This document shows positions 1 through 42,647 of a stretch of DNA of 42,647 nt, piece after piece. The position numbers were made by a program, and so were the translations under genes. Where the stretch lies: positions 1 to 42,647 of IMG/VR virus record IMGVR_UViG_3300046694_000227, one strand, 5' to 3'. The notes beneath the pieces are model-generated. The model saw nothing but the letters and a program-made list of their open reading frames with translations, was not told where the DNA came from and did not search any database. The stretch is from a virus. Every line of letters begins with the position of its first letter. The first letter of the stretch is position 1.

Positions 1-141
1 GAAAGGGCCGATAAACTGCGCAAGCTGATACTCAGCCTCAAGCCCGTCGTAGCAATCATAACGTCCATAGGTCACAGCCCCGAGCCATGCGCAGCCGGTG
101 AGCTGTGACGAGACCAATAGCAAAATGAGCTTCCGTAGCAC
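1..141 (-). CDS. Lipoprotein, N-terminal part (runs off window edge)
   Basis: A minus-strand frame is open from a GTG at 141 to the window edge (47 codons seen). It begins with two basic residues, a hydrophobic stretch LILLLV and a lipobox LTGC, so it should be exported and lipidated at the Cys near residue 17. AAGGA lies 6 nt before the GTG. The mature part seen is short and rich in Tyr; I do not recognise the family. It belongs to the host chromosome, outside attL. Confidence 0.55.
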   Translation of the reverse strand, partial: MLRKLILLLVSSQLTGCAWLGAVTYGRYDCYDGLEAEYQLAQFIGPF

Positions 142-168
142 GTAATGTCCTTATAACCTTCTGATGCC

Positions 169-182
169 GGGGGGGGGGGGGG
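169..182. repeat. 14-base poly-G tract
   Basis: Fourteen consecutive G on the plus strand, 27 bp upstream of the lipoprotein GTG. Read from that gene it is a C14 tract in the promoter or leader region. It could be a slippage-prone contingency tract or a sequencing or assembly artefact; the sequence alone cannot decide. Confidence 0.8.
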
Positions 183-370
183 TAGACGCTATCGCGAAAA
201 GTTAGTCACCCTCTCCATGGCTTACTCACCGAGCAACGCACTGGTACTCCTCTGTGGGTGAAGTAGAGTAATACGCCGACTACCGAGGTCGATCGTAAGG
301 ACAATGAGAAATCTCAACCAGATTGGAATTGGCAAGATGCATGAAGCACGCAGGCGAGGATGCAGATCTG

Positions 371-526
371 ATGGACTTTATTGATTTCGTGGGAAATCTT
401 TGCAGCGCATTCAGTAACTATCAAGGCTATGAAAAGCCTCGCCGCGTGTTTACCCGAAGATTCGTTGCGTTCTGCGTATTTGTGGCTGTGTTTGAGCTGA
501 TTGCGCTGAATCTTTACTACGCATAG
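371..526 (+). CDS. Small single-pass membrane protein
   Basis: The 51-codon frame has a soluble N-terminus, a basic stretch (KPRRVFTRR) and one hydrophobic C-terminal segment (FVAFCVFVAVFELIAL), so the N-terminus is probably cytoplasmic. The start is uncertain: ATG 371 has GAGG about 11 nt upstream, while ATG 341 and TTG 323 are in frame further up. It is a host gene between the lipoprotein and the tRNA-Pro terminator. I do not recognise the family. Confidence 0.45.
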   Translation: MDFIDFVGNLCSAFSNYQGYEKPRRVFTRRFVAFCVFVAVFELIALNLYYA

Positions 527-619
527 TCGGGATTGAATTTGAAGGATTCAGCAAAGATCGCTTGGCCGGAGCGAATCCAGATCTTATTAAGAAACTACCG
601 TGTAGTTTCGCGCGGGTAC

Positions 620-646
620 AAAAAAGCCGATCTATCTGATCGGCTT
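620..646 (-). terminator. Native terminator of tRNA-Pro, now displaced
   Basis: Stem AAGCCGATC / GATCGGCTT with a 5-nt loop, followed on the minus strand by a T run (the A run at 620-625). Before integration it lay about 25 bp beyond the 3' end of the minus-strand tRNA-Pro gene, so it probably ended that transcript. The prophage now separates them by about 42 kb. Confidence 0.65.
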
Positions 647-671
647 ATGTGTCTGATTTTAATCAGGAATA

Positions 672-719
672 ATGGTCGGGACGGAGTGATTCGAACACTC
701 GACCCCTAGCACCCCATGC
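672..719. repeat. attL: attL, 48-bp core of the prophage
   Basis: These 48 bp are identical to 42521-42568 and correspond to the 3' part of tRNA-Pro, from the CCA end through the T-arm to the anticodon loop. Similarity stops exactly at both ends: the next base is A here and T at attR. The rest of a tRNA does not follow, so this is the truncated copy and marks the left prophage end. Confidence 0.93.
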
Positions 720-965
720 AAGCAGATGGGGCTGTGAACCAGTAAATACGTAGCTCCAGCACGGGCGCTCGCTGCAACGATGCCTAACTGAGATTTACAG
801 TGAGTGACTTTCCCACTCGGATTTCCCTCGACCCCTAGCATTTCCCTCCCCGGCGTCCTGCCGACCGAACACCATCCAAAACCCTACAGCTCGTCGCTTC
901 ACCCTCGCCCGCTGGAATCGCCTCGATTACTGTATATCCAAACAGTACATAGCAAGGCGCCTTTC
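720..965. other. attL arm region, no confident gene
   Basis: About 245 bp between the core and the first ORF. It holds an 11-bp element AGTGACTTTCC (803-813) that recurs inverted near attR (42461-42471). It also holds a 14-bp partial copy of the core, CTCGACCCCTAGCA (827-840, matching 698-711). These may be integrase or accessory-factor sites, but no binding is shown. An upstream ATG at 804 in frame with the next gene lies here. Confidence 0.4.
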
Positions 966-1355
966 GTGGACCCCTCCGATATCGAAAATACCGACGACTG
1001 GCTCGGCTGCCCGACACCGCTCGAAACATGCCGACACCAGCTCGCGTTCTACGAAAATGAGTTTGAAGAACTGAACCTGCAACTGCGCCAAGCAAGGGAG
1101 CGGATATTCAGGCTCGTCGAAATGCACACCGAGGTGAGCAAGGATTGCGAAACCCTTCGATCACAGCTGACCGCAGCCAAGGCTGAAGCCGCTGAGGCAA
1201 GTAGTCGGGCAAGTGAAATCGAAACTCGCAGCAATTGGGAGCTGATGGCAAAGGGCAGGCACATCAGCGAACTGACTACCCAGATACGGACTCTCAATGG
1301 AGACAGCCCGTTCAAAGATCCCTTCCCTCATCAGCGAGATACGGATCGGACGTAA
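966..1355 (+). CDS. Coiled-coil hypothetical protein
   Basis: From GTG 966 (AGCAAGG about 9 nt upstream) the product is 129 residues. An acidic N-terminus is followed by a long charged helix with heptad character, from about residue 20 to 110 (ENEFEELNLQLRQARERIF and onward). An ATG at 804 in frame would add 54 residues, but those are rich in Pro and Ser and run through the att arm, so I prefer 966. It converges with Rz and overlaps its last 25 bp. There is no recognisable family; it may be a moron at the prophage edge. Confidence 0.5.
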   Translation: MDPSDIENTDDWLGCPTPLETCRHQLAFYENEFEELNLQLRQARERIFRLVEMHTEVSKDCETLRSQLTAAKAEAAEASSRASEIETRSNWELMAKGRHISELTTQIRTLNGDSPFKDPFPHQRDTDRT

Positions 1356-1837
1356 TCCTGGCATGCCTGAAGCGCAATCAATCCCCGGTCACCGGTGTCG
1401 GTGATGGCGATAATTCGTTGAGCATGCGCCGGGTCAAGGTTGGCTCGTAAGGCTGCATGATCCACGCCGCCGGCGCCGGCGGTGGCTGGCACGTCGCAGC
1501 CTTTGGCAACGTCGGCTGCGTCGATGAGGACTGACAACCGCACATCAGCAGTAGCAAGGCGATCGCGCAGGCGATCTTGGTCACGTTGGGCATCGCTCAT
1601 TTTCCTGAAATGTGTTTGCTCACTGGCCGAGAGCCGTTGCTCCAGCGCCAGACGTTTATCCTGCTCGGCCTGTTGTGCGGAGGCGGCAGCCAGGGTCAGT
1701 TGATTGAGCGCTTCGGCGTGCAGCCGCGATTGCTCGGCCAACTGCCGGCTGTAGCGCCAGTCCTGAAACTGCCAGGCGCCGCCGAAGCCAGCGAGCACCA
1801 GGGCCAGCACGCCGATCAACCGCCAAGGCACGATCAT
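1331..1837 (-). CDS. Rz: Rz-like inner-membrane spanin (i-spanin)
   Basis: The protein (168 aa) starts with one membrane segment (LIGVLALVLAGFGGAWQF), followed by a long periplasmic coiled coil rich in Gln, Ala and Glu (about residues 30-110). This is the usual plan of Rz proteins, which join an Rz1 lipoprotein to fuse inner and outer membranes in the last step of lysis. The ATG at 1837 overlaps the endolysin TGA (TGATG), suggesting translational coupling. A second reading frame inside it encodes Rz1. Confidence 0.85.
   Translation of the reverse strand: MIVPWRLIGVLALVLAGFGGAWQFQDWRYSRQLAEQSRLHAEALNQLTLAAASAQQAEQDKRLALEQRLSASEQTHFRKMSDAQRDQDRLRDRLATADVRLSVLIDAADVAKGCDVPATAGAGGVDHAALRANLDPAHAQRIIAITDTGDRGLIALQACQDYVRSVSR
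1378..1593 (-). CDS. Rz1: Rz1-like spanin lipoprotein, nested in Rz
   Basis: A 71-aa frame lies wholly inside Rz in another reading frame. It has a lipoprotein signal (KIACAIALLLLMCGC) with the modified Cys at about residue 19, then a short Pro-rich mature part (PTLP, PPPAPAA). That is the hallmark of Rz1 outer-membrane spanins. The fully nested arrangement matches lambda Rz/Rz1. It should pair in the periplasm with the Rz coiled coil. Confidence 0.82.
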   Translation of the reverse strand: MPNVTKIACAIALLLLMCGCQSSSTQPTLPKAATCQPPPAPAAWIMQPYEPTLTRRMLNELSPSPTPVTGD

Positions 1838-2259
1838 CACGGCACATCCTTGAAGAACACGTGCCCGCCCAGCTTCAGGGTCTGCTTGGCCTTCGCCGCC
1901 CAGGCCGGAGCCTTGATGCTGGTGGCGTAGTAATGCGTCGCGCCGCCGGTAGGATCCGGCACCTTGCCGTCGATCACCTGGTCAGCAGCGATTCGGCACT
2001 GCGCCAGCTCACGAAAAGGTATCTGCTTCACGCCGATCAGGAATTGATAGTTCGAGTCGGTCTTATTCCAGCAGCTGAACTGGTACGGCTTCTGGCACAC
2101 GCCGGCGTAGCCCTCCCCCCACCACGACTTTTCCTTCCCATCGAACACGCGATTGCGGATCGCCCAAGCCACGGCGATCTGGCCGGCCGTACCTTCGCCG
2201 CGAGCCTCACCCCAAAGCGTGCGGGCGAGGATGTCGCGCTCTTTCTCGGTTACAGGCAT
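1837..2259 (-). CDS. Endolysin, SleB/CwlJ-type cell wall hydrolase
   Basis: The 140-aa protein carries the hydrolase_2 (SleB-like) signature near the N-terminus: LARTLWGEARGEG, with Glu about residue 18 as the likely catalytic residue, then AWAIRNR. The family cleaves peptidoglycan, and here it is the phage lysin. It has no signal peptide, so release would need the holin (19533-19865). ATG 2259 has GGAG 7 nt upstream; a GTG at 2262 is an alternative. It lies directly upstream of Rz/Rz1. Confidence 0.88.
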   Translation of the reverse strand: MPVTEKERDILARTLWGEARGEGTAGQIAVAWAIRNRVFDGKEKSWWGEGYAGVCQKPYQFSCWNKTDSNYQFLIGVKQIPFRELAQCRIAADQVIDGKVPDPTGGATHYYATSIKAPAWAAKAKQTLKLGGHVFFKDVP

Positions 2260-2274
2260 CACTTTTCTCCAGGC

Positions 2275-2300
2275 AAAAAAATACCCGCTCGGTGGCGGGC
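2275..2300 (-). terminator. Intrinsic terminator upstream of the endolysin
   Basis: Stem CCCGC / GCGGG with a 6-nt loop. On the minus strand it is followed by TATTTTTTT. It lies only 16 bp before the endolysin start, so late mRNA from the tail genes would need antitermination to reach the lysis genes. Confidence 0.65.
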
Positions 2301-2321
2301 TGATTAGGGCGTCGAAATGAA

Positions 2322-2350
2322 TTGTATCGAAGGCGGTATATTCAGATAAT
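2322..2350 (+). promoter_or_regulatory. Putative sigma-70 promoter of the acyltransferase
   Basis: TTGTAT (2322-2327), a 17-bp spacer and GATAAT (2345-2350) lie 46 bp before the acyltransferase ATG, in an AT-rich stretch. The -10 matches 5 of 6 bases, the -35 only 3 of 6. Such a promoter would allow expression from the lysogen independently of the oppositely oriented late operon. Confidence 0.4.
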
Positions 2351-2396
2351 AGCAGGATACAATCATCCTAAAGCGAAACTCTAATAGGAATAACAA

Positions 2397-3467
2397 ATGC
2401 GACAAGAACGCATTGAGTGGATAGATGCTTTAAAATTCGTCGGAATATTTTACATTTATCTAGGACATATGGGGCCGCCAGCCGGAAAAATATTCACATT
2501 CGTCTTCACCTTTCACGTTGCATTATTCTTTTTTATATCTGGCTGCTTCGCCGAGTCAGGAAAAAACAAAACAATATTGTCTTTTATCGCTGCCAAATTT
2601 AGACAGCTAATGATTCCCTATTTCATTTACTCCGCAATTTCAATTTTCGTATACATTTTATCAACACCGGACAGCTCTGAATTCACTAACCTTATTGGCT
2701 ATCTTACCGATGCAGCGCTAGGGGTTAGAAACCATACCATTTACGCCCCGGCGCTTTGGTTTTTGCCGTGCATATTTATCACATCAATTATCTTCAGACT
2801 CCTACAAAGCTTAAGCCCAAAAAAATACATCATACCGCTAATAATATTAGCCTACCTTACAATTAACTTATACTCATTGAATCTTTTTCCAATGTCTCAG
2901 CCTACTCTATGGCTCAACATAGATAGCGCCCTTTACTACATAATATTCTATTGCTTGGGTTGGTTATCGATAGATAAAATAAAAACGAGTAACTGGGCAA
3001 TATCCTCAACAAACCCTATAGGAATCGTTATTTTCCTTCTACTATCGGCACTATGCTCCGTGGTTTTTATAAAGGGAATTGGATACCCACTAAAAACACT
3101 AGACATCCCAATGCCGCTTATATTCCGAACTCTATTCAACATTGGCATAGTGGTGCTAATCATCATATTCCACTTCTTTATAGCTAATGCAATCTCTGGA
3201 GTCCCAATGGTTAATACCCTGGGAAAAGACACACTAACTCTATGCGGAACAGAAACAATCACCAAATCTATTTTGTCAGCTAGCGCAACAACTATAGGCC
3301 TAAGCCTAAATATTTTCAGTGGCTTCTCGGCTGTAGTCTTTACAATTGCAATGCTCAGCTTTTCCTATTACGCGGTGCTACCTATCAAAAACCACATTAC
3401 AAAGAACCATGCCATGAACAAATTTGGTAGCCAAGCCAAGAGACCAAACACAAGTGTAGCTTCATAA
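2397..3467 (+). CDS. Acyltransferase-3 family membrane protein (putative O-antigen acetylase)
   Basis: This 356-aa polytopic protein opens with the typical acyltransferase-3 pattern: RIEWIDALKFVGIFYIYLGH (the conserved D and H of this family), then FHVALFFFISGCF. About ten hydrophobic segments follow. Such enzymes move acetyl groups to sugars at the inner membrane, and phage versions (for example the D3 O-acetylase) modify O-antigen and block superinfection. The gene is clearly more AT-rich than its neighbours, opposite to the late operon and has its own promoter candidate, so it is a recently acquired lysogenic-conversion moron. AGGA lies about 7 nt before the ATG. Confidence 0.85.
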   Translation: MRQERIEWIDALKFVGIFYIYLGHMGPPAGKIFTFVFTFHVALFFFISGCFAESGKNKTILSFIAAKFRQLMIPYFIYSAISIFVYILSTPDSSEFTNLIGYLTDAALGVRNHTIYAPALWFLPCIFITSIIFRLLQSLSPKKYIIPLIILAYLTINLYSLNLFPMSQPTLWLNIDSALYYIIFYCLGWLSIDKIKTSNWAISSTNPIGIVIFLLLSALCSVVFIKGIGYPLKTLDIPMPLIFRTLFNIGIVVLIIIFHFFIANAISGVPMVNTLGKDTLTLCGTETITKSILSASATTIGLSLNIFSGFSAVVFTIAMLSFSYYAVLPIKNHITKNHAMNKFGSQAKRPNTSVAS

Positions 3468-3577
3468 AGTGTCAGATGGATGCTCACCCATAAATCAGAC
3501 ACACACAAAGGATTGCCTGCAAAAACCCGCTTTGCTTTTAAAAGCAGCAATCGAGCGTAATTAAATGTGATGGATTT

Positions 3578-3913
3578 TCAGGAGGGTCTAAAGGGGCGAC
3601 TGTGGGGATAATCAGGATTATTTATTCCCCACGCCATCACTGCCTTACGGTAGTTGCGCCAGTCGCGAAGAACAAGCGGCGCAGTGGCCAGATCGTTCTC
3701 GTCCTCGATGTAAAGCAGGTTGTTGGCGATGAATGCCATTTCCTCTGTTCGCCACTCTGTCTCTACGGTCACATCATCGGGCGATGGATTGAGGTGTGCC
3801 TGCACTTCGCTATCCGACATCGGGACCAAGTCGGGGAGGATGTATTCATCCTGACTTCCATCGGATTCATAGGCATAAACCATCCCTTCAGCGTTTTTGA
3901 AATACTTCATCAT
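3578..3913 (-). CDS. Tail fibre assembly chaperone-like protein
   Basis: A 111-aa acidic protein directly after the tail fibre gene, overlapping its stop (ATGA). It has an N-terminal MMKYFKNAEGMVYAYESDG module and a C-terminal WRNYRKAVMAWG segment, as in tail fibre assembly (TfaE-like) proteins that fold the fibre tip. GGAG lies 5 nt before the first ATG. A frame extending upstream to 4099 runs antisense-free through the fibre gene and is not credible as the start. Confidence 0.75.
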   Translation of the reverse strand: MMKYFKNAEGMVYAYESDGSQDEYILPDLVPMSDSEVQAHLNPSPDDVTVETEWRTEEMAFIANNLLYIEDENDLATAPLVLRDWRNYRKAVMAWGINNPDYPHSRPFRPS

Positions 3914-4797
3914 CGCAACTCCAACCAGGCGCCAAGCGTCGCCGTACCGCTGGTGATCGAAACTGCATATGTAGTCCCGGGCGGCACAATGAAAGAAAAG
4001 TTCAGGGTATTGACCCCTGTAGCAGAGGTTGTAAGTCTGAGGATTGTCAGCGAACCCACGATGCACGAAAGAAAGCCGGCCGTGCCCTGGACTACCCACC
4101 CTGACACGGCAATCGAACGATTCGTAGAGTTCGTGTAGCCAGTGGTGAGGGCTCGGCTTGACGTGACATCAGTCCATGCCTGCCCCATGCCAAGCCCAGC
4201 ATGCTGCCAAGAGCCGTCCCCTTTCAGAAACTTCTCTTTGTCGGCAATCGGTGGCGCAGGAACCAAGCCCTTCGTGCCAGCCACAGTGGTCGTTGCGCCA
4301 ACCATTACCGGCACACCGGAGTTTGTACCGGTGCCGCCCTGGGCAACACTGAGAGGAGTCGTCAGATTGTTAAGCGAGGTAATGTCATTGTTCGCGCCTG
4401 ACTTTGCCGCAGAGAGAGCGAGGCGAGCAGCGGCCGCGTCAGCGCTACCCGTCCCGCCTTTCGCCACAGGCAGGATGTCGTAATTGCCCGTGGTGCCGAG
4501 CGCCGCCAGCGTTTCGCCGTAGTCATTGAGGATCTCGCGAACTTTGTCAGAAAGATCCTTCTGATAACCCTGCACCGGCATGATGGAGTAGAGGCCGCCG
4601 GTTACTGTCGGGCCTTCATAATCCGGCGAGATCGACAGAGCGGTGTTGCTGGCGATATTGGTCACCTCGTACCAGCGACCGTCCGGCCCGCGAAAACCAT
4701 CGCCGCCCCGGCTGTTAGCAATGAAGGCAGTGCCTGTTCCGATCACCGCGTTGGAATTTTGGGTGACAGAGACCGTTCCCGTTTTGTACCAGGGCAT
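3910..4797 (-). CDS. Tail fibre protein
   Basis: The 295-aa product begins MPWYKTGTVSVTQNSNAV, the usual opening of phage tail fibre N-terminal domains. It carries two tail-collar repeats (AKGGTGS near residue 113 and AQGGTGT near residue 152) and ends in a beta-rich domain. It probably forms the receptor-binding end of the tail. The next gene is its chaperone. The variable C-terminus from about residue 200 should set host range. Confidence 0.82.
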   Translation of the reverse strand: MPWYKTGTVSVTQNSNAVIGTGTAFIANSRGGDGFRGPDGRWYEVTNIASNTALSISPDYEGPTVTGGLYSIMPVQGYQKDLSDKVREILNDYGETLAALGTTGNYDILPVAKGGTGSADAAAARLALSAAKSGANNDITSLNNLTTPLSVAQGGTGTNSGVPVMVGATTTVAGTKGLVPAPPIADKEKFLKGDGSWQHAGLGMGQAWTDVTSSRALTTGYTNSTNRSIAVSGWVVQGTAGFLSCIVGSLTILRLTTSATGVNTLNFSFIVPPGTTYAVSITSGTATLGAWLELR

Positions 4798-4821
4798 TGT
4801 GTATCTCCAAAAATGAAAGGG

Positions 4822-5484
4822 TCAGGCCAGCAATTTGGCGCAGAGGAATGGGCGGTGGCCCTGATTGGTCCACGCAGTGAAAGCGAGGCTGTACATCATG
4901 ATTCGGCCGTTGGCGTAATCGACGCCGAGCGCACAACTACCGCCGCTACCGTCGTTATGACAGGCCATAGTGAAAGGGTTTATAGATACGTACTCCCCTG
5001 CTCCAAGCGCTTTGTTGATGCCCCAGATATATCGGCGACCAACGCTCAGTTGCTCCGTGCCTATATACGTCCAGTCTCCCGCCGCGAATGTCACGATGAC
5101 CGCTGGCGCACCGCTGTCATAACAAAGCGAACCGTTCTGATCCCATAAGCGAAGGCCGTAAGAGGCGGTGCCCATCGATGCCCATGCCGCAACGAAATAC
5201 TGACCGCTCAACGACTCGTTGACCTTTGAGGCGTTCATCGAAAACCCCGTCCAGTTGCCCGGCCCTCCGGTGAACCAGACCGAATACGGAACCTGAATTA
5301 CTCCCGTCTGATCCGGTCGGATGAACACCAGCGGCGGATCTTGGCTGTTCACCGCGCGGGGAAATGTCGCCGTGGCGGTGGCCACCCCCGAATAAGATCC
5401 GCGCGTCAGCATGCAAAGTCGGGGCGCCTCCGAATCGATTTGAACGAAGGCGTTGTCATTGATGCTCTGGAATCCGAAGCTCAT
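4822..5484 (-). CDS. Putative tail tip accessory protein
   Basis: A 220-aa protein whose ATG overlaps the previous gene's stop (ATGA). The first residues (MSFGFQSINDNAFVQIDSE) resemble the start of its upstream neighbour (MAIFGLRVFNESGQLAMDT), so the two look like paralogues differing in length. It is rich in Gly, Ser and aromatic residues and predicted beta. Its position between the J-like hub and the fibre suggests a tail tip or fibre-attachment part. An upstream extension to 5682 is an out-of-frame artefact of the neighbour. Confidence 0.7.
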   Translation of the reverse strand: MSFGFQSINDNAFVQIDSEAPRLCMLTRGSYSGVATATATFPRAVNSQDPPLVFIRPDQTGVIQVPYSVWFTGGPGNWTGFSMNASKVNESLSGQYFVAAWASMGTASYGLRLWDQNGSLCYDSGAPAVIVTFAAGDWTYIGTEQLSVGRRYIWGINKALGAGEYVSINPFTMACHNDGSGGSCALGVDYANGRIMMYSLAFTAWTNQGHRPFLCAKLLA

Positions 5485-5837
5485 GTGGCAAACCTTATGG
5501 CGTAAGCCTTTGAAACGATCCGAGACTGCAATGTCGAGGCGCTTGATGATGGATTCTTCGGTCTGACGACCACCTGTCCTACCGCTGTCGTAACGAACGG
5601 GTACGAACGAATGTTGCCCGACGAGTCGTTTTCCGAAGGCTGCACGTCCTGTGCCCTCGTCGGGATGATCATGAACACGCAATTGGCAGGATTGAAGCCG
5701 GGAATGTTCAGCGTATAGCTGGGCACGGCCCCACTGAAATCGATCACGCCCTGCCAGATCACCTGATAGGTGAAGCTGTTGGTGTCCATGGCGAGCTGAC
5801 CGCTCTCGTTAAAAACACGTAGGCCAAATATCGCCAT
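5481..5837 (-). CDS. Putative tail tip accessory protein (short paralogue)
   Basis: A 118-aa protein 3 bp after the J-like gene. Its N-terminal beta-rich module (residues 1-30) resembles the following 220-aa gene. No catalytic motif is visible. The tight packing with tail genes supports a structural role; the exact function is unknown. Confidence 0.68.
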   Translation of the reverse strand: MAIFGLRVFNESGQLAMDTNSFTYQVIWQGVIDFSGAVPSYTLNIPGFNPANCVFMIIPTRAQDVQPSENDSSGNIRSYPFVTTAVGQVVVRPKNPSSSASTLQSRIVSKAYAIRFAT

Positions 5838-5840
5838 TGA

Positions 5841-8800
5841 TTACCCCAGATAGCCGAGACGAACACGCAGCACGTTGTTGGCGTCGTAGACCGATACGTT
5901 CAGTGAGTTGATCACCAAGCGCCCCTGCCCCGGAACGATGCCGTTTATTTCAAGCGTGCCGTCTTTGTTCAGGATCCAGCCCTGCTGGCCGGCGATGTAG
6001 TTGGTGGAGCTGATGTAGCTGCCGATCTTGGCGTTGGTGATCGTTCCGTCTTGGATGAACGCGGAGTTCATGAACACCTGGCCGCCCTGCACCGCAAACG
6101 GCACCGCGATCGCACCACCGGCGATGGTGTTGACGATGGCGAAGCGGTCAGCGCTCACAAGGAACTGGCTCTGGAGCCCGGCGCCGGTGTTCTCGATGCC
6201 GAGGCCGATGCCGGCTGCGACGTACTGCCCGTTCGCCGTGACCTGCATCTTCACCGACCACATCGCGCTCAGCTTGCCGGCCGTGTCCGCGTAGGCTGTT
6301 GACGTCTGCTGAATGGCCGCCGAGTTTTGCCCGACGGAAACATTCAACTGGTCGATCTTCGTCGCGGTCGCCGATTCGTTCGTGGCCACCACCTCTTCCA
6401 ACTCGGTGATGTTCGCCGCGTTCTCTCCGATTTTTGCGTCGAAGGTCGTGACGCGCCTTGCCATTGCCTCGTTTTCCGAGGCTCGAACCTTCGATTCGGA
6501 AGCGATTGCGGCGGTACTGGTGTGGCTTTTGATTGCGTCCGCAAGATCGCCAGCGCCGTCATCGTCTCGATAAGAGGCGCGAAGGGCTTCGAAGGCCGTG
6601 GCTTGAGCCGTGACCTCTCCGTCGAGTTCGATGATCTCGGCGGTGTTGGTCGCCACCTGCTGCGCAAGCCCGTTTGCACTTTCAACGGTCTGCCCAACGT
6701 CGAGCCAGTAAAGTGGATTCGGCGGCGGCATGTTGAGCGGTACCGGGCCGGTCGCCTGGTAGATCCGCTTGCCCTGCACCACCAGGTCGTACTCTTCGTA
6801 GGTGACTTCAGGGTCGTAACCTTTCAGGCCGTCAAGCGCATCGATCTGATCCTGCAATCCTGGGATCTTGTCGATCTCATCGACGATATCCTGGGCGAGT
6901 TCGGTTCGACCGATTTTTCCAGCCAAGGCAGCGAGATAAGCGGAAACATCATTTGACGTCTGCGCCGGAACGTAGAGGAACGAGCTTTTCCCGTATGCAT
7001 TGGAGGAGCGGACGAAATAGTAGTAGTTCGTCCAGAACCCCAGCCCGGTGTGCGTGAAAGACAGTCCTTGCCCTAAGTACTCGGCGTCATCCGAGGTTGC
7101 GGTCGGCGAGGTGCTGAAGAAGTACTCGTACGTGCCGCCATTCAGCCCGTTCTGCGAGTTGCTGGGGATCAGGACGATGCTGTCGATCGAGGACTGCACC
7201 ACGCAGCTTTCCGGGATTGGCGGGCCGTTGATGCTGACAGTGATCGTCACCTCTCCCGATCGCGCCATAGGGCCGGCGGCCGCCACACTCATGGTGTAGT
7301 TGCCAGACGGCAAACCGTTGATGGCGCACTCAGTTGAGGTCGCAGGCACGTTGTGCGACTGAATCGCAGCCGTGCCCTGACGGACAATGACGATGTACTC
7401 CTTGACCACTCCTGTAGGAGGAGTCCACGACAGAACACCCTGCGTCACCTCGGCCGTGGTGTCTTGCGTCCAAGTGAGATTGGTTGGGGTGCCCAGACCG
7501 CCCGAAGGCAAGTTGATGAAGCCAATCGGGTTGTATGGCTGGCCAACTGCGTCATCGAAGATAGCAGGCTCATATTGCTTGACCTGGACCGTGCACCCCT
7601 CGCGATCGCCCATCGACCAGTCGGAGACGATGAACTCGCCAAGGATGTTCAGCGACGGGAGATTCACCCGCACCACGCGGCCCGGACGGCAGTTGTAGCC
7701 AGCGAAGTTCATCGGAATGCTGATTGCACCACCGGCACGGCGCCGGCGCAACTCCATGTTCGCCAGGCGCTGCGCTTGGTAGGGGTCGGTGACATACGAA
7801 TAGGTCAGCGTCTCTGCTGCCTCGCCATCATCCTCAACAATCCATTCAGCGACGCTGACTTCCGGATAATCCGTCTCGGTCCACGACTGTTCCGGATCAA
7901 TGAAGGTGCCGCGTACTGTGTTGATCGCAGTGTCATTGGTGGGTTCAGTGCTGCCAGTGACAGTGCCGATCACCATATCCTCGGTGATCTCGAAGTCGTA
8001 CGGGCCGTAATAGGCGCCAGCCTGGAACATCCAGCGGCCACCAACACGAATCAGATGCCCACCAGATGCCGCCTCTAACTTCTGGAGAACGCCGGTGCGC
8101 TGCTCATCGGCGCCAATCATACAGCCTGTGCGGTACCGCTGGCTCGTCGAGCCGTCGGCATTGGTTACGCCTTCATCGCAGACGTTGGCAGCGCTGGCGA
8201 AGGTCTCGAAGACGATCTCATCGTCCGGCACGTTGCAGCGGTTGCGCAAGAACCAGAGCAGATGGAGAGCGGTGTTTGCGCTGTAAACAGAAGCCCCGGA
8301 GCGCGGATCGTAGATATCATTCCGGCCGCGAACCACAAAGCGTGTGTCAGGGATGCCCGATGGAAACTTCTCTGCGCTGTAACGGAGGGAAACCCGCACA
8401 TAGGACAGGCCGCGACCGATCTGCGAGTCTTTCCAGTCAGGGCAGTTGGCCTTCAGGAACGCGTTGACCTGAGTCGGATTGACGACCAGCTCGTAGTTGG
8501 CCAGCGCACCGAACGCGCCGATCTCTTCTTCACCCAGGTAAATGTTTTCGAGCGCATCAATTGCACCTTCGCAAAGCACATACACCAGGTGCAGCCATTC
8601 TCCCTCGCCCTGCGCGCCGGACTGTTCTTGCGCCCACACCAGCACGCCGCCGGTGGATACACGGCCGAGGATGAAGCGAACCGGCGCCTTTGAGGAGCGC
8701 ACGGTCTGAGCGGACGGCTCGTTATCGCGCAGCGGCGACTTGGTGTTGAGCTTTTCCTGTTGCTCGGCCGCGTAAAAGGCAAGCGCCGCGCCAGCCACGG

Positions 8801-8879
8801 CACCCCATGGGCCGCCCTGGGCAAAACCGACCACTGCGCCAATGACGACCGAAGCAAGCTTTTTAACGCCGCCGCTCAT
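5841..8879 (-). CDS. Tail tip / host-specificity protein J-like
   Basis: At 1012 aa this is the largest phage protein. It starts with a Gly/Ala-rich hydrophobic helix (VVIGAVVGFAQGG), then the tail-hub domain (VRFILGRVSTGGVLVWAQE, then LCEGAIDALENIYLGEEEI), as in lambda gpJ. Fibronectin-III-like modules follow from about residue 460 to 650, then a coiled-coil region, then a C-terminal DUF1983-like part (ANGQYVAAGIGLGIEN) that ends in beta structure. It closes the tail tube and contacts the receptor. The ATG overlaps the stop of the preceding gene (ATGA). Confidence 0.9.
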   Translation of the reverse strand: MSGGVKKLASVVIGAVVGFAQGGPWGAVAGAALAFYAAEQQEKLNTKSPLRDNEPSAQTVRSSKAPVRFILGRVSTGGVLVWAQEQSGAQGEGEWLHLVYVLCEGAIDALENIYLGEEEIGAFGALANYELVVNPTQVNAFLKANCPDWKDSQIGRGLSYVRVSLRYSAEKFPSGIPDTRFVVRGRNDIYDPRSGASVYSANTALHLLWFLRNRCNVPDDEIVFETFASAANVCDEGVTNADGSTSQRYRTGCMIGADEQRTGVLQKLEAASGGHLIRVGGRWMFQAGAYYGPYDFEITEDMVIGTVTGSTEPTNDTAINTVRGTFIDPEQSWTETDYPEVSVAEWIVEDDGEAAETLTYSYVTDPYQAQRLANMELRRRRAGGAISIPMNFAGYNCRPGRVVRVNLPSLNILGEFIVSDWSMGDREGCTVQVKQYEPAIFDDAVGQPYNPIGFINLPSGGLGTPTNLTWTQDTTAEVTQGVLSWTPPTGVVKEYIVIVRQGTAAIQSHNVPATSTECAINGLPSGNYTMSVAAAGPMARSGEVTITVSINGPPIPESCVVQSSIDSIVLIPSNSQNGLNGGTYEYFFSTSPTATSDDAEYLGQGLSFTHTGLGFWTNYYYFVRSSNAYGKSSFLYVPAQTSNDVSAYLAALAGKIGRTELAQDIVDEIDKIPGLQDQIDALDGLKGYDPEVTYEEYDLVVQGKRIYQATGPVPLNMPPPNPLYWLDVGQTVESANGLAQQVATNTAEIIELDGEVTAQATAFEALRASYRDDDGAGDLADAIKSHTSTAAIASESKVRASENEAMARRVTTFDAKIGENAANITELEEVVATNESATATKIDQLNVSVGQNSAAIQQTSTAYADTAGKLSAMWSVKMQVTANGQYVAAGIGLGIENTGAGLQSQFLVSADRFAIVNTIAGGAIAVPFAVQGGQVFMNSAFIQDGTITNAKIGSYISSTNYIAGQQGWILNKDGTLEINGIVPGQGRLVINSLNVSVYDANNVLRVRLGYLG

Positions 8880-9274
8880 TCAATTCTCCACGCGGCCAAT
8901 GGCACGCACTCAACGCGGGCCGCGCCGTCATCGGTCGCAGCCCAGTAATCTCCTGCCCAGAAAACAGCCATGCTTCGGCCGCCGGGCGCGTCGTACAGCA
9001 CGACGTCACCGCGCTGAATGAACGGCAGCGGCACTCGGGCGAAGTGGGTATCCCAAGCGGCCTCAAGGCTGCCGTGCTGCTTCTTCAGCTGCCGTTTGGC
9101 ACCGGTTTCCGTCGTGTACTTGCCCCGATAGTTCTCCGCCGGATCGACACCACACACCGAAGCCGTGCAGTCGGCGGCGAACAGGCAGCAGTCAAATTCG
9201 CCCCATGAAAAAGGCCGCTCTTGGGCGGCCTTGATCGTTTCGTTCAGACGGGTTGTCCAGTCTCGGTAGCGCAT
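8876..9274 (-). CDS. DUF6950-like tail assembly protein
   Basis: A 132-aa protein with a papain-like (NlpC/P60-type) start: RPFSWGEFDCCLFAADC, with the Cys of DC as the expected nucleophile position, and a later QRGDVVLYD strand. DUF6950 proteins occupy this slot just upstream of J in many Pseudomonas siphophages, comparable to lambda gpK. The start at 9274 is 2 bp after the previous stop; extension to 9430 would overlap the neighbour wholly. Confidence 0.75.
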   Translation of the reverse strand: MRYRDWTTRLNETIKAAQERPFSWGEFDCCLFAADCTASVCGVDPAENYRGKYTTETGAKRQLKKQHGSLEAAWDTHFARVPLPFIQRGDVVLYDAPGGRSMAVFWAGDYWAATDDGAARVECVPLAAWRIE

Positions 9275-9276
9275 GG

Positions 9277-9879
9277 CTAGCTTCCATAGGTGAATGTCGG
9301 TGCGTCCTTCTTCGAACCCCAGTAAATGGGCCACTCGGACATTTGGGCGATGGCGTAGAAGAACCGGTCTCCGTTGTGGCGAGCGCGGTGGTTTTCGTCG
9401 GTGAAACGCTCGGTGCCGGTACGGCTCCACTCGGCCATGCGATCGATAACCGGGACAGTGATGCTGTTGCCGTCCTCTCCATTGCCGGCGAAAGAGAACT
9501 TCGCCGCGTCCATCCGGCCAGAAAAAAGGATGTCCGCCGCGTAGTTACCGGCCTCGTCGAACACCACGAATATGACTTTTGCCATTCGCCCTCGGCAGCC
9601 CCGGATGTTCGTCTCGGAAAGGATGTAGGCATCCAAACCACTGAGTGTCAGCTCGACCGACATGGGTGATCCAGAGTTGTCGCTTTCCTGCGATTGGCTC
9701 ACCTGGCCGAAGTTACCCACGCCCAGGTAGGTGACGCCATCGACCACCAAGTCCCCGGTGCCGGTATGCGCGAAGACCATCCCGTCGACGAAGTCGAGCT
9801 GCACGGCGTACACCGGCATGAAGCGACCGGTTGCGATGATGTTCACCACGTTCTGGCTGAACGGAAATGCTGAGGGCAT
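9277..9879 (-). CDS. Tail tip protein, DUF2163-like
   Basis: A 200-aa predicted beta protein (VYAVQLDFVDGMVFAHTGTG, with later repeats of short strands) between two minor tail genes. Its size and place resemble lambda gpL-type or DUF2163 hub proteins that join the tube to J. The start overlaps the previous stop (TGATG). The family label is an inference from context and general pattern only. Confidence 0.68.
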   Translation of the reverse strand: MPSAFPFSQNVVNIIATGRFMPVYAVQLDFVDGMVFAHTGTGDLVVDGVTYLGVGNFGQVSQSQESDNSGSPMSVELTLSGLDAYILSETNIRGCRGRMAKVIFVVFDEAGNYAADILFSGRMDAAKFSFAGNGEDGNSITVPVIDRMAEWSRTGTERFTDENHRARHNGDRFFYAIAQMSEWPIYWGSKKDAPTFTYGS

Positions 9880-10463
9880 CAGAACGCCTCCCTGAATTGA
9901 TAGCTGCCGTTTGCGATCACTGGCTTTACGGACATAGCCCAGGTGTCGGTGGTCATCCGCATTTCTGAGTACGGGTTGAGGTACTCGACAGCGGTGCCGG
10001 CGGTGATCGTCTTGCGGATGCGCTTGTTGAGCGACACCGTCACCCTGCCCTGCGCGTTAGCCGATGCCGCATCGGTTACTTCGAACATCTCGCCCGCGAT
10101 GGTGATGTAGTCGCCAGATGAGAACACAGCGGCATTCGCCGGCGCGCCGCCGATGACCATCGACCGCGCCTGCGCGTTGCCGGTGACCACTGAGAGCGCG
10201 CCGACGCTATTGGTGCGCCGGCGGGTGAAGGCCGGCAGGTTGAAGGTGCCCATCATGCCGTCAAGCCTCCCGAGGAAAGAGGACAGCTGTCGCTCCTCCT
10301 CTCGGGTCAGCAATCCGAAGGTCAAGGTGCACTGCCAGTAAGCGCCCGGGTATCCGACGATCTGCTGGGCGTTCGAGAGCGTCGAGGTGAACGCCCTGCT
10401 GTTGTTGACGATGCCCCACGTCATTTCTGACGGGCGCAGCGAAGCCGGCCACGTGAGAGCCAT
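9879..10463 (-). CDS. Minor tail protein (distal-tail type)
   Basis: A 194-aa protein beginning MALTWPASLRPSEMTWGIVN and containing GYWQ-like aromatic strand motifs (YPGAYWQCTLTF). It follows the tape-measure gene, where distal tail or gpM-type proteins are encoded. No enzyme motif is visible. It is intact and in register with the following tail genes, so the deletion upstream did not extend into it. Confidence 0.68.
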   Translation of the reverse strand: MALTWPASLRPSEMTWGIVNNSRAFTSTLSNAQQIVGYPGAYWQCTLTFGLLTREEERQLSSFLGRLDGMMGTFNLPAFTRRRTNSVGALSVVTGNAQARSMVIGGAPANAAVFSSGDYITIAGEMFEVTDAASANAQGRVTVSLNKRIRKTITAGTAVEYLNPYSEMRMTTDTWAMSVKPVIANGSYQFREAF

Positions 10464-10482
10464 GCGGTACTCCTTAAATTGC

Positions 10483-12339
10483 TTAGCGCCGCGCGATCAT
10501 CTGGCGGATGGTTCCGTTCATTTTCAGGTCGCGCACAACCAGCTCGTAGCCGCCCTTGGCACCTTGCATTGCTGCTTCACGCACCATGTTGACGGTGGCG
10601 TCATCTGGTGTGCCTTGAAAGCTGAAGCTTTGCTGGATGACGGGAGCGGCAGACGACCCCGATGAGATCGGAACGACATTGGAAGTAGATCCCGCAGCGG
10701 TTGCGCCGACGTATCCGCCATCTGCATACCCCTTGGTATTCGCATTCATGCGCTCGAGGAATTCACGGGCGCCTGGCTGGCTAACCGCCTCCTTGCGGAC
10801 TACGAACTCACCGCCGTGCACCACGCCCTTCGGCTCGAACTTGCCGCCGTCGCCGGTATAACCGCCGTCAGAGAAACCGAACTTCGAGCTGTAGCCCGCG
10901 GCAGAAGCGCCGAGACTGGATGAGGTTGCGCCCGCCGAACCCGCAGCGAGTCCATTCGCACCAGCAGCACCACCCGCAGTCAGCCCGCTGAAGATCGTGC
11001 CGAAGATGCCCACCGCCGCCTGCCGCACCTGGATGCGGATTAGATCGGCGATGATGCCGTCGGCCAGATCTTTGAACGACAACTTCCCGGTCTTCACAAA
11101 CTGGATGATGCCGTCTTCCATGTTGCTGAAGGCGTTGGTGAAGAGATTGCGAGTCTGTCCGGCGACATCGCGCGCCTGCTCCGAGTAGGTCTGAAACGCC
11201 GACGAAGCACCGAGCGCCCAGTCCGATTGGGCGTTGTCCACGTCCGTGTAGTACTGCTGCTGCATGGCGAGACGCGTTTGCAGCGCTGAGCGGAGGGCTT
11301 CGGTTTGCTGGTTGTACAGCTCAGTGCTGCCTGAGGACTTATCGCCTTTGTTGTAGTCATAGGTCAGCCGATCCATCTGCGACTGATACGACTGCTGGAT
11401 TTGCTGCTGCTCCTGCAACCGCTGAAGAGCCTTATCCCCCAAACCTGCGCCGGCCAACTTATCGTTCAACCCGCTTTGCGCAAGCTGGAGCTGTGAATTC
11501 AGATTCTCCTGGAATGCCAGCAGTTTCTGCGTCTGGTCAGCCGAGATCTTTTTGAGCTCGTTCTCTTTCTCCAGACCCGCGTTGCGCTTGAGTTGAGCTG
11601 TGATCAACTGCTGATTTGCTAAAAGCGACTGCTGATCCGCGGTCAGCGTTTTCTTTCCTTTGATGTCAGCGAGTTCCTGCTCCCACTTGATAAGCGCTTG
11701 CTGCGCAACGCCGAGCTTTTGAACCCCATCCCCTTGCGCCCCGATCAGAGAATTCTGCTGAAGTAATACAGCGTATTGCTGCTTGGCCTGATCGAGCGCT
11801 TTTATGCCGGCGTTTTCGGTGTAGGCCTTTTCCTTCGGCAGGCTCTTATCGAACTTTGCCTGGATGTCACGATCGCCCCCTGTTATCCATGTGGGGGAGG
11901 ATACCAAATACACGCCCGTGCTTTTGGAGCTTGGATAGGCGTCGAGATAGCCCATAAGTCGCCGGCTGTCGGAGAAATGCAATACTACACCGCAGTTGGC
12001 CATAGCTTTGTGGATGTGAACAGCGTCATCTTGGGACGCTCGAGTCGTCAGCTTAAACGTGCGCGCAATGCTGAAGGCCGTATCGTTATTGCAGAGATAA
12101 GCAAGAATTAACCCTATCGTGGTTGCAACGGCTAGTGCCCACAGGTCCGCCGACGTGTTATCCCAGGCAGCCAGGGTCTGGAAGAACGACTCTTGGAGGA
12201 AGTCGCCAGTGAAACCATCAGGCGACAGCAGGATGGCGCCACGGCTGGCAGCGTTGAACGCGACCAGCATCTGATCCAGCGTCTCGATGGTCGCCGGCAT
12301 TACGTATTCGTTGAAGACCTGCATTTGCGACAGGGACAT
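10483..12339 (-). CDS. Chimeric ORF: major capsid start + membrane-protein fragment + tape measure C-terminal half
   Basis: One open frame of 618 codons joins three unrelated parts. Residues 1 to about 58 (MSLSQMQVFNEYVMPATIET and on, to FLQESFFQTL) look like the N-terminus of a major capsid protein, which fits the scaffold gene 12 bp upstream. Residues about 62-152 contain a membrane helix (LWALAVATTIGLILAYL) and a small beta domain (VVLHFSDSRRLMGYLDAYPS), reminiscent of the C-terminal part of DUF6338-type proteins. From about residue 158 it is the Gln-rich coiled coil and Gly-rich C-terminus of a lambda-type tape measure. Most of the capsid gene, connectors, major tail protein, tail chaperones and the tape-measure N-terminus are absent. 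A working protein is unlikely. Confidence 0.8.
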   Translation of the reverse strand: MSLSQMQVFNEYVMPATIETLDQMLVAFNAASRGAILLSPDGFTGDFLQESFFQTLAAWDNTSADLWALAVATTIGLILAYLCNNDTAFSIARTFKLTTRASQDDAVHIHKAMANCGVVLHFSDSRRLMGYLDAYPSSKSTGVYLVSSPTWITGGDRDIQAKFDKSLPKEKAYTENAGIKALDQAKQQYAVLLQQNSLIGAQGDGVQKLGVAQQALIKWEQELADIKGKKTLTADQQSLLANQQLITAQLKRNAGLEKENELKKISADQTQKLLAFQENLNSQLQLAQSGLNDKLAGAGLGDKALQRLQEQQQIQQSYQSQMDRLTYDYNKGDKSSGSTELYNQQTEALRSALQTRLAMQQQYYTDVDNAQSDWALGASSAFQTYSEQARDVAGQTRNLFTNAFSNMEDGIIQFVKTGKLSFKDLADGIIADLIRIQVRQAAVGIFGTIFSGLTAGGAAGANGLAAGSAGATSSSLGASAAGYSSKFGFSDGGYTGDGGKFEPKGVVHGGEFVVRKEAVSQPGAREFLERMNANTKGYADGGYVGATAAGSTSNVVPISSGSSAAPVIQQSFSFQGTPDDATVNMVREAAMQGAKGGYELVVRDLKMNGTIRQMIARR

Positions 12340-12351
12340 GAGTGATTTTCC

Positions 12352-13062
12352 TTATTTCTGAGGGAGGTCTGGGAACCGGCTCGCGATTGCGGCCTGTCGT
12401 TCCTCTTTGGTGCCGCCGATGTTTCCTTTTGCGGCCCCGCCGCCTTTCCCAGCACCGCCGGCCCCGCCGCCCGATGCCTTGCTGCCAGCGATCAGCGGAC
12501 CAAAGGCCGGATCGTTGGTGAATTCTGCTTTCAGCTCGTCCAGCGTTGCCGCCGAGAGCTTGCCGGCAGCGTCCAGCACGACGACGGTTGGTTTGCCGTC
12601 GCGCTGCTCAACGCTGAGCCGGCGTTCGATGTGGGGAAGCAATGCCTTGGAGCTACCCGGAATGGCCAGAGTGGTCGCGATCTCGGTAGCAGTACGGCCC
12701 ACGGTCAGATCCCGGATCTGGCCTTGCAGTGTGCTATTCGTGTTTTCGAGCTGGCCGGTCAGTTCAGCTTCGCGGCGTGCGTACTTCTCAGACCAGGACT
12801 TTTCGAGCTCTTCGACGTTGCCGGACTTGCGTAGCGCCTCTTCACGATCCAGGCGTGCCTGGTCCTCGGCGGCTTTACGTTTTTCGGCCTCTGCCTTCTT
12901 TTCGTCCAGCAGCTCTTGGACTTTGGATTTCAGGCCGGAAACATCTTCCGGCTGTGGCAGCCCTTCGATGCCAAGGACGAACTTGCCGTCTTTCTCGACG
13001 TACAGAGCCTGGATGGATTCGTCGACGCCTTCGAGGCTGTCCAGTTGGAATTTCAAGGTCAT
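12352..13062 (-). CDS. Capsid scaffold protein
   Basis: A 236-aa protein with a long charged coiled coil (about residues 40-115, KAEAEKRKAAEDQARLDREE) and a Gly/Ala-rich, basic C-terminus (about 190-236). This is the usual build of internal scaffolding proteins that guide procapsid assembly. It directly precedes the capsid start codon, as expected, but its partner gene is truncated. The gene follows a terminator and a moron-like gene. Confidence 0.82.
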   Translation of the reverse strand: MTLKFQLDSLEGVDESIQALYVEKDGKFVLGIEGLPQPEDVSGLKSKVQELLDEKKAEAEKRKAAEDQARLDREEALRKSGNVEELEKSWSEKYARREAELTGQLENTNSTLQGQIRDLTVGRTATEIATTLAIPGSSKALLPHIERRLSVEQRDGKPTVVVLDAAGKLSAATLDELKAEFTNDPAFGPLIAGSKASGGGAGGAGKGGGAAKGNIGGTKEERQAAIASRFPDLPQK

Positions 13063-13103
13063 TGCTGTCTCCCAGAGACGTAGTGCAGGCCCTGCCTGCG
13101 GGC

Positions 13104-13132
13104 AAAAAAAAGCCCCAGCAAATGCTAGGGCT
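13104..13132 (-). terminator. Strong intrinsic terminator after the 90-aa gene
   Basis: Stem AGCCCTAGC / GCTGGGGCT on the minus strand (one G:U) with a 4-nt loop, followed by eight T. It separates the 90-aa gene from the scaffold gene within the late operon. Confidence 0.8.
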
Positions 13133-13150
13133 CGGGGATCCGTATAGATG

Positions 13151-13423
13151 TCAGTAAGGAGGGACCGAAGTAACTCCCTGCTGGTTTTTAGGTGATGTGT
13201 AAATTATGTCTGCTCCGTCGATCTGCATTCGACCGGCGTAGTCAACTAGGCAACCTTGGATTCTCTCGTACTCAGTATCAGTTACCTGATAAACCATTCC
13301 CCCAGCGCAATTGATGTAATTGCTCTTCAGTTGATCGTCGTCCTTATTGTGAAGGTCAATCCCTTCAACTGGTGCAGGGAAATCGAGATCGGATAGGGGG
13401 ATACTGAGCTTTTCATTGGGCAT
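13151..13423 (-). CDS. Small acidic protein, moron candidate
   Basis: A 90-aa acidic product (many Asp, Glu; SDLDFPAPVEGIDLHNKDDD) with no family I recognise. AGGAGG lies 5-6 nt before the ATG. It is inserted between the head morphogenesis and scaffold genes, with a candidate promoter inside the preceding gene (13453-13480) and a strong terminator right after it, so it could be expressed alone in the lysogen. Small acidic genes between head genes are where anti-CRISPRs sit in some Mu-like Pseudomonas phages; that is only a positional analogy. Confidence 0.7.
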   Translation of the reverse strand: MPNEKLSIPLSDLDFPAPVEGIDLHNKDDDQLKSNYINCAGGMVYQVTDTEYERIQGCLVDYAGRMQIDGADIIYTSPKNQQGVTSVPPY

Positions 13424-13452
13424 ATTGACCTCCTGGTCTTTAACGTCCTATG

Positions 13453-13480
13453 ACTATAACCCAGCCCGCTCGAATGCCAG
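13453..13480 (-). promoter_or_regulatory. Putative promoter of the 90-aa moron
   Basis: On the minus strand CTGGCA (13480-13475), a 16-bp spacer and TATAGT (13458-13453). The -35 matches 4 of 6 and the -10 5 of 6 bases of the sigma-70 consensus. It overlaps the 3' end of the head morphogenesis gene. Confidence 0.45.
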
Positions 13481-14497
13481 CGGCTCCAAATCTTTCAACT
13501 CCCTGAGGGTCAGCGTCTTGCCGTTGTCGTCAATGAACTTGTCCAGGGTCAGCTCACCCTTGCTGAAAAGCGCGTACCGGTTCGGACCAAGAATGTCGCG
13601 CTGAAACGCCGCCGGCTGTCGTGCCAGCCATTCCTGATAGCTCGTCTTGCTCGACACTAGGGTCACCCCGTCAGGGCCGATTGAGGGCCGCGTCGAGCCT
13701 TTGATCTCGCGTGCAAACTCGTCCTTCAGCACCGGAATCAGAGTGGTGCGGCAGCCCCAGTGATACGGCGGCTTTGCCCCGTCCAGAGGGATCACAGTCT
13801 GGTCCACGCTCATGCAGAACAGTGTGGTCTTCGAGTCCAAGGTCGCCACCCTACGCATCCCCGCGAGGATGTCGTCGTTCACCTTTAGCGTCTCCACTCG
13901 CGCCGTGCTGGCGATGTGGTTGGTCATGGTGCGAACCAGTGCTCCGGCCTGATCTTGCTGCAGCTGGTGAATGCTGGTCAGGCGCCGACTGATCTGCTGG
14001 CTAGTCTCGCCCAAGCTCGAACCGATCTGAATCTCGCCGATGATCTCGGCGGCCTTCTTGGTTCCGAACTGGTCGAGTGCGCCGCTGATGCTGATGCGCT
14101 GAATGCCCTTGCGCGCTTCGAGTTGCAGCGGATCAGCCAGTGCCGCGGCAGAGATCATCTCGGCCGATGGCACATTGAGCTGAACCACCGCCCGCACCAC
14201 CTTGCCCAGCATCGTCGCGTTGAACTGGGCCTCGTAGGTGGCGAACTCGCCGAGATCAAGCTGGGCGCGCCCTTTGAAGTCGTCGTAGATGCCCCGCAAG
14301 TCGCCCTGAAGCGTTTCGATCTGAGAGTTGTACCGGCGTGTACCGTAAGCGCTTAGGCCGTCCGACACGCGCTGCTTGGCGGTCTTGATTGCTTTGCTGA
14401 TGAACGACGCCACGCGCTTCAGGTTTCCGCCTGCATACCGCTGAACGTAAATCTGGTGACGCGTGGCGGCGTCCTCAAGAAAGCCTTCATTACTCAT
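13454..14497 (-). CDS. Head morphogenesis protein (SPP1 gp7 / Mu F-like minor head protein)
   Basis: A 347-aa protein. Its C-terminal half has the SPP1 gp7 signature: RVETLKVNDD, then ATLDSKTTLFCMSVDQTVIPL and PPYHWGCRTTLIPV, with paired Cys and His. The family binds the portal and is packaged in the procapsid. It overlaps the portal gene by 8 bp, the usual order. Confidence 0.88.
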   Translation of the reverse strand: MSNEGFLEDAATRHQIYVQRYAGGNLKRVASFISKAIKTAKQRVSDGLSAYGTRRYNSQIETLQGDLRGIYDDFKGRAQLDLGEFATYEAQFNATMLGKVVRAVVQLNVPSAEMISAAALADPLQLEARKGIQRISISGALDQFGTKKAAEIIGEIQIGSSLGETSQQISRRLTSIHQLQQDQAGALVRTMTNHIASTARVETLKVNDDILAGMRRVATLDSKTTLFCMSVDQTVIPLDGAKPPYHWGCRTTLIPVLKDEFAREIKGSTRPSIGPDGVTLVSSKTSYQEWLARQPAAFQRDILGPNRYALFSKGELTLDKFIDDNGKTLTLRELKDLEPLAFERAGL

Positions 14498-15905
14498 CGT
14501 TCCCGCCTACCGGTGGCGCGCTGGCCAATTCTTCGTCGATCTTCTCGTCTGTGCGATCAGCTTCAAGCACACCGCCCTGACGCAGGTTCACCCGGACATC
14601 CGACTTCGCAATGAAGCCCTGCTGCCACAGTTGCACCTGGGCGAGGATGTCTTGCGCGGTCATTGTCTCGTCAAAGAACGACTGGTTGAGCCAGAACACC
14701 GTGCCCTTCTCGTCTGGCGCATCCATCATGAAGCGCTCGGCGTCGAGGATGGCTCGCTTCAGGGCCTCGGATACGTTGCCGGCGATCGTGCCCAGCACAC
14801 TGTTGTCCGAGCTGTACCGGATTCGAACAGCCTCTGCAGTCTCGGCGCCGCTGCCCTTCTGGACGACACGGGCGCCGATCATCAGCATCTGCTCTTCCTT
14901 GTCCTTCATCAGGGTGCGGGCGAGTTGGGTTTCAGTGGCCTGCAACATGACCGCAGACCCGGACTTGCCAAGGTTGTGCCCGCGACGAGAGCCGATGTGC
15001 ATCCCGTTCGGATTGAGTCTCGCGAACTCGTCGGCGTCGATACTTGTGGTGATGAACAGCGTCGGCTGACTACTGATAAAACCGCTCTCCTCCACCGTGG
15101 CGCTATTGCCGTAGTGCAGGATGTTGACGTCGGCTAGGTCTTCCAGAGGCGACTTGTCGATACTGGCGTCGTTGTTCTGGGCGCCGTAGAAGCTGAACGG
15201 GATGTGATCGAATGGCTGACCAGATTTGTCGGTAGGCTGCGTCTCCTCGACGCTTTCTTGGCCTTCCTTGTAGACGCGCTGTATGTATTTCCCATCGACC
15301 AGCAACAGGACTCGGTCCTGCGTATACGTCTCGCGGGACAGATCGGTAGCGTTGAACTCAGACACGCATTCCCGCAGGTTCACGTACACCAGGCGCTTTA
15401 CGCCGTCGATCACCTGCTCATCCCAGTCGATGATCGATAGAGCGTCGTAGTGATGGATCAGGGCGCGCTTGGTGGCAAGGTCAGCCATCGAGCTGACGCC
15501 GCTTTCAGTGGCCACGGTCGGGAAGTCGACCAGAAAGCCGCCTCGCCCACTGTCCAGGCACTCGCCAACCGACTCCTTCGACAACTGCTCAAGGCTGGTG
15601 CCGTCGCCGCTGGCGTTCTCATTTAGATAATCAACCGCGGTCGGCAGGGATAGTTCGGCAGTCTTGCGAAACACCGCCCCCATCAAGCCCGTGCGAGTGC
15701 GCCCGGTGATGTTGAGGAACATCGCCCGCTTCTTGTACTGCTTGTACCGAGCCAGATTCTCCGGTGATTTGTTTTCCGGATCTGGCATCGGCAGGTATTC
15801 GTCGTGCTTGCGCACCTCTCGCGCACCGGCTACGCAGCGTTTCACCAACTGCCAGCCAGGCAGGGCTTGTGCGTACTCTGCCCGGGGAGTGCTGAAATTC
15901 GCCAT
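14490..15905 (-). CDS. Portal protein (DUF4055-type)
   Basis: A 471-aa protein from ATG 15905, 8 bp after the terminase stop. It matches the general pattern of DUF4055 portal proteins: N-terminal YKQYKKRAMFLNITGRT, a central GGFLVDFP segment and a helical C-terminus. It forms the dodecameric ring for DNA passage and docks terminase and minor head proteins. A longer frame to 16046 reads antisense through the terminase end with an Arg-rich low-quality peptide, so I reject that start. Confidence 0.88.
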   Translation of the reverse strand: MANFSTPRAEYAQALPGWQLVKRCVAGAREVRKHDEYLPMPDPENKSPENLARYKQYKKRAMFLNITGRTRTGLMGAVFRKTAELSLPTAVDYLNENASGDGTSLEQLSKESVGECLDSGRGGFLVDFPTVATESGVSSMADLATKRALIHHYDALSIIDWDEQVIDGVKRLVYVNLRECVSEFNATDLSRETYTQDRVLLLVDGKYIQRVYKEGQESVEETQPTDKSGQPFDHIPFSFYGAQNNDASIDKSPLEDLADVNILHYGNSATVEESGFISSQPTLFITTSIDADEFARLNPNGMHIGSRRGHNLGKSGSAVMLQATETQLARTLMKDKEEQMLMIGARVVQKGSGAETAEAVRIRYSSDNSVLGTIAGNVSEALKRAILDAERFMMDAPDEKGTVFWLNQSFFDETMTAQDILAQVQLWQQGFIAKSDVRVNLRQGGVLEADRTDEKIDEELASAPPVGGNDE

Positions 15906-15913
15906 GGATGGCC

Positions 15914-17215
15914 TCAGAAGCTGAATGTGACAGGAATGTGAGTGACGGGCCTGATGATTGGGTAGTCGTGGTGAATGAAGTAGCCGCCTGCGTCGTTCGC
16001 GTGGTCGACGCCTGACTTCTTGTCTGGCTCGCCATTCGGCGCCCATACCTGTTGTTCCAGGCCGTCCGCATATGTTGGGCAGCGCAGCGGGTTGACCAGG
16101 TACCGACGTTCACCATTGGCGTTGCAGAACATCGCGTTCATGGCGTTGATGCGGTCTTTCACCGGCGGGTTTGCATCTGGCGCGATGACGCTGAATCCCG
16201 CTTGGCGCAGGATGGCAATGTCCGTTTCGCTGGCATTCACCGACTTGCGAGATCCACCCGAAGCGTCCGGATAGATACGGATCTCGCAGGTTTTCTCGTA
16301 GTCCTTGCCGTTGTAGCGCCAGTAGCGCTCCTTGATACGGCGAATCATGTCGGGCGTGTCGAAGCCATCGATCAGCTCGTCGACCGCCCGAGGCTTGTCG
16401 TCGGCGCGCTTGACGTGCGTGATCGCCGCCATCTTGCCGACGTTGAAGTCCATGCCGATGAACAGCGGCTCGCCTGACTCAACAGCATCGAAGCAGCTAT
16501 TCAGCTTCCGGTCGTACGCGTGGTAGATCGAACCGGCATTCAGGTTGACGAACTGGCCGTTGAGGTATGCCAGGATCAGCTGCGGCGGGTAAGACTCCAT
16601 CAAGGACGGGATGTAATCGGGCGGCAGGTTCAACTCGTTGTCGAACGTGCTGGCTTGCACCAGGCCGTACATGCCCTGGAGCGAAGGCTTCTCGCGCAGC
16701 TGTTTCACGAACTGCTGGTAGACGAACTTGAAGCCTTCCGGCGTCGTGGTCACGTCCACGCCGTTTTTAAGCCCGGGCAGGTTGTAACGCATCCGGGCAA
16801 TGATCTTGCGCCAGGCTTGCTGAGCCTTGATCGACGTCAGCACGTCCAGCTCATCCACCAGAGCGTGACCGATCTTGAAGCCGACGATTGTTTGCGGCTT
16901 CTCCATCGATCGGCAAATCACAGTGCCGCGATATTGCCGGCCACTGTAAATGTGAACCTCATGGTTCGCCTGGTTGATCTTGGTCTTTAGCCCCCAGTCA
17001 TAGGCCACCTCCTCCATCGTGGGATAGAAGATGTCGCGGATCTGCGGATAGGTCGGCGCGAAGTACCCAGCGTTGACGCCGGGCCACTCCATGAAATGCT
17101 TGCTGAGCGCTGAGCATCCGACCCAGGTTTTCCCGGAGCCGAATCCAGCAACGAATGCGCGAAACTTGTGGGGCAACAGGAGGAACTGCGATTGCGGAAC
17201 GTTAAGGCTCGGCAT
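15914..17215 (-). CDS. terL: Terminase large subunit
   Basis: A 433-aa packaging ATPase/nuclease. Walker A GFGSGKT is at residues 24-30, Walker B with catalytic acid (ALVDELD) at about 118-124, a coupling TTTPEG motif near 156-161, and a nuclease motif MDFNVG with Asp about 256. These are the landmarks of phage large terminases that translocate DNA into the procapsid and cut it. It overlaps the small subunit by 14 bp. All motifs look intact. Confidence 0.95.
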   Translation of the reverse strand: MPSLNVPQSQFLLLPHKFRAFVAGFGSGKTWVGCSALSKHFMEWPGVNAGYFAPTYPQIRDIFYPTMEEVAYDWGLKTKINQANHEVHIYSGRQYRGTVICRSMEKPQTIVGFKIGHALVDELDVLTSIKAQQAWRKIIARMRYNLPGLKNGVDVTTTPEGFKFVYQQFVKQLREKPSLQGMYGLVQASTFDNELNLPPDYIPSLMESYPPQLILAYLNGQFVNLNAGSIYHAYDRKLNSCFDAVESGEPLFIGMDFNVGKMAAITHVKRADDKPRAVDELIDGFDTPDMIRRIKERYWRYNGKDYEKTCEIRIYPDASGGSRKSVNASETDIAILRQAGFSVIAPDANPPVKDRINAMNAMFCNANGERRYLVNPLRCPTYADGLEQQVWAPNGEPDKKSGVDHANDAGGYFIHHDYPIIRPVTHIPVTFSF

Positions 17216-17663
17216 TCGGCTTCCTCGCGTCCACTACGTCAACCTGGATGCGCGTCGGGATTGCCGGCTCATCGTCAGGCTCGTCCTTCCGGTTGCGGTT
17301 GACGTAGACGTCGCCGACTTCCTTCGCAGCCTGCTCGAGGATCTGCATGGCCAAGCCAATATTCTTCATCGTCTCGGCCCGCTCAACGAACCGGTTCATG
17401 GCGCGAAGGCGGAACGCTCGGTTCGCGATCGGGATTTCGGCCGTCTCTTCGCGGAAGCGCTTGCGGGTATCTTCAAACACCGCTTTCCACCTCACGCCAA
17501 GGTCACGGCCAGCGTGTTTCGTTGGGTCGTACTGCTCGCACTGCTGGCGAGACACCTCGACGCCGAATGTTTCCTTGACCGCCTGCACTACCTGAGTCGG
17601 CGTATCAAAGCAGGCCAACGCCTGCACAATGAAGCGCTTCACCTCATCTTTCAGGGCTGCCAT
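17202..17663 (-). CDS. terS: Terminase small subunit (DUF2280-like)
   Basis: A 153-aa protein with an N-terminal helix-turn-helix (FIVQALACFDTPTQVVQAVKE, residues about 10-33) and a helical oligomerisation region, followed by an acidic/basic tail. The start MAALKDEVKRFIVQALA is typical of DUF2280 proteins. Small terminases recognise the packaging site. It is the first gene of the packaging block. Confidence 0.87.
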   Translation of the reverse strand: MAALKDEVKRFIVQALACFDTPTQVVQAVKETFGVEVSRQQCEQYDPTKHAGRDLGVRWKAVFEDTRKRFREETAEIPIANRAFRLRAMNRFVERAETMKNIGLAMQILEQAAKEVGDVYVNRNRKDEPDDEPAIPTRIQVDVVDARKPNAEP

Positions 17664-17695
17664 ATGTGTTTATTCCGTCAAGGTCCTGTCAAGGA

Positions 17696-18319
17696 TCAGG
17701 CCGACTTGAGCAGACAGGTTCCGCAGGCCCTCGCAATGTTCATTTTTCCTACCTCAGCAGGCTTGTTTGCAGCGTCCATCAACTCTTGAACCGCCGGGCT
17801 TGCACCGTAGCGGCGGACAACACCGACGAACTCTTCAACGTCGTGTCCGCGCATCTCAAGCTTGGGTAGACCTTCTTGAGTGAAGGCTGGCTGCCCGTAC
17901 TTATCGGTCGCTTGGGCTATGTGATACAGCTCATGTTCGACCAGGGCGCAGAAGTCAGCATCGGAACAGTCGGCGCAGTAGTCGGCAGCCAGGGTGATGA
18001 TGAAAGCCGGCACGTCGCCGAACCAATCACGCATCTGCTGCTCCATCCGGGCCTTCTGCCAACCGCCGGCGCGGAACGCTACCTGTTCGGCCTGGCCCAC
18101 CACCGTCCGCCCCTTCTTCGTGAAGGCAGCAGACGCCCAGATCACACGAATGTCCGCATCGATCAGATGGGCGTGCTCTTCGTTGTGGATGCTCCCGGTG
18201 TCGGCGAGGATCTCGGCTTGAAGCCAATCCCACACATCGGGCGCCGGGACCAGGCGGATACCGAAGTCAGACAGTTCTGACAGCTCAAGCAGTGACGCTG
18301 GAGGGTGCGGTCTGCCCAT
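17696..18319 (-). CDS. Putative phage metallopeptidase
   Basis: A 207-aa protein with a zinc-protease motif HELYH at residues 129-133 and a preceding Cys-rich stretch (CADCSDADFC). Proteins of this type lie just before the terminase in many Pseudomonas prophages; their substrate is unknown. The ATG at 18319 is preferred because the upstream 47 codons (to 18460) are Cys/Arg-rich and lack a good ribosome site. Confidence 0.8.
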   Translation of the reverse strand: MGRPHPPASLLELSELSDFGIRLVPAPDVWDWLQAEILADTGSIHNEEHAHLIDADIRVIWASAAFTKKGRTVVGQAEQVAFRAGGWQKARMEQQMRDWFGDVPAFIITLAADYCADCSDADFCALVEHELYHIAQATDKYGQPAFTQEGLPKLEMRGHDVEEFVGVVRRYGASPAVQELMDAANKPAEVGKMNIARACGTCLLKSA

Positions 18320-18438
18320 CGTGATAAGTCCCGTTCGAGCTCGCGCAAGAGGAGCGAAGAAAGTGCACCCACATTGGGTGGCACGAGAAATCCGCATGTG
18401 AATAATGGGTAGGGCAAACAATAACCGAGAGACATCAA

Positions 18439-18609
18439 ATGCCCCCAATTGCCGACACAATTATCTACATGCTGGCCTTTTTGGCCGGACCTCCTGCGAT
18501 GCACTGGTTCGCCATCTGGTACTCAAAAAGCTTCCGCTGGCTCACTTCTTCCATTGTCATCCAAGCAGTGTTCTTCGCTAATTGGCTTGCCCAGCATCCC
18601 AACGGATAG
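18439..18609 (+). CDS. 56-aa membrane protein
   Basis: A plus-strand frame of 56 codons with two hydrophobic segments, TIIYMLAFLAGPPAMHWFAI (about 7-26) and WLTSSIVIQAVFFANWLA (about 34-51), joined by a short basic loop (KSFR). CGAGAG lies about 6 nt before the ATG. It lies opposite to the late genes and next to the HicB-like regulator. It may be a small phage membrane protein (exclusion or holin-like); no family is recognised. Confidence 0.55.
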   Translation: MPPIADTIIYMLAFLAGPPAMHWFAIWYSKSFRWLTSSIVIQAVFFANWLAQHPNG

Positions 18610-18646
18610 TAAGGCAGCACCAATGCCGCATTTTCATCACAAAAAA

Positions 18647-18694
18647 CATATGTGATTAACATAATCACATATGGTCAAATTAATCATATGTGAT
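18647..18694. promoter_or_regulatory. Triple CATATGTGAT operator of the HicB-like gene
   Basis: A perfect palindrome spans 18647-18673: CATATGTGATTA, three bases ACA, then its exact reverse complement. A third CATATGTGAT lies at 18685-18694. A -10-like TATAGT at 18696-18701 follows directly, with TGGTCA at 18672-18677 as possible -35 (18-bp spacer). A protein bound here would cover the -35 region, which suits autoregulation by the downstream HicB-type protein. Confidence 0.7.
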
Positions 18695-18774
18695 GTATAG
18701 TGGTCATCTCGACACGGCATACAGCTTTATGCAAGCGCCTGTCACTACCGCAGCAAAGCCATGAGGAATACAAA

Positions 18775-19506
18775 ATGTACGACTACCCCATCGTCGTTCA
18801 CAAGGAAGTGGGGAAATACTGGTCTTCATGCCCAGATATTCCTGAGGCTCGTAGCGATTTCGAAGATAAGAACCAAGCGGCAGAAGCATCTGTGTCTGGC
18901 ATAGTTCTCGCGTTGGCTATCTACGTTGATCAGTACCGTCAAATTCCTGAGGCATCCATCCCGGCCGAAGGTCAACCTGTCGTAAAGCTGCCTATCCAAG
19001 TAGTCGCCAAAATTGCCCTTTGGAATGCTATACAGGCGAGCGGTATTCGTGTCGCGGGGCTGGCGCGCATGCTTGAACTGTCCCATACAGTGGCTTCGCG
19101 TCTCGTCGATTTTGAGCATAATTCCAAAATCGAACAACTTGAAGCAGCGTTCAAGACGCTTCGTACAGACATCAAGAAGATAACCCGCTCTCGCTCTTGG
19201 ATCGTTCTCCCACACGGTGGGCCGGAAGCAGGTTTCTACGTTGAGCGCTTGATCGATGAACTCAAGCTTCGCAAGACTGATCTTATCGTGATCGGGGCGG
19301 TAGCATCGGCCATCGATAAAGTGAAGCCCTACTCCCTGGATTACTGGCTGCGCAGCCGCTATGCGCGCACGCCCAATACTAAACAGGCGACTGCCGAGGT
19401 AACTAATCAGTTGCTTAGCACTGGTCTTTTTGACCGCATGGATGCCGTGGATCCGATTACTGGCCACAAGGTGGAAGCAATGTACCTTGTGCATCCTTCC
19501 CACTAA
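18775..19506 (+). CDS. HicB-like antitoxin/repressor with unknown C-terminal domain
   Basis: A 243-aa protein. Residues 1-50 have the HicB fold pattern (YDYPIVVHKEVGKYWSSCPD, then a helix AAEASVSGIVLALAIYVDQY). Residues about 75-120 look like a DNA-binding helix-turn-helix (GIRVAGLARMLELSHTVASRL). Residues about 138-243 form an extra domain (SWIVLPHGGPEAGFYVERL, then LDYWLRSRYARTPNTKQATA) that I do not recognise. HicB antitoxins are usually 70-150 aa and paired with HicA; no HicA-like frame is next to it. AGGA lies about 9 nt before the ATG. Confidence 0.75.
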   Translation: MYDYPIVVHKEVGKYWSSCPDIPEARSDFEDKNQAAEASVSGIVLALAIYVDQYRQIPEASIPAEGQPVVKLPIQVVAKIALWNAIQASGIRVAGLARMLELSHTVASRLVDFEHNSKIEQLEAAFKTLRTDIKKITRSRSWIVLPHGGPEAGFYVERLIDELKLRKTDLIVIGAVASAIDKVKPYSLDYWLRSRYARTPNTKQATAEVTNQLLSTGLFDRMDAVDPITGHKVEAMYLVHPSH

Positions 19507-19532
19507 TTATTGTCATGAAAGCCGGCCGCAGC

Positions 19533-19865
19533 TTATTCAGCTTTGCGGCTCGGCAACTTGAAGTCAGTCACCCGATCCGCGATGTTGCGGATCTTCTCCA
19601 CGCCCAGGAAACCAACCCAGCCGCCGGCGAAGGTTGCCATACTCTGAGGCAGGCCGAAGAAGTCCAGGCCGCTGATGATGGTCAGTGTGAGGCCGCCGCA
19701 AATGGCGCCCTCCACCAGCATCTGGCGACGAGTACCGCCACCGTAGGTGATCCGCAAGACGGCCATTGCGCAGGACAGCGCAGCTGCATAGAGGATCGGC
19801 GAATGCTGGCTCAACCACGCAAGCGCTATCGCCCATGTGTCTGGTTTGTCTGGCATGTTTGGCAT
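19533..19865 (-). CDS. Phage holin, lambda family
   Basis: A 110-aa protein with three hydrophobic segments (about 20-36, 49-68, 72-92) and a charged C-terminal tail (DRVTDFKLPSRKAE). The text RRQMLVEGAICGGLTLTI matches the lambda-family holin pattern. It would set lysis time by opening the inner membrane for the endolysin. GGGGAGG lies 7 nt before the ATG. It sits far from the endolysin (about 17 kb), at the start of the late operon, as in many Pseudomonas prophages. Confidence 0.88.
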   Translation of the reverse strand: MPNMPDKPDTWAIALAWLSQHSPILYAAALSCAMAVLRITYGGGTRRQMLVEGAICGGLTLTIISGLDFFGLPQSMATFAGGWVGFLGVEKIRNIADRVTDFKLPSRKAE

Positions 19866-19979
19866 CTCGGTTCCTCCCCGTCAGGGAGCGGTGGTCATTT
19901 AGCAGGCATCACCTGCAGATTTGAATCAGCTCCAACGGCACTCCCAGTTCGGAGCAATGGATGTGGTGGGGCCGAAAAC

Positions 19980-20003
19980 GAAAAAGCCCCGCACTTGGCG
20001 GGG
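19980..20003 (-). terminator. Intrinsic terminator after the 98-aa gene
   Basis: GC-rich stem GCCCCGC / GCGGGGC followed on the minus strand by a T run (A run at 19980-19984). It isolates the 98-aa gene from the holin. Confidence 0.8.
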
Positions 20004-20022
20004 CCTAAACAGCTCAAAACGG

Positions 20023-20319
20023 TCAGAACCCAATCAAATTTTTAAGCTGATTTTTTGAGTCATTTTGACTGAGAATGACTTTGAGCTCGCTAGCTGCAAG
20101 ATCGATATCTGCCTGTTCGACATATCCGCGCTCGTGTGGCACCCAGACGTTCGCTGCGAACCAGCCCTCTTCAAGCTTGTCCCCATCAGGTGAGTAATGC
20201 CCAGCTTCGATGTGCACGTGAACACGCAGTTTCTCGGAGGTCTCATCGTTAAAACTAGCGATGAAATGTGGAATGAGCTTCTCAATTTCTACTAAAGCTT
20301 TTTCGCGGTAAAAACTCAT
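20023..20319 (-). CDS. 98-aa hypothetical protein, moron candidate
   Basis: A 98-aa mildly acidic protein (RVHVHIEAGHYSPDGDKLEE, then WFAANVWVPHERGYV) with predicted alpha/beta structure and no recognised family. AGGAG lies 6 nt before the ATG. Terminators flank it (20396-20418 upstream, 19980-20003 downstream), so it is a separate transcription unit unless late RNA polymerase is antiterminated. It lies between the Q-like gene and the holin, a common accessory slot. Confidence 0.65.
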   Translation of the reverse strand: MSFYREKALVEIEKLIPHFIASFNDETSEKLRVHVHIEAGHYSPDGDKLEEGWFAANVWVPHERGYVEQADIDLAASELKVILSQNDSKNQLKNLIGF

Positions 20320-20395
20320 TTACAGCTCCTGTGGTTCACTTCGAAAACATCGGCCCAAATCGCCGACGCTCAATCATCCCACACGGCTGCAAATT

Positions 20396-20418
20396 GAAAA
20401 ACCCGGCGCTTGGCCGGG
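20396..20418 (-). terminator. tR'-like terminator downstream of the putative late promoter
   Basis: Stem CCCGGC / GCCGGG on a 5-nt loop followed by TTTTTC on the minus strand. It starts roughly 40 nt after the predicted start of the late transcript, the layout of lambda pR'-tR'. Confidence 0.7.
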
Positions 20419-20462
20419 CTCAGGGTTTCGTGTGCGTTTCGCGTTACTTGTGCACTATGGGA

Positions 20463-20491
20463 AAATTACATCACAAACCCCAACATGGCAA
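20463..20491 (-). promoter_or_regulatory. Putative late promoter (pR'-like)
   Basis: On the minus strand TTGCCA (5 of 6 matches), a 17-bp spacer and TAATTT. An alternative -10, TGTAAT, gives a 15-bp spacer. It overlaps the extreme 3' end of the Q-like gene and faces the holin and terminase genes. Confidence 0.4.
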
Positions 20492-20496
20492 CAACT

Positions 20497-21174
20497 TTAT
20501 GCCGCATCTTCAGAATTCTCATCAAAAATGACCTGCCACACAGGCTTCAGCGCCTGAACATCCACTTCAGAAATTGCTTCTCGCAGGAAATTCCACACAT
20601 CCTTCCAGTCGCGATCCCAAACTTTCGGCTCGATGCGAACGCCGTAGAGCTTGAGCATTCCCTCAGCGACCCGTGCCGGCCCCCACTGCTCGCCGCCATG
20701 AACCTCAATCTTGTACGACTGCAGGGCGATGGTAATCATGAAGTGCGCTTTCGAAGCCTTGGCATCCGTAAGCGCGGAGAAATCCACATAATTCCAGATC
20801 AGTTTCTCGGCGTTGAGCACGTGAACCATCGTCATGCATGGGTGATACATGTAGTGCCCGAGTTGCTGCACCTGGAATGGCAGCGTATCGATCGCGCGGA
20901 GTACTTTGCCGATGGTTGCCAAGTGCGCAGCCCGAGCAGTCGATCGCCCAACAGGTGTGCGGCGCGTCTCGCTGATGCTGATCTTCTGGCGCACGACCTG
21001 AATACGTTCCTCCTTGTCGTCACCAATCGCTGCGAATACGGCTTCATGCCGACGCATTCGTGAACCGCTCTTTACCGGCGCAGTTGCCGCTCGCTCAATC
21101 GCCGCAGCGCTGATCGACGCGTTTGATTCGTGCTGCGCTTCTGTCCATACCTGTCTTGCATCGATCAATTTCAT
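20497..21174 (-). CDS. Putative late antiterminator (Q-position protein)
   Basis: A 225-aa basic-N-terminal protein (SRMRRHEAVFAAIGDDKEER, then TARAAHLATIGKVLRAIDTL, which could be a helix-turn-helix). It has no motif I can assign firmly. It is the last gene of the early minus operon, directly after ninG (ATGA overlap) and just before a promoter-terminator pair and the late genes, exactly the place of lambda Q. The role is therefore inferred from position. Confidence 0.55.
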   Translation of the reverse strand: MKLIDARQVWTEAQHESNASISAAAIERAATAPVKSGSRMRRHEAVFAAIGDDKEERIQVVRQKISISETRRTPVGRSTARAAHLATIGKVLRAIDTLPFQVQQLGHYMYHPCMTMVHVLNAEKLIWNYVDFSALTDAKASKAHFMITIALQSYKIEVHGGEQWGPARVAEGMLKLYGVRIEPKVWDRDWKDVWNFLREAISEVDVQALKPVWQVIFDENSEDAA

Positions 21175-21785
21175 GCTGCCTGCCCCTTTTTCAGTTCGCG
21201 GGTCTTGGCCCGGTATTCGGCCTTGATGGTTTTGATTTCTTCGACGGTGTACTTGCGGGGCTCATGAGGCCCTTCAAGCCATGCCACGGTTTCGGCGCCG
21301 ATGCGCAGCACCAATCGGATGCGGTACTCGACCGCGTTACCGGAAAGGTTGCGGTTGCACTTCACGCACTGGCGGTGAATGTTCAGGGGTTCGAAGCGCA
21401 GTTCAGGACAGGCGCCGACGGATCGGTAGTGGCCAGCGTCCCAGCGGCTGCCGGTCATCAGGTCGTTGTCGTTCGGCATCGAGTCGCAGCTGATGCACGG
21501 CAGGTGAGCGTCACGCAGACGGACGTACTCGTTCACGGCCGTCTGGGCTTCGCGCAGATGATCCGCCCTGCTCTTCAGCTTCTCCTTGCGGACCTTGATC
21601 TCGCGGCGGTCGCGCTGAGCGATGGCTTTGCGGGCTTTCTCGGCGTTCGCCGGCGCCATGGCGAGCGCACACTTCGGACTGCACACCGCTTGGCCCAAGC
21701 GCTGCGGCGGGAAGCTGATGCCGCACGCTGGGTTCTTGCACTTCTTCGGCTTTGGAGCCTTCTTCTCCTTGAGGGCTACGCGCAT
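21171..21785 (-). CDS. ninG: NinG (Rap-like) recombination protein
   Basis: A 204-aa protein from ATG 21785. The N-terminus holds zinc-ligand pairs (CKNPACGISFPPQRLGQAVC, then CALAM). The C-terminal half holds CISCDS, HYRSVGACPELRF and HRQCVKCNRNLSGN, typical of NinG/Rap, a Holliday-junction or flap-endonuclease-like protein with an HNH-like fold. The longer frame to 22070 overlaps another gene and is not credible. It follows ninB and one small gene. Confidence 0.9.
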   Translation of the reverse strand: MRVALKEKKAPKPKKCKNPACGISFPPQRLGQAVCSPKCALAMAPANAEKARKAIAQRDRREIKVRKEKLKSRADHLREAQTAVNEYVRLRDAHLPCISCDSMPNDNDLMTGSRWDAGHYRSVGACPELRFEPLNIHRQCVKCNRNLSGNAVEYRIRLVLRIGAETVAWLEGPHEPRKYTVEEIKTIKAEYRAKTRELKKGQAA

Positions 21786-22006
21786 GGCTCGGCCTCCTTG
21801 GGAACAATCGTCGCGCAAGCAGACCGATAGCTGTAATCGCCACACACCGCGATCACTGTGTAGTCCTTGAGGCCAAGACGGAACGTGTCGCCACACTCCG
21901 GCGGTGTTTCTTCGGCGGTTTTGATGATCGCGGTGCCCTTCAGATACCAGGTGGTGATGCACTTGGAGGTCGCGTCGGCAATGGTGAAGGTTTTGGCCTC
22001 TCGCAT
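21776..22006 (-). CDS. 76-aa hypothetical protein
   Basis: A 76-aa protein (MREAKTFTIADATSKCITTW) with three Cys pairs spread through a predicted small beta fold. Its ATG overlaps the ninB stop (TGATG), and its end overlaps ninG by 10 bp, so it is translated as part of the nin block. The family is not recognised. Confidence 0.65.
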   Translation of the reverse strand: MREAKTFTIADATSKCITTWYLKGTAIIKTAEETPPECGDTFRLGLKDYTVIAVCGDYSYRSACATIVPKEAEPCA

Positions 22007-22407
22007 CAGTAGCGCCCTCCCCACTTGTCTTGCGCGGTCCAGCGCACGTCATGCTCGGCGCCGAAGGCATGCATCAGCTCGAACAGATCGCTGAACCACT
22101 TCTGCGACTGCTTTCGGGTCGATACAGCCATCACCACGAAGCCACCGTCGAGGCCAGGCTCCGCGCGCTGCTTCTCCAGCTAGGCACTGAAAAGGCACTT
22201 CCAGTCTTCACTGGTCAGCTTCTTGCCGTGCCAGATGACTTGCTCGGATACGTCCTTGAGCATTGCCCACATCTTCCGGTTGCAGACGTCCGGGCGCTTC
22301 TCGTCGCGGATCACCACCACTTTTGGCTTGCTCAGGTCGATAGCGTGCAGAACACCAGCCACGCGATTGGCGTCGCGGCGATCTCGGATCGTGTATTCGG
22401 GATTCAT
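22006..22407 (-). pseudogene. ninB: ninB with an in-frame amber stop
   Basis: The frame from ATG 22407 begins like NinB (MNPEYTIRDRRDANRVAGVL, then RNRKMW-like NRKMWAMLKDVSEQV and EDWKCLFSA), but meets TAG at 22182-22180. The same frame then continues to 22006 with conserved-looking NinB C-terminal text (LEKQRAEPGLDGGFVVMAVS, SQKWFSDLFELMHAFGAEHD) and a proper TGATG junction. NinB helps phage recombination (Orf family, RecA/SSB modulation). One substitution (for example TCG or CAG to TAG) explains the break, so 75 of 133 residues would be made. Confidence 0.85.
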
Positions 22408-22958
22408 GGCTGCACCGCCTTGGCCATGGCCAGGTAGTCCGTTTCCCTTTCCGGCGAATAGAAACCAGCCCCCACCACCTCTTCGTGCAGCTTGCGCATA
22501 TCTCCCAGCGCGCACTCCAACATGCGGGCGTGGCTCACGCCGTTGTTCAGACGACCAAGTCCTTTCTGGTCGTAATAGCCTGGGCAGCCGAGAGCGTGAT
22601 CACTGCGAATAGCCATGCTCATGAGTAGGCCGGCGGACGGAGTGACGGGCACAAGCACCTTCCCTTCACGCTCTTTGCGCAGCGCCTCATTCTCGGCCTT
22701 GAGCTGGTCGCACTCGGCCATCAGGTCAGCGCAATCGCCACGCAGCGAGCGGATGGCCCCCATACCCGGGGATTCACGCAAGAGCTCGTTCTCGGCAATG
22801 ATGGCCAGCACAACCTCAGGAGGGAGAGCGTCTTGCAGCGCATCATCAGCTGCATGGAACCGCTCCTGATTTTCGATGCTGCAGCTGTCTTCCAGATAGG
22901 CTTCGTTCGCTGAAATCAAAGCAGCGCACAGCCGCTTCAGTCCGGTGTAGTCGGTCAT
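22404..22958 (-). CDS. Ead/Ea22-like hypothetical protein
   Basis: A 184-aa acidic protein. The N-terminus (YTGLKRLCAALISANEAYLE) and the middle part VLAIIAENELLRESP followed by a coiled coil (ECDQLKAENEALRKEREGK) recall Ead/Ea22-type phage proteins of unknown role. It ends MAKAVQP and overlaps ninB (ATGA). A related protein is encoded at 39218-39664 (shared PEAVLALISESE motif). Confidence 0.65.
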   Translation of the reverse strand: MTDYTGLKRLCAALISANEAYLEDSCSIENQERFHAADDALQDALPPEVVLAIIAENELLRESPGMGAIRSLRGDCADLMAECDQLKAENEALRKEREGKVLVPVTPSAGLLMSMAIRSDHALGCPGYYDQKGLGRLNNGVSHARMLECALGDMRKLHEEVVGAGFYSPERETDYLAMAKAVQP

Positions 22959-23668
22959 GCCCTTTGCTCCGTGTTCTTCCTGCCGAACTTGGCCAGCAGC
23001 TGCGCCCGTGCTGCTGCGCCAGTGGTTGGAACGCCTTGAGTGGACAGCAGTCGTGCTTGGCGCTGGTTGGCGAATTCCTCGGCCCGTTCCAATTCGCTCT
23101 TCTGGCTGTCGTGGCCAATGCCCGCGGCGATCTTCCCGCTCAACGGTTGGTTGGCTTGAGCGCGGCGCAGGATCACTTCGTAGTTGCGGTCGAATCTGGC
23201 GCGAAGGCCCTTGTCTTCCTGTTTTGCCGCTCGTAAATCGAACAGGCCCGTCGCTTCCGCCGCGAGCTTCACCGCTTCATGGCTGTAGGTGCCCATCAGC
23301 GCTTCGAGCCAGGCATCGGCCGGCGCAGGCATGCCGAAGTCTTCAGGGCTCGGCACGCACATGGCGATGAATTCACCAACACTTGGCGCGAAAGGCTTCT
23401 TGAGCTTGCGGCACTTCTGGATACCGAACTCGATCTGCAACAGGGTGCGAATGCCGGCTTCTGCAAACTCCTTGATCCATTCGGCCTTGGCAGAGTCCAG
23501 TGCTTCGGTGGACGGCCACGCTTGGCGCCACGCGGGGAAGATCCCACGGAGGCGACGGAACAGGTCGTTCACCACTTCTGCGGTCTGCGGAGTCACCTGG
23601 AGCGGCTGAGCGTGAACAGCTGGCGGAAGGTTGCCCATGGTCGCCATCAGTTGGTTGGCTGGCTTCAT
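22955..23668 (-). CDS. Replication protein P-like helicase loader
   Basis: A 237-aa protein like lambda P (N-terminal FRRLRGIFPAWRQAWPSTEA, then KAEWIKEFAEAGIRTLLQIEFGIQKCRKLKKPFAPSVGEF), which is the lambda-P/phage replication P pattern. It would bring host DnaB helicase to the initiator at the phage origin. It overlaps both neighbours by 4 bp (ATGA) and follows the O-like gene, the lambda order. Confidence 0.87.
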   Translation of the reverse strand: MKPANQLMATMGNLPPAVHAQPLQVTPQTAEVVNDLFRRLRGIFPAWRQAWPSTEALDSAKAEWIKEFAEAGIRTLLQIEFGIQKCRKLKKPFAPSVGEFIAMCVPSPEDFGMPAPADAWLEALMGTYSHEAVKLAAEATGLFDLRAAKQEDKGLRARFDRNYEVILRRAQANQPLSGKIAAGIGHDSQKSELERAEEFANQRQARLLSTQGVPTTGAAARAQLLAKFGRKNTEQRA

Positions 23669-23952
23669 GGGCTCACCACAAGCCCTTCGGCCCAGGCATT
23701 GCTGTCGAAGTCAGGCTCGACAGGCTGTCGACGCGGCGGGAACTGGCGGACATTGCTGGCCGTCGCGTTATCGCGCTTCACCCACTTCACCAGCAGGCTC
23801 ACCCAGGAGGCCTGAGTCTCGACACGGCCAGAGGCCGAGTAGTGACAGACGAATGCAGCGGTCGCCTCACTGGTGAACTCAGCAACCGGGATTGCCATGC
23901 GCAGCGCGTACGACTTCAGCAGCTTCTGGTCAGGCACCCAGTCGAGGGTCAT
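23665..23952 (-). CDS. DnaT-like DNA-binding domain, C-terminal part of split replication initiator
   Basis: A 95-aa frame starting MTLDWVPDQKLLKSYALRMA, then TSEATAAFVCHYSASGRVET and QASWVSLLVKWVKRDN: the DnaT/PriB-type single-strand-binding domain usually fused to the C-terminus of O-like initiators. The frame stays open upstream of this ATG, back to the pentanucleotide repeat at 24030-24052, and is one repeat unit out of register with the N-terminal gene. It may still be translated by itself; no strong ribosome site is seen. Confidence 0.8.
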   Translation of the reverse strand: MTLDWVPDQKLLKSYALRMAIPVAEFTSEATAAFVCHYSASGRVETQASWVSLLVKWVKRDNATASNVRQFPPRRQPVEPDFDSNAWAEGLVVSP

Positions 23953-24020
23953 TTCGGTTGGTGACTTTGGGTCGACCGAATTTTCCTCACCCGCGTGTAG
24001 AGTGTTGTGTTGATCTTCTC

Positions 24021-24452
24021 CTATTCCCTTCCCTTCCCTTCCCTTCCGTGGTCTACCGGTCGACGATCAGTCGACGACTCCTCGGCGAATTGTTGGCGAA
24101 TGCTCTCCGACTGGTCGTCTAATTCTGATGGTGGTCCGGGGTATTTGAAGTTCTTTTTCTCGATCTTCTGGTGCTTCCAGCCACGGACGTGGAAGTAGTT
24201 CTTCCCGTTCACCCAGTAGCTCTGGATCAGCTCGGCACCCTCTAGCTCACCCAGGAGATTTCTCACCTCTTCGGTGGTGATGTCGTCACCTGGGAACACC
24301 AAGGCCTTGATGGTTCGCGGTGCCAACGGATGGTTGCCGCCGTCATCGCAAAAATTCCAAAGGCCAATGAACAGCAGCCGAGCCATCGGGCGGCAGGACA
24401 TGACCTGCTCGCTCGACCAGAACTCGGGCTTGACGGTACGAATGCGAGCCAT
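24021..24452 (-). CDS. O-like replication initiator, N-terminal DNA-binding part
   Basis: A 143-residue frame beginning MARIRTVKPEFWSSEQVMSC, then ARLLFIGLWNFCDDGGNHPL and HVRGWKHQKIEKKNFKYP: the winged-helix N-terminus of phage O-like initiators, which bind origin iterons. It ends prematurely within a (GGGAA)n run. The start overlaps the Rha stop (TGATG), with AGGGGG 7 nt upstream. Removing one 5-bp repeat would fuse it to the DnaT-like domain, giving a 260-aa initiator. As it stands, the two halves are separate. Confidence 0.82.
   Translation of the reverse strand: MARIRTVKPEFWSSEQVMSCRPMARLLFIGLWNFCDDGGNHPLAPRTIKALVFPGDDITTEEVRNLLGELEGAELIQSYWVNGKNYFHVRGWKHQKIEKKNFKYPGPPSELDDQSESIRQQFAEESSTDRRPVDHGREGKGRE
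24030..24052. repeat. Pentanucleotide repeat (TTCCC)4 inside the initiator gene
   Basis: Four tandem TTCCC units on the plus strand (GGGAA on the coding strand) plus flanking partial units, at 24033-24056 approximately. With four units the frame ends in TAG immediately after; with three the frame continues through the linker into the DnaT-like domain. This is a slippage-prone site that switches the protein between split and fused forms. Confidence 0.85.
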
Positions 24453-25264
24453 CACGCGGCCCCCTTGAGTGCTTTGTCATGAGTGAACAGCCCGTCCCAG
24501 GTCTTCTTCATAGGCAGCTCGCCGGCCAGGTATAGGTCGTACAGGCGCACGGCGCCCTTCTTGAGCAGGACTGGCGTGAAGGAAACGAACGGCTCTTTGC
24601 CGTGGGGAGTGACTTCGTGCTGATGCTCGGTCATGTACTTGTCGCGGGCGTAGGACGCCACACGAAAGCGCAGGCCGGATTTGCTCTCGTTGTAGAGCCA
24701 GTTGCGGCCTTCGAGAAACTTGCCCACCTGCATGACGTTGACCCCATTGAGGCCCTTGCAGAATTGGGTATGCGTCATCCCTTCCTTGAACAGGTTCTCC
24801 ATGGAATGGATCTTCGAGGCCTGGGCTTCGACCTGAATGGACAACTGCAGGCGCTGCTGCTCAGCCTCGAAAGCGAGCTGAATGAGGTCCATGCGGGAGA
24901 GTTCGCGGGGTTGGGCGATCTGCCCTTCCAGCTCCTGCCAGCGGTCCACCAACGCAGCGGTAAATTCAGGGCTGAGCTGAGCAACTACTACGAAGCTGTC
25001 GCGCTTGCAGACCATATACTCGGAAGCCTTGCGGCCGAGGCTGTCGAGGTATTCCCCCATTGGGGGAAGAGCAATCACCGGATTTCCATTCGCGTCGTTC
25101 CGCGCGGAAAGTCGTTCGATGGATTGTTTGACCTTGTCGTGGCGCGAGCCGACCAGTTCGGCAATCTCGCGAGAAGACATAGCGTGTCGCGACACGTTTT
25201 CGGTATTACCAAAAGGTGTCGCGGGCTTTTTGAGGGCCTGTACATCATGGTTAGAGGTATGCAT
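24452..25264 (-). CDS. rha: Rha-family antirepressor with KilAC-type C-terminus
   Basis: A 270-aa protein from ATG 25264 (GAGG 6 nt upstream). The N-terminal Rha domain (MSSREIAELVGSRHDKVKQS, then EYMVCKRDSFVVVAQLSPEF) is followed by a coiled coil and a KilAC-like C-terminus (MTHTQFCKGLNGVNVMQVGK, then RFRVASYARDKYMTEHQHEV). Rha proteins regulate lysogeny in lambdoid phages, often as antirepressors. The peptide TPFGNTENVSR near residue 18-28 is encoded by an inverted repeat that recurs at 33898-33929. Confidence 0.87.
   Translation of the reverse strand: MHTSNHDVQALKKPATPFGNTENVSRHAMSSREIAELVGSRHDKVKQSIERLSARNDANGNPVIALPPMGEYLDSLGRKASEYMVCKRDSFVVVAQLSPEFTAALVDRWQELEGQIAQPRELSRMDLIQLAFEAEQQRLQLSIQVEAQASKIHSMENLFKEGMTHTQFCKGLNGVNVMQVGKFLEGRNWLYNESKSGLRFRVASYARDKYMTEHQHEVTPHGKEPFVSFTPVLLKKGAVRLYDLYLAGELPMKKTWDGLFTHDKALKGAA
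25189..25222. repeat. Inverted repeat within rha, shared with 33898-33929
   Basis: GCGACAC, then one mismatched base and TTTT, a 10-nt loop, AAAA, one mismatched base and GTGTCGC. The gene at 33648-34010 carries the same hairpin with perfect 11-bp arms and an equal 10-nt loop. Both copies encode TPF-x-x-TE-x-VSR. Confidence 0.75.
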
Positions 25265-25300
25265 AATCGGCCTCACAGATGCTTTTGTTGTATGCAGTAG

Positions 25301-25330
25301 AAGAAACCACCGGGCCTGGTGGTTTTTTTT
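25301..25330. terminator. Hairpin terminator between rha and the upstream small gene
   Basis: Stem ACCACC / GGTGGT with a short GC loop; T8 follows on the plus strand and TTTCTTCT on the minus strand. The minus-strand T tract is weaker, so in the early operon it may be only partly effective or be overcome by antitermination. Confidence 0.55.
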
Positions 25331-25350
25331 CGCCTGCGGTTTGGGGTTTG

Positions 25351-25593
25351 CTACTTGTGGACTTCATCAGCGAATCCTTTTTCAGTCCCTTTTAAGTCCG
25401 GCGGCGGCTCTCGCCGAGGCACCGGAAGATTGCGCAGCTTTCCGGAGCCTTTTGGCCTGGTCTTCTCGAAGAAACGCTCTGTTCCAAGCTTTGCGGCGTA
25501 CTGCTCTGGCGTCAGTCCTTCTGCTTTCGCAAGTCGCGCAAGCTTTTCGTAAAGCCTTCCATCGATCCCGTGGCAGATCGTGGTTTCAGGCAC
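25351..25593 (-). CDS. 80-aa hypothetical protein
   Basis: An 80-aa basic protein. The N-terminus DGRLYEKLARLAKAEGLTPEQYAAKL looks like a ribbon-helix-helix or short helical DNA-binding module; the C-terminus is Pro/Arg rich (VPRREPPPD). It lies in the early operon after cro and another small gene, so it may be regulatory. The family is not recognised. Confidence 0.6.
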   Translation of the reverse strand: MPETTICHGIDGRLYEKLARLAKAEGLTPEQYAAKLGTERFFEKTRPKGSGKLRNLPVPRREPPPDLKGTEKGFADEVHK

Positions 25594-25611
25594 AGGGCCT
25601 CCTGTAGGCCT

Positions 25612-25806
25612 TCAGGCCATGTGGCGTTCATCGGTAACATCGCTCTCGACGATGCTTTCCAGCTTCTCCTCCACGCACATGCGCACGAACACTGCGAGCT
25701 GCAACTTGTGAAGGCGTGCCACAGCCTTCAATGCCTCGTAGGTCTCATCGTCGTAGCGGGATTTGATTTCCCGATCCTTCAGGTGACGGCTGTCGTCGTA
25801 GGCCAT
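25612..25806 (-). CDS. 64-aa ribbon-helix-helix-like protein
   Basis: A 64-aa protein (KDREIKSRYDDETYEALKAV, then ARLHKLQLAVFVRMCVEEKL) that fits the Arc/MetJ-type strand-helix-helix pattern: a short strand REIKSRY followed by two helices. Such proteins bind DNA as dimers. It is the second gene after the cro-like gene. The identification is from pattern only. Confidence 0.62.
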   Translation of the reverse strand: MAYDDSRHLKDREIKSRYDDETYEALKAVARLHKLQLAVFVRMCVEEKLESIVESDVTDERHMA

Positions 25807-25838
25807 AAGGGTCTTGCTCCTTGGTGAATGGAAAATGG

Positions 25839-26033
25839 TTATGCGGCGGATTTCTGGGACGGGAACGGACGCTGCTCTTGTGCCGACAAGCTGCCGTCAT
25901 CTTCGAGGGTCACGTACACATCACGGCCTACGCGGATCGCCTTGCTGAGGGCGCCCTGCGTACAGCCGAGCAGCTGCGCGGCCTTGGTATGGCCGTGTTC
26001 TTTGGCAAATTCGGTGAGTGGGATTCGGCGCAT
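25839..26033 (-). CDS. cro: Cro-like repressor
   Basis: A 64-aa protein from ATG 26033 (GAGGA 7 nt upstream) with a helix-turn-helix FAKEHGHTKAAQLLGCTQGALSKAI (about residues 9-33) and a small beta C-terminus (DVYVTLEDDGSLS): the lambda Cro plan. It diverges from the cI-like gene across three operators and is the first gene of the early minus operon. A start further up at 26093 would run through the operators and is rejected. Confidence 0.83.
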   Translation of the reverse strand: MRRIPLTEFAKEHGHTKAAQLLGCTQGALSKAIRVGRDVYVTLEDDGSLSAQEQRPFPSQKSAA

Positions 26034-26065
26034 TGCGGCGTCCTCTGCGTAGATTTCGTCACAAG

Positions 26066-26131
26066 CATGACCGCCGGTATTGTTAGCAGTCAATACCGGC
26101 GATATTGGTTAAGTAAATACCGTGGGTAATA
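26066..26131. promoter_or_regulatory. OR-like region: three 17-bp operators between cro and cI
   Basis: CATGACCGCCGGTATTG (26066-26082), CAATACCGGCGATATTG (26091-26107) and AAATACCGTGGGTAATA (26115-26131) are variants of CAATACC-N3-GGTATTG. Centre spacing is about 25 and 24 bp, as in lambda. On the minus strand TTGACT (26094-26089) could be the -35 of the cro promoter. On the plus strand TTGGTT (26105-26110) and TAATAA (26127-26132) could form the cI promoter. Two more copies lie at 28180-28221. Confidence 0.85.
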
Positions 26132-26141
26132 ACATCACGCC

Positions 26142-26933
26142 ATGAAAAAAGACTCCCGACGGCTTCCGTTATCTGACTGGCAGCTGCAAGACAGCGCTCG
26201 TCTGAAATCCCTCTTCCAGGCAAAGCGCGGGGAGCTGAAGCTCACCCAAGAAAAACTCGCCGCAGAACTGGGCGATGGCGTGACGCAAGGCGCTGTGAGC
26301 CACTTTATGAATGGGCGCACAGCCTTGAGCGTTAACGCTGCTGTGGTTTTTGCGAAAGCGCTGCAGGTCCCCGTATCTGATATCAGCCCGACGCTGGCCA
26401 CGCAGATCGAAAAGATGGCGGCATCACTCCCGGACACTCGCCCCTCTCACCGAGAAACTGATGACGAACGCGTCCCGCCGCGGAGCTTCGATCTCAGAAA
26501 TGAGCCGGGCTACACAGGGGTATTGCAGCTCACTGCACGTGGCTCGACCGGTGACGGTGATGACAATCCTCACGTCGAGATTCGTGGCGTCATGGCGTTT
26601 AAGTCGTCATGGCTGCGGGCGAACAACCTCAATCAGCGCCACCTCGATGTGATCTATGCCAACGGACACAGCATGGAGCCGACCATCAACTACGGCGACG
26701 TGCTGCTGGTGGATGAGTCGAAGATCGAACCGAAAGACGGCCAGATCTTCGCCATGCAGAGCGCCACCAAGGGGACGATCGTGAAGCGCCTGGTGAAGTC
26801 GGATATCGAGGGCTGGATCATCCGTAGCGACAACTCTGACAAGGCGCGTTACGGCGACGAGATTTTGCGCGACGGCGAAATAAACGAAGTACGGATCATC
26901 GGGCGCGTCGTTTGGCGTGGCGGGATGCTGTAA
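26142..26933 (+). CDS. cI: CI-like repressor (XRE helix-turn-helix plus S24 peptidase domain)
   Basis: A 263-aa protein. The N-terminal helix-turn-helix spans about residues 31-60 (KLTQEKLAAELGDGVTQGAV). The C-terminal LexA/S24 domain has Ser177 in NGHSMEPTI and Lys215 in TIVKRL as catalytic pair. I see no Ala-Gly or Cys-Gly cleavage site in the linker (about 95-155), so RecA-driven self-cleavage may differ or be absent; the Rha antirepressor could offer another route to induction. It maintains lysogeny through the flanking operators. Confidence 0.92.
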   Translation: MKKDSRRLPLSDWQLQDSARLKSLFQAKRGELKLTQEKLAAELGDGVTQGAVSHFMNGRTALSVNAAVVFAKALQVPVSDISPTLATQIEKMAASLPDTRPSHRETDDERVPPRSFDLRNEPGYTGVLQLTARGSTGDGDDNPHVEIRGVMAFKSSWLRANNLNQRHLDVIYANGHSMEPTINYGDVLLVDESKIEPKDGQIFAMQSATKGTIVKRLVKSDIEGWIIRSDNSDKARYGDEILRDGEINEVRIIGRVVWRGGML

Positions 26934-26967
26934 GTAATAAATTAAGCGCGCAGCGCATGGAGAGCAC

Positions 26968-27354
26968 GTGAGCACAGAGCCGGATATGGTGAATATTGGT
27001 GGAATTCACGACATGCCTTACTGGTGTGAGCCCAAGGAGATTTTTGCCTACCTGGATACGATTGCGCCTCAAAGAGGGTCGAGATTTTTATGCCCGGTTT
27101 GCTCCAGTAACCAATGGGGCTGTTCGACGATAGGCTTAACAGACGAGGCAGGGATTACGAAAGACGTCGTTGCCCCATGCCAATTCCCGCTAAGAGCACC
27201 TGGTGGCGGTACGGTTGGAATGAACGGTAAGGAGCTTCCAAATTATCATTACGCCCTGACTTGCTTGACGTGTGCAAACACGATTTTCCTCAACGCAGCG
27301 ATGGTGCAAGGTCGTATCCAACTCTTGCGGGAGCGGTCGGATGAGCAATCCTAG
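26968..27354 (+). CDS. Zinc-ribbon-like protein in the rexA position
   Basis: A 128-aa protein with CPVCSSNQWGC near residues 42-52 and CLTCANT near 98-104, a possible split zinc ribbon. The ends are acidic. It follows cI by 34 bp in the same direction, overlaps the next gene by 14 bp, and lies before the terminators and second operator cluster, the place of lambda rexA. It should be made in the lysogen from the cI promoter. No family is recognised; an exclusion or sensor role is inferred from place only. Confidence 0.7.
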   Translation: MSTEPDMVNIGGIHDMPYWCEPKEIFAYLDTIAPQRGSRFLCPVCSSNQWGCSTIGLTDEAGITKDVVAPCQFPLRAPGGGTVGMNGKELPNYHYALTCLTCANTIFLNAAMVQGRIQLLRERSDEQS

Positions 27355-28075
27355 ATTGTTTCAGGACTACCATCTTCCTAATGGCATAGGGCTTGCTACC
27401 AACCCTTCTAATGATGATTGCGAGAACAGGAATCTTGATGAGGTTCTGCAAGGCATTCAGTCAGATTATTCAGTTGATGAGTTCACGCGACTGCTAGAAA
27501 GATATGAAAAATCCCTAACATCGAAGGCAGCGCTAGGCCCTCTCGGTTTTTTACACGACTCCTATTTTCAGAAAATGTACAGCCTTCTGAGCCCGATGCC
27601 GTTACCGCTTTATGACAAACATGTTAGGAATGCCTTCGCACACTTGGGGGTTCGAGAAGAACCGAAACTATCGAATGATGACAAGCCAGACGATGCTGTC
27701 CATACTGAAGACATGACTGAAATTACGCGTGACGAGCTGAAAGCCCATCTTGAGAACCAAGACCTCAAGGTCGACGCTCGCCTTGGCAAATTCGAGCAGC
27801 GAGTCTCTGATGGTCTCACAGAGATGAATCATAGCTTGCAGTTGCTCGACAAGGACCTCGCTGGTCTTCGAGGCCTCAAGGGCACCATAATCCTAAACTC
27901 GGTTTTATCCGTAATCGCTGTCGTTGGTATCGTCATCGCGGTGATGGCTTATGGTACGTCGAGTTTCGATTCTGGTAGGGATACGGCACAGCTCCTCCAA
28001 GAGCTTCGCCAGCAATCGTTCGAAAATAAACAAATGCTCGAACAGATAAAGGCCAACCAAACGCCTAGTAAATAA
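27341..28075 (+). CDS. C-terminally membrane-anchored coiled-coil protein in the rexB position
   Basis: A 244-aa protein from ATG 27341, overlapping the previous gene. The N-terminal part (to about 110) is soluble and helical; about 135-185 is coiled coil (DARLGKFEQRVSDGLTEMNH); one membrane helix follows (IILNSVLSVIAVVGIVIAVM, about 190-209) and a charged tail ends it. Lambda RexB is polytopic, so this is not RexB itself. With its zinc-ribbon neighbour it forms a soluble sensor plus membrane effector pair. The frame upstream to 27272 is not used. Confidence 0.7.
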   Translation: MSNPRLFQDYHLPNGIGLATNPSNDDCENRNLDEVLQGIQSDYSVDEFTRLLERYEKSLTSKAALGPLGFLHDSYFQKMYSLLSPMPLPLYDKHVRNAFAHLGVREEPKLSNDDKPDDAVHTEDMTEITRDELKAHLENQDLKVDARLGKFEQRVSDGLTEMNHSLQLLDKDLAGLRGLKGTIILNSVLSVIAVVGIVIAVMAYGTSSFDSGRDTAQLLQELRQQSFENKQMLEQIKANQTPSK

Positions 28076-28084
28076 GCAGTGAGC

Positions 28085-28113
28085 AAGCCCGGCCCAGCGC
28101 CGGGCTTCTTGTT
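28085..28113 (+). terminator. Terminator 1 of the cI transcription unit
   Basis: Stem AAGCCCGGC / GCCGGGCTT (9 bp), then TCTTGTTT. It follows the second rex-position gene by about 10 bp. Confidence 0.8.
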
Positions 28114-28137
28114 TCTGCCCTCCCCGATCTGATCCGC

Positions 28138-28161
28138 AGCCCGCCACTGAGCGGGCTTTTT
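28138..28161 (+). terminator. Terminator 2 of the cI transcription unit
   Basis: Stem AGCCCGC / GCGGGCT with a 6-nt loop, then TTTT. Together with the first hairpin it insulates the lysogenic transcript from the plus-strand early operon. Confidence 0.8.
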
Positions 28162-28179
28162 CATGCCTTTTGAAAAATA

Positions 28180-28221
28180 CATGACCGGCGGTATTTACCA
28201 CATACAATACCGGAGGTATTG
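28180..28221. promoter_or_regulatory. OL-like region: two operators over an early promoter
   Basis: CATGACCGGCGGTATTT (28180-28196) and CAATACCGGAGGTATTG (28205-28221), the second a perfect palindrome about its central base. Centres are 25 bp apart. A candidate early promoter, TTTACC (28194-28199) - 17 bp - TATTGT (28217-28222), overlaps the second site; TTGAAA (28170-28175) is another possible -35. Repressor bound here would silence the plus-strand early genes. Confidence 0.82.
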
Positions 28222-28273
28222 TTTACCCATCGCAGCGACACACGGCCACTGCGAAGGGCCTCAACAGACCCGC

Positions 28274-28286
28274 CGCTCTTTAACAA
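28274..28286 (+). promoter_or_regulatory. boxA antitermination element
   Basis: CGCTCTTTAACAA is a perfect match to the rRNA-type boxA that binds NusB/S10. It lies about 50 nt into the leader of the plus-strand early transcript, where lambda has nutL. I see no convincing boxB hairpin after it. Confidence 0.7.
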
Positions 28287-28361
28287 CCAGCGCCATGAAC
28301 GACTACCCGGCCAGTCCGGTTAGGTCACTCCCGGCTCCATCGGTGGGAGGTCAGTAAACCG

Positions 28362-28460
28362 ATGAACAAAACCGCACTTGCCTCTACCGGCGACCGGCGA
28401 TCCGACAGGCCCGAAAGCCTGCCCACGCGCAGCCCACTGCGACGGCGGACGAGGTGTTGA
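28362..28460 (+). CDS. 32-aa Arg-rich leader peptide (uncertain)
   Basis: A frame of 32 codons with GGGAGG about 11-12 nt before the ATG, ending in an Arg-rich tail (PLRRRTRC). It is the first gene-like frame after boxA, where an N-type antiterminator would be encoded, but N proteins carry the Arg-rich motif at the N-terminus. A 20-codon frame (28295-28357) precedes it. Low confidence that it is a real protein. Confidence 0.25.
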   Translation: MNKTALASTGDRRSDRPESLPTRSPLRRRTRC

Positions 28461-28563
28461 CCGAACTGAGTGAATGACCTGGTAAGCGGGTGCGGAGAAA
28501 AACAGATTTCACTGGCTGGCCTTGGCGACAGGGCCAGACGGGAAATCAACTGAGGGCAGCTAC

Positions 28564-28794
28564 ATGGCCTGCAAAATTTGCAGCTCAAGCAATACGGCTT
28601 CGCTGGGCATGCGTACCCCGCACCTGTACTGCAGGTCATGCGGAGCGCATGAATACGAAGGACAGGTGATCGACAAGAACACCTGGAACTCATGGATCAA
28701 CGGCCACACAGAACGACCTGTCGGAGATTCCCATGCTTCAACTCATCCTGATCGGCGCAGCGCTCAGCCATGCGCGGCCAGAACCGCCACCTGA
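28564..28794 (+). CDS. Small zinc-ribbon protein
   Basis: A 76-aa protein starting MACKICSSSNTASLGMRTP with CKIC and, 18 residues later, CRSC: a compact zinc ribbon. GQVIDKNTWNSWI then recalls the C-terminal Trp-Asn signature of Lar/Com-like phage proteins. GAGGG lies about 7 nt before the ATG. The last 25 residues overlap another short frame (28733) and may not be conserved. Confidence 0.6.
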   Translation: MACKICSSSNTASLGMRTPHLYCRSCGAHEYEGQVIDKNTWNSWINGHTERPVGDSHASTHPDRRSAQPCAARTAT

Positions 28795-28852
28795 TGACGG
28801 CCTGCCAACCGATCCACTGCGCTTTCATCGTGAGCGCTGGCGATGTACTTAG
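28733..28852 (+). CDS. 39-aa hypothetical peptide (uncertain)
   Basis: A frame of 39 codons (MLQLILIGAALSHARPEPPP) with GGAG 6 nt before the ATG, overlapping the end of the zinc-ribbon gene in another frame. The N-terminus is hydrophobic, the rest basic. It resembles the many short overlapping genes of this region. Confidence 0.35.
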   Translation: MLQLILIGAALSHARPEPPPDDGLPTDPLRFHRERWRCT

Positions 28853-29070
28853 GGTCAGCGCTTGTTCTGGCCTGCGCTGCCCCGACCCAAATACTGACTA
28901 TTGAAGCTGCATTGCAGGTAACACCGAAAAGGCCCTCCCGTCCAGTTGGGCCTTTTCACTTCCCCGACACCACCCGAATTCACTCCCCTCCGCGCCCAAC
29001 GGCAACCAGCGGAGCGGATGAGTGCATCCGAGTTTTGTTGGATCAACACCCCGCCACCACGGAGGCGACC
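28853..29070. other. Short region without a confident gene
   Basis: 218 bp between short genes. A frame is open from 28843 through this stretch into the next gene, but its text is Pro/Thr-rich with no good ribosome site, so I treat it as non-coding. A hairpin around GGCCCTCCCG...TTGGGCC near 28932-28960 might act on RNA. Confidence 0.4.
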
Positions 29071-29307
29071 ATGGCAACCAGCTATGCAGACAGTGCTCAG
29101 GCCCGAGAGTGGGACAGGCGCTATGACGATTGGGGGCGCCCGAAAGCGCCGCAGGTTGAAGACTTCCATGACTACGAAGCTGCTGAGCAGCAACGCACAC
29201 AGCGTCAAGCGCTGATGGCCGCTCAGGAGCTCGTCGACCGTAGGGCGCGGGCCAAGCGAGTCGCGGCAGCAGTAGTCGCTTACGGTGAGTTCTGGGGGTT
29301 GAGATGA
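29071..29307 (+). CDS. 78-aa hypothetical protein
   Basis: From ATG 29071, preceded by ACGGAGG at 5 nt. The product is charged and mainly helical (REWDRRYDDWGRPKAPQVED, then ELVDRRARAKRVAAAVVAYG). It overlaps the next gene (ATGA). No family is recognised. Confidence 0.62.
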   Translation: MATSYADSAQAREWDRRYDDWGRPKAPQVEDFHDYEAAEQQRTQRQALMAAQELVDRRARAKRVAAAVVAYGEFWGLR

Positions 29308-29537
29308 ACGTTCAGCAGCGAGATCACCAGACGGCGATCACCTGGATCGAGGGCGAGATCAACAACATGATCAAGGACCTCGGACAGCCCAACGCCAGCG
29401 CCGCCGCAACATCTGCAATCACCCTCGCCTTCCTGCTCCGTGCCATTGATAACGATGAGCACCGGCATTACCGGGCGCGCATCGATCAGATCTATGCCAC
29501 CTACAACGCTTCGGTCACGCAAGGAGCTGCAGCATGA
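29304..29537 (+). CDS. 77-aa hypothetical protein
   Basis: A 77-aa helical protein (ITWIEGEINNMIKDLGQPNA, then ITLAFLLRAIDNDEHRHYRA). It overlaps both neighbours by 4 bp, so translation is coupled. The family is not recognised. Confidence 0.65.
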   Translation: MNVQQRDHQTAITWIEGEINNMIKDLGQPNASAAATSAITLAFLLRAIDNDEHRHYRARIDQIYATYNASVTQGAAA

Positions 29538-29728
29538 CAACGCCCCCAGTAAAAACGCTGGTCGATGAGCAGCTCGACGACATTGAGCGCCGCATTGCGA
29601 TCCTCGGCTTCGGCCTTCCCTTCAACGAAGTAATCGGTCGCAAACGTGAGGATCTGGTTTCCAGCCTCCCGCAGCGCCTGTCGGTGACCATGAAAGGCGG
29701 TCGCATTGCCGCGAGGGTTCGACCATGA
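29534..29728 (+). CDS. 64-aa hypothetical protein
   Basis: A 64-aa basic protein (KTLVDEQLDDIERRIAILGF, then LSVTMKGGRIAARVRP). It overlaps both neighbours (ATGA) in the same cluster. No motif is assigned. Confidence 0.6.
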   Translation: MTTPPVKTLVDEQLDDIERRIAILGFGLPFNEVIGRKREDLVSSLPQRLSVTMKGGRIAARVRP

Positions 29729-29850
29729 AGCTTGCCTACTGGATCCTCGCTACCGTCCTCGTTGCAGGCCTGGCCGCTTACACCACGGCGCGCGATTCGT
29801 CTGGCATCTGTGAGGTGCCGCACTCGACCACCTACCGGGTTTTCCGGTGA
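29725..29850 (+). CDS. 41-aa small membrane or secreted peptide
   Basis: A 41-codon frame (MKLAYWILATVLVAGLAAYT) with one N-terminal hydrophobic segment and a short tail with a single Cys. Both ends overlap neighbours (ATGA, GTGA), which argues for translation. Confidence 0.5.
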   Translation: MKLAYWILATVLVAGLAAYTTARDSSGICEVPHSTTYRVFR

Positions 29851-29963
29851 CCAGTCTTCAGCGAGCGCGCCGGCTGTTGATACGGCGCGGCTCGTTCTCC
29901 GCCATCGGCGTTTTCACCTTCCTGATGCTGCTCAGCGCCCTCGCCGATCGCGTCACTCAATAA
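29847..29963 (+). CDS. 38-aa small membrane peptide
   Basis: A GTG start overlaps the previous stop (GTGA). The product has a basic N-terminus (RARRLLIRRG) and one membrane segment (FSAIGVFTFLMLLSALA). It is predicted to sit in the inner membrane with its basic end inside. The function is unknown. Confidence 0.45.
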   Translation: MTSLQRARRLLIRRGSFSAIGVFTFLMLLSALADRVTQ

Positions 29964-30006
29964 ACAACACCACCACACGCTGCGCTCGGCGCGGCAAGGA
30001 ATCGTC

Positions 30007-31164
30007 ATGTCCGCAAACGCCAAACAAGCCTCCGTATCGGCCGACCTCGATCTGAGTGAAACCGCAGAGAACACTGTAGTCCCTGCAGTTGCCGTCACCG
30101 ACATCGCCGAGTATCGGCCGCATGAGGAACAGATCGTCCGCTTGGAAACCAGCTACGGGAAGCTTGTCGTTGACTGCTCAACCAGTGAGGGGCTGGCAAA
30201 CGCCAAGGAAGTGCGGGTCGACATCCGCGACGTGCGCTATGCCTTGGCAAACACCACCAAAACTGCACTCGTTCCTTACCAGCAGAAAGTCAAAGAAGCC
30301 CAGGCTCGCGTCAACCAGGTGAAGGAATTTGGCGAGGCGCTGAAGGATCGAGTTCTGGCGATTGAAGCGCCTATCGACGAAGCCATCAAGGCGGAGGAGA
30401 AGCGCGCAGCTGACGCCAAGGCAGAACGCGAGCGCATTGAAGCTGAACGTGTCGAGGCCATCCGGAAAAAAATTACCCGATTCAGCTCTGTAGCAGCAGC
30501 GTACGCAAGCCGCAGTGCTGCCGATGTTGCAGCCGTGCTTAAAAGCGTCAAAGAGTCGGTAATCCTGCCAGACGAATACGCCGAGTTTGAAGCTGAAGCC
30601 ACCATCGCCCGCGACAACGCTATTGATCAGCTTGAAGCGCTGCACCGGGCTGCTGTTGACCGCGAAGAGGCGGCAGCCAAGCTACTGGCCCAACAAAAAG
30701 AGCTGGACGAACTGCGTGAGAAGCAACGCATCGCCGATGCTGAAGCAGAGGAGTTGCGCAAGCAGCGCGCCGAGGAAGATCGCCTGCGCTTGAAGCAGCA
30801 GCAGGATGAACTCGACCAGCAGCGCCGCGATATGGAAGCGCAACAACGCCAGCAACGTGAGCAGCAAGAAGAACAGCAGCGCCAGCAGCGCGAGCGTGAT
30901 GCGCAGTATCAGCGTGACCAAGAAGAGTTGGCTCGCCTGCGCGCACTGGCTGCAGCACCCGCTTCGGTTGCAGACGTCATCACAACACCCGCCGTTACCG
31001 ACACATTGCCAGCAGGTGCAGCCGAAGTTGATTCGGCTCCAGCGGTTGACGAAGTCGCCGGCTCGAACATGCCGAGCGCCGCCGAAGTGGTCGAGGTCGT
31101 GGCCATGGCCTTCTGCGTCAATAATGACGAGGCATCGGCCTGGCTGCGCGCCCTGTCGTTCTAA
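30007..31164 (+). CDS. DUF1351-like coiled-coil protein of the recombination module
   Basis: A 385-aa protein. Residues about 45-135 (RLETSYGKLVVDCSTSEGLA, then VDIRDVRYALANTTKTALVP and KEFGEALKDRVLAIEAPIDE) resemble DUF1351-type proteins encoded next to recT. A long Gln/Glu/Arg coiled coil follows (about 220-310), then a Pro/Ala linker and a short C-terminal domain. It directly precedes recT, and may be a partner of the annealing machinery. Confidence 0.72.
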   Translation: MSANAKQASVSADLDLSETAENTVVPAVAVTDIAEYRPHEEQIVRLETSYGKLVVDCSTSEGLANAKEVRVDIRDVRYALANTTKTALVPYQQKVKEAQARVNQVKEFGEALKDRVLAIEAPIDEAIKAEEKRAADAKAERERIEAERVEAIRKKITRFSSVAAAYASRSAADVAAVLKSVKESVILPDEYAEFEAEATIARDNAIDQLEALHRAAVDREEAAAKLLAQQKELDELREKQRIADAEAEELRKQRAEEDRLRLKQQQDELDQQRRDMEAQQRQQREQQEEQQRQQRERDAQYQRDQEELARLRALAAAPASVADVITTPAVTDTLPAGAAEVDSAPAVDEVAGSNMPSAAEVVEVVAMAFCVNNDEASAWLRALSF

Positions 31165-31219
31165 CAAACCCTGAAATCACCCCGGAGGCCGGCCAAAGTC
31201 GTCGGCTATGGAGTTAGGA

Positions 31220-32200
31220 ATGAACGCTCAAACCCAGATTGCTACCGTACCAATGGACACTAGCCCGACGGGCTTGATCCTCAACCGCGACAGCATGCAG
31301 TCGATGACTGAGCTCGCGGGAATCATGGCAGGCGGCAAAACTACTCTGCCGAAGCATTTCCACGGCAACACTGCCGACTGCATGGCGGTGATCATGCAAT
31401 CCATGCAATGGGGCATGAACCCCTTCCAGGTGGCGCAGAAGACGTTCATCGTGAACGGTGGCCAACTGAGCTATGAAGCACAGCTGGTCAATGCGGTAAT
31501 CACCACGCGAGCGCCGACAATTGATCGAATCCATTACGACTGGTTTGGCGACTGGGACAAGATCATTGGCAACTTCCGTGAAATCGAAAGCAAAAAGCAA
31601 AATGATGATCACGGGCAGCCGAAGAAATACCGCGTCCCAAACTGGAATATTAACGACGAGAAGGGGCTTGGCGTCCGCGTCTGGGCTACTTTCGAAGGTG
31701 AAGACGCTCCCCGCGAACTGACCACCTTGATGACTCAGGCGCGAACTCGGAATTCGACGCTATGGGCGGACGATCCGAAGCAGCAGATCGCATACTTGGC
31801 ACTCAAAAAATGGGCTCGCCTGTATTGCCCTGACGTTATCTTGGGCGTTTACACCCGAGACGAATTGGACGACGGCTACACGCCTCCCGAAACAGACGTT
31901 ACCCCGAGATCTACGAACGAAAAGCCAGCAGACGTGGGGGCCGCTTCAGTACCTCAGGGCGACACAACCGATGCGACTACAGACCTGTTCGAGCAGTTGA
32001 AGAAGATCGCTCAGGAACAGGGCATTGAGGGTTACGAAAAGGCATGGAAAGCGCTCAAGCCACAGCAGCGCGGCGCTATTGGCGTAACCCGTCACGGTGA
32101 GCTGAAGTCGATTGCACAGACAATCGAGGCGGAGTTCACCACGCTCAACGAAAGCTCAAACGCTGATGCAGACAAAGATCCGCAGGGCGGTGATCAATGA
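31220..32200 (+). CDS. recT: RecT-family single-strand annealing protein
   Basis: A 326-aa protein starting at ATG 31220 (GGAG 6 nt upstream). It shows RecT hallmarks: ADCMAVIMQSMQWGMNPFQV, KTFIVNGGQLSYEAQLVNAV, then GVRVWATFEGED. RecT anneals complementary single strands for phage recombination and works with a 5'-3' exonuclease, whose gene follows at once but is frameshifted. The C-terminal third (from about 230) is acidic and variable, as usual. Confidence 0.93.
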   Translation: MNAQTQIATVPMDTSPTGLILNRDSMQSMTELAGIMAGGKTTLPKHFHGNTADCMAVIMQSMQWGMNPFQVAQKTFIVNGGQLSYEAQLVNAVITTRAPTIDRIHYDWFGDWDKIIGNFREIESKKQNDDHGQPKKYRVPNWNINDEKGLGVRVWATFEGEDAPRELTTLMTQARTRNSTLWADDPKQQIAYLALKKWARLYCPDVILGVYTRDELDDGYTPPETDVTPRSTNEKPADVGAASVPQGDTTDATTDLFEQLKKIAQEQGIEGYEKAWKALKPQQRGAIGVTRHGELKSIAQTIEAEFTTLNESSNADADKDPQGGDQ

Positions 32201-32866
32201 ACGCCTCGGTAGACCTCCAGCGTACCCAGCAATGGCATCAAGATCGCAGCGGACGCCTCACTGCCAGCCGCTTCAAGGATGTGATCGCTTGGGGGGGACC
32301 GTGACAAGCATGGCAAACGTAAGCCACTCGCGGCCCGAACCACCTACATGCGCGAGCTGGCCTTTGAACGCCTGGCCAACCGATCAAAACATTCGGTCAG
32401 CAGCAAGTCGATGGCCTGGGGGACCGAGGTTGAGCAGTCGAGTCACGACTTTTACGAAATTCTGACCGGCAATACCGTCATCAAGTCGGGCTTTGTGGTT
32501 CACCCAAAATACGACTGGCTGGGCTGCTCGCCGGACGGCTTGATTGGCGAGGACGGCGGCATTGAGTCGAAGTGCCCATTCAATGAAGCAGTCCACGTAC
32601 GCACCTGGCTCGAAGGAATGCCCGACGAACACAAGCCGCAGGTTCAGGGCTGCATGTTCGTAACGGGCCGGGAATGGTGGGATTTCCTGTCGTTCGATCC
32701 GCGCCAAGACGAAGACTGCCGGCTATACATCGAGACTATCAAGCGCGATGACGAGTACATCGCGATGCTTCATCAAGAGCTGGTCCAGTTCAATTTGGAG
32801 CTTGGCCGGATGGTTGACGAAGTAGCGGATAAAGCGCGGGCACAAGCCCATCGATTAGGAGCCTGA
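32197..32866 (+). pseudogene. YqaJ-type phage exonuclease, frameshifted at a G7 run
   Basis: Starting at ATG 32197 (overlapping the recT stop) the frame reads MNASVDLQRTQQWHQDRSGR then LTASRFKDVIAWG, and stops at TGA 32306-32308 just after GGGGGGG (32291-32297). In the +1-shifted frame the protein continues through TTYMRELAFERLANR, DWLGCSPDGLIGEDGGIESK and to LGA. These are the YqaJ/lambda-exo nuclease motifs: Asp of SPDG, and E-S-K. Six G instead of seven would restore 222 residues. The product would resect 5' ends for RecT. Confidence 0.85.
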
Positions 32867-32868
32867 GC

Positions 32869-33111
32869 ATGATCAGCCTCAACCTCAACGCAGTACGTGA
32901 AAAGCAGACTGAGTCCGAACGGATCGCCGCTGCGATGGCTGAGTTCTGGTCGCGTCCCGGCGGCAACTATCAGGAGATGCCAACCGCCCGAATGAAGCCG
33001 AAACCGCCCCGCTCGAAGAAAATAGACCCTGAAACGGTCCTCAAGCGGCGCCCGAAACCGATTTCGGCAGCCGACCGCAAGGCTCTGCGAAAAATGGCGG
33101 ATTCGGTATGA
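32869..33111 (+). CDS. 80-aa basic hypothetical protein
   Basis: An 80-aa protein with an acidic helical start (NAVREKQTESERIAAAMAEF) and a Lys/Pro-rich tail (RMKPKPPRSKKIDPETVLKR). It starts 2 bp after the exonuclease stop and overlaps the next gene (ATGA). The family is unknown. Confidence 0.65.
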   Translation: MISLNLNAVREKQTESERIAAAMAEFWSRPGGNYQEMPTARMKPKPPRSKKIDPETVLKRRPKPISAADRKALRKMADSV

Positions 33112-33572
33112 AGTCGAAACGCAAACCCAACAACGGTTTCGCCCGGGCTGAACGCAGTTGCCGGGCGCTGCTGCGCGCCAACCACGTCGCAGTGGTGAAC
33201 ATCGATCCCAGCGGCAGCCAGATCATGGCGAACTGGAAGAGCTGCAAGCACATCCGCAGTCTGGCGATCGCCAACGCGATCTTCGACTTCTCCTACCGCT
33301 GGACGATTTACATCGCCGCCATGTGTCGCGACGAGCGCGGCGCCGAGTACATCAAGTCGGTCGAGATCTCGCCGGATGGCATCTACAAGGTCGAGCGCCT
33401 GACTGATGCCATTGAGCATTACTACCCGGAGCTGCGCAACAGCGCGAACCCGGCCCATCTGGTCGCATCAGGCTGGATCGCCATTCCCGACGAGATATCG
33501 ATGGATGAAGCTCAAGCCGCGAAGCTGTTCTACGCCGCCGGCGCCTGGCATCAGGTGAAGGTCGCCGCGTGA
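33108..33572 (+). CDS. 154-aa hypothetical protein
   Basis: A 154-aa protein with a basic N-terminus (KSKRKPNNGFARAERSCRAL) followed by predicted alpha/beta structure (ANAIFDFSYRWTIYIAAMCR). It ends with helical text (DEAQAAKLFYAAGAWHQVK). It is a common position for phage recombination accessory genes, but I do not recognise it. Confidence 0.65.
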   Translation: MKSKRKPNNGFARAERSCRALLRANHVAVVNIDPSGSQIMANWKSCKHIRSLAIANAIFDFSYRWTIYIAAMCRDERGAEYIKSVEISPDGIYKVERLTDAIEHYYPELRNSANPAHLVASGWIAIPDEISMDEAQAAKLFYAAGAWHQVKVAA

Positions 33573-33754
33573 GACGTTTTCGCACCCAACAACGCAAACG
33601 ACAGACCTGGCTGGACTTGCCGGCCAGCGGAATTGAAGAGGTAGGCCATGGCCGAGGAAAAGGAACTGACGGAGGAAGCCAAGAAGCAGCGCAGGAAGCG
33701 CGAGAAGGCTGCAGCAAAGGACGCTGCATTGGGCGTCGAGAAGTTTACGGTTGA
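33569..33754 (+). CDS. 61-aa basic peptide (uncertain)
   Basis: A GTG frame overlaps the preceding stop (GTGA) and starts MRRFRTQQRKRQTWLDLPAS. More than half overlaps the next gene in another frame, and that part is low complexity, so only the first third might be meaningful. Confidence 0.25.
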   Translation: MRRFRTQQRKRQTWLDLPASGIEEVGHGRGKGTDGGSQEAAQEAREGCSKGRCIGRREVYG

Positions 33755-34010
33755 GGTCGCCGGGGTGTTCAAGCCTGACCTGAAGGCAGTCATGAAGGCC
33801 CACGGCATCAACAACCAGCAGGACATTCACCAGCGGCTGTTGATAAACCTGATCGCCGCCGACTTCGAAACCCAGGCCACCATGCTACGCGGTGTCACGA
33901 CACCTTTTGTTGTTACAGAAAAGGTGTCGCGACTGATTGAGGCGGCCGGGCGGAAGTCACTCGCTGAAGATCCGCCAGAGCCTGAAGACGAGATCGACAT
34001 CCCGAAGTAG
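33648..34010 (+). CDS. 120-aa hypothetical protein with Rha-like peptide
   Basis: A 120-aa protein with a Lys/Glu-rich N-terminus (TEEAKKQRRKREKAAAKDAA), a helical middle and an acidic tail (EDPPEPEDEIDIPK). GAGG lies about 8 nt before the ATG. Residues about 84-94 (TPFVVTEKVSR) match the Rha peptide TPFGNTENVSR, encoded here by a perfect inverted repeat. The function is unknown; a regulatory role is possible. Confidence 0.62.
   Translation: MAEEKELTEEAKKQRRKREKAAAKDAALGVEKFTVEVAGVFKPDLKAVMKAHGINNQQDIHQRLLINLIAADFETQATMLRGVTTPFVVTEKVSRLIEAAGRKSLAEDPPEPEDEIDIPK
33898..33929. repeat. Perfect inverted repeat, 11-bp arms, 10-nt loop
   Basis: CGACACCTTTT, a 10-nt loop, AAAAGGTGTCG. The rha gene has the same hairpin in the same coding register at 25189-25222. 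It may be a protein-binding site, an RNA hairpin, or a trace of a shared coding block. Confidence 0.8.
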
Positions 34011-34039
34011 GCACACTCACGCCTACCAATTTGATATAG

Positions 34040-34414
34040 CTAAATATTCAAAAGGTGGGTGGCAATCGCAGGACTGACTGCGACGATAGCTTCAAAGATG
34101 GTTGCTGCGTTCGCGGAGTTCTCGACGAATGCCCACAGCTTTGACTCTTTGACAGTATTTTCCCTTTGCTTGATATCCCCCTCGGGAACAGCCTTCAGCG
34201 CTAAAAGAACTTGTTTCAGATACTCAATCGGTGTGTCTTGAGGAAGACCCAGTGTTGCCAAAAGCGAAACGGGATCCCGCTCAACAATCCCCGCTTGGCA
34301 ATTAATCAGGTTGTTCGCGGTGAACTTTATTTCCGCGTTCGTACCATGGGCTACCGAGACAGCTGTCCCGCACTTTTCGAATGTATTCCCTGACATATCG
34401 ATCTTAATAGGCAT
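34040..34414 (-). CDS. Beta-helix-like hypothetical protein, antisense moron
   Basis: A 124-aa protein on the minus strand inside a plus-strand operon. Residues 1-45 (GNTFEKCGTAVSVAHGTNAE, then IKFTANNLINCQAGIV) have the repeating Asn/Gly/Cys pattern of right-handed beta-helix rungs. The rest is helical and ends in a hydrophobic segment (AATIFEAIVAVSPAIATHLL). GGAG lies 7 nt before the ATG. It is more AT-rich than its neighbours and transcribed alone, so it is likely acquired and expressed in the lysogen. The function is unknown; defence or toxin roles are possible. Confidence 0.65.
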   Translation of the reverse strand: MPIKIDMSGNTFEKCGTAVSVAHGTNAEIKFTANNLINCQAGIVERDPVSLLATLGLPQDTPIEYLKQVLLALKAVPEGDIKQRENTVKESKLWAFVENSANAATIFEAIVAVSPAIATHLLNI

Positions 34415-34493
34415 GACTCGACTCCATTAATGGCAGATGAGCATCACCTATTACTCCTATTCTACGAATCACGCCAGCCGGCGAGGATCCCCT

Positions 34494-36551
34494 ATGTCCG
34501 CACAACAGAAGAAACACCCCTTCGATTTCAAAACTCAATACGGACTCGGCTTCAGCACTCAGGACGATGAGATCGTTGTCGACTTCTTCTGCGGTGGCGG
34601 CGGTGCCGGTACCGGGTTGGAGATGGGGCTGGGCCGCGCGGTGAACGTCGCGAAGAACCACAGCCCTCAAGCAATCAGCATGCACACCGTGAATCACCCG
34701 GGCGCCGTGCACTTCACTACTGACGTGTTCGAAGGTGATCCAGACACCGAGTGCGGCGGTAAGGCCGTGGGCTGGTTCCACATGTCGCCGGACTGCACGC
34801 ATCATAGCCAGGCCGCCGGCGGCCAACCGCGCAAGCGTGAGATCCGGAACCTGTCGTGGATCGGGCTGAAGTGGGCTGGCAAGAAGAAGCCTCGCGTCAT
34901 CAGCCTGGAGAACGTGAAACAGATCCTCCAGTGGGGGCCGCTGATCGCCAAGCGCTGCAAGTCGACCGGCCGCGTGATGAAGCTGGGCGGTGCCATCGCC
35001 GAGCCTGGCGAAGTCGTGCCGGTTCACCAGCAGTTCCTGGTGCCTAACCCGAAACGCCGCGGGCAAACGTGGGCAGTGTTCGTTGCCGAGCTGCAGCGTC
35101 TGGGCTACGCCGTCGAATGGCGGGTCATCAAGGCCTGCGACTTCGGCGCGCCGACCAGCCGCGAGCGCCTGTTCATGATCGCCCGCTGCGATGGACAGCC
35201 GATCGTGTGGCCCGAGCCGACCCACGCGAAGAACCCGGCCAAGGGCCAACAGAAGTGGCGTACCGCCGCCGAGTGCATCGACTGGACTATCCCGAGCAAA
35301 AGCATTTTCAACCGGGCAAAGCCGCTGGCACCCGCCACCCTACGCCGGATTGCCAAGGGCATGAAGAAGTTCGTGATTGATGCGGCTGACCCGTTCATTG
35401 TGCCAATCGCAAACTGGTCGGGCGAAAGCGTCCAGTCTGCCCATGACCCACTGCGCACCGTGACGTCGTGGCCGCGCGGAGGATCGTTCGCGATGGCGAG
35501 CCCGATCATTGCGCCAGCTACACATCATGGCAGCGACCGGATCAACGACCCCCACGCCCCGCTGCCGACCGTCACCTGCGCGAATCGCGGCGAGCTGACG
35601 TTGGTCAGCCCTACCCTGATTCAAACAGGCTACGGAGAGCGCACCGGGCAGGAGCCGCGCGTGCCCGGCCTTGATCAACCACTGGGTACCGTGGTCGCCG
35701 GCGGCGTTAAACATGCACTGGCCGCTGCGCACTTGGTGAAGTTCCGGTTTTCGGACGAAGGCAAGGCGCTCGATGAGCCGCTGCCAACTATCACCAGCGG
35801 CGGCAACTACCAGCGCCCCGCCGGCGCCGCCCACGCCATGGGCATCTCAACAGTGTTCATGGCCCAGATGAATGGCGGCTTTAACACCACGGCAGCCAAA
35901 AGCATCGAGGACCCGATGACCACGGTGACCAACACCGGCAGCCAGCAGCAACTGGTGACCGCCAACCTGGTGCACTTGCGCGGCAACTGCGATGCGCGGG
36001 ACGCCAGCGATCCGTTGCACACCATCAGCGCCGGCGGCACTCACCATGGACTGGTCACTGCTTTCATGGAACGCCAGTTCGGCGCCAGCGTTGGCCAGGG
36101 TGTGGACGAACCAGCACCGACCATAACAGCCGGCGGTGGCGGAAAGAGTTCGCTGGTCGAGCTGCAGCTTTCGCCAGAGGTTGAAGCCGGTGCGCTGCGC
36201 GTCGCGGCATTCCTGATCAGCTACTACGGCACCGAGAACATGAGCGCCGCCGACGCGCCAGCGCCAACCATCACCACCAAGGATCGGCTGGGCCTGGTCA
36301 CCGTCACCATCAAGGGCACGCCGTACGTGATCGTCGACATCTGCCTGCGGATGCTGCAACCGGCCGAGCTGTACAAGGCTCAGGGCTTCCCCGCCGACTA
36401 CATCATCGGCCACGGTGCCGACGGCAAGCCGTTCACCAAAACCCAGCAGGTGCACATGTGCGGCAACAGCGTCAGCCCGCCGCCGATGGCTGCACTGGCA
36501 CGGGCCAACGATCCATGGAGGATCGCTGAGCAAACCTCAAAAGCCGCTTAG
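34494..36551 (+). CDS. DNA cytosine-5 methyltransferase with repeated target-recognition region
   Basis: A 685-aa protein from ATG 34494 (GAGG 7 nt upstream). Motif I is DFFCGGGGAG (30-39), the catalytic motif SPDC (98-101, Cys101, in place of the usual PCQ), ENV at 139-141, TSRERLF near 221-227, and the C-terminal QGFPADY and GNSVSPP motifs (about 630-663). Between about 315 and 595 there are eight copies of D/EPLPTITxGG-like units spaced 33-49 residues apart. It probably protects phage DNA from host restriction. It is larger than most such enzymes (about 330-450 aa), owing to the repeats. Confidence 0.9.
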   Translation: MSAQQKKHPFDFKTQYGLGFSTQDDEIVVDFFCGGGGAGTGLEMGLGRAVNVAKNHSPQAISMHTVNHPGAVHFTTDVFEGDPDTECGGKAVGWFHMSPDCTHHSQAAGGQPRKREIRNLSWIGLKWAGKKKPRVISLENVKQILQWGPLIAKRCKSTGRVMKLGGAIAEPGEVVPVHQQFLVPNPKRRGQTWAVFVAELQRLGYAVEWRVIKACDFGAPTSRERLFMIARCDGQPIVWPEPTHAKNPAKGQQKWRTAAECIDWTIPSKSIFNRAKPLAPATLRRIAKGMKKFVIDAADPFIVPIANWSGESVQSAHDPLRTVTSWPRGGSFAMASPIIAPATHHGSDRINDPHAPLPTVTCANRGELTLVSPTLIQTGYGERTGQEPRVPGLDQPLGTVVAGGVKHALAAAHLVKFRFSDEGKALDEPLPTITSGGNYQRPAGAAHAMGISTVFMAQMNGGFNTTAAKSIEDPMTTVTNTGSQQQLVTANLVHLRGNCDARDASDPLHTISAGGTHHGLVTAFMERQFGASVGQGVDEPAPTITAGGGGKSSLVELQLSPEVEAGALRVAAFLISYYGTENMSAADAPAPTITTKDRLGLVTVTIKGTPYVIVDICLRMLQPAELYKAQGFPADYIIGHGADGKPFTKTQQVHMCGNSVSPPPMAALARANDPWRIAEQTSKAA

Positions 36552-36664
36552 CTGAGGAACGCCTGCCATGGGTAGGTGATGATCCAATCAGTAAGCCGGT
36601 TTAGCGCCTCAATTGCGACTTCAGAAATGATGTTGACGAGCAGGTCTATCAAAAACTTTTTCAT
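36548..36664 (-). CDS. 38-aa amphipathic peptide convergent to the methyltransferase gene
   Basis: A minus-strand frame (MKKFLIDLLVNIISEVAIEA, then LNRLTDWIITYPWQAFLS) with GGAG 6 nt before the ATG. It is basic at the start and otherwise a long hydrophobic or amphipathic helix, much like small type I toxins. Its stop overlaps the methyltransferase stop. An AT-rich non-coding stretch (36665-36771) lies upstream. No antitoxin RNA can be shown from sequence alone. Confidence 0.5.
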   Translation of the reverse strand: MKKFLIDLLVNIISEVAIEALNRLTDWIITYPWQAFLS

Positions 36665-36771
36665 ATGGGTCTCCGGATAAGTTTCCGCACACCGGTGGCA
36701 TGCACCAGCCTTTACCCGAATGAATTCACTTCTTACAAAAACCTCGAAAAATATTTCGATGAGGTATTTCC
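36665..36771. other. AT-rich intergenic region
   Basis: About 107 bp between the divergent 38-aa peptide and the 141-codon gene. It includes the imperfect palindrome TCGAAAAATATTTCGA near 36746-36761 and an AT-rich stretch, so it may hold divergent promoters. I cannot assign a -35/-10 pair with confidence. Confidence 0.4.
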
Positions 36772-37197
36772 ATGCCTACAGAAAACCGTATCGACTGCCC
36801 AGCGCTGCACAAGCTCAGTAACCGTTACCCGTTTGGTGATCGTGTTCCGCGCACGGTCAAGATGTTCACGACCGTCATGGCTGATCCGATACCAGGCGCT
36901 GGGTATTCACTCGTAAAGGGTGACGCTCCGACCTGCCCTGAAGGCCAAATCTTTCCTGCGTGGACGAACAGCCACGGCGCGGTTTCAGCGGTGCTGCCAG
37001 ACGGCAAACGTCTTGGCCTGCGCCCTGCTGAGTTCGAGGTCGACACCTGGCACGACCTTGCGCCGGCGCCAGCAGCGTCTGGAGTGACGATCTCCGGCGA
37101 CGCCGAGCCAAAACCCTATCCCGACCGTCTGTGCCATATCGACTACACGGCACACCCATATCGTTGCGGGTGCTTGAGTGGCGACGATGAAGCGTAG
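36772..37197 (+). CDS. Hypothetical protein, truncated by an in-frame amber stop
   Basis: A 141-aa N-terminal part (TENRIDCPALHKLSNRYPFG, then PSRVP-like DRVPRTVKMFTTV and PDRLCHIDYTAHPYRCGC), with GAGG 7 nt before the ATG. It ends at TAG 37195-37197, but the same frame continues for a further 205 codons to 37815 without another stop and with good coding text, so the original protein was about 347 aa. The function is unknown. Confidence 0.7.
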   Translation: MPTENRIDCPALHKLSNRYPFGDRVPRTVKMFTTVMADPIPGAGYSLVKGDAPTCPEGQIFPAWTNSHGAVSAVLPDGKRLGLRPAEFEVDTWHDLAPAPAASGVTISGDAEPKPYPDRLCHIDYTAHPYRCGCLSGDDEA

Positions 37198-37815
37198 CGG
37201 CGTTTTGACGAACACCAGCGCGACACCAAACTGGCGACAGCTGAGAGTGAGGTTGCGCGACTCACCGCCGAACGTAACGCCCTGCAGCAGCGCCTGAACG
37301 CAGCGGATCAGCGGATTGATGAGCTGGAGCAAGACAAGGCCCGGCTGGACGCGCTGGATTCTAATTGCTGGGATGTCCGCTTCAACAGCAGCCCCAACGG
37401 CGACGCTGGCGACAGCAGCATCAACATCGAGGTCGTCGGCCACTGGATGGATAAGCCGTTCGAGCGCGTCATCGGCGAGAACTACAGCGAGAACCTTCGC
37501 GCCGCCATTGACCAGGCGATGACGGCACCAGCCTATCCGCCTGAGCGCCCTGAATATCCAGAACCAGAATCCATAAAGGATGACGACTGGCATATGAACC
37601 CGTGCAAGCAAGGTCACCGCGATGTTGGCGCGGCCGGCGGTGCGGCGGCGTGCAACCAGTGCGACGAGAAGATCGAAGCGGCCACCACGCAAGAAGCCTT
37701 CGAGCGCTGGAATGCAGAACATCCGGCAGCTCAGTCGATCCCTGATCAATTGCGTGAGGCCGCGAAAATGATCGGCATCGAGCGCATGCCACCGATGGAG
37801 TACGACGAGCCATGA
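37198..37815 (+). pseudogene. C-terminal remainder of the 36772 gene
   Basis: In frame with the gene before, beyond its TAG. It contains a coiled coil (TAESEVARLTAERNALQQRL, then AADQRIDELEQDKARLDALD) and a C-terminal part with HMNPCKQGHRDVG and ACNQCDEK, a Lar-like zinc ribbon followed by EAFERWNAEH. An internal ATG at 37447 could start a 122-aa product. It ends ATGA with the next gene, showing the original gene end. Confidence 0.75.
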
Positions 37816-38108
37816 CCCACAAAAGCTACCGGCTCGACCCCAACGTGAGAGCCATCACCGACTTGGTGACTGATGAGCAGGTGCAGAACTCATTTCAGGG
37901 CACCAACTTCGGCCACGATGACTTTCGCGGCCTACTGGCCCAGGGTTGCATCAAGGCGCTGGCAGGCTGGCACCAAGGCCACACGCTGACGAGCATCCTC
38001 GAAGAGTTGCGGCTGATCAGTTGGAACCGGCAGATCGGCAAGATCAAGGTCACCGCCAAGGGTCGTCATTACATCTGGCTCGCCTTCAAAGGCCAACCGG
38101 GCGTCTAA
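37812..38108 (+). CDS. 98-aa hypothetical protein
   Basis: A 98-aa protein (HDDFRGLLAQGCIKALAGWH, then TLTSILEELRLISWNRQIGK) that ends with a small beta part (VTAKGRHYIWLAF) and resembles a winged-helix phage protein in outline. Its ATG overlaps the previous stop. No family is assigned. Confidence 0.62.
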   Translation: MTHKSYRLDPNVRAITDLVTDEQVQNSFQGTNFGHDDFRGLLAQGCIKALAGWHQGHTLTSILEELRLISWNRQIGKIKVTAKGRHYIWLAFKGQPGV

Positions 38109-38198
38109 TTCCGCAAAGAGCACATCTGTACTCCACCCGCAAAACTACTCCCTCCCCCTTCAAAGTCAGCCGCTATAGCGGCAAGGACGAGCTCGCCC

Positions 38199-38522
38199 AT
38201 GGAAACGATAAAACTGATTCAGCCGGTGCCGGTTGTGCGCGATGAACACGGCATGTTCTGGCACCCGGAACTGCCGCCATTTGATGAAGGTGATGGCGAG
38301 AAGTGCAAGAAGTGGCTTGCCGAGCAGCGCTTGGTCGTGAAGATGACCAGCATCGAGGACGCGCCGGACGAGATCTCGGAGCGCTACTTCGACTCCCATG
38401 ATCCGGACTGCAGCTATTGGAATCCAGATAAACCGGAAGGCGAAGGCTGGTTCTGCCTGTCAATTCACGATACCGACGATGGCCCTGTCTGCTGGTGGGC
38501 TCGCCGCGAGGTGACGCCATGA
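38199..38522 (+). CDS. 107-aa acidic hypothetical protein
   Basis: A 107-aa protein (METIKLIQPVPVVRDEHGMF) rich in Asp, Glu and Trp, with WNPDKPEGEGWFCLSIHDTD. GGACGAG lies about 8 nt before the ATG. It overlaps the next gene by 4 bp. The family is common in Pseudomonas prophages as far as I recall, without known function. Confidence 0.65.
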   Translation: METIKLIQPVPVVRDEHGMFWHPELPPFDEGDGEKCKKWLAEQRLVVKMTSIEDAPDEISERYFDSHDPDCSYWNPDKPEGEGWFCLSIHDTDDGPVCWWARREVTP

Positions 38523-38854
38523 GCCGCAGCTGGTATTGCGATGACGGTGAAAACACATGGGCTCTGGTCTGCTGGAGAGGCGCGGTTAACTCGGCCTTAC
38601 GCGGCAAGCGCGGTCAGGACTTTCTGAAAGAACTGGCGGAAGCCATGGATGCAATGCCGGTGAAGCGGCTGGTGACAGAAGAACTTCAGGCTGACGGCGA
38701 ATTCTGCACGCTCGGCGTGGTGGGTAACGCTCGAAATCTGGATATGTCGTCAATTGATCCGGATGACTCGGAAGCGGTTGCCGGGAAGTTTGGATTGGCC
38801 GAAGCGATGGTTAGGGAAATCGTTTGGGAGAACGACGAGCACCCTGGCGTATAA
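38519..38854 (+). CDS. Hypothetical protein, truncated by an in-frame TAA
   Basis: A 111-aa product (SRSWYCDDGENTWALVCWRG, then FCTLGVVGNARNLDMSSIDP) stops at TAA 38852-38854. The same frame continues to TGA 38960-38962 with plausible text (GWRRETPEERWIRMREWVGS) and an ATGA junction to the next gene, so the native protein was about 147 aa and one base change (for example TAC to TAA) truncated it. The function is unknown. Confidence 0.7.
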   Translation: MSRSWYCDDGENTWALVCWRGAVNSALRGKRGQDFLKELAEAMDAMPVKRLVTEELQADGEFCTLGVVGNARNLDMSSIDPDDSEAVAGKFGLAEAMVREIVWENDEHPGV

Positions 38855-38958
38855 GACGCCAAGCCTGACGGAACCACCGGTTGGCGCCGCGAAACTCCAG
38901 AAGAGCGCTGGATCAGGATGCGTGAATGGGTCGGCTCTCACATCAAGGCCGCGCAGCC

Positions 38959-39039
38959 ATGATCACCAAGTGCGCACTCGGCTGCACCCTCTTCTTCTGG
39001 CTTCCATTGGTACTGACCATAAAGGCGGTGATCGGATGA
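38959..39039 (+). CDS. 26-aa membrane peptide
   Basis: A 26-codon frame (MITKCALGCTLFFWLPLVLT) with a single hydrophobic segment. Both ends overlap neighbours (ATGA), which suggests coupled translation. The function is unknown. Confidence 0.45.
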   Translation: MITKCALGCTLFFWLPLVLTIKAVIG

Positions 39040-39221
39040 GCGAAAAATCAACCATCTGCGCCGCCAAGTCAGGCGACCACGAGTGCAGTTCGCAAAGGGT
39101 GCGGGGCACGCTGTTTTGCAGCCAGCATCAGCGCTCAGATTATCGCCGTCGCATGGGCTCACGCCCGCTCACCAACGAACAACTCGCCTACATGATGCAG
39201 CGCGATGGAGAGCAGCAATGA
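39036..39221 (+). CDS. 61-aa Cys-rich hypothetical protein
   Basis: A 61-aa basic protein (SEKSTICAAKSGDHECSSQR, then GTLFCSQHQRSDYRRRMGSR) with three Cys and one His suited to a small zinc site. It overlaps both neighbours by 4 bp. Confidence 0.6.
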   Translation: MSEKSTICAAKSGDHECSSQRVRGTLFCSQHQRSDYRRRMGSRPLTNEQLAYMMQRDGEQQ

Positions 39222-39664
39222 CCGACCATTCAAAACTCAAACAACTGGCTGAAGGCTGCCGCGACGAGGTCATCCGTTCGGACGGCTGGGCGGGCATGAT
39301 CGAGGATGCCGGCTTGTTGCACCGTGATGAGCAGTTCCTCAAAGAGTGCTCGCCCGAGGCGGTTTTAGCTCTCATCTCGGAAAGTGAAACGCGCCGCGTC
39401 CTGATCAAGGAAATGGACTTGATGTTCGGCCGCTACATCTTGGCCATGCGTTCGGCGTTGATCGAGGAAGAGCATGGCAAAGGCCCAGCGGCAGCCATGG
39501 AGTGGATTTACAACTCGCTCTGCGGCCCCGGACAGTTGCCGCCAGAAGGCGAGACTGACGCACAAGCCTATTTTGATCGGGAGATTGTTGCGGTCAACAC
39601 CGGTATGGAAGAGGTGTTGGCATTCCATGATGCGCAGCGCGCCGCAAAAAAGGTGACGCCATGA
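39218..39664 (+). CDS. Ead/Ea22-like hypothetical protein
   Basis: A 148-aa acidic helical protein (HSKLKQLAEGCRDEVIRSDG, then SPEAVLALISESETRRVLIK). The PEAVLALI motif and the outline match the 184-aa protein at 22404-22958. The family is common in lambdoid early regions with unknown function. It overlaps the neighbours (ATGA). Confidence 0.65.
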   Translation: MTDHSKLKQLAEGCRDEVIRSDGWAGMIEDAGLLHRDEQFLKECSPEAVLALISESETRRVLIKEMDLMFGRYILAMRSALIEEEHGKGPAAAMEWIYNSLCGPGQLPPEGETDAQAYFDREIVAVNTGMEEVLAFHDAQRAAKKVTP

Positions 39665-39717
39665 TCTTCGCCCCGCTCTACATGGCCTACCTCATCTACA
39701 AGGGGCCGTGGCGATGA
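39661..39717 (+). CDS. 18-aa peptide linking two genes (uncertain)
   Basis: MIFAPLYMAYLIYKGPWR overlaps the previous stop and the next start (both ATGA). It may be a coupling peptide or a true small membrane peptide. Confidence 0.3.
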   Translation: MIFAPLYMAYLIYKGPWR

Positions 39718-40049
39718 ACGAACAAAACACCAAAAAATTTTACTCTCCCGAGCAAGCATCTCAGCATGCCGCCGAATGGTGCAAACGCAACCCAGCATGG
39801 CGCCGGATCTGTGATATCCCGGATACCTCCGTGTTCGAAAAAACCTACGATGAGATTCCAAAACGCGAGCGCGCCTACTGGGACAAGAACGGCGGCGAAG
39901 AATGCTGGCGAGAATTCGGAACCGGAGGAACCAAGGTGCCAACTGGTTTCATCTCCGGCAAGGGTGAGTTTTTCGACCATGTGCTCAAGGTGCCGCTCCA
40001 TCACAACCTGATGATGGTTTATCGCGTTGGCAGGCGCTGGAAGCCATGA
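39714..40049 (+). CDS. 111-aa hypothetical protein
   Basis: A 111-aa protein (YSPEQASQHAAEWCKRNPAW, then YDEIPKRERAYWDKNGGEEC) rich in aromatic and charged residues. It overlaps the next gene by 4 bp. No family is recognised. Confidence 0.62.
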   Translation: MNEQNTKKFYSPEQASQHAAEWCKRNPAWRRICDIPDTSVFEKTYDEIPKRERAYWDKNGGEECWREFGTGGTKVPTGFISGKGEFFDHVLKVPLHHNLMMVYRVGRRWKP

Positions 40050-40363
40050 GCCGAATGGTCAGCGTCCGCACCGAGGAACTGACCGGCCCGGCGTTGGACT
40101 GGGCAATCAACGCGATCGAGGGTGACCAGCAGCCCGGCACCGGTCAGCTGGATCTCTTCGCCCTGCCCGACGCCGAGCAACTGATCACGAAGTACGGCGT
40201 CTGGGTCGATGTTGGCCACCGGCACCCTTGGCTGGCCGACGCGACAAACGACCCGTTCAACCGCCAGCCCGGCGAAACCAGAACCATCGCGGTGTTCCGC
40301 GCCGTGGTGTTCGCCAAGTGCGGCACCGCGGTGAACATCCCCGCCGAACTCATCCAGCAGTAA
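40046..40363 (+). CDS. ninX: NinX-like (DUF2591) protein
   Basis: A 105-aa protein beginning VSVRTEELTGPALDWAINAI, the usual start of phage NinX/DUF2591 proteins, with NDPFNRQPGETRTIAVFRAV in the C-terminal half. The role is unknown. Length and spacing are normal for the family. Confidence 0.75.
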   Translation: MSRMVSVRTEELTGPALDWAINAIEGDQQPGTGQLDLFALPDAEQLITKYGVWVDVGHRHPWLADATNDPFNRQPGETRTIAVFRAVVFAKCGTAVNIPAELIQQ

Positions 40364-40418
40364 CCAAACCCAAAAACCAACTCTCTTGCAGCCGACTGCA
40401 CGCCGGGAGCGCATCGCC

Positions 40419-40912
40419 ATGCCTGAAATACACCAGAGCGACCTGCATCAACTCTTTGAATATCTTTCCGATGGAACACTTCGACGCAAAATCGCAAACA
40501 AACGCAACCGCCAGGCACCATTGTTGGCGAAAAAAATGACGGAGCTGGATATTTGCAAACCACCGTCAACGGGTTGCGGTGTCAGGTCCACTTGGCTGTA
40601 TGGATTATGCACCACGGCAAAATGCCGACCGGTTTTGTCGATCATCGAAACGGCAACAAGCGCGACAACCGCATCGAAAACCTTCGCGATTCAAGCCGCC
40701 AGCAAAACAATCAAAACCGGAGCGTCGGCACCAACAATAAGGTTGGGGTGAAAGGCGTGCACTGGGACAAAACGCTCTGCAAATGGCGAAGCGTCATCTA
40801 TCTGAATGGCAGAAAGGAGTTCAGTGCGTACTTCGAAACGTTGCTTGATGCGGTCGCTGCAATTTTCTCGGCCAGATCGCAACTGCATGGCGATTTCGCC
40901 CGTCATCGCTGA
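40419..40912 (+). pseudogene. HNH homing endonuclease with AP2-like domain, frameshifted at A7
   Basis: The N-terminal part (PEIHQSDLHQLFEYLSDGTL, then LRRKIANKRNRQAPLLAKK) runs into a different frame after AAAAAAA (40531-40537). One extra A restores GYLQTTVNGLRCQVHLAVWI, then the HNH core (GFVDHRNGNKRDNRIENLRD) and an AP2-like module (KGVHWDKTLCKWRSVIYLNG). Such free-standing endonucleases spread by cutting related phages. GGAG lies about 10 nt before the ATG. Without the frameshift it would be about 165 aa. Confidence 0.82.
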
Positions 40913-40967
40913 ATCACACTCCCCATCACCACCTTCTGCCGCCACGCGCGGCATGGAGCAATACCTC

Positions 40968-41384
40968 ATGGCAAATCGAAGCGCGGCCCAGGTCGCGCCA
41001 ATCCTCCCGCGCTTTATTCGCGCCGGCGAGGCATACGGCTACCTCGGCATGTGCCGGGATGAATTCAACAAAACAGTCCGGCCGAACGTTCGTGAATTCC
41101 CGATCGGGAAACAGGGTGTCGGCTTTGATCGCTTGGAGCTTGATTCATGGGCCGACGCCTACGTTGAAAGCAAGTCGATTGAAAAGGCAGCAAATCAGGA
41201 CAACAATCAGCCCCGCAGCGAGCGTCACGGCGGAGCCAAAGGAGCAAAGCCATGGCCCAAAAAGCAATCTCAGGCCTCCAGCAAATGCCAAACGGCATCT
41301 GGAAAATCGACAAAATCTACCGAGGAGAAAGAATTCAAGCGAGTACTGGAACTCGTGACCGGGCGGAAGCCGAGCAATTCCTGA
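40968..41384 (+). CDS. Putative excisionase / DNA-binding protein
   Basis: A 138-aa protein from ATG 40968 (GGAG 9 nt upstream) with an AlpA/Xis-like winged helix-turn-helix (RAGEAYGYLGMCRDEFNKTV, then FDRLELDSWADAYVESK). It overlaps the integrase start by 133 bp in another frame, an extreme overlap that couples the two. The C-terminal Lys/Ser-rich half is forced by the integrase frame. It would control excision of the prophage. Confidence 0.7.
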   Translation: MANRSAAQVAPILPRFIRAGEAYGYLGMCRDEFNKTVRPNVREFPIGKQGVGFDRLELDSWADAYVESKSIEKAANQDNNQPRSERHGGAKGAKPWPKKQSQASSKCQTASGKSTKSTEEKEFKRVLELVTGRKPSNS

Positions 41385-42439
41385 TTCACCTGCTGGAAAA
41401 CCTAAGGCAGCAAAAAATCTACGGCGTGAAGCAGGTCAGAACTTGGCGGGAAGCATCCACGAAGTTCCTGCTTGAAGTGAAGGACCAGGCTTCGATCCAC
41501 ATTTCAGCGACCTACATTGCTCAGCTCGACCCCTTCATTGGGGATATGCCGATCACCCATATAGATGACGCCGCTTTGGCGCCATACATAGATTCAAAGC
41601 TGAGACCCAAGGATGGGAAAAAACCTGTCACCAACAGAACGGTGAATATTGCTCTGCAGCGGGTGATTCGCGTACTGAATCTTTGTGCCAGGAAGTGGCG
41701 AGATGAGGAGCGCAGGCCCTGGCTCGATACTGTGCCAATGATCTCGCTACTGGACGAGAAGACGACAAGTCGCAAGCCCTACCCACTTTCATGGGAAGAG
41801 CAATCGATCCTGTTTTCTGAGCTTCCGGCGCATTTGCAGGTTATGGCGATGTTCAAGGTGAACACCGGCTGCCGCGAACAGGAAGTGTGCAAGCTTCAGT
41901 GGGATTGGGAGATTGCGGTACCGGAACTGGGAACAAGCGTGTTTCTGATCCCGGCCGGGTTTGGAGGTAGGAGCGAACGAGCTGGCGTGAAGAACCGGGA
42001 CGAGCGCTTGGTGATATTGAATAGCGTGGCGAAGTCGATCATCGAAAAGCAGCGCGGGCAGCACAAGCTTTATGTCTTTCCTTTCGGAATGCCGGATGGA
42101 GACGGAAATCCGACCATGATTCACCGGATGAACGACTCAGCTTGGAAGCGCGCGAGGATCAGGGCAACCAAGAAGTGGCTCGAAAAACATCTTCGAGCAC
42201 CACATGAAGGATTTACCAAGATCCGGGTTCACGACCTGAAGCACACCTTTGGCAGAAGGTTACGTGCAGCAGGCGTCACCGAAGAAGATCGAAAGGCATT
42301 GCTCGGACACAAGAACGGCAGCATCACCAGCCACTATTCGGCCGCAGAGCTGGACCAACTGATTGAAGCTGCGAATAAGGTATCAGTAACCGATTCACGC
42401 GCACCAGCGCTGACGATTCTGAAAAGGAGGCAGGCTTGA
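41252..42439 (+). CDS. int: Tyrosine-type integrase
   Basis: A 395-aa protein (AGGAG 7 nt before the ATG). The catalytic set is Arg208 (GCREQEV), Lys about 247, His327 and then Lys330 in HDLK (where the family usually has HxxR), His353 (LGHKNG) and Tyr362 (HYS). The N-terminus has an arm-binding-like start (MAQKAISGLQQMPNGIWKID) and a core-binding domain (about 60-160). It recombines attP with the tRNA-Pro attB, next to which it lies. The Arg-to-Lys change is noteworthy but occurs in a known subgroup, as far as I recall. Confidence 0.93.
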   Translation: MAQKAISGLQQMPNGIWKIDKIYRGERIQASTGTRDRAEAEQFLIHLLENLRQQKIYGVKQVRTWREASTKFLLEVKDQASIHISATYIAQLDPFIGDMPITHIDDAALAPYIDSKLRPKDGKKPVTNRTVNIALQRVIRVLNLCARKWRDEERRPWLDTVPMISLLDEKTTSRKPYPLSWEEQSILFSELPAHLQVMAMFKVNTGCREQEVCKLQWDWEIAVPELGTSVFLIPAGFGGRSERAGVKNRDERLVILNSVAKSIIEKQRGQHKLYVFPFGMPDGDGNPTMIHRMNDSAWKRARIRATKKWLEKHLRAPHEGFTKIRVHDLKHTFGRRLRAAGVTEEDRKALLGHKNGSITSHYSAAELDQLIEAANKVSVTDSRAPALTILKRRQA

Positions 42440-42441
42440 AT

Positions 42442-42477
42442 AAAAAACCCTAGCTCACTCGGAAAGTCACTAGGGTT
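42442..42477 (-). terminator. Phage-borne terminator replacing that of tRNA-Pro
   Basis: Stem AACCCTAG / CTAGGGTT with a 16-nt loop that contains GGAAAGTCACT (a possible integrase arm site). The minus-strand side ends in TTTTTT, so it would stop tRNA-Pro transcripts about 45 bp past the CCA end. It may also end integrase transcription weakly (AAAAA on the plus side). Confidence 0.65.
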
Positions 42478-42520
42478 AAAAAGTAAGCGATCCAGAAAGG
42501 TCGCTAACCTATTGAAAAAT

Positions 42521-42568
42521 ATGGTCGGGACGGAGTGATTCGAACACTCGACCCCTAGCACCCCATGC
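42521..42568. repeat. attR: attR, 48-bp core inside tRNA-Pro
   Basis: The 48 bp are identical to 672-719 and contain the 3' part of the tRNA gene including the CCA end. Downstream (42569 on) is the host 5' part of the gene, so the tRNA is reconstituted here. Confidence 0.93.
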
Positions 42569-42598
42569 TAGTGCGCTACCGGACTGCGCTACGCCCCG
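42522..42598 (-). tRNA. tRNA-Pro (GGG anticodon)
   Basis: The 77-nt reverse complement folds fully: 7-bp acceptor stem (CGGGGCG with CGTCCCG, one G:U), D-arm GCGC/GCGC, anticodon stem CTAGC/GCTAG around loop ATGGGGT (anticodon GGG), T-arm GAGTG/CACTC with loop TTCGAAT, then A and encoded CCA. It decodes proline CCC codons. It is the prophage attachment site and stays functional because the phage core restores its 3' end. Confidence 0.95.
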
Positions 42599-42647
42599 AC
42601 TGGTCTTGCAACTCGCTCTCCACCTCGAAGAACGCTCAAGAATATAG

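What the first reader, a model, noticed from the sequence alone, without database searches (positions are those of the whole stretch)
24030..24056. Pentanucleotide repeat that splits or fuses the replication initiator
The O-like N-terminal gene ends inside GGGAA repeats (four units on the coding strand). Deleting one 5-bp unit puts it in frame, through a linker with no stop, with the DnaT-like domain that follows, giving a 260-aa initiator. Gain of two units does the same. Unit-length slippage would thus turn phage replication on or off, a contingency switch not usually reported for prophage initiators.
Basis: seen in the sequence. Interest (0 to 1): 0.7.

Follow-up and report, generated by a model that had tools for sequence, protein, structure and literature searches.

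The report
Phage replication origin inside initiator gene
The short GGGAA repeat belongs to what looks like a replication origin hidden inside a prophage's own replication-initiator gene; this copy carries one extra repeat unit that breaks the gene in two, whereas all 97 distinct relatives compared keep it whole, so it looks like a stray mutation or an error rather than an on/off switch.

Summary
A perfect GGGAA tract lies at 24024-24047 on the minus strand. The 143-aa N-terminal part stops right after it, and the DnaT-like part (23665-23952) lies in another frame. Removing one unit gives 260 aa.

The switch is not supported. In 97 of 97 distinct relatives the two parts are one open gene. Only this window is out of frame, by exactly +5 bp. 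Relatives carry 1-4 perfect units, always in frame. Exact-match scans found 32 contigs with the 3-unit allele and none with 2 or with 4 or more.

The repeat is more likely part of a replication origin embedded in the initiator's disordered linker. It follows an 11-bp iteron-like array at 24046-24122 (0 of 5000 shuffles). Fifteen consecutive codons across the tract are almost free of synonymous change in 37 relatives. A 30-mer of at least 90% purine occurs in 22 of 39 diverse initiators but in 0 of 253 neighbouring genes.

The layout resembles the lambda origin, but the iteron type differs and the tract is not A+T-rich. The four-unit allele is either a real slippage mutant or an assembly error; I cannot tell which.

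The parts
24024..24047 (-). GGGAA tandem repeat, 4 full units plus 4 bases (relatives nearest to the window: 3 full units)
   Evidence: TRF; alignment to nearest relatives shows exactly +5 bp
24014..24047 (-). 34-nt almost pure purine strand (one T), proposed strand-asymmetric part of the embedded origin
   Evidence: purine 30-mer 0.97; codons 134-148 almost free of synonymous change in 37 relatives; coordinates
24046..24122 (-). Iteron-like array: seven 11-bp repeats, consensus about (G/T/A)TCG(C/T)CGA followed by three variable bases
   Evidence: lag-11/22/33 identity 0.57/0.56/0.52; 0 of 5000 shuffles and highest score in the window; units listed
24021..24452 (-). N-terminal part of the initiator (143 aa, predicted winged-helix DNA-binding domain), cut off by TAG just after the repeat in this window
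   Evidence: PHROG 1408 replication initiation protein E=9e-38; predicted fold
23665..23952 (-). C-terminal DnaT-like domain of the same initiator, out of frame in this window only
   Evidence: Pfam PF17948 DnaT E=1.3e-11; PHROG 1408 profile positions 193-282; fused in 97 of 97 relatives
22955..23668 (-). P-like helicase loader, start overlapping the end of the initiator gene
   Evidence: Pfam PF06992 E=5e-28; PHROG 109
24452..25276 (-). Upstream antirepressor-like gene (Rha/ANT), same orientation
   Evidence: Pfam PF09669, PHROG 63

Best explanation
The repeat is part of a phage replication origin embedded in the linker-coding segment of a two-domain initiator gene. SHOWN from sequence: (1) the N-terminal domain and the DnaT-like domain are normally one polypeptide of about 260 aa; (2) the linker between them is predicted to be disordered; (3) the DNA of the linker holds an array of 11-bp repeats followed directly by a GGGAA polypurine tract; (4) that DNA is conserved at synonymous sites while the flanking coding sequence is not; (5) initiators with a different N-terminal domain class carry different repeats (21-bp spacing, TAACGTTA) in the same place. 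INFERRED: the N-domain binds the 11-bp repeats, the adjacent purine/pyrimidine-asymmetric tract opens, the DnaT-like ssDNA-binding domain captures one strand, and the neighbouring P-like protein loads the helicase, much as in phage lambda. The repeat's encoding of the linker peptide GREGKG is secondary. The window's extra unit is a +5-bp frameshift (a slippage mutant, or an assembly or sequencing error) that separates the origin-binding domain from the DnaT-like domain and would be expected to impair replication.
For: 97 of 97 relatives are fused and in frame; the window is the only exception. The difference from the nearest relatives is a single 5-bp indel. 32 contigs hold the exact 3-unit allele, 0 hold 2 units, 0 hold 4 or more. 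Synonymous diversity is 0.004 in codons 134-148 against a gene mean of 0.31 (0 of 20000 permutations). The 11-bp array gives 0 of 5000 shuffles; the best lag is 11 or 22 in nearly all sequences that carry this N-domain class, and 21 in most of those with the other class. Purine tract: 22 of 39 initiators against 0 of 253 control ORFs. Two folded domains with linker 111-155 at pLDDT below 50. DnaT ssDNA-binding structures are the best fold matches. A P-like helicase loader lies next door. The lambda precedent, iterons plus a region with almost all purines on one strand inside O, is in PMC5043065; iterons plus AT-rich region inside O also in PMC7466680.
Against: No binding, melting or replication assay was possible. 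The tract is about 53% G, not A+T-rich like the lambda unwinding region. The 11-bp direct repeats differ from lambda's 18-19-bp inverted-repeat iterons. The synonymous constraint could in principle reflect another cis element (an mRNA or transcription signal). Fold matches are weak (best E=0.004).
Confidence: 0.8

Rival explanations
1. Contingency switch: unit-length slippage reversibly turns the initiator, and so prophage replication, on and off.
For: 5-bp units change the frame, and three units give the fused 260-aa form. A 4-unit pentanucleotide (GACGA)4 in H. influenzae hsdM switches 4 to 3 at high rate according to PMC2651432, citing Zaleski 2005, so four units can be enough in some hosts.
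Against: 97 of 97 relatives in frame; no 2-unit or 4-or-more-unit neighbouring alleles among contigs where 32 have 3 units. Unit number varies only with frame kept. The tract's DNA conservation has another explanation.
Confidence: 0.05
2. Assembly or sequencing error (a question only about the extra unit, compatible with the origin reading): the true sequence has three units and an intact initiator.
For: The only out-of-frame case among 98. No other gene was found frameshifted relative to a related record, so the phage otherwise looks intact.
Against: A 24-bp repeat is shorter than ordinary reads and should assemble correctly. The window also has a P-to-H substitution next to the tract, so this stretch differs from relatives in more than the repeat count.
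Confidence: 0.3
3. The two parts are two real genes in this phage, or are joined by programmed ribosomal frameshifting.
For: Each part has its own ATG, and the DnaT-part ATG is conserved in the family (M166 invariant).
Against: No ribosome-binding site precedes the DnaT ATG by inspection. There is no canonical X XXY YYZ slippery heptamer in frame before the TAG. Relatives encode one open frame.
Confidence: 0.03
4. The linker DNA is conserved only because the peptide GREGKGIGEDQHN is needed; there is no origin here.
For: Several linker residues are nearly invariant.
Against: Synonymous positions are frozen on codons used for a minority of their residue in this window (AGG 8% of Arg, GGA 13% of Gly, ATA 10% of Ile). 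The linker is predicted to be disordered. The preceding region has an 11-bp DNA periodicity that is out of step with the 3-bp codon frame. Distant initiators use different purine units, and so different peptides, at the same place.
Confidence: 0.08

Closest known systems
Phage lambda ori within gene O (iterons plus adjacent strand-asymmetric A+T-rich region; PMC5043065, PMC7466680)
   Same: Repeat array next to a region with nearly all purines on one strand, inside the initiator gene, followed by a P-like helicase loader gene.
   Different: 11-bp direct repeats instead of 18-19-bp inverted-repeat iterons; GGGAA polypurine tract instead of A+T-rich; the initiator has no Pfam match for its N-part and ends in a DnaT-like domain.
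RepA-like replication initiators of mycobacteriophages and Streptomyces phages (for example Donovan gp62; compare PMC7157519)
   Same: Homologous N-terminal domain (34-39% identity); short purine-rich tandem repeats inside the gene after the N-domain. PMC7157519 suggests an origin in or next to repA for RepA phages.
   Different: Different repeat unit (GGGGAACA, GGGAACA); no DnaT domain shown here; remote hosts.
DnaT primosomal protein, ssDNA-binding domain (PF17948; PDB 4ou6, 6aeq)
   Same: C-terminal domain matches by profile (E=1.3e-11) and is the best fold match.
   Different: Here fused to an origin-binding domain rather than acting in replication restart.
Pentanucleotide phase-variable locus hsdM of Haemophilus influenzae, (GACGA)4 (PMC2651432)
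   Same: Four-unit pentanucleotide inside a coding sequence whose loss of a unit changes the frame.
   Different: There the alleles vary between strains and a switching rate was estimated; here no ON/OFF variation among 98 sequences apart from this one.

Membership tests
lambda-type intragenic replication origin | Located inside the initiator gene, between its two domains | tested here: met
   Array and tract lie in the predicted disordered linker 111-155
lambda-type intragenic replication origin | Array of repeats that can serve as initiator sites | tested here: met
   11-bp periodic array, 0 of 5000 shuffles; repeat type differs with N-domain class. Binding itself not tested.
lambda-type intragenic replication origin | Iterons are 18-19-bp inverted repeats bound by dimers | tested here: not met
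   Repeats here are 11-bp direct units
lambda-type intragenic replication origin | Adjacent region with purines on one strand | tested here: met
   34-nt tract with one pyrimidine
lambda-type intragenic replication origin | The adjacent region is A+T-rich | tested here: not met
   Tract is about 53% G by direct count of window 24014-24047
lambda-type intragenic replication origin | P-like helicase loader follows the initiator gene | tested here: met
   PF06992, PHROG 109
lambda-type intragenic replication origin | Initiator binds, opens and replicates the DNA | not testable with these tools
   Needs EMSA, melting and plasmid replication assays
SSR contingency (phase-variable) locus | Repeat in a coding sequence with a unit not divisible by three | tested here: met
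SSR contingency (phase-variable) locus | ON and OFF length alleles among related sequences | tested here: not met
   97 of 97 relatives in frame; 0 neighbouring alleles of 2 or of 4 or more units
SSR contingency (phase-variable) locus | Reversible length change within a population | not testable with these tools
   No reads or cultures available
DnaT domain (PF17948) | Profile match above the curated cut-off | tested here: met
   44.4 bits against cut-off 25

The most novel reading that the evidence does not exclude
A broad class of phage initiators from several bacterial phyla carries, inside its own gene, a GC-containing polypurine tandem repeat (GGGAA and variants) that replaces the A+T-rich unwinding element of known origins, opening through strand asymmetry, triplex or G-quadruplex formation and being captured by the fused ssDNA-binding domain. 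The number of repeat units is then under double selection, for origin function and for reading frame.
Probability: 0.3. Interest if true: 0.6.

Novelty: new variant of a known kind. Interest (0 to 1): 0.45.

Why it matters
It gives a simple sequence signature (iteron-like array plus polypurine repeat inside the initiator gene, right after the N-domain) that could locate the replication origin in many temperate phages for which none is known, including phages of Proteobacteria and Actinobacteria. It also shows why an out-of-frame repeat count in such a gene should be read first as a mutation or an error, not as a phase-variable switch. If the tract really is the opening element, it would be an origin that melts at purine repeats rather than at A+T-rich DNA.

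Tried and rejected
Contingency switch: tested on 98 distinct sequences and by three exact-pattern scans; not supported. Two separate genes: rejected because every relative is fused. Programmed -1 frameshift: no canonical slippery heptamer in frame. A generally decayed prophage: comparison with a related 49-kb record found no other clearly frameshifted gene; the other split matches appear to be shadow ORFs opposite the structural genes or short weak matches (judged by strand, not pursued further). DNA search of phage records with the window gene gave only one partial hit. Literature searches for phase-variable phage initiators or polypurine phage origins found nothing on point. No paper in the held library contained the linker peptide.

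Full report
WHAT WAS CHECKED. The window is a 42,647-base virus record. On the minus strand a perfect GGGAA repeat occupies 24024-24047. The N-terminal ORF, starting at 24452, reads through the repeat and stops at TAG 24021-24023. The DnaT-like ORF 23665-23952 lies in another frame, 500 nt downstream of the first start. Removing one 5-bp unit joins them into 260 aa, and adding two units also joins them (265 aa).

WHAT THE GENES ARE. The N-terminal part matches phage replication initiation proteins (PHROG 1408, E=9e-38). The C-terminal part matches the far end of the same PHROG 1408 profile (positions 193-282 of 302) and the Pfam DnaT domain, so the family itself is defined as one protein. Upstream is an antirepressor-like gene, downstream a lambda-P-like helicase loader. 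The window also encodes a CI-like repressor, an integrase, and lambda-like head and tail genes, so it is a temperate phage. The nearest relatives lie in Pseudomonas genomes and in viral contigs.

IS IT A SWITCH? Relatives were collected by matching either part separately, which does not favour fused forms. Of 98 distinct sequences holding both parts, 97 have them in one open frame; the only exception is the window. The nearest relatives (92-95% identical over 820 bp) differ at this place by exactly one missing 5-bp unit. The number of perfect units ranges from 1 to 4 across the family, and the frame is kept every time but here. An exact-pattern scan finds 32 viral contigs with three units in this context, none with two, and none with four or more (the window's own record may be left out of such scans). 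With 0 of 97, the out-of-frame share in relatives is below about 3% (rule of three, ignoring relatedness). A phase-variable locus would show a mixture. Comparison with a related 49-kb record found no other gene clearly broken in the window.

WHAT THE REPEAT IS FOR. Three lines show that the linker DNA is under constraint as DNA. First, codons 134-148 (D-P-G-R-E-G-K-G-I-G-E-D-Q-H-N) are almost free of synonymous change in 37 relatives (mean diversity 0.004 against 0.31 for the gene; 0 of 20,000 permutations), although they use codons that are the minority choice in this phage, such as AGG, GGA and ATA. Second, the 80 bases just before the tract form an 11-bp periodic array (TTAGACGACCA GTCGGAGAGCA TTCGCCAACAA TTCGCCGAGGA GTCGTCGACTG ATCGTCGACCG GTAGACCACGG). 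Identity is 0.57, 0.56 and 0.52 at lags 11, 22 and 33, no shuffle of 5,000 reaches the score, and it is the highest score in the window. In nearly all sequences with this N-domain class the best period is 11 or 22 bp at the same place (lag 11 in 64 and lag 22 in 21 of 98 sequences overall). Most initiators with another N-domain class have 21-bp-spaced TAACGTTA repeats there instead, as expected if the repeats are the binding sites of the cognate N-domain. Third, a 30-mer of at least 90% purine is found in 22 of 39 mutually diverse initiators, including ones from Klebsiella, Stenotrophomonas, Bradyrhizobium, Nitrosomonas, Streptomyces and a Planctomycetota bin, but in none of 253 neighbouring ORFs. 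AlphaFold predicts two folded domains and a low-confidence, presumably disordered linker at residues 111-155, which is the segment that carries these DNA elements. The best structural matches are DnaT domains, including one bound to single-stranded DNA.

MECHANISM. The layout (repeat array, then a tract with nearly all purines on one strand, inside the initiator gene, followed by a P-like helicase loader) is that of the phage lambda origin, whose A+T-rich region is likewise described as having almost all purines in one strand (PMC5043065; iterons and AT-rich region inside O also in PMC7466680). I infer that the N-domain binds the 11-bp repeats, the purine tract opens, and the DnaT-like domain captures a strand. 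Binding, opening and capture are not shown. The window's extra unit would cut the origin-binding domain off from the strand-capturing domain. Whether this allele is a real mutant or an assembly error cannot be settled without reads.

HOW FAR FROM THE KNOWN. It works like the lambda origin but is not filed as a member: the iterons are 11-bp direct repeats and the tract is not A+T-rich. For RepA-like mycobacteriophages an origin in or next to the repA gene has been suggested, with no repeated motifs identified in the intergenic region examined (PMC7157519); one RepA-like gene of the kind that matches our N-domain (phage Donovan) shows purine-rich tandem repeats at the corresponding place. I found no paper describing this polypurine element.

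Noticed in passing
L189, L156, L151, L169, L127, L131, L126, L130, L132, L154 (linker regions): Initiators with a different N-terminal domain class (34-38% identical) share the DnaT half and an EEHNT/DQHNT-like peptide at its border, with TAACGTTA repeats at 21-bp spacing and TTCCTGA-like repeats in place of GGGAA; this suggests modular exchange at the linker.
   Followed up: partly
L099 linker, initiator gene positions about 473-560: Perfect 15-bp repeats (GGGAGAGGAAGGGAA) in tandem in the initiator of a Xenophilus prophage: expansion by a multiple of three that keeps the frame.
   Followed up: no
L257 gene 62 (Mycobacterium phage Donovan) and L258 gene 39 (Streptomyces phage Austintatious): RepA-like initiators of actinobacterial phages carry purine-rich tandem repeats (AGGGGAACAGGGGAACA, GGGAACAGGGAACA) after the N-domain: candidate origins.
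   Followed up: partly
window 24024-24047: The four-unit allele matches the pattern of a four-run G-quadruplex (GGGAAGGGAAGGGAAGGG), which the three-unit relative L002 lacks; a few in-frame relatives (L042, L050, L089, L195) also have it.
   Followed up: partly
window 26070-26122: Two 24-bp imperfect direct repeats (ACCGCCGATATTGGTTAAGTAAAT) just upstream of the CI-like repressor gene; possible operators.
   Followed up: no
window 34437-36551: Large DNA methyltransferase gene (704 aa) in the prophage.
   Followed up: no
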